Of a DNA stretch of 32,497 nucleotides, positions 1-32,497 are shown one piece after another. The notes beneath the pieces were generated by a model. That model searched no databases, was not told the origin of the DNA, and saw only the letters and a list, made by a program, of their open reading frames with translations. Location: positions 1 through 32,497 of the forward strand of contig JBBHKE010001400.1 in assembly GCA_037447655.1 (NCBI GenBank). The letters are read 5' to 3'. The number at the start of each line of letters is the position of its first letter. The stretch's first letter is position 1. The position numbers and the translations under genes were made by a program. This DNA comes from Zygnema cylindricum (lineage: Eukaryota > Streptophyta > Zygnematophyceae > Zygnematales > Zygnemataceae).

Positions 1-126
1 TCCAATTTCTCAGTGACTGCGACAAGTTTGAGATTTGGAGAGAGAAGTTAGAGGTAGACTGCCTCGGCTTCTTTCTATATTTCTATTTAGACCTAGAAAA
101 TACTAATAAAACCATTAGTTTCTACA
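1..126 (-). mobile_element. A-type copia LTR, 5' end only (runs off left edge)
   Basis: On the minus strand this begins TGTAGAAACTAATGG and carries the block TATTTTCTAGGTCTA that sits near the start of every A-type LTR in the window. It is closest to the LTR at 29032-30053: both share a 'cagtgactgcgacaagt' stretch and an 'actgcctcggcttctt' stretch. Only the first 126 bases are in the window. The expected polypurine tract is absent next to the LTR start; instead the B1 repeat begins three bases away, so this is a truncated or rearranged copy. Confidence 0.8.
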
Positions 127-875
127 GACTTCATGTTGTGACTTGAAAACTTTAGTACACAGCAAATGGGTCACTGGGAGAGGGATTAGTACTTACAATA
201 TTTTTGGTATACACACTTTAGTAATGACCCCTATTAGTGTTACAGTAGTATAAGGACAAAAGAGCGTACCATACTTCTACAGTGACACGCGTCGGCCGAT
301 GAGGTTTTTGCAGGTATTTCAAAATGGCGCCGACACTCACATACAGGTGTCCTATATCGAACGAACGGATTCGTAGAATTGGACAGATGTAATTTGGACC
401 AGACATCCAGTAAATTTACTGTACGGATTCAGTATTGAACGTTGATTCGAATCGTGTGGATGGACGCGATTCGCGCGAGACAACAAGTGACAAAGCACGC
501 CGTACACACTCATGTGCTTCGTAACGCACAACAACAGTCCGTTGGACTTATGTGAAAAATACTTACTAAGCATCAATTTGAAATGGGACCATAGATAATG
601 ATTTGGAAGTGTGTCGTCAACTGCAAAAATCTACTTTACATCTTACAACAATAGGTGAATTCGGAATTGACTAGTACTGACCCTTACAATAATTTGGACC
701 GATTCGCCAATTGCTGACTAAGCAAGTGGCACAGTGTATGTACGGCCACTATCTGTAATTATGTGAAACAACATTAATTTGTATTTAGTGAATTAGTTTT
801 TAGTGTTACATTATTGAAATAGGATAAAAGTTACAATTAGGGTTTTGGAAGTACGTTTGGTACAGTAGACGTACC

Positions 876-918
876 GTTGACGGACGTACAGTTAACTGTT
901 GACGGACGTACAGTTAAC
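876..918 (+). repeat. 22-bp tandem duplication in B1 LTR
   Basis: The unit 'gttgacggacgtacagttaa' followed by c(t) occurs twice here (876-897 and 898-918) but once in the matching part of B2 near 8823. It therefore arose, or was lost, after the two copies separated. Confidence 0.9.
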
Positions 919-1374
919 GTACAGGGAATTTATTAAGGTAGAGTACTTAGTTACACATGTAGTACCTTGATTAGTGCAAGACTCAGTAGATAGCTATGTG
1001 AGTATAAAATGTAGGACTTATTGTTATTTTCAGCATCAACTGAGTTTATCAAAGTAATGGCAGACTGTTTTTCTGCATCTTTGACCTGTCACTGTGATCA
1101 CTCTCATTGATTTCTTTATATGAAACTTTTCTTTGATGTTCAATGATATAGAAACTGTATGTTTGTGTAGTACATTATTTTCTGCTGTTTCTGTAGAATT
1201 CAGGGAGAGATTTACTTGGTTAGTTTGTTAAGTTGTCAGCTTTTTTTAGGAAACTCTGGAGCTCATAACTTTTGGACCCTTTTTTGGATCAGGCTGTAAA
1301 TTTGGAAAGTAATAGTGTCTAGTTTTTACTGCATATTGGTGCAGTTTGAGGTAATTCTGTATATTGTGGAGCAA

Positions 1375-1438
1375 TATGTGTTGTCTAAAACACAACTGTT
1401 TTGGGGTATGTGTTGTCTGAAACACAACTGTTTTGGGG
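1375..1438 (+). repeat. 32-bp tandem duplication in B1 LTR
   Basis: Two 32-base units, 1375-1406 and 1407-1438, each start 'tatgtgttgtct', end 'cacaactgttttgggg' and differ at one base. B2 has one unit (near 9300). Each unit contains an inverted pair around 'gttgt...acaac'. Confidence 0.9.
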
Positions 1439-1468
1439 TAGTCTGTGGGTGTTTTCCGTGAGTAATCC

Positions 1469-1840
1469 ATGGCTGAAATAGGCTATGGACAACAAGTTAT
1501 GGGCCCACACCCAAGGCTACCCATATTTGATGGATCTAACAACTATCACTACTAGAAGTGTGTGCTCAAGAGCTACTTCGAGATGATGGAACTAATTGAT
1601 GTGGTGGATGGGACTTTGAGCGAAACATCAAGTGGATGAGATAAGATGAACCGCGAGTGTCTAAAGGTTATCAAGAACTCTTTGACTGAGAAACTGGTAA
1701 TGTCACACCTAAGTTTTAAAAGTGCAACTTAATTATGGAAGTGCTTAGAATGTACGTATGCAAAGACTTCATATAAAAGTGCATATGTTACTGGAATTTT
1801 TAGAGATGGATGAGACAACAACCGAGTTCTACCCTCAACA
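1469..1840 (+). pseudogene. Broken copia gag start (B1)
   Basis: The frame starts at the ATG at 1469, inside the LTR end, and reads MAEIGYGQQVMGPHPRLP followed by IFDGSNNY, which resembles the N-terminus of copia-type gag (DUF4219/UBN2 type: FDG-N-Y-W). It goes on with a helical stretch including LKSYFEMMELIDVVDG and KNSLTEKLVMSHLSF. Stops interrupt at 1553 (TAG), 1637 (TGA), 1730 (TAA) and 1811 (TGA). The first replaces the expected tryptophan after NNYHY and the second probably another tryptophan. The same four stops are in B2, so they predate the duplication. Two of them fit G-to-A change, the expected result of methylated-cytosine deamination on the other strand. No zinc knuckle, protease or pol follows. 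Confidence 0.75.
1495..1508 (+). other. Primer-binding site, initiator tRNA-Met anticodon arm
   Basis: Directly after the LTR end ACA comes A-GTTATGGGCCCAC. This is the complement of GUGGGCCCAUAAC, the anticodon stem-loop region of eukaryotic initiator tRNA-Met as I recall it. Copia-type elements can prime from a tRNA fragment ending at about nucleotide 39. The usual plant site TGGTATCAGAGC is absent. B2 has GGTTATGGGCCCAC, one base better. Confidence 0.7.
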
Positions 1841-1954
1841 AGGAGGGAACCAAATGCTTTCATAAGCGAGGGACAAGCCTCAACCAATGACAAAAAGCCC
1901 ACAACTTCGGTCGAAATATTCGTTTACTTGCCGATTGTTTATGATTTTCAGAAT

Positions 1955-2182
1955 ATGGTGAAAGAGGAAGGAAAGGGAAGGTTTAACGCAACAAAAAATG
2001 GATTGAAGGAAGAAGTAATAGAAAAGGATTTGATTACTGTCAATGTTTCCGATGACAGATTGGTGAGTGGCACAAACTTACAAAAAGAAGAGGTTATTGA
2101 AGTAGGGGAAGTTGAAGAAAGTGAGGGGCACACCGAAGTGGAAGTGGAAGTGGAAGGGACAGGAAAAATTGTTATATTTTGA
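1955..2182 (+). pseudogene. Truncated acidic, repeat-containing reading frame (B1)
   Basis: This frame of 75 codons from the ATG at 1955 is the truncated form of the one at 9847-10293. It is rich in Glu, Lys and Val and contains the run EVEVEVEG. It matches no copia domain I know. Just upstream is 'tgtttatgattttcag', which looks like a 3' splice site, so it could be a captured host exon. The duplication breakpoint at 2176 ends the similarity to B2, and a stop follows at once. I do not recognise its function. Confidence 0.45.
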
Positions 2183-2944
2183 AAACAAAAATGAGCTTAT
2201 CAAAATGATATTCTTAAAAATTGCAGTGACTAGCATTTGACTTTGATATCCAACAACGAAAAACACAAGGTTGTCTTCAAAGAAACACACTAAAACACCT
2301 AGTAGATATATTGTGTAACTATAAAACCTTGAGAATATTTTCAAAAGTAGAAACCTAATCCTTTCAACCTTAGAGTAAAAACAACAAGGGAGTGCTTGAC
2401 AACTCGAGAGGTCAATAAAAGATTATAACACAAAGCTATCCATTTACTATCCATTTACTATACCAACGAACTTACCTAAGTATTGATGCAAATAACTGAA
2501 CTTATTGAACACGAAAAATGCACGTGGTTTTAATTTTATTTACACTGGGTAGTTCAAAGAATGCTCCTCCAAGAAGTCATTTATTATGGAGACAATCCAC
2601 TGTTTTTCAAAAGATTCGAGTTCTCCGCCAAATTTATGATTAGATATTTCGCATTGATGATAAGTCTGTTTTTGAATAACCAACAAGCCAACCCAAAAAA
2701 ATCCAATTCAAAAGAGGGAGAGAGAGAGAGGAGTTTTTGGCACCGAGAATTGAACAGTCACTGCAACATAAATTGTCATACTTTAAAAGTTCCAGTTATA
2801 AACTTGAAAGCATGCCCAAATTGCACATATTGCATGGGACCAACAAATCCTCTAAGAGTTACAAAGAAAGAGGCTTTGAGATTTCTTACACGCGTGTCTC
2901 CCTCTGAGTCTCGATAACTTGTCTCCACCACCCTCGCTGGAAAA
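2183..2944. other. Unassigned AT-rich stretch
   Basis: It lies between the B1 breakpoint and the gag-protease relic. It contains a short tandem 'atccatttactatccatttactat' region near 2438 and a (GA)n tract near 2716. An open frame of 118 codons (2561-2917, plus) has no motif I recognise and lies partly antisense to possible protease sequence, so I do not call it a gene. Confidence 0.5.
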
Positions 2945-4077
2945 ATGGCAGAAGTTGGACCCGAAAAAGTTTCGCTTGGAGAACCTTTACAGGGATGTTC
3001 GATTAAAAACGATTGCAATCAAGCTTGGCTGTCGCACATGTGGGAAGAGCATCCTGAGTCCATAATCCATCCGTTCTCTCAAGGTCCCTCCATGAGATCT
3101 TTTGCAAAAGTAAAGAACTCATCATTTTCCATTTGCGGAAATCTGACCACATCTTCCTTTCCTTCCGATCGTTCATCTTGTGACGTCTCATCAAATGCAA
3201 GGAACGTCGCATTTTTAACCTGTAGTTTCGATGCCGCCACTTTTGATGGTGAATTGTCTCACCCCACCCTCCATTCGCACGATTTATTCTTGTTTCACAC
3301 GCTTTAATAAATGCCTAACACAACCGGAAAACATGACTTTGACCAAAGCAATAGACACACCTATCATATTGCCTATAATTCGGATTGGGGGTAAAGTTTC
3401 TATTTCCACAAAATCCAGCCGGCTTATATGTCTGTGCATTCTCGGCTACCACTGATTGACCACTATTTAATGCTATCATAGTTGCCTCTTCGTCTAAGAT
3501 ATAAGCTTGAGCCACAGCTATATTCAATTTACTCTTCTTTAACCTTCTTAGCAGCTCCGTTGCTCCTCTATATTCAGTAGGTAGCCCTCTCATTAGAATC
3601 ATAGCTTGATGATAAGGAGGAAAAATCCCCCATGAACATGCATACTCCGACAACAAAAGCTTCAAGCCATTGCAATATGAGTTCATGTCAACCCCAGTAT
3701 ACTTATAGTCCCAAATTTTTCCAGCAGTTACAACCTCATTCTGCTCACTAGCTAAGACATAGGATTCACTCAAAGTCGTCCATATTTCAGATGCCGTAGA
3801 GATATTGATATAAGTCATGTTAAGATATTCTAACAAAAGTAACTTCAAAACATGCAATGCATCTTCATTTTTCTTTCCAAAATCTGGATCCGTATACGGA
3901 ATAATACCAAAATCACATCATACAATTTCACTTGTTTCAAGTAAGACTTAGTCAAACCACCCAATAAAGATACTTCTGCCCATAAAAAACCATGATCCAT
4001 GAGGGAGGGCCCTTGACCTGTTGATTTGAGACAACTGGTGCCACTGAAGAAGATGAAGAAGCACCGGCAGTTGCCAT
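2945..4077 (-). pseudogene. Copia gag-protease relic
   Basis: On the minus strand the ATG at 4077 opens MATAGASSSSSVAPVVS. Frameshifts follow between about 3950 and 3860. The main gag body (3857-3318) reads through WTTLSESYVLAS, MILMRGLPTEYRG and LDEEATMIAL, typical of the UBN2-type copia gag, and ends in a CCHC zinc knuckle at 3318-3359: C-VY-C-FGQS-H-VFRL-C. A TAG stop follows immediately. After a degraded linker the protease active-site motif WIMDSGCSSHMC is seen at 3031-3072, with the catalytic DSG intact. Downstream protease sequence is not recognisable. Integrase, RT and RNase H are missing, so this is a truncated copy of a different subfamily from A1. Confidence 0.8.
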
Positions 4078-4795
4078 GACAATCAGTTATGCAAATAGGA
4101 AACTTTCACAAATCCCACAAACGACCAGCTTCACAATGAAGCCCCAAGCAAATCAAAAACACCCTATTTCTGCAAATATGCCACAATATAGAATATACAC
4201 CAAATAAACCATGTGCAAAATTTCACAAGGATCTGCCAAAAGATCACAAAGATCTTACAATTCAAAACACCCAAAATCTACTTCGCAATGTTTTCCATAC
4301 AAAAAATCAATCCTACTTCCTAAAATAATCTAAGTCCTACATATACAAGTGAGCCTACAACTGAACACGCCGAACCATAATTACCATGGTACATTGGTAC
4401 ACTAATCTTCATATAACAAAAACCCCACCGTCAATCGTACATAAAATATTTACAACGTTCAAGGAGCAGACTACCGCTAAAATGAAATCGTGCGCGGTCA
4501 AAGTTAGTCTGCTTAAATGACGACGCGATCAAGAATTCTCTTCCAAAAATGACGGCGGACTCTAGTCACCGTTTGCGCATTCTTTCATCACTGAAGATGA
4601 ACCTCCACGTGTACCTTTGGTCCTCAATTGAAACTGTACTTCTTCTTCTAGAACAACCAGACTTGACGTCCTCACGGACCAACACGTGTGCCTCAATTGC
4701 ACCAAACCTGTGTACTCCCTTTAGAGTCACATAATCACTAAATCATGTCCTCGTCAATTTATCTTCACACAAACTGATTAATATTCAAAATACTT
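4019..4795 (-). repeat. LTR of the gag-protease relic (B-like, minus)
   Basis: The minus-strand end AATCAACA is followed by GGTCAAGGGCCC (4018-4007), a two-mismatch version of the B2 primer-binding site, so the LTR probably ends at 4019 inside the gag N-terminus. Similarity to the minus-strand LTR at 19067-20083 is visible, for example 'tgcaaaatttcaca' (near 4220 and 19412) and 'ctaagtcctaca' (near 4330 and 19529). The far boundary near 4795 is a guess: no clear TG start or polypurine tract is seen. Confidence 0.5.
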
Positions 4796-4901
4796 TTCTT
4801 GCGTTGACTGTTATAGTTGCTATGACTCTGGTGTCTGCTGTGATTGTTATGACTGCTATGACTGCCATGATCTGTCAGCGCAACTGTGACATTAGAGCAG
4901 C

Positions 4902-5014
4902 GCAGCTGCGATGTCAAATCAACGTAGCATAGCAGTATAGCAACAAGTGTAGAGTGCTGAAGGTTTCCAGCTGCGATGTTAAACTTAGCGCAGCATGGCA
5001 GTATAGCAACAAGA
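4902..5014. repeat. 46-bp direct repeat, two copies
   Basis: Units at 4902-4947 and 4969-5014 both start 'cagctgcgatgt' and end 'ggcagtatagcaacaag' or 'tagcagtatagcaacaag'. They lie beside the truncated 3' LTR of A1 and match no element domain. CAGCTGC motifs also occur near 21040 and 21083, so they may be from the same unidentified repeat. Confidence 0.75.
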
Positions 5015-5046
5015 TATAAAGAGGACTCAAGTTTTCCAAAACAACA

Positions 5047-5127
5047 CAGGTTGCCTGCTCTTTTCTTGTCTTATACACTAATCTATTTAGACCTAGAAAA
5101 TACCCTACAAATCTAGTTATTTCAACA
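5047..5127 (-). repeat. A1 3' LTR, first 81 bases only
   Basis: It starts TGTTGAAATAACTAG and includes TATTTTCTAGGTCTA, matching the first 80 bases of L1 (12107-13108). Similarity stops near 5047, where unrelated repeat sequence begins. The rest of the LTR has been lost. Confidence 0.85.
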
Positions 5128-5140
5128 CTCCCCTTTTTTT
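5128..5140 (-). other. Polypurine tract of A1
   Basis: Minus strand AAAAAAAGGGGAG lies directly against the LTR start TGTTG. This is the plus-strand primer site that fixes the 3' LTR boundary and the element's orientation. Confidence 0.85.
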
Positions 5141-5810
5141 CTAGTCTATTTTCAACATCTCTTTTAGTCCACACTTTTCCCAACAATACTTTAACTTGGG
5201 GGGATGGTTCAGGTTTGCTCATCATATCAACCACCATTTCTTCATCAGACCTATACACAAGATTCACAATTTTATTTTCTACTATTTCCCTCATAAAACT
5301 CAATTTTATGTCCATACACTTAGCTTTGATATGATTTTTTGGATTGGCTGCAATTGCAATGGCAATGGCAATTGCAATTATCACAAAAAACTTCATGCAC
5401 TTCCTCCTTCATATAGCCTTGTTCTTTTAACAAGGATTTGACCCACATCAACTCTTTCACAGCAAAACATGAGGCCACGTACTCAGCCTCTATTGTAGAC
5501 TTAGCAACCACCTTTTGTTGCTTAGTGCTCCAACTGCAAGCACCTTCCCCCACATATAACACATACTCAGAAGTACCTCTTCTCATAGGTACATCCCCAC
5601 AACTCGCATCACTCCAAGTAGTGATGTCAATGTGCTCCCCTCCCAAATACAATCATAACTCCCTTCTTCCCACTAGATATCTCATTAATCTCTTAGGTGC
5701 CTCCCAATCTCTCTTCCTGGGATCATTTAGACAATTCCTGAGGACTCTTACTGCTGTCGTTATGTCCTGCTTGGTATAGTTTATAAAGTAGATTAGACTT
5801 CCTACAATAT
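5141..5810 (-). pseudogene. A1 RNase H domain
   Basis: Copia RNase H is recognisable by TTWSDASCGD, RRGTSEYVLYVG, STKQQKVVAKST and IEAEYVASC, then MWVKSLL and VFCDN, and the C-terminal MDIKLSFMRE and DMMSKPEP. In life this domain removes the RNA strand during reverse transcription. It is broken: the frame changes right after the catalytic-region CDN, where a GCAATK hexamer repeat (5349-5380) encodes an Ile-Ala run in place of the normal loop, and another frameshift lies near 5660. E1 and E2 have the same domain without this expansion. Confidence 0.85.
5349..5380. repeat. GCAAT(T/G) microsatellite inside RNase H
   Basis: About five near-perfect hexamer units 'gcaatg/gcaatt'. E1 at the same place has ordinary coding sequence ('acaatttcaatggcaacc'), so this is a local expansion in A1 from a short seed that E1 still shows. 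Confidence 0.8.
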
Positions 5811-6560
5811 GCCTGTAAGGGATACACTTCATAAACTCGGTAAGGGATACACTTCATAAACTCTCTCTCTTTTGGACTCATTTGATCATCTAAGATTACC
5901 ACTCCTCCTTCTATACTTCCATCACTTATTTTCTTCAAGTTCATGGAAGTGGTACACCTGTTTGATTTGTCCATCTGAAATTTCTCGATCATATAACCTA
6001 TTGTTTCTTTGTGAGTAAGTCTGATAATATTTTTCCCCCTATCTCTCTCTATTTGGATTCCCAAAATATATCTTGCCTCTCTTAAATCCTTCATGTGAAA
6101 TATGTTTCTAAGATCTTTTTTTAACTTTTTGTTCTTTTTCATTGACTTACTTAACACCAACTAATCATCCTGATATATTGAAACAAAAATGACACCATTC
6201 TTATCTTCAAACATACAGATAAAATGGTCTGAGCTGATCCAGATATATCCTAGACAGGTGAGAAACTCATCTAGTTTTTATTCCATTGTCGAGATCCTGT
6301 TTTAGTCAATATAAGGACTTTTTGAGCTTACAGACTTTGCTCTCTTCTCCTTCCTCCACGAACCCCTCTGGCTGCCGCATGAAGATATCTTCCTCTAACT
6401 CACCATTGAGGAAGGCGGTTTTAATATCCACCTGGTGTATCTCCATGTCTTCCGCGACCGGTAGATTGAGGAGAATCCTTACTGATGAGAACCGAACAAC
6501 TAGAGAAAATGTATCCTCATATCAATCCCCTCTTTTTTGATGGACCCTTTTGCTTCCAAC
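5811..6560 (-). pseudogene. A1 reverse transcriptase
   Basis: RT is shown by MKDLREARYILGIQIERDRG and LTHKETIGYMIEKFQM, and upstream by an equivalent of the E1 block QMDIKT...FMRQPEGF. The catalytic YVDD box at 6164-6175 reads YQDD and is followed at once by a TAG stop, so the enzyme is dead. Other damage includes a local duplication around 5808-5860 ('gggatacacttcataaactc' twice) and several frame changes. Confidence 0.85.
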
Positions 6561-7100
6561 AGAGCCATATATCTTTCGATGGTATTATCTATGTTTGGTT
6601 TAAGTTTAAACACCCATTTACAACAAATCGGTTTTCTATCCGGAGGATAATCCACTAATTACTATGTATTTGCTTCCATGATGAGGCCATCTCATCATTT
6701 ATGGCTCTAACCCATCTGTCTCTCTTCGGATTGTTCACAGCCTCCGACTATGACTTAGGCTCATCAGGGTGTGATTGCTTAGTTACCTCAGGAGGCTTGT
6801 TTTTCCTCTATCCTTTTGTTACTCCTCCCTCCCTCAAAATTTGAAGTTGGAATAGAGGGAAGTCTTGGATTTCTCGTGATTGTCTCATCGGCTCCCCTAT
6901 CCATGGAAGCCGGTTCCTGTTCCTCCTGTTCTGTCTCCTCAAAGCGCGTAGGAATATGTGGGGTTTGCGGTTTATCTTTTCTATCTTGGATCTCCCTTGA
7001 ATGTGAAATCAATGTTTCATTCATGTCCCCTTTGGGAAAAACCGAGTTCTCCTCACTTTCAGACTCAAAACTTATTCTTATCTTTTTGGTTTAATTGAAT
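6561..7100 (-). pseudogene. A1 integrase-RT linker
   Basis: This low-conservation hinge matches the same part of E1 (27930-28400) at DNA level. Its minus-strand reading has a polar, Glu- and Pro-rich stretch (for example RFEETEQEEQEPA) and ends near the block that precedes RT. No separate gene is present. Confidence 0.6.
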
Positions 7101-8081
7101 GAGTCAAATGACTTCCCTTCGTCCATGATAACTAGGTGTTTGACCACAATGAAATCTTGTTTAACTGATTCATAGACTTTATATCCTTCGAATTCTTGAT
7201 CATATCCTACAAAGTATCCAGGATTTCCCTTAGCATCTAGTTTCTAGTTTTTCCTATCCGTATCAAGATCGTAAACTTGTCTACCGAATACTTCAATGTA
7301 AGAGTTATCTGGTTTCCTTCCAACCCATCTCTCATCAGGTGTCATTCCTTTACGCCTAAGGTAAGGACTTTATTCTTAATGTGATTGGCATAGTTCATGG
7401 CTTCTGCCCAAAACCTTTTTCCTATTTTCTTATCGACCAATATACTGCATACATTATCTCCTAGTGTCCGGTTTAACAACTCAACTACCACATTTTGTTA
7501 TGGATTATACAATACAGTTTTTTGATGCTGAACTCCTTTGTCCCTCAAGTATTCCTCATACTTGTCAGTGGTATACTCTCTCCCATTATCACTCGTTATT
7601 CTCTTAATGGGGGCTCCATGCAACTTCTCACTCCAGGCTTTATATTCTTTGAAGTAAGTTGGTGTTTCAGACTTTGTTTATAGAAAGTAGACACTAGAGT
7701 ATCTTAACTAGTCATTGGTTATTGTCAGCATAAACCTTTTCCCTCCAATCGAACGTACTTTTGTTGGTCCCTAAATATCTGTGTGTACTAGATCTAGTTC
7801 TTTCTAACCCTTAAATGTGGCGGTGTTGGGAAAAGGATGTCTAAGAGCCTTACCTTGGGTACATCCACGATAGTCATCCACTATTTCATTATCCCAATGT
7901 GAATGCCTTCTACTACACCAAGCTTCTTCATTTCCCTCAACGTATCAAGATGCACATTCCCCAACCGCTTATGCCAAATCATCAACTTTGGGACACCAAC
8001 ATAATAAGCATTCTTCTTTTCATTACTCGGGTAAGGCTAAACATTCCTTGGCTACCCTTATCAGCCATGAAGTAGTCTTCA
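7101..8081 (-). pseudogene. A1 integrase
   Basis: From the 5' side of the gene: the pre-integrase zinc region reads WHKRLGNVHLDTLREMKKL (7900-7975), the core has TSDNGREYTT (near 7580; family consensus SDNGGEY, so one Gly is now Arg), then FWAEAMNYANHIKN and RWVGRKPDN, and finally VGYDQEFEGYK and MDEGKSFDSF. The order and spacing are right for a copia integrase. Stops and frameshifts occur throughout. The 5' edge (8022-8081) is duplicated at 10931-10990 on the far side of the B2 insertion. Confidence 0.85.
8022..8081. repeat. 60-bp flanking duplication, left copy
   Basis: ATTACTC...CTTCA, matched at 10931-10990 at about 83% (some nine substitutions and two single-base indels by eye). Both copies lie in A1 and border the B2/B3 insertion exactly. 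Both encode the same YF-ADKGSQG segment. Confidence 0.8.
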
Positions 8082-9386
8082 TGTTGTGACTTGAAAACTT
8101 TAGTACACAGCAAATGGGTCACTGGGAGAGGGATTAGTACTTAGAATATTTTTGGTTTACACACTTTAGTAATGACCCCTAATAGTGTTATAGTAGTATA
8201 AGGACAAAAGAGCGTACCATACTTCTACAGTGCACGCGTCGGCCGATGAGGTTTTTGCAGGTATTTCAGAATGGCGCCGACACTCACATACAGGTGTCGT
8301 ATATCGAACGAACGGATTCGTAGAATTGGATAGATGTAATTTGGACCAGACATCCAGTAAATTTACTGTACGGATTCAGTATTGAACGTTAATTCGAATT
8401 GTGTGGATGGACGCGATTCGCGCGAGACAACAAGTGACGAAGCACGCCGTACACACTCAGGTGTTTCGTAACGCACAACAACAGTCCGTTGGACTTATAT
8501 GAACAATACTTAATAAGCATCCATTTGAAATGGGACCATAGATAATGATTTGGAAGTGTGTCGTCAACTGCAAAAATCTACTTTACATCTTACAACAATA
8601 CGTGAATTCAGAATTGACTAGTACTGACCCTTACAGTAATTTGGACCGATTCGCCAATTGCTGACTAAGCAAGTGGCACAGTGTATGTACGGCCACTATC
8701 TGTAATTATGTGAAACAACATTAATTGTATTTAGTGAATTAGTTTTTAGTGTTACATTATTGAAATAGGATAAAAGTTACAATTAGGGTTTTGGAAGTAC
8801 TTTTGGTACAGTAGACGTACCGTTGACGGACGTACAGTTAACGTACAGGGAATTTATTAGGGTAGAGTACTTAGTTACACATTTAGTAGCTTGATTAGTG
8901 CAAGGCTTACTAGATAGCTATGTGAGTATAAAATGTAGGACTTATTGCTATTTTCAGCATCACCTGAGTTTATCGAAGTAATGGTAGACTGTTTTTCTGC
9001 ATCTTTGACCTGTCACTTTGATCACTCTAATTGATTTCTTCATATGAAACTTTTCTTCGATGTTCAATGATATAGAAACTGTATGTTTGTGTAGTTTCAT
9101 TATTTTCTGTTGTTTCTGTAGAATTCAGTGAGAGATTTACTTGGTTAGTTTGTTAAGTTGTCAGTTTTTTTTAGGAAACTCTGGAGCTCATAACTTTTGG
9201 ACTCCTTTTTGGATCAGGCTGTAAATTTGGAAAGTAATAGTTTCTTGTTTTTATTGCATATTGGTGCAGTTTGAGGTGATTTTGTATATTGTGGAGCAAT
9301 TGTGTTGTATGAAACACAACTGTTTTGGGGTAGTCTGTGGGTGTTTTTCGTGAGTAATCCATGGCTGTAATAGGTTATGGACAACA
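8082..9386 (+). repeat. B-type LTR (copy B2)
   Basis: It starts TGTTGTGACTTG and ends GGACAACA. At 1305 bases it is shorter than the B1 copy chiefly because it lacks the two tandem duplications found there. Next to the LTR end is GGTTATGGGCCCAC. Confidence 0.8.
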
Positions 9387-9732
9387 GGTTATGGGCCCAC
9401 ACCCAAGGCTACCAATATTTGATGGATCTAACAACTATCTCTACTAGAAGTGTGTGCTCAAGAGCTACTTCGAGATGATGGAACTAATTGATGTGGTTGA
9501 TGGGACTTTGAGCGAAACATCAAGTGGATGAGATAAGATGAACCGCGAGTGTCTAAAGGTTATCAAGAACTCTTTGACTGAGAAACTGGTAATGTCACAC
9601 CTAAGTTTTAAAAGTGCAACTTAATTATGGAAGTGCTTAGAATGTACAAATGCAAAGACTTCATATAAAAGTGCATATGTTACTGGAATTTTTAGAGATG
9701 GATGAGACAACAACCGAGTTCTACCCTCAACA
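9361..9732 (+). pseudogene. Broken copia gag start (B2)
   Basis: Same frame as in B1: MAVIGYGQQVMGPHP, then RLPIFDGSNNY, with the stop at 9445 replacing the expected Trp and three further shared stops. The tRNA-complementary sequence doubles as codons for QVMGPH. The sharing of all four stops with B1 shows that the ancestor was already defective. Confidence 0.75.
9387..9400 (+). other. Primer-binding site of B2
   Basis: GGTTATGGGCCCAC directly follows the LTR end ACA and is complementary over 14 bases to GUGGGCCCAUAACC of eukaryotic initiator tRNA-Met (plant-type anticodon stem, from memory). This is the best-preserved such site in the window. Confidence 0.75.
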
Positions 9733-9846
9733 AGGAGGGAACCAAATGCTTTCATAAGCGAGGGACAAGCCTCAACCAATGACAAAAAGCCCACAACTTC
9801 GGTCGAAATATTCGTTTACTTGCCGATTGTTTATGATTTTCAGAAT

Positions 9847-10293
9847 ATGGTGAAAGAGGAAGGAAAGGGAAGGTTTAACGCAACAAAAAATGGATTGAAG
9901 GAAGAAGTAATAGAAAAGGATTTGATTACTGTCAATGTTTCCGATGACAGATTGGTGAGTGGCACAAACTTACAAAAAGAAGAGGTTATTGAAGTAGGGG
10001 AAGTTGAAGAAAGTGAGGGGCACACAGAAGTGGAAGTGGAAGTGGAAGGGACAGAAAAAATTGTTATAACCAAAGATAGTGAAGTACACTTAAAATTGGA
10101 TAAACAATATTATTTAGATATAGAATATACTCAACTAAAAACAAAATTGAAAGAAAGATTGAGAGAAGATGATAAGAAAATTAGAGTAAGGGAGGAGAAT
10201 GATGAGAGAGAAAATGGTGGATTGGCACAAAATGGAAAAACACAAATAGAATTGAGAAAGAGAAAAGTGTCATTGATGTTTTTAGTGTTATAG
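9847..10293 (+). CDS. Acidic/coiled-coil-like ORF inside B2, unknown function
   Basis: Open from the ATG at 9847 for 148 codons, after a possible 3' splice site ('gattttcag', ending at 9843). The protein is dominated by Glu, Lys and Arg: first an acidic part (residues about 1-75, with EVIEVGEVEESEG and a repeated EV run), then a basic helical part with KLKERLREDDKKIRVREEN. The last dozen codons enter the 3' LTR (from about 10278). It has no zinc knuckle, DSG, DDE or YVDD motif, so it is not ordinary gag-pol. It could be a captured host exon or a much-changed gag C-terminus. It may not be expressed. A shorter copy is in B1. Confidence 0.45.
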   Translation: MVKEEGKGRFNATKNGLKEEVIEKDLITVNVSDDRLVSGTNLQKEEVIEVGEVEESEGHTEVEVEVEGTEKIVITKDSEVHLKLDKQYYLDIEYTQLKTKLKERLREDDKKIRVREENDERENGGLAQNGKTQIELRKRKVSLMFLVL

Positions 10294-10930
10294 TACTGAA
10301 ATAGGATAAAAGTAACAATTAGGGTTTTGGAAGTACTACTGGTATAGTAAACATACCTTTGACGGACGAACCGTTGACGTACAGTGACTTTATTAGGGTA
10401 CGGTTACACGTGTATTACCTTGATTAGTGCAAGGCTTTGTAGATAGCTATATGAGCATAAATTGTAGGACTCAGTGTTATTTTCAGCATCAGTTGAGTTT
10501 ATCAAAGTAATGGCAAAGTGTTTTTCTGCATCTTTGACCTGACAGTGTGATCACTCTGATTGATATCTTGAAATGAAACTTTTCGTGGATGTTCTATGAT
10601 ATAGAAACTATATGTTTGTATAGGCTGTTTCTGTAGTATACTGTGAGAGATTTACTTGGGAAACTATATGTTTGTATAGGCTGTTTCTGTAGTATACTGT
10701 GAGAGATTTACTTGGTTAGTTTGTTAAGCTGTCAATTTTTTTAGGAAACTTTGGAGCTCATAACTTTTGGATTCCTTTGTGAATCAGACTTTAATTTTGG
10801 GTAGCTATAGTGTCTAGTATATACTACATATTGGTGCAGTTTGAGGTGATTTTGTATATTGTGGAGTAATCTGTAATGCCTAAAACACAACTATATTAGG
10901 GTAGTCTGTAGGTGTTTTCGTGAGTAATCC
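10278..10930 (+). repeat. Partial B-type LTR (B3), 5'-truncated
   Basis: It matches B2 from about 8741 to 9360, ending at GTGAGTAATCC, 26 bases short of the full LTR end. Divergence from B2 is clearly larger than between B1 and B2. It contains a perfect-looking 56-base tandem duplication (10604-10659 and 10660-10715). It may be the 3' LTR of the B2 element or a second element's remnant. Confidence 0.75.
10604..10715 (+). repeat. 56-bp tandem duplication in B3
   Basis: Units start 'gaaactatatgtttgtatag' and end 'gagatttacttgg'. B1 and B2 have a single, more diverged unit in the same place. Confidence 0.9.
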
Positions 10931-11310
10931 ATTACTCAGGTTAAGCCTAAACAACCTTGGCTACCCTTATCTGCCGTGAAGTAAACTTCATCCCCATACT
11001 TAGCTGTAAAGACTCCTTTTCTAGTAAAGGTATCAAACTCTTTGTCATCTAACACAGACATAGAGACAAGATTTTTACTCAGCTGAGGAATGTAGAGTAC
11101 ATCTGAGAATGTGAGTATATAAGTCTTACCCTCCACTAAGACTTTGAGATCTACTGATCCCACTAGATCTGTAGTAACCACTCTCCCATCCCCATACTCT
11201 ATCTCTACAGTAGGGATCTTTCTTAGCTTAGTGAAGAGTTCCTTATCACGACACAAATGCATGTATGCACCTGAGTAGATGATCCATCCTTCCTGTGAAG
11301 CTTCCCGAAT
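10931..11310 (-). pseudogene. A1 aspartic protease
   Basis: The minus-strand reading has WIIYSGAYMHLCRDKELF at the active site. The copia family has D-S-G here, so the catalytic Asp has become Tyr. It continues with TKLRKIPTVEIEYGDGRVV, FSDVLYIPQLSKNLVSMS (the highly conserved copia 'LYIP-L--NLLS' block) and GVFTAKYGDEVYF. The open part is 108 codons (10936-11262), with no complete start because it was part of a gag-pol polyprotein. Function lost. Confidence 0.85.
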
Positions 11311-12126
11311 TTCTCCAAAGGCAGAATTCTGTCTCTGATGGATCTCCTTCTCCTCCAGACACTCGTCAAGAAGAAGCTCCCCATCCTCCTCAAAAGACTC
11401 GTCCTCGGTTTATCCTGTCAATTTTGTAACCACAAGTGTCTTTTTCTTCCCTCCGGAAGAACCCCCTTCACAGTTCTCTTAGAGCCTCAACTTTGATAGC
11501 TTGACACAATCCGCGATGAAGTGTCTCGGTTTTCTGCAAGAATGACAAAAACCTTTTAGGGGGCTCGGTCCTCCAGACTGATCTCTTTTTCCTTTGTATG
11601 TTAAATTCCCCAACTTTTGCTCGGCCAACTAGAGCTTCTGAATCGTACCAGGTCTATAGATCTCCAAAAAACTCACCCACAACTCCTCAACCTTGTAAAC
11701 GTGAAGCTCGAGGGTTACCAAAGCTTGAGTGAGGTGTCTTAGAATGAATTTTATGGTAGCCATGTTGATGTCTTCCCACATCTGGGTGTCGTTCTCCGCG
11801 GTCTTCTCGATTGCCGCTCCGAGTGCCGTGGGAATAGGAGCAATAGGAGTAAGAGGTGTCTTTTGCCCTTTCCACTTTTCGGACACACTACTATCCCTAT
11901 CATGTGCCTCCTTCGTTGCAGCAGCTGTTGGTGCAGAAAACCTTATTCCACCAAACAGTGGTGGAGTTCCATGAGGTGGACGTCTCACTTGTCCACTTAC
12001 AATACCCCTGTATCGTTTTTTGTTTAAAGCCCTTGTCATCATGGCTTCCCAATAAATGAAACCAGTTTCATTGAAGATTGATACCCTACAGGGTAGGCCC
12101 ATAACTTGCAATTCTGTGTCCTCCAT
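11311..12126 (-). pseudogene. A1 gag with CCHC zinc knuckle
   Basis: The frame opens at 12126 (inside the LTR end) as MEDTELQVMGLPCRVSIF with WEAMMTRAL, the gag N-terminus. The body includes DINMATIKFILRHLTQALVT and ends in a leucine-rich segment. After a frame change the zinc knuckle appears at 11506-11547: C-HS-C-RKPR-H-FIAD-C. Gag forms the virus-like particle and the knuckle binds element RNA. About 60 residues in the middle (RRPPHGTPPLFGG...) are atypical for gag and could be linker or frameshifted sequence. Several stops and shifts break it. Confidence 0.75.
12094..12106 (-). other. Primer-binding site of A1
   Basis: After the LTR end TTGCA (at 12107) comes A-GTTATGGGCC-TA. Ten bases match the complement of the initiator tRNA-Met anticodon arm, as in B1 and B2. 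The same GTTATGGGCC in two diverged families in opposite orientation argues for function, not chance. Confidence 0.6.
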
Positions 12127-12432
12127 TGCACTACAAAATTTAGGAAGCCTCTAGATAGTTTTCACTAGCCCACTTTTAACTACAATTACTGTTGCTGAAG
12201 AAGACAAACTTTCAGCCTAACTTCACCTATGTGCACTGTTGACTCCCATGAGTCCACAACAAAAAGTATCACTGAAAACGCCCAACCAGACGATTAGTTA
12301 TGAAGTGGCAAAACTCCCAATTTATACGAACTCTTAAAGAGAGAGGCAACTATCTATTGAAAAATTGTTAAGTCTTAAACCCCTCTCACAACCCCTATCT
12401 AATGTAGTACAATATTTTCATACAACTGTATA

Positions 12433-12469
12433 GTACAGAAAGCTTCTACAGCCGATGTCCTTTCTGTAC
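12433..12469. other. LTR hairpin (L1)
   Basis: GTACAGAAAG (12433-12442) pairs perfectly with CTTTCTGTAC (12460-12469), loop 17 bases. The same place in L2, L3, L3b and L4 also folds, with different stem sequences. Confidence 0.8.
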
Positions 12470-12829
12470 CACCTGTGTACGACAAGGCCATTAAGTGGAC
12501 ATGTGTCCACTTTTTACTCTTCCTTATGTTCTTCGGAACTTCAGCAACCAAATGTTATATCCACAAAACCTTAGGTTAGGCCATGTCTAAAAACAACCGA
12601 ACTCACCATTTTGGGAAATTGGCGGCAATATGTGCCATTGGATCAAAAACGACATTTAATGTTAGCCGTTGAAATAAATGTCACATTCATTTAATTCGTG
12701 TGAGATCATGTTCGCACTATATATTAACTAGTTCTATGTTCCTTCATTTTTAATTCCGTTAATCGGATTAAAGATCATAACACAATTTAACTAAGTATAA
12801 TACTCTATGTAATTTTTCAAACTCCTACG

Positions 12830-12892
12830 AGAGACAGGTTAGAGCTGACTGCTGCGCCTCGCTTTGGCGGTCGGAGGTTTGAGTCTTGCCAA
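12830..12892 (+). other. tRNA-like segment in L1 (A/B-box-like)
   Basis: GGTTAGAGC (12837-12845) matches the D-arm half of a tRNA and GGTTTGAGTCT (12876-12886) is a B-box-like T-loop. It runs antisense to the retrotransposon. All four complete A-type LTRs carry the segment, so it is part of the LTR family and not a single insertion. Confidence 0.5.
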
Positions 12893-13108
12893 ACTCAATA
12901 TATTGTTAACAATGACTTATGTCATTTTTTAGTCCTGCATATGAAGCTAAGGCATCCATGGATCCACCACTCTCTCTCTGTTTCAGTGTCTACAAGAAGT
13001 ATGGGGACTAAAGGGAAGAGGTGGAGGCAGACTGCCTACGCTTTTCTTGTCTTTTTCACTAATCTGTTTAGACCTAGAAAATACCCTACAATTCTAGTTA
13101 TGTCAACA

Positions 13109-13515
13109 AAAAGTTGAACCACTCCCATGGACTCGAAGAAGATAAGTGATGAGAGTGAAGAAAGAGTGATAATCTTGATGATCAAATGAGTCCAGAAGAG
13201 AGAGTTTATGAAATGTATTCCTTACAAGGAGGTTTTAGGAAGCTTGATCTACTTTATGAACTGTATTAGGCCGGACATATAGGCAGCATTTAGAGTCCTC
13301 TGTAAGACTCTTAATGATCTTAGAATGAGAGACTGGGAGTCAACCAAGAGAGTCATAAGATATCTGGTGGGAACCAGAGAATTATGGTTGCATTTGGGAG
13401 GGGAGCACACTGACATCACTATTTGGAGTGATGCCAGTTATGGAGATGCACCTATGAGACGATGCATTTTTGGGTATGTATTGTATGTGGGGGAGGGTGC
13501 TTATGTTTTTATTTG
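13109..13515 (+). pseudogene. Plus-strand copia RT/RNase H relic
   Basis: Read on the plus strand it shows TTPMDSKKISDES (RT C-terminal connection), DDQMSPEERVYEMY in another frame, then an open 63-codon stretch with DWESTKRVIRYLVGTRELW, LHLGGEHTDITIWSDAS and PMRRCIFGYVLYVG, the start of RNase H. The rest of RNase H is deleted. It is opposite in direction to A1, whose LTR abuts it at 13108. Confidence 0.85.
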
Positions 13516-13651
13516 AATATTTAATTTCGTGCGCATTGTGTTTCGTACGATCCTACTCAGTATAATACTACTTGTTAACTTGATATTGGTGATGTTTCAA
13601 TTTCTAAAGTGACATATGAAAGGGTTGACTAAGGGATGTACAAAACCAAGT

Positions 13652-13662
13652 ATTTGGGGGAG
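13652..13662 (+). other. Polypurine tract of plus-strand relic
   Basis: ATTTGGGGGAG lies directly before the LTR start TGTTGTCTTG. This marks a 3' LTR in plus orientation. Confidence 0.8.
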
Positions 13663-14526
13663 TGTTGTCTTGAAGACTTAGTTTCTTACACATTTGATTT
13701 AGTGTCGCCTTCATAATACGGTATGATGCGTACGTAATTTGGGAGAGCGAACGATTCGTGATTTACGTCATTTGGTGCGGGTTCATTTGGAGGATTCGGT
13801 TTGTAAAGCAACGACTTAAATACCAGCACGTGGCGTATGATTACTCGTGGATTATCGCGTAGATTATTTGCGGCAGTACAATGAAAATAATATTTTGGAA
13901 CATCCGCTGCGGTTTGCGGATACACTTTGAGTACTTTGGTGACACACGACATTTCGTTCACGGTGCTGATTTGGGTACACGGACGACGGACGGAAGACCG
14001 CCGACAAATGATGACTCAAGAAGACGACATTAATGATTTGATGACTCAACGAGCATACTTTCGTGTCTGCGTAAATATTTGGTTCAACAGTGGTTTGTCT
14101 TTTTTTAAATATCTAACTAGTGTAGTTTTATCAGTTTTTAACATACTTTGTGTTTTCAGTATACAAACACTAGTGAATGTAGGAGGTAGTTAGCATACGG
14201 CTGGTATGCCACCGTACTACAACAAGGCGTCTGATTGGTGGAAATACTTAGTAGTGTAGTCTGTGAGGGTATACATATAGGACTTGTCATTTTGTAGAAT
14301 AAGAACTTTTTGGACCAAAACCTGTTTATGGTGTTTTTGGTAATTTTATCTGTGGATTACTCTCAGATCTGTTGGCAGAATGATCTGATATTCTGCATGT
14401 GTGTTCCTCTTTATAATTTTAATATTGTCATAGACTTTTAGGCCTCTTTTTTTCCTGGTCTGTGTTTTAATTCATTGTGAAGTTAGTCTGATTTATCAAA
14501 GTTCTGACAGACTGTTTTTCTGCAAC
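13663..14526 (+). repeat. B-like 3' LTR, cut by assembly gap
   Basis: It starts TGTTGTCTTGAAGACTTAG, comparable to the B start TGTTGTGACTTGAAAACTTTAG. Similarity to C1 (19067-20083, opposite strand) is clear, for example GTAAATATTTG near 14071 and 'cagactgtttttctgca' at 14509-14525. The expected last 200-400 bases of the LTR should lie beyond the gap but are not found there. Confidence 0.75.
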
Positions 14527-14536
14527 NNNNNNNNNN
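14527..14536. other. Assembly gap (10 N)
   Basis: Ten N, probably a gap of unknown size. It falls between an LTR cut in mid-sequence and the first base of the mirror repeat. Confidence 0.99.
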
Positions 14537-15172
14537 TCTTAACACTTTATCTGCACTATCACCCTCTCTATCTCTCTCTCTCTCCGCGAAAGTCCATGAA
14601 GCGAAAACACTTTACCGCAGACAACCAGCTCTGGGGAGATACCGGGGACATGCCTTATCTCAGTGTGTGTCCGACCTTTGTACGTCAGTATCATCAAGTT
14701 TAGCGCGTTAAAAAAGTAAAAAAACCTAAAAACGTATAATATGCACTGAAAACTTTTTTTAGCGTTTTTTTGCGATACATGAAAGACAGACCATTTGACT
14801 TACTTTTTACATGCTTTTAACATATTATTAAATGCCAAGTCCGTACATATCCCGTACAAAATAGTATAGTTACCGTAAATTATTATACAATTTTCGTACA
14901 TTTTTCATTCAGTTTACCAGACAGAAAGTACATAGCGTTTTTTTGCGATTTTTTTCAAAAGTCACGTATAATATGCAAAAATCCAAAAAAATGAAAAAAT
15001 TGCGCGATTTGAACTACTATGACTGCATGTTTCCAGCCTGTGTGTGACTCTATTCCGTACAGGGGCCATAGAGGGGTCTCGACCAACAGACGCCATTTCA
15101 CAAAAGCGAAGTACCTGAAAGCGCCTCTCTCTCTCTCTATCTCTCCCACTATCACGTCTATTTCACAATTCT
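14537..15172. repeat. Perfect mirror repeat, two 301-bp arms
   Basis: Position 14537+n equals position 15172-n without complementing. Arms are 14537-14837 and 14872-15172, with a 34-base centre (14838-14871) that is not symmetric. I checked long stretches of both arms base by base and found no mismatch, including poly-A and poly-T runs, the (TC)n tract, and the GC-rich blocks around 14640. Mirror (not inverted) symmetry of mixed sequence is not made by template switching, inversion or hairpin copying. No gene is present: the 66-codon minus frame at 14955-15155 has no family I know. Confidence 0.95.
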
Positions 15173-16371
15173 TGCAATGAAAAAGGTCAATAATGGTATC
15201 CTATGAAAGATCTCTAAAAACGATTGCTTTTACTAACTTTGGGAGTATTTTGATAGTAAGTAGAGTGAGAAAGGACTAAAAAAAAATATCGAGAAACCAT
15301 GGCGAAAAGTTTTAGAATTTGCGACGTCGACGCGCCGCGAGTTTTTAGTCGTCTATAACCGTCACATATTACACCCATGTATACACCCATCACTTTTTAA
15401 AGTAACAAGTTAATTGCGTTACATCGGAATGCTCTAAAAGTAGTACGGAGAATCTTCCCTAAAAAACAAAGTTACAAGACTAAGTTTCGGTTACATGGGA
15501 AATTGCCCTTAGTGTCACGCGGTAAGTCTTGGGGCACGCGCCTGTGTAGGTGTAACTTAGCGATCACACTTGTTTTGCTTTGACGTGTCTCTCTACTACA
15601 AAACTCATCGCTACTAATGACTACACTAATTGGGAAATGATCATGGCAGTGACTATTTTGGTTCCGCACTGTCACTTAAGTCATTTTGTCAAAGATTGTA
15701 CGTTTGAAGTACACATTGGTACAATTATTGTACCGTTGAGTTTAAATTTGACGGTCGATCGGTTGAACAACTTCGACTTTCAAAATATTGTTACAACCGC
15801 TTAAAGTGTTGCCGCGCGTGCAAACGTCGACCATCATAAGAAAATAAACAATTCACACGGCCGGCGAAGGTTTACAGTAACAAAACTACGTCAACCACAT
15901 GTAAATAAAAGTGTTGCGCACATTCACTTTGTGACCTAACGTGAGCTCCACAGTGAGAGCACATGTTGGATTTTAACTAAGCCGTAAAAATGGAATTTAA
16001 TGGTCAAGCGTTACATTGAAATTACACGCAAATTGAAACCTCTCAAAACTGAAGTACTAAAAGTTTTGTACGAACATAGTAAATCGCACGAAACGAAATA
16101 GACTTTGTTACACTATAAGTCTATAATAAAACGAAGTGGGGTAAATATATAATTTGAAAGTAAATGAAAAAAATGCGCGTTGTCACGCGCGACCAAATGA
16201 AGCCACACTATGTACCAATCAACATTCTTACATTACATTTCGTGCGATTTGATAATGTAAATAATGTGTACTTATTTACTTGTATTTCATAATGTGTACT
16301 GTATCGAATCTTGCAAATTTTTGGCTGCGCAGGGGTGTCGAAGGCGTCCTCGTCGCCCGTATTCTCCGCGT
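15173..16371. other. Unassigned stretch between mirror repeat and solo LTR
   Basis: No coding domain, LTR or tRNA is recognised. Open frames are short and lack motifs. The sequence is AT-rich with scattered CG-rich words (for example 'gacgtcgacgcgccgcgag' near 15326). It carries the low side of the L2 insertion site at its end. Confidence 0.5.
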
Positions 16372-17389
16372 TGCAATTCTGTGTCCTCCATTGGACAATA
16401 GAATACAAAAAGCCTCTAGATAGTGTTTAACTAACCCAGTTCAAGCCACAATCACTGCTGCCCAAGATGTCAAACTGACGGTTTGAATACAACCCTTTTC
16501 AGCTTGGACTCCTCTAAGTCCGTAGCAAAAAGAATCACTGAAAACGGCCAACCAACCGATTAGTTATGAGTCGACAAAGATGCCAATTTCAATAAAGCTC
16601 CCAAGGGAGAGGTGACTGTCAAAAAATATTCTAAGTCCTACATCTCTCTCACAAACCCTATCTACTAAAGTACGTTCCAATCAGAATACTATAAAGTACC
16701 AACAAGTACTGTAACCGATGTACTTTATGTACGACCTCTGTACGACAAGGCCATGGAGTAGACGCGTGTTGCCGTCTGAATCATCTTCTGTCGTCCAAGA
16801 TCCCCGCTACTCATTTCAATCATGCCACGTATCGCTAGGTCACTCCACGTCACGCCATGTCTGAAAACCGCCAAAGTGACTATTTTGGGACTTCGGCGAG
16901 AATTAGTGCCGTCGGATGAAGACGGATGTTTAATGTACACCGTTGAAAATAAATGTCCGACTCATTTATTTTGTGTTGTGGATTTGATGTTCGTATTGAA
17001 TCTGCGATGTCTCTATGTTTCCTTTTCATTGTTATTTAAGTCGAGTTAATGTTTTGTTTAATGTTTAAATAAATATCGTACCTCATGTAATGTAACGAAC
17101 TTCATTGACAGACTGGTTTAGAGCTGACGGCTACGCCATGCTCTGCCAGTCGGAGGTTCGAGTCTTGCCGAACTCAACCTTTTGTTGAGAGTAATTTAGG
17201 TTGCTCTTAAGTCCTGCCTATGGAGCTGAGGCAGCCATGGCTCCACGAGCCTCTGTATCCTTCGATGACTACAACAAGTATGGGGGTAGAGTGAAGAGGC
17301 GGAGGCAAGCTGCTTACGCTTTTACTTTTCCTGTTTTTACTAATAAATTCAGATCTAGAAAATACCTTATAAATCTAATAATTTCAACA
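16372..17389 (-). repeat. A-type solo LTR L2
   Basis: 1018 bases, TGTTGAAATTATTAG...GAATTGCA on the minus strand, with no internal element sequence on either side. Five-base flanks on the minus strand are GCGCG and ACGCG (four of five match), fitting a copia 5-bp target duplication. Such solo LTRs form by recombination between the two LTRs of one element. It includes a hairpin: ATAAAGTAC (16691-16699) with GTACTTTAT (16720-16728). Confidence 0.8.
17110..17172 (+). other. tRNA-like segment in L2
   Basis: TGGTTTAGAGC (D-arm-like) and GGAGGTTCGAGTCTTGCC, where GGTTCGAGTCT is a good B-box. Spacing between the boxes is close to that of a tRNA gene. Antisense to the LTR. Confidence 0.5.
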
Positions 17390-17399
17390 CGCGCAACCG

Positions 17400-17461
17400 T
17401 ATGTTTAGGGTTTATTTTACCTGTTTTGATTTTATTTAAAAAAAAAACAGCCCTAAACATA
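17400..17461. repeat. Inverted repeat with TTTAGGG-like stem
   Basis: TATGTTTAGGG (17400-17410) and CCCTAAACATA (17451-17461) are perfect reverse complements, 11 bp, with a 40-base AT-rich loop. The stem contains one TTTAGGG unit of the plant telomere type. It lies just outside solo LTR L2. Confidence 0.75.
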
Positions 17462-17660
17462 AAATCCTATTTCACATACCTGATCCCAAGAGGTGTCGAA
17501 GGTCCGCACGAGGTGCCGAAGGTCCCACACTTATATGGAGGCTTGTTCGATACCCATACTGAATTGTACTGTTCTGTATATGTGGCCATTTGCCGAAAAT
17601 CCAATATGCCATTTTTCTTGGACCACCGATAATTGATGTTTATTTATTCTAATTTATCAA

Positions 17661-17956
17661 TAGTTGTGTTATCTCGATAGAAACTGATGTTATTCGTTTT
17701 TCATCCCGATAAAACTGCTTCAATAAACATCGGCGATAACTCCATACAATGATACGGAATGGATTGTAAAAAAAATAATCGAAAGCCCCCTCCCATCGTA
17801 AGCTCTCGGTACTCATGACGTACATTATTTCCGTACCATAAGTTTTGTATTATTTCTACGAGTATATTTGTACCCCTCACCTTCCGATAATCGCTAGTAA
17901 TCGGTATCTGTTTTATCGACTTAACGCAATAAGCTTTAAACCGATACACAACACTA
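17661..17956. mobile_element. Possible hAT-type MITE
   Basis: Left end TAGTTGTGTTATCTCGATAG and right end (reverse complement) TAGTGTTGTGTATCGG are similar imperfect terminal inverted repeats about 296 bases apart. The interior has CGATAA and ATCGG motifs and no ORF of note. I could not find a clean 8-bp target duplication, so the call is weak. Confidence 0.35.
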
Positions 17957-18016
17957 AAATTAACGCTCTGTAAGTTTCACTTACCAGTAACCACTTTATA
18001 TTATGCTCTTAAAATT

Positions 18017-19040
18017 TAGCGTTGTGTTCGAAAAGGCTGTCACTCTAATTCATATTTTTCATGCCATTTCCAAACCCCACAAGTGCATATCTCGGTAAAA
18101 AAAATATGTATTTCGACGAATGCTGTGAGGGTACAGAATTGTAGTACTCTTAGACCTTGCACGTGAAATAATGGTGATAGGAGCTTAGCGTAGACGTTAC
18201 AAAAGTCGACACACAAATTGGCGCCAAGTGTCAAAATAAATTTTAATGTTTTTTTTGACACATACATAAAATAGTACTGCACTCTTGTGTATCGGTAATT
18301 TTTTTCCGACAACTGATATGTCCAATTTCTTGGCTTACTGATAATCGATATACCGGCGCGATATATCATTCGCGGTGTTATCGCGATGGAAAACCGATCT
18401 CATCGCGATAATATTGGGAAATTATATATCGCGCATGTATATCATTTATCTGTAAGCCGAAAGATGGGACATATCGGTTGTTTGCAAAAGCCTACCTATA
18501 CACAAACACTGCAATACTATTTTGCGTATGTGTCGAAAAAAAACATTACCATTAATTTTGGCATTTGATTGTTTTTTATCGCGATAACACCGGTATCAAT
18601 AACTATTGGAGATAATTGTACACTTTATTCTGTACAACTATACGGTTTATTCCACCAACACGTTGTTGACCCCTTTCCCTCCCCGATTTCAAAAAACAAT
18701 CGCGATATTTGCTTGGTTTTGCTATTATAGTTGTAGTACTGTAAACTACTATTTTGACTTTGTTTTGTAACGTTAATGTATTGCAATGTCCGCACTAAAA
18801 TTACGTTATATAGAGTACGGAACCGATTATCATACGTGGCATGCCATGCTATATAATAAGTGACATAATACAATATAGTATAAAGTACTATTATACACCG
18901 TACTATCTTTATTTCTACTTATCACCGATAAGGAACTTGTTGGTCTCGAAACGTTATATTGAGACCCCACGCCGTGCGATAACCGATAATTATCGTTATC
19001 GGTTTTATCACGATAAGTTTTTTGCTGATACACAACACTA
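18017..19040. mobile_element. Possible second hAT-type element, ATCG-rich
   Basis: Left end TAGCGTTGTGTTCG and right end (reverse complement) TAGTGTTGTGTATC resemble the ends of the neighbouring candidate at 17661-17956. The interior of about 1.0 kb repeats TATCGCGATAA, CCGATAA and ATCGG words on both strands (for example 18370-18420, 18580-18600 and 18977-19015). No transposase is seen. Flanks share only 'aaaat'. Confidence 0.35.
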
Positions 19041-19066
19041 CAAAATAGCGTCATTAACACCAAATT

Positions 19067-20083
19067 TGTTGTCCATAGCCATTTTCAGCCATGGATCTAC
19101 CCTTGGAAGCACCACAAACTACCCAAAAACAGTCTACTTTGAATCAACACAGAATTCTACAAAAATAACAACACAAGCTGAAAATACATACACAGGTATT
19201 TTATAGGCAATAAAATAGCCTCACAAAGTTTCAGACAAAAATAATAAAAAGATTGATCACATCATCTAGTCAAAGTTGCAGAAAAAACAGTCTGCCAGAA
19301 CTTTGATAAAACCGACAACTTCACAATAAAGTTACGCACAGACCAGAAACACAATAGGTCTGCAAATCTGTGTCAATGTAGAAAATACAAGGAGGAACAT
19401 ACATGCAAAATTTCACATAATGTTGCCAACAGATCTGAGAGCAATACTCAAACAAAATTGCCAAAAATGATCATAAACAGTTTTTCTGGTACAGAAAGTT
19501 CCTTAGTCCTGAAATGACTAAGTCCTACAATGTATGCACTCAGGCTCACTACTAAATGTACGGAGGCATACCAGCCGTACGTAATCTACCATATACTTAA
19601 ATTACTGTGAGTATACCCGAATAATTCAAGGTATGTCAGAATAAATGGATCTACACTAATGACTAATTCACAAAAAGACAAATCAACGTTAATTCAAATA
19701 TTTACACCGACACCTCCGTAAAATCCATGTACTAGACGACAACCTGCTTAGTCACATGTAGATAAAACTACGTAGTGAAACGACATAGCATAAGTATGGT
19801 CCACTTGATAACACGTCCGGCGGACGCCTTCAGCCCTCCAAATGTACCACGGACCAATTGCCGAAATTAAACTGTACCTTCATAATCATTTCCGTACTGA
19901 ACCTGCGTCCTTTGCAATAAATGCGCCTGTCGCAAATAAAGTACACCTGTCCAAATAGGAAAGATTTTATTTCCAAGAACGCGATGGTAATACCATCAAA
20001 GTACAAAACATGATTGTCACTAAAAAGTATTGATGACCAACAAAGGTTAAAGACCACAATCCTAAAGGACTAAAAACACAACA
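19067..20083 (-). repeat. B-like LTR (C1), minus strand
   Basis: Its minus-strand end reads GATCCATGGCTGAAAATGGC then TATGGACAACA, the same terminal 30 bases as B1 and B2, followed by unrelated sequence and no primer-binding site. The likely start is TGTTGTGTTTTTAG at 20083. Flanking 5-mers (AATTT and ATTTT on the minus strand) are nearly alike. There is no polypurine tract or pol beside it, so it is best read as a solo LTR. Confidence 0.6.
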
Positions 20084-20086
20084 AAA

Positions 20087-20398
20087 ATGCGTAAAAAGCC
20101 TAAAAAGAATGAAAGAATGCAAGTAGAACAAAACCAAACTATGGAAACACTACAAACTAACCAAGACGCTAAACCCTCAAACTATACCCAACTAAATATC
20201 AAAACTATGGATATCGTCTATATGGCGCTCCGTATTGGCCGCGTACATATACAACATTTCGTACAATTCATAACGGATCGCTTCGCGATCCGCCGTCCAT
20301 TTGCAAACGTATTCCGAGCCACTCAATTACTCACTCATGTCCCTTTAATTCCAAACGTGCAATCTCCATTTGTATCACCACATTATTTCCGATATTAA
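20087..20398 (+). CDS. Basic ORF in C1, unknown function
   Basis: 103 codons starting MRKKPKKNERMQVEQNQ. The first 93 codons are identical in the second copy at 21548, then the frames diverge. It has a basic, Gln/Asn-rich N-terminus and a more hydrophobic middle (IVYMALRIGRVHIQHFVQF). I recognise no domain and the low third-position bias is not convincing. Identity between copies reflects recent duplication and does not show selection. It spans a perfect hairpin at 20274-20292. Confidence 0.25.
   Translation: MRKKPKKNERMQVEQNQTMETLQTNQDAKPSNYTQLNIKTMDIVYMALRIGRVHIQHFVQFITDRFAIRRPFANVFRATQLLTHVPLIPNVQSPFVSPHYFRY
20274..20292. other. 8-bp perfect hairpin
   Basis: CGGATCGC-TTC-GCGATCCG, stem of 8 with a 3-base loop. 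The same hairpin is at 21735-21753 in the duplicate. Confidence 0.8.
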
Positions 20399-20458
20399 TC
20401 TACGCAGGAAATATCGCGTTTGCACAAAATGTGGCGTACGCACGAAACTAACATTTCA

Positions 20459-21091
20459 AAAAAAAAGACTCCCTTGAAATTTTATTTTCGTGCACCCATT
20501 ATATAGTATTCCGCGTGTCAAATGAAACTGTACCTTTCGTTCTAATGTCACCAATGCTTCCATTGATTTCACTACTTATTTTGCTGACGTCAACAGTGTT
20601 GTACTACGACCACCAGTGCAGGTGGAGGAGCAACAGTAGTAGTAGAAGTAGACATAATACACTCTCAGAAGCTATCAAAAATCTTATCAAATAGTTGTTT
20701 TAAAGTTATCACCATATCTTATACAAGCCTCCAAACCTCACAAAACATTATTCGGATATAGAGTAGCATAAACATTGACAACTCCCAAAGTTTGAGCACA
20801 ATTGACACGACAACACTCAAGATATAATACTCAAAAGTATCCCAAAAACTGTCAACAGTTTACTACTTCGAAGTCTAAATACAATTTGTGTTATGAGTCT
20901 TAAGTCTTTTACTTCTGTTGTACCGATAATACCACTGTACCTGAGAGGTATGTCAAACCGCCAAGCTAATACCAATCTATCAAGCTACCGTTGAGCTACC
21001 ACTTAGCTACCGCTAATCTAACTAGATTCGTATCTATCGCAGCTGCTCTATACTAAACTGAATCATATTAAAATATCCGCAGCTGCGTCTG
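20459..21091 (-). mobile_element. Copia gag-start/LTR fragment, minus strand
   Basis: The ATG at 20657 (minus) opens MSTSTTTVAPPPALVVV, resembling the low-complexity gag N-terminus MATAGASSSSSVAPVVS of the relic at 4077. GTACAACA at 20597 fits an LTR end inside this coding start, but the next bases do not match the tRNA site. The upstream part (20660-21091) is probably LTR by position only. It also contains three 11-base units AGCTACC(G/A)... at 20983-21015. Confidence 0.4.
20983..21015 (+). repeat. 11-bp tandem repeat, three units
   Basis: AGCTACCGTTG, AGCTACCACTT, AGCTACCGCTA. Short satellite-like run in otherwise unassigned sequence. Confidence 0.8.
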
Positions 21092-21126
21092 TAGAAACTA
21101 ATGGTTTTAAAGTATTTTCTAGGTCT
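21092..21126 (+). repeat. First 35 bases of an A-type LTR, plus orientation
   Basis: TGTAGAAACTAATGG followed by 'ttttaaagtattttctaggt' matches the LTR start seen reversed at 1-126. It is cut at once by the C2 duplication. It is the only A-type LTR piece in plus orientation here and gives the left breakpoint of C2. Confidence 0.8.
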
Positions 21127-21950
21127 GCACAAAAAGACAAATCAACGTTAATTCAAATATTTACACCGACACCCTTCCGTAAAATCCATGTACTAGACGA
21201 CAACCTGCTTAGTCACATGTAGATAAAACTACGTAGTGAAACGACATAGCATAAGTATGGTCCACTTGATAACACGTCCGGCGGACGCCTTCAGCCCTCC
21301 AAATGTACCACGGACCAATTGCCGAAATTAAACTGTACCTTCATAATCATTTCCGTACTGAACCTGCGTCCTTTGCAATAAATGCGCCTGTCGCAAATAA
21401 AGTACACCTGTCCAAATAGGAAAGATTTTATTTCCAAGAACGCGATGGTAATACCATCAAAGTACAAAACATGATTGTCACTAAAAAGTATTGATGACCA
21501 ACAAAGGTTAAAGACCACAATCCTAAAGGACTAAAAACACAACAAAAATGCGTAAAAAGCCTAAAAAGAATGAAAGAATGCAAGTAGAACAAAACCAAAC
21601 TATGGAAACACTACAAACTAACCAAGACGCTAAACCCTCAAACTATACCCAACTAAATATCAAAACTATGGATATCGTCTATATGGCGCTCCGTATTGGC
21701 CGCGTACATATACAACATTTCGTACAATTCATAACGGATCGCTTCGCGATCCGCCGTCCATTTGCAAACGTATTCCGAGCCACTCAATTACTCACTCATG
21801 TCCCTTTAATTCCAAACGTGCAATTACTCCCCCAAATCCACAAATCCATTCGAACCTCCATTTGTACCACCACATTATTTACGGTAAAAATCTACGCACG
21901 AAACGTCGCGTGCGCACAAAATGTGGCGTACGCACAAAACTAACATTTCA
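21127..21950. repeat. Duplicated block, copy C2
   Basis: Second copy of 19669-20458. Its left edge lies inside LTR sequence and its right edge at 'taacatttcaaaaaa', as in C1. The last 130 bases differ from C1 by a 28-base insertion and about ten substitutions, in contrast to near-identity before. Confidence 0.9.
21548..21943 (+). CDS. Basic ORF in C2, unknown function
   Basis: 131 codons. The first 93 match the ORF at 20087 exactly. The 28-base insertion shifts the frame and gives a different, Cys- and Thr-containing tail ending in two near-identical ARNVACAQNVAYAQN-type units. No known domain. Probably fortuitous. Confidence 0.22.
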   Translation: MRKKPKKNERMQVEQNQTMETLQTNQDAKPSNYTQLNIKTMDIVYMALRIGRVHIQHFVQFITDRFAIRRPFANVFRATQLLTHVPLIPNVQLLPQIHKSIRTSICTTTLFTVKIYARNVACAQNVAYAQN

Positions 21951-24180
21951 AAAAAACCACCATTGTCACAAAGCAAAGGCCGTATTTGGATTTCACGACA
22001 TTTGTAAATGCTGCATAAATTTGTGATGATAATACAAAAGAAGTACAGTAGAGGTAAAAGTGTTTTGTAACATTGTACGCGTCACTCAAAGTCACTAATT
22101 TTGTAACTCTTCACCATGGTTTACGAAAGCATATTTTCTTAAAATCACCATCAAACCACACAGAAAATTATTAAAACCACATAATTTTATAACTATTTTA
22201 TTCTACACTCATTTTGTCGCGTTGCATTTGAGGAGGGTGGAGAGTGGAGCTAAAGTGTGAGAGAGGGGGAGAGGCAACCACGACTTAGAATTTTGCTACT
22301 GACCCATAAATGAAGGTGGAGGTTTGAGACCCATGGAAAATGTTTGCTATACATACGTGTGACGGATGTGTAACAAGATGGTGTATACTCTCCCTCACGT
22401 AAAATTATGCACATTCGTGTGACACGTGCATAAATGATTTACAATTCGTTGTTCATGCATTACTTTAACAAAAGTAAATGCTCAAGGTGATTTTGGTTAA
22501 AATTTGAAGATGAATGAAAATCATGTCTTTGTGGGTGGAAAAAATGAAGAAGGCAAACTTAGAGCACATTCAAGGTTTCAATATGACGTGCATTCTATCA
22601 TGTTTTTTAAAGATTTTACGTACAATGTAACGTTTTCTCGTTTCATGTTAAATTTTGGAGGAGCAAAAAAAAAAAAAAAATTACTTTGACAAATAAGCAC
22701 ACCCCCTAGATATTGATAAAAAATGGTAAAATCATTTGCGTTTTATAACTCTTTCACTTCATACTAAACTTGTCATGTTTCATCCCGAGAAAAGGGAGAA
22801 CGGAGAGGTAGTGGAAGAGGGAAGGGTAAAGGCATTGATGGCATATACTTTTGCAACGACGAATGAATGAAAACGGAGGTTTGAAACAGTTCGCATAAGA
22901 AAAAAAACGTGCGTATAAAAAGCAAACAAAACGATAACGTGTACTCTCCTCCTTCTCAAATGTAAAAATTACGTGAGACGTGCGAAGAGGTTTTCTTAAT
23001 TGTTGGTGAGATGGCATTTACCCTTAAACTGACTCGAGAACTGATTAATGTTTGAGTTTTTAGATGAAACCGTGAGTGTCATACCCACGGGCAAGATCGC
23101 CCTAATGGATTAATAGTTATTTTAAAACATCACATTTTTGTAAGGTTTTGTCTTTTGCATGTTGCGCACGTGGCCTTTTTTGTTGAAAACTTAGCCTTAA
23201 GGACATTCAAAACACCATTTTCTTGTATTTTGAAAACATGTAATCTTGGAGTTGCCAGTTTGGTGTTAGTTGCCCATATACATGACACATTATGACTTCC
23301 CCATCAACCCTTTTAGGTACTATATACTATAATTTTATTGCTCAAGTTTAAATCAAAGAATATTTTCTAATCCTTGGAGGCTTCTCTACGAAGGTTTTGT
23401 TCAAACAAACAACGGATGTTTGCTTTGGCTACAACTGTCCAAAGGAGGTCCCGCTACTCCAATAAAAATGACACGACCCCCCTCCCTTATTTTTCTTTGG
23501 CGATTATTTGCCCCCTAAGCCATTGCTCCCTTCGTGTTCCCTTGGGATAACCTTTTTTTTTTGTTACCCGTGGGCATTTTATTATATATCAGATCGTATA
23601 TCTACTAAATTATTTTTTCATATTTAGCGACATATAAAGTACCTCTCAGCATCACGACGTTGGCCGCCCAATTGCTGATGAGCAACCAAGCTCGTTCACC
23701 CACCTCTCAAAGTGGATTTCGATATTTTCTTGTCGTTGCCTAACTCTCGAAATCTCCCCATATAGATTTCAATAAAAGTATTTCCAATTAATTCAACATC
23801 GTCAAAGGATTTTTGCTAAATAAATATAGAATAATGGAGCAACGTCAACCGTTTGTATAGTTGTTTTCAATATACGAAAGAGTCCATATTCCAAATAGTT
23901 TAATCACCGAATATGGCTCTGGTATCATAATTTTAGTTCGAGGCACTATGTCCTTCACTACCGCATACTTTTTATGTAACTTAATTGTTGAAACCCCCTA
24001 GGTGTTGCATCTTAAGTGGATGTGATAAGGGCCTTAACCACTTGGTCGAATGCCTTATGGGCCCAATAGTTTTTTGTTTCAAGACCTGGTCGTAATGTGT
24101 GATTAGTATTCTTGTGATGTGTGATAAGTAGTCTCATTAACGGAGGAAATGTAGATATTAAATCTTATATAGCTCCTTGC
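21951..24180. other. Unassigned AT-rich stretch
   Basis: No coding domain or LTR recognised. It holds a diverged duplication (22300-22440 and 22865-22985, sharing 'ggaggtttga', 'gtgtatactctcc/gtgtactctcc' and 'acgtg'), an A16 run at 22665-22680, and a T9-10 run near 23553. The frames at 22504-22689 and elsewhere lack motifs. Confidence 0.5.
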
Positions 24181-24234
24181 GTTAACATGGCGACCATATA
24201 GGGAAACAACCTTATCTCTAAATTTGTTGAAACT

Positions 24235-24660
24235 TGGCCAGTACGATAATTTTTAAGAGGATTGTTCATGGCGAAGTTCCGTATGAGTTTAAATGTGAAA
24301 TTGATATGCCATTCGTATTTCCAATACTTTTCGGTGTGACTTTGCCTCTTAGACATTCTCCTCTACCAAAAAATAAGAGCAACTCCTTAAAATAGTCCTA
24401 TAAATCTTGACATTTAAAACGCGTGGGCAGGTTGCGTTTTTGAACTAAGGTCCTTATGAGTGGTCACACAGAGCTCTACTTTTCCAGCCCCTTTACAAAG
24501 TTGGAATACCACTGGAGTGTCTTACAATTTTTGGTGCCACTTCATATTGTAGACATTGTCCTCTACAAAAAAATAGGAGTAACTCTTTAGGATGGTCCTA
24601 CGACTTTTAACGTCGAAACCGCTTAGGCAAGTTGAGCTTGTGATTTAGGGGCCATACGGA
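24235..24660. repeat. Short tandem array, about 200-bp period
   Basis: 'GGTGTGACTTTGCC' at 24333 and 'GGTGCCACTTCAT' at 24533 start two units that share 'agacatt(c/g)tcctctac', 'aaaaaata(a/g)gag(c/t)aactc' and 'tagtcctat/tggtcctac'. The part before 24333 is the second half of an earlier unit. Identity is about 70-75% by eye. Confidence 0.7.
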
Positions 24661-24941
24661 AATAATATATATTGACTACCTCCATGTTATATTTAGTTAC
24701 AATTATATAAAGAAATGGACGGAAAAACATGATCATAAAGCCACGCATGTAGGTCACAAAAGCAATCGATAAGTATAGTAATGTGTTATACAACAGTATA
24801 GCTCGATAATCTGATAGTAGGGCCCATGGGATGACATTGACCAAGTTTACGACCATTCACTGCTTGCTGCAAAAGAAAAAAACGAGATATTACAAGAAAA
24901 ACATTTTTTTTTTAATATTATTTGTTATTCGTCGTTATTAG

Positions 24942-25550
24942 TGTTATTTTGTGACTTCCATTGGCCCATATAGTGTCTAGATTATATGAAGCCTCTAAGA
25001 TAATATTTGCCCCTGTGAATTTTAGACCAAATAAAAGCCACACGGTCAAACAAGAGTTATGACCAACTTTACCCTTGTGAACGCCCGACTCCCCTAAGTT
25101 AGACGCAATTTTTTTTTTGGATTTGCTCCCCTGAGCAGTAAGTTATGGCTGGCCAAAGATGGCCTGTAAATACAAAAGCACTCTGAGAGAGAGGCGCCTC
25201 CAAAATTGTCTAAGTCTTGAATTCTAGTCCCTCTCGGAACCCCCTACTAGTGAAGTACCTATCGAATAAAAAGACTGTACAGTACAAGAAGGTACACATG
25301 TCGCTGTACTTCTTGTATGACCATGGTACGGCATAGCCGTCTCGATAACGTGTGTCAGTTCTTGAGGCGTGGTTCCTCCCTCCACAATATCTGCTGTCCA
25401 CTAATAGGCTGCCACGTGTCATCCGGTGACGTTTCCTCCACGAAACAACCACTCCGGTGCTTCGGCTCCACTGTGAGCCGTTCAATCGATAATGACATTT
25501 AGTTATGTCCGTTCAAATTAAATGTTGTTTTGTACGTTCGGTGCGTCCTG
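24942..25550 (-). repeat. A-type LTR fragment L3b
   Basis: The minus-strand end is GGGCCAATGGAAGTCACAAAA then TAACA, matching the L1/L2 terminus with its ATGGA. It keeps the conserved 'gaagcctct' block and a strong hairpin: TACAAGAA-g-GTACA (25283-25296) with TGTACTTCTTGTA (25305-25317). The upstream part of the LTR is missing because the 3' LTR of E1 starts at 25551. E1 probably inserted here. Confidence 0.75.
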
Positions 25551-26549
25551 TGTAATTCTATATCCCCCGTTGGACTACACAATTCAAGAAGCCTCCAGGC
25601 AGTTTTTGACATACCCACTTTCAACAAAGACCACTGCTACCCATGCTAGCAAATAGGCAGTCTCACTGCATCCATATGCAGTTTGGACTCCCCTGAGGAC
25701 GCAGCAAAAAGACACATAGAAAACGCCCAACCACGCGATTAGTTATAAAAAGGCAAAGATGCCAAGATTTATACAAGCTCTTTGGGAGAGAGGCGGCTAC
25801 CTCCTAAATTCTCTAATTCCTAAACACCTCTCATAACCCTTATCTGGTGAAGTACCCTCCAATCATAAGACTGTACAGTTAGAAAGGTACCATAGCCGAT
25901 GTCCTTTCTATACGCCCTGTGTACGACAAGGCCATGGTTGTCTCTTTCGAACTCGTCCTTATGCTCCCCGAGATTCCCGCTTCCCAATGCTATCTTGCCA
26001 TGTGGCACCAGGTCATGTCACGCTTGAAAAACCGCCAAAGCGGCCATTATGGGATCTCGGCGATGATATGTGCCGTCGGATCCAAACCGGCTTTTAATAC
26101 TAGCCGTTGAAACAAATGTCCGGTACATTTGTTTCGTGCCGGTTTATGTTCGCCTCATATTTTAACTAGTCTCCATGTTCTTTATCGATAATTCCGTTAA
26201 TCGGATTAAAGTTCCTAGACACTATTTAAATAGAATTCAAACCGTATGTAGTCTAACGAACTCCTACGACAAACCGGTTAGAAATGACGGCTATTCCTCG
26301 CTTTGCCGGTCGGAGGTTCGAGTCATGCCGGACTCACCTTTTTGTTGAGAGTGACTTATGTCATTCTTTAGTCCTGCCTATAGAGCTGAGGCAGCCATTG
26401 CTCCACCACTCTCTCTTTCCTTCAGTGACAACAACAAGTATGGGGGCTAGAGAGAGAAGGTGGAGGCAAGCTGCCTACGCTTTTTTCTTTTGCTTTTTAT
26501 TAATCTATTCAGACCTAGAAAATACCCCGTAAATCTAGAAATTTCAACA
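25551..26549 (-). repeat. A-type LTR L3 (3' LTR of E1)
   Basis: 999 bases, TGTTGAAATTTCTAG...AATTACA on the minus strand, directly after a polypurine tract. It contains hairpin TAGAAAGG (25880-25887)/CCTTTCTA (25903-25910) and a tRNA-like segment near 26275-26335 with GGTTCGAGTCA. Confidence 0.85.
26275..26335 (+). other. tRNA-like segment in L3
   Basis: CCGGTTAGAAATGACGGC followed by GGTCGGAGGTTCGAGTCATG; the second part holds a B-box-like T-loop. Same place and orientation as in L1 and L2. Confidence 0.45.
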
Positions 26550-26558
26550 CTCCTCTTA
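26550..26558 (-). other. Polypurine tract of E1
   Basis: Minus strand TAAGAGGAG directly before the LTR start TGTTG, defining L3 as a 3' LTR. Confidence 0.85.
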
Positions 26559-26574
26559 TTTTTATAGTCTAACT

Positions 26575-27200
26575 TCAACTTCTCTTTAGTCCACACTTTT
26601 CTCTACAATATTTAAACTTCGGAGAGGGCACAGATTCGGTCATCATATTAGCCACCATTTCTCCATCAGCCCTATACACAAGATTCACAATTTTGTTGTC
26701 AATTTTTTTCCTCACAAAACTCAATCTTATGTCCATATGTTTAGCCTTTAAATGATGCTTTGGATTGGCTACAATTTCAATGGCAACCTTATTGTCTTGG
26801 AAAACTTCATGCACTCCCTCCTTCATATATCTCACTTCTTGTAAAAGAGACTTGACCCACATCAACTCTTTCACAGCAGAACAAGAGGCCATGTACTCAG
26901 CCTCCATAGTGGACTGAGCAACCACCTTTTGTTGCTTGCTACTCCAACAACAAGCACCTTCCCCCACATATAACACATACCCAGAAGTGCATCTTCTCAT
27001 AGGTGAATCCCTATATCTGGCATCACTCCAATTAGTGATGTCAGTGTGCTCCCCTCCCAAATGCAACCAGAAATCTTCGGTTCCCACCAAATATCTCATG
27101 ACTCTCTTGGCGGCCTCCCAATCTCTCTTCTTAAGATCGTTAAAACTCCTACTGAGGACTCCAACTGCTGCAGCTATATCCAACATATTACAGTTTATAA
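26575..27200 (-). pseudogene. E1 RNase H
   Basis: One open frame of 203 codons: DWEAAKRVMRYLVGTEDFW, NWSDARYRDSPMRRC, SSKQQKVVAQST, MEAEYMASCSAVKELMW, VFQDNKVAIEIVANPK, MDIRLSFVR and a C-terminal VANMMTESVPSPKF. The catalytic Asp-Glu-Asp set (SDA, EAEY, QDN) is present, although the last box reads QDN where the related copies have CDN. A frameshift near 27206 separates it from RT, so it is a broken part of the gag-pol polyprotein. Confidence 0.85.
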
Positions 27201-27206
27201 AGTAGA

Positions 27207-27930
27207 TTAAGCTTCGTACGACCTTCCGTAAGGAATAGACTTCATAAACTGTCTCTCTTTTGAACTCATCTGATCATCTAAGATTATCACTCCTCCTTCT
27301 ACACTCCCATTACTTACTTTATTCAAGTCCACGGGTGTGGTACAATTGTTTGCCTTTTCCATCTGGAATTTCTCAAGCATATTCCCTATAGCTTCTTTCT
27401 GAGTAAGTATGATAATATTTTTCCCCCTATCTCTTTCTATTTGAATTCCCAAAATGAATCTTGCCTCCCCTAAATCCTTTATGTCATATCTGCTTCTAAG
27501 ATCTTTCTTTAACTTATTGACCTTTTCCATAGACTTACTTAACACGAGCAAATCATCAACGTAAATTGCAATGAAAATAACACCATTCTCATCCTCAAAC
27601 ATATAAATAGAATGATCAAAACTGATCCGGATATATCTTTGACCGGTGAGAAACTCATTTAGCTTCTTATTCCACTCTTTGGGAGCCTGCTTCAGTCCAT
27701 ATAAAGACTCTATGAGCCTGCAGACTTTGCTCTCCTCTCCTTCCTCCAGAAATCCCTCTGGTTGTCGCATGAAGATTTCTTCCGCTAGCTCACTGTTGAG
27801 GAAGGTGGTCTTAATATCCATCTGGTGTATCTCCATGTCTTCTGCTGCCGCTAGCCTGAGGAGAATCCTTACTGATGGGAACCGTAAAACTAGAGCAAAA
27901 GTCTCCTCATAATCTATCCCCTATTTTTGA
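27207..27930 (-). pseudogene. E1 reverse transcriptase
   Basis: An open frame of 209 codons (27836-27207) holds QMDIKTTFLNSELAEEIF, MRQPEGFLEEGEESKVC, SLYGLKQAPKEWNKKL, an intact catalytic IYVDDLLVLSKSM (YVDD at 27552-27563), LGEARFILGIQIERDRG and LTQKEAIGNMLEKFQM. It is the copia RT with the conserved Asp pair in place. The N-terminal part, before MEIHQMD, continues at DNA level to about 27930 but is interrupted by stops. Confidence 0.88.
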
Positions 27931-28400
27931 GTGAACCCCTTTGGTACCAACCGAGCCTTATATCTTTCAATTGTATTATCTGGGTTCAGTTTCAGGTTAA
28001 ACACCCATTTGCACCCAATCGGTTTTTCTGTCCGAATGATAGTCCACCAGTTCCCAAGTATTTGCTTCCATGATGGAGGCCATCTCATCATATATGGCTC
28101 TAACCCATCTGTGATTCTCCGGAATGTTCATTGCCTCCGAGTATGACTAAGGCTCATCAGGGTGAGACGGCTTAGTTACCTTGTGAGCGACATGTTTTTC
28201 ATGTAACCTTTTGCTACTTCTTTGTCCTCCTTCAAAATCCGAATCTGGAATGGAGGGAAGTCTCGGATTCCTCCTCACTGTCTTATCAGCCCCCTATCCA
28301 TGGGAGTCGGTTCCAGCTCCTCCTCCTCGGTCTCCTCAGAGTGTGTAGGGATATGGGGAGCTTCTGGTTTATCTCCCCTATCTTAGACCTCCCCTGAATC
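27931..28400 (-). pseudogene. E1 integrase-RT linker
   Basis: DNA-level match to A1 6541-7000 ('tggctctaacccatctgt', 'ggctcatcagggtga'). A low-conservation hinge of the polyprotein with several stops. No separate gene. Confidence 0.6.
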
Positions 28401-29030
28401 TGCAATCATTTTTTATCTCGTGTCCCTTCCGGGAAGATCTGAGTTCTCCTCACTCTCGGACTCAAAACTAATTCTTATCTTCTTGGTATAATTGAAGGGA
28501 TCCAATGACTTCCCTTCATCCATGACAACTAGGTGCTTTACTAGAATGATATCTTGTTTTGCAAAGTCATAGAATCTATATCCCTTGACATCCTTATCAT
28601 ATCCCACAAAATATCATGGTTTTCCCTTAGCATCTAGTTTCTAATTTTTCCTATCCGTATTAAGACTGTAAACTTAACTACCAAATACTCTCAGGTGAGA
28701 AATATTTGGTTTCCTTCCAACCCATCTCTCATAAGGTGTCATTCCTTTCACGACTGAGGTTAGTATAGTTCATGGCTTCTGCCCAAAATCTTTTTCCTAT
28801 CTTTTTGTCCTCCAACATACTACATACAGTATCTCTTAGAGTCCGGTTCAACCTCTCATCTACCCAATTTTGTCCTGGATTATTCGGTAAAGTTTTCTAA
28901 TGCTGAACTCCCTCATCCCTCAAGTATTTCTCAAACTGGTTAGAGGTATATTCTCCCCCATTGTCACTCCTTATTCTCTTGATGGGAGTTCCGTGCAACT
29001 TGTCACTCTAGGCTTTATATTCTTTCAAGT
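28401..29030 (-). pseudogene. E1 integrase, truncated
   Basis: C-terminal integrase block VGYDKDVKGYRFYDFAK (read as MGYDKD from 28607 after a stop), then ILVKHLVVMDEGKSLDPF. Further upstream, in broken frames, come FWAEAMN and the core TPIKRI. Only the part after the second catalytic Asp remains; the zinc-binding N-terminus was separated by the insertion of E2 at 29031. Confidence 0.8.
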
Positions 29031-29031
29031 T

Positions 29032-30053
29032 TGGCCCTCAGAGTAAGCAGCTCACACGAAGCCTCTAGGATAACCCTGACCCCTTTGTGTTTTAAGAAAA
29101 ATAATTGCCACACTGGCCGAAAGAAAACTTTAACAACCTCCACCCTTGAGAAGGCAAGACTCCCTTGAGTCGATAGCAAAAAGAATCTCCAAATTTGATC
29201 CCCTGAGCAGTGAGTTATGGAGGGTCAAAGTTGACCTTTTGTACAGATACTCTCCGGGAGAGAGGGTCCTATCTATCAAATTTTCCTAAGTCCTATCTCT
29301 CTCTAAAACTCTATCTACTGAAGTACGACACCAATCAAAATACTGTATCGTACATAAAGGTACAGGTGCCGGTGTACTTTCTTTACGGCCATTGTACGAC
29401 AAGGCCAACCAGTCGACACATGTGATATCTGGATTCGTTTTATGTAATCCTCAGAGATGCCGTAATCTAATGTTGTCGTGCCACGTGTCAGTCAATGTGG
29501 TGGTGACCAAAAACTGCCAAAGTCCTATTCCGCGATCTCGGCATCCTTCGTGGCCAATGGATCAAAACCGAATTTTAATCGTAACCGTCATGAATCATTG
29601 CGCGATATTTGTTTTGCTGTCGAAATAAAATGCGTGGAATCAGTTTCGTAGTCGTGCCGTACTTCGTACATTACAAAACTGTATCCATGCGCGACGTCTA
29701 TAGCTTCACTTAAATGATTTTGTTCACACGTCACAGTTTAAATATCTGTCAAACCCTATATCACTTAACCTAGGTTTAGACTAATTGGATAAAGCTACCG
29801 GAGGCTTTGACTGACGGCAGGTATTAGGTTCAAATCCTGATTCTGTCAAGTACCATTATGGTAAATCTACCAATCTACAGTCTGTCTCCCTCTGGATAGC
29901 ATAGGCAGCCATGGCTCTATCTTCCTCTTCAACCTTCAGTGACTGCGACAAGTGTGGGAGTTGAAGAGAAGAGTTAGAGGCACACTGCCTCGGCTTCTTT
30001 TCTGCAAATACTTTAGACCTAGAAAATACTTAAAAGAACCATTAGTTTATACA
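29032..30053 (-). repeat. A-type LTR L4 (3' LTR of E2)
   Basis: 1022 bases, TGTATAAACTAATGG...GAGGGCCA on the minus strand, next to a polypurine tract. It belongs to the same subfamily as the fragment at 1-126. Its end lies directly against E1 integrase sequence (ACTTGAAAGAATATAAAG, compare A1 ACTTCAAAG), which marks the insertion point. It has a hairpin, AAAgGTACA/TGTACTTT, at 29356-29380. Confidence 0.85.
29777..29847 (+). other. tRNA-like segment in L4 with good A and B boxes
   Basis: TAGACTAATTGG (29777-29788) fits the A-box pattern TRGYNNARNNGG with one mismatch, and GGTTCAAATCC (29827-29837) is a perfect B-box. The latter sits in a T-arm: TTAGG-TTCAAAT-CCTGA, five pairs with one G-T. 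Antisense to the LTR. No acceptor stem is obvious. Confidence 0.6.
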
Positions 30054-30065
30054 CTCCCCTTATTT
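30054..30065 (-). other. Polypurine tract of E2
   Basis: Minus strand AAATAAGGGGAG directly before the LTR start TGTATAAAC. Confidence 0.85.
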
Positions 30066-30066
30066 T

Positions 30067-30744
30067 CTAGTCACCTTTGAATTTCATACCAAACTTCTCC
30101 TTGTAGAAAATTAGCTTAGAGGAAGGCACAGGTTTGGTCATCATATTTGCTACCATTTCACTATCTGGTCTATAATCTAAACTGATTTTTCTGTCTTCTA
30201 CATTTTCCCTAACGATACTAAGTCTAATGTCCATATGTTTTGCTTTAAAATGGTGTTTAGGATTGGCAAAAATGGCGATAACTGCCTGATTGTCACAAAA
30301 CACTTTCTGAACACCACTCTTAAGTTGACCAAGTTCACCAAGCAAGGACTTGACCCACATTAATTCTTTTACAGCAGAGCAAGAGGCCATGTATTCAACC
30401 TCTATGGTGGACTGAGCATTGACGTTTTGCTGCTTGCTGCTCCAGCAACAAGCCCCATCAGCCACATACAATACATACCCAGACGTGCATCTCCTCATAG
30501 GAGCATCCCCATAGCTGGCATCACTCCAAGTGGTGATGTCAATATTGTTCCCACCGAAATGCAAGCATAGATCTCTAGTCCCTATGAGATATCTAAAGAC
30601 TCTCTTAGCTGCCTCCCAATCTTTCTTAGTGGGAGCATTCAGACTCATACTTAGTACTCCTGCATTTGCGGCTATGTCCGGACGAGTACAATTCATGAAT
30701 AATATTAGGTTGCCCACTACTTGTCTATAAGGGATGGTCAACAT
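30067..30744 (-). pseudogene. E2 RNase H with RT C-terminus
   Basis: 225 open codons, the longest intact stretch in the window: PYRQVVGNLILFMNCTRPD (RT connection), DWEAAKRVFRYLIGTRDL, TTWSDASYGDAPMRRC, SGYVLYVADGACCWSSKQQ, IEVEYMASC, VFCDNQAVIAIFANPKHH, MDIRLSIVREN and VANMMTKPVPSSK. The Asp-Glu-Asp catalytic set (SDA, EVEY, CDN) is complete. It would act as part of the polyprotein, removing RNA from the RNA-DNA hybrid. A stop lies between it and the rest of RT, so the whole is a pseudogene. Confidence 0.88.
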
Positions 30745-31440
30745 AAATCTTTTCTTTTCCTAGCCTAACTCATTATCTAAGATTATAACTCTGTCTTCCA
30801 AACTCTCTTCACTTCCCTTCTTTAATTCTATAAGAGTGGTACAATTATTAGCCTTATCTATTTGGAATTTTTCTTGCATGTATCCAATGGCTTCCTTTTG
30901 AGTTAATCTTGTTATCTTTCTATCTCTGTCTCTCTCTACTTGAATTCTCAAAATATACCTTGTTTCTTCCATATCCTTTATCTCAAATCTTCCTTTTAGA
31001 TCATTTTACAACTTATTTATTTTATCCATTGATTTACTTTAAACAAGCAAATCATCAACATAAATTGCAATAAAAATAATTCCTTCCTCATTTATAAACA
31101 AATAAATGGAGTGATCTGAGCTGATCCGAATACATCCCAAACGTATAAGAAACTCATCGAGCGTCTTATTCAATTACCGGGGCGCCTGTTCAGCCTATAA
31201 AAAGATTTGATCAATCGGCATACCATGCTTTCCTTCCCTTGCTTCGCAAATCCCTCAGGCTGTCTCATAAAAATTTCCTCTTCCAACTCTCTATGTAGGA
31301 AGGCCGTCTTGATGTCCATCTGATGCACTTCCATGTCTTCTGCTGCCGCCATACTGAGAAGTATCCGAATTGAAGGAAGCCTGACGACCGGAGCAAATGT
31401 CTCCTCGTAGTTAGTTCCCTTTTTCTAGGTAAATCCCTTT
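30745..31440 (-). pseudogene. E2 reverse transcriptase
   Basis: From the N-terminal side: VHQMDIKTAFLHRELEEEIF and MRQPEGFAKQGKES (31352-31170), the catalytic IYVDDLLV at about 31065-31040 followed by a TAA stop at 31039-31041, then MEETRYILRIQVERDRDRK and LTQKEAIGYMQEKFQIDKANN (30972-30760). YVDD is at 31051-31062. Stops and a frame change near 31190 break it. Confidence 0.85.
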
Positions 31441-31726
31441 CGCCAATATCCGAGCCTTGTAGCGCTCAATGGTGTTATCCGGGTTGAGTTTTAGCTTAAA
31501 TATCCACTTACACCCAATTAGCTTTCGGAGGACAATCCCCCAACTCCCATGTATCGGCCGCCATAATTGAGCCCATCTCCTCATTAATGTCTCTCTTCCA
31601 CCTGTTTCTCTCAGGACAGGTCATTGCCTCATTATAAGTTTGAGGTTCAACTGGATGAGACTGTTTGGTTACCTTATTGTTAACTTTTCTCTCTTGCAGG
31701 CTTTTGTTGCTTCTTCCTCCCTCGAA
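31441..31726 (-). pseudogene. E2 integrase-RT linker
   Basis: DNA similarity to the E1 and A1 linker ('tatccgggttgagttttag', 'acttacacccaatt'). Broken frames only. Confidence 0.6.
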
Positions 31727-32497
31727 CTAGGTTGCCGAAATAGATGGCTTCCTTAGATTCTTCGGAACAGTTTCTACTTCTCCCCTATCCCTTGCTTTCG
31801 CGTAGATTTCCACCACGTCTTCCGCTTCGGTTGGAGTTGATACTAGGGGTTCCACATTTGGGTCCTCCTCCATATGATTTGTACCGGCAAGATCATCATC
31901 TTCTTGAAATCTTAGATAGTTAGGAAACTCAAAGTCATCAGAATTTTTTGACTCAAATCTGATTTTGACAGTCTTTGTATGCTTAAAGGGATCTATAGAT
32001 TTCCCTTCATTCATAACCACTAGATGCTTCACTAGGATAATATCCTCTCTTTTGAGATTATAAACTATACATCTTCATCATATCCTAGTAGATATCATGG
32101 TTTTCCTTTTGGGTCTAACTTCAGTTTGACTGATCTGTGTCTAAACTAGACACTTGACTACCGAAAACCTTTAAGTGTGAAACATCAGGTTTTCGGCCTT
32201 TCCATCTCTCATAGGGTGTTTGGCCTTTAATTGCTGAAGCAAGAACTCTATTCTTGAGATAATTTGCACAGTTCATTGCTTTGGCCCAAAACTTCTTTCC
32301 TATCTTCTTATGTGACAGCATACTCCTAACACTATCACTCAGTGTTCTATTTAATCTTTCAGTTACACCATTCTGCTCAAGATTTTCAAGAACTGTCTTT
32401 TGGTGTCGCACTCTATCTTCTCTCAAAAATTCCACAAGTAGGTAAGAGGTATACTCTCCACCATTATCACTCTTTACTCTCTTGATTGAGGTTTCAT
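31727..32497 (-). pseudogene. E2 integrase (partial, off right edge)
   Basis: The core enters at the right edge with TSIKRVKSDNGGEYTSYL (catalytic Asp in SDNGGEY), then RVRHQKTVLENLEQNGVTER, LNRTLSDSVRSMLSHKKIGK, FWAKAMNCANYLKNRV and PYERWKGRKPDVSHLKVFG. A stop near 32120 separates this from MKHLVVMNEGKSIDPFKHTK (32032 down), the C-terminal tail, and an acidic stretch EEDPNVEPLVSTPTEAEDVV. Integrase joins element DNA into the genome. The invariant Glu of DDE is probably in NGVTER, as in the family's QQNGVAER. Confidence 0.85.

Follow-up and report, generated by a model that had tools for sequence, protein, structure and literature searches.

A 301-base mirror repeat beside an assembly gap in a Zygnema cylindricum contig is very probably a data-processing artefact

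Introduction

Mirror symmetry along a single DNA strand has been described for H-DNA. In human DNA, H-DNA is defined by an AG or CT content of at least about 90% and by a spacer of less than 8 bp, and the longest mirror repeat reported there has an arm of 797 bp and a spacer of 1 bp (PMC11879447). For copying in parallel orientation, the one published proposal that we met concerns RNA, a 3'-to-5' 'invertase' RNA in mitochondria put forward by Seligmann in 2012 (cited in PMC4942731). Sequence derived from a flank can also be written into an assembly gap by software. The tool Pilon narrows gaps that have no unique closure by consensus extensions from each flank; 13 of 14 such partial fills were judged to be free of errors and one was wrong, whereas most closures made with two other tools proved incorrect in the same evaluation (PMC4237348).

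Here, we analyzed a stretch of 32,497 nucleotides from Zygnema cylindricum (the window) that holds a long mirror repeat next to a gap. The arms of this repeat share the one-strand mirror symmetry of H-DNA repeats, and they are found in DNA, unlike the mitochondrial 'invertase' proposal, which concerns RNA (PMC4942731). As in the partial fills of gap tools, extra sequence derived from a flank appears to have been written into a captured gap without closing it (PMC4237348); it differs from them in being reversed without complementing. Our literature search, which covered titles and the openings of abstracts, gave among the matches listed neither a fill of this form nor a published fault of this kind. 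We conclude that the mirror most probably arose from an error in data processing and does not reflect the DNA of the organism.

Results

Geometry of the mirror pair

The locus is composed of the following parts, with the strand given where one applies:

14063-14526, minus strand relative to the copy at 19275-19713: end of the left contig, a copy of a dispersed repeat cut at the gap (the 71% match stops at 14526)
14527-14536, no strand: 10 N in a row, the sole N run of the window, probably of nominal size
14537-14837, no strand: left arm, 301 bases, repeating the right arm in reversed order without complementing (301/301), probably artificial according to its backwards-DNA score
14838-14871, no strand: asymmetric centre of 34 bases, with which the right contig probably truly begins, in its natural direction (k-mer sharing, moderate support)
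14872-15172, no strand: right arm, 301 bases, probably in natural orientation and running on into the right flank (direction score above zero at orders 1-6)

Direct base comparison showed that 14537-14837 is the reverse, without complementing, of 14872-15172 at 301 of 301 positions, so that base 14537+n equals base 15172-n for n from 0 to 300. Within the half-centre, 14 of 17 offsets mismatched, and 14838-14871 is therefore asymmetric. Since the window has no N run other than 14527-14536, the left arm begins immediately after its only gap, and the mirror may or may not once have extended further outward. An earlier note on this DNA had described a perfect 301-bp reversed, uncomplemented repeat around a 34-base asymmetric centre at 14838-14871, with one arm starting at the first base past the N gap, and both descriptions proved to be exact, the N run ending at 14536.

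To place this pair among others, exact, non-overlapping mirror pairs of at least 13 bases were counted at any distance apart. The window contained 21 of them, the 301-base pair included, and the runner-up measured 15 bases. In 20 simulated windows of second order, between 7 and 21 pairs were found in each, the longest having 14-17 bases. With the next pair at 15 bases and the simulated maximum at 17, the mirror lies beyond chance, and this origin was discarded. In agreement, when the reversed window was compared with the window by blastn (word size 7, E ≤ 1e-3), no further mirror pair was detected. Moreover, the arms are without a single difference, whereas the repeated segments of the window align with each other at 66-95% identity (blastn).

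Composition and content of the arms

Each arm has a purine fraction of 0.455, 59 distinct 3-mers, and a longest pyrimidine run of 15 bases. These values rule out low complexity as the cause of the mirror, and the claim in the earlier note that low complexity cannot account for it was thus borne out. Regarding H-DNA, the arms of 301 bases exceed the required length of at least 10 bp. However, with this purine fraction and pyrimidine runs of at most 15 bases the composition is far from about 90% AG or CT, and the spacer has 34 bases instead of fewer than 8. The purine fraction and the spacer led us to reject an H-DNA identity.

The same note had called parts of the arms coding-like. The longest open stretches were one of 86 codons within the left arm and one of 81 codons overlapping the right arm, and a protein search with both gave no candidate for either; hence, the description found no support and coding sequence was rejected as an identity for the arms. 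The window had no match to RNA families at the gathering score. Other copies of either arm were absent from the window at E ≤ 1e-8 (blastn), which argues against a dispersed element that is itself mirror-symmetric. Exact patterns of 21-25 bases were not found in bacterial and archaeal contigs (right-arm patterns) or in viral contigs (one pattern per arm), a result of little weight because the window looks eukaryotic and these collections are not aimed at such genomes.

The gap, the interrupted repeat and the surrounding window

On the left side of the gap, 14063-14526 aligned in reversed orientation to 19275-19713 with 71% identity, and the alignment ran exactly up to the edge of the gap (blastn). 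The copy at 19 kb is one member of a larger repeat family and continues past the equivalent point, matching the copy at 10278-10932 for about 50 bases further. When 10278-10932 was used as the query, its bases 221-305 matched 19310-19225 at 76%, while its bases 221-253 corresponded to 14492-14524 at 85%, ending two bases before the gap. Along the same query, 655 bases were matched by the copy at 8742 and 626 by the copy at 796. The continuations of four repeat copies, starting near the equivalent point, had no match with an E value below 0.15 in 14537-16370 in either orientation. Because the other copies run on while the sequence after the gap lacks their continuation, the alignments suggest that the gap probably interrupts a dispersed repeat in mid-element, a typical place for an assembler to stop, and the 10 N probably represent a nominal gap size. 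A natural truncation of the left-flank copy at the gap position is a conceivable alternative.

Three of five scanned proteins carried Copia-type domains (Pfam), and these pieces are:

3315-3917, 10936-11409, 27207-27920 (minus strand): Copia-type pieces with Retrotran_gag_2, Pol_BBD and RVT_2 (Pfam)

The open stretches at 26575-27273 and 30067-30759 had no Pfam match. The relatives of the Copia-type reverse transcriptase showed 35-48% identity in the best 120 of 870, with none close among the matches listed. The Copia-type domains indicate a eukaryotic region rich in retrotransposons. Several further duplications were observed in the window. Direct duplications of about 2 kb (126-2176 and 8074-10068, 94% identical, flanking a region with a Copia-type gag piece) and of about 0.8 kb (19669-20464 and 21128-21956, 95% identical) are present, and 18225-18567 aligns with the reverse complement of itself at 78%, forming a long imperfect palindrome that is possibly a foldback element. 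Two-copy tandem duplications with matches of 97-100% lie at 876-918, 1375-1440, 10604-10715 and 5815-5863, with units of 22, 32, 56 and 25 bases, respectively. The first three fall within copies of one dispersed repeat, each being extra in one copy only according to a three-copy alignment; they may reflect recent slippage or unmerged contig overlaps, the latter being another possible sign of assembly trouble.

Direction of the arms

A sequence and its reverse have equal base composition and different k-mer use. The direction of the arms was scored on this basis with strand-symmetric Markov models trained on the window minus about 13900-16400, and each arm was compared with its own reverse. The log-odds of the right arm were +0.36, +1.42, +2.35, +10.25, +7.31 and +20.06 at orders 1-6, the order-1 score being nearly nil, and the left arm gave the same values negated. 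As controls, we used 286 held-out stretches of 301 bases taken at a step of 100, dropping those that overlapped the mirror or held N. At orders 1-5, 65-90% of these stretches scored above zero, and the test is therefore of moderate power. Scores as low as that of the left arm were seen in 11, 0, 8 and 0 of the 286 controls at orders 3, 4, 5 and 6, and scores equal to or above that of the right arm in 167, 31, 175 and 115, counts that are to be read with the controls overlapping one another, some of them being copies of one repeat with raised scores, and with each model omitting only its own 3-kb block, so that the mirror stayed in training.

Some results fitted less well. The right flank (15173-16370) scored -6.9 at order 1, and then +3.4, +14.3, +17.5 and +37.0 at orders 2-5. 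When pieces of 150 bases were slid along the sequence, a few fell slightly below zero, e.g., 14913-15062 at order 5 (-0.8), and 15288-15437 gave -0.1 to -1.0 at orders 2-5. Collectively, these statistics indicate that the right arm is probably natural and that the left arm, on the side of the gap, probably runs backwards, a direction favored at all orders from 1 to 6 and weakly at orders 1-2. The test is blind to whether software or a biological process did the reversing.

The 34-base centre

The centre shared more k-mers with 14872-16370 in the forward than in the backward direction: 162 against 102 for 5-mers, 49 against 23 for 6-mers and 18 against 5 for 7-mers. Among random 34-mers, 0.15%, 1.0% and 1.75%, respectively, show such an excess. 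For 8-mers, the counts were 5 forward and 2 backward, reached by 17% of random 34-mers and thus uninformative. Against the right arm alone, the signal was weaker, with forward and backward counts of 43 and 18 for 5-mers (1.8%), 13 and 5 for 6-mers (7.8%), 5 and 2 for 7-mers (14%), and 1 and 1 for 8-mers. The Markov log-odds of the forward centre were -0.26, +0.22, +0.98 and +3.14 at orders 2-5. With this forward excess, the probable start of the right contig is at about 14838, with the centre in its natural direction, for which the support is moderate, and the left arm would then repeat bases 35-335 of this contig in reversed order. A conceivable alternative, in which the centre is newly assembled sequence that was also reversed and the right contig begins at 14872, would explain the layout neatly, but it was not adopted because the shared k-mers favor a centre in forward direction.

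Discussion

The mirror adjoins the only N run of the window to the base; by simple arithmetic, a feature placed independently of the gap would do so at about 2 positions in 32,000. The left arm abuts the gap as added sequence would, reproduces part of the neighboring contig and scores as unnatural where it lies, with strong scores at orders 4 and 6 and weak ones at orders 1-2. The preference of the earlier note for a data or assembly artefact is supported by these observations: the arm that scores backwards touches the gap, the gap splits a repeat, and the copy is without differences. The mirror and its place at the gap are direct observations, and the direction of each arm is supported by a statistical test. 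From these we infer that a gap-extension or contig-end step wrote part of the right contig reversed and uncomplemented into the record and left a nominal 10 N, and we consider this the likely origin of the mirror. The right contig would truly begin at or near 14838 and run rightward through the right arm. During the extension or filling of the gap to its left, 301 of its bases would have entered in reversed order without being complemented, and the remainder of the gap would have been left as 10 N. A possible cause is a routine that extends leftward by handling strings in reverse and that failed to turn one of them back.

By default, Pilon leaves at least 10 N in a gap, and it handles extensions from the right flank on reversed strings. 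We do not name Pilon as the cause of the mirror. The low error rate reported for its partial fills counts against a gap-fill origin, and a simple copying error from the edge of a contig would leave no 34-base centre. The record could also have been changed at another step, e.g., by a contig-end script, a format conversion, scaffold editing or a deliberate insertion, and would still be an artefact. The anatomy suits any step that handles contig ends; nonetheless, the backwards-scoring arm sits where gap extension adds sequence, and we give such other steps a minor share of the probability. Far less likely is a natural left arm, either as the genuine start of the right contig or as a gap fill, with the right arm as a reversed copy that was joined to the right flank at 15172. 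Small direction scores at orders 1-3 would be in line with this, and natural stretches as low as the left arm do occur at orders 3 and 5, which would be compatible with it, but none was found at orders 4 and 6, and the right outer boundary has no gap.

The least probable readings are biological. A true mirror duplication would require copying in parallel orientation, uncomplemented and reversed, a process unknown in DNA metabolism; the recorded sequence has exactly this form, and the direction scores would also agree with such an event. Opposed to this reading are the coincidence of an arm boundary with the window's only N gap, arms that are not homopurine, their identity amid diverged repeats, and the lack of a second case within the window. 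To our knowledge, there is no polymerase that copies in parallel, which also counts against such an event, and we know of no 'invertase' enzyme that has been isolated. Together, these points make a true duplication extremely improbable. Equally improbable is a version of this reading in which DNA synthesis or end joining in the organism copied the 301 bases in parallel orientation beside a repeat that is hard to assemble, and in which the structure itself stopped the assembler and so gave rise to the adjoining gap.

If it were true, the mirror would mean parallel-strand copying of DNA. As an artefact, it means that an assembly can carry hundreds of reversed bases beside a gap, which would be missed in ordinary homology searches, and such reversed DNA could pass for unique sequence. 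A scan of assemblies for long mirror repeats would be a cheap quality test.
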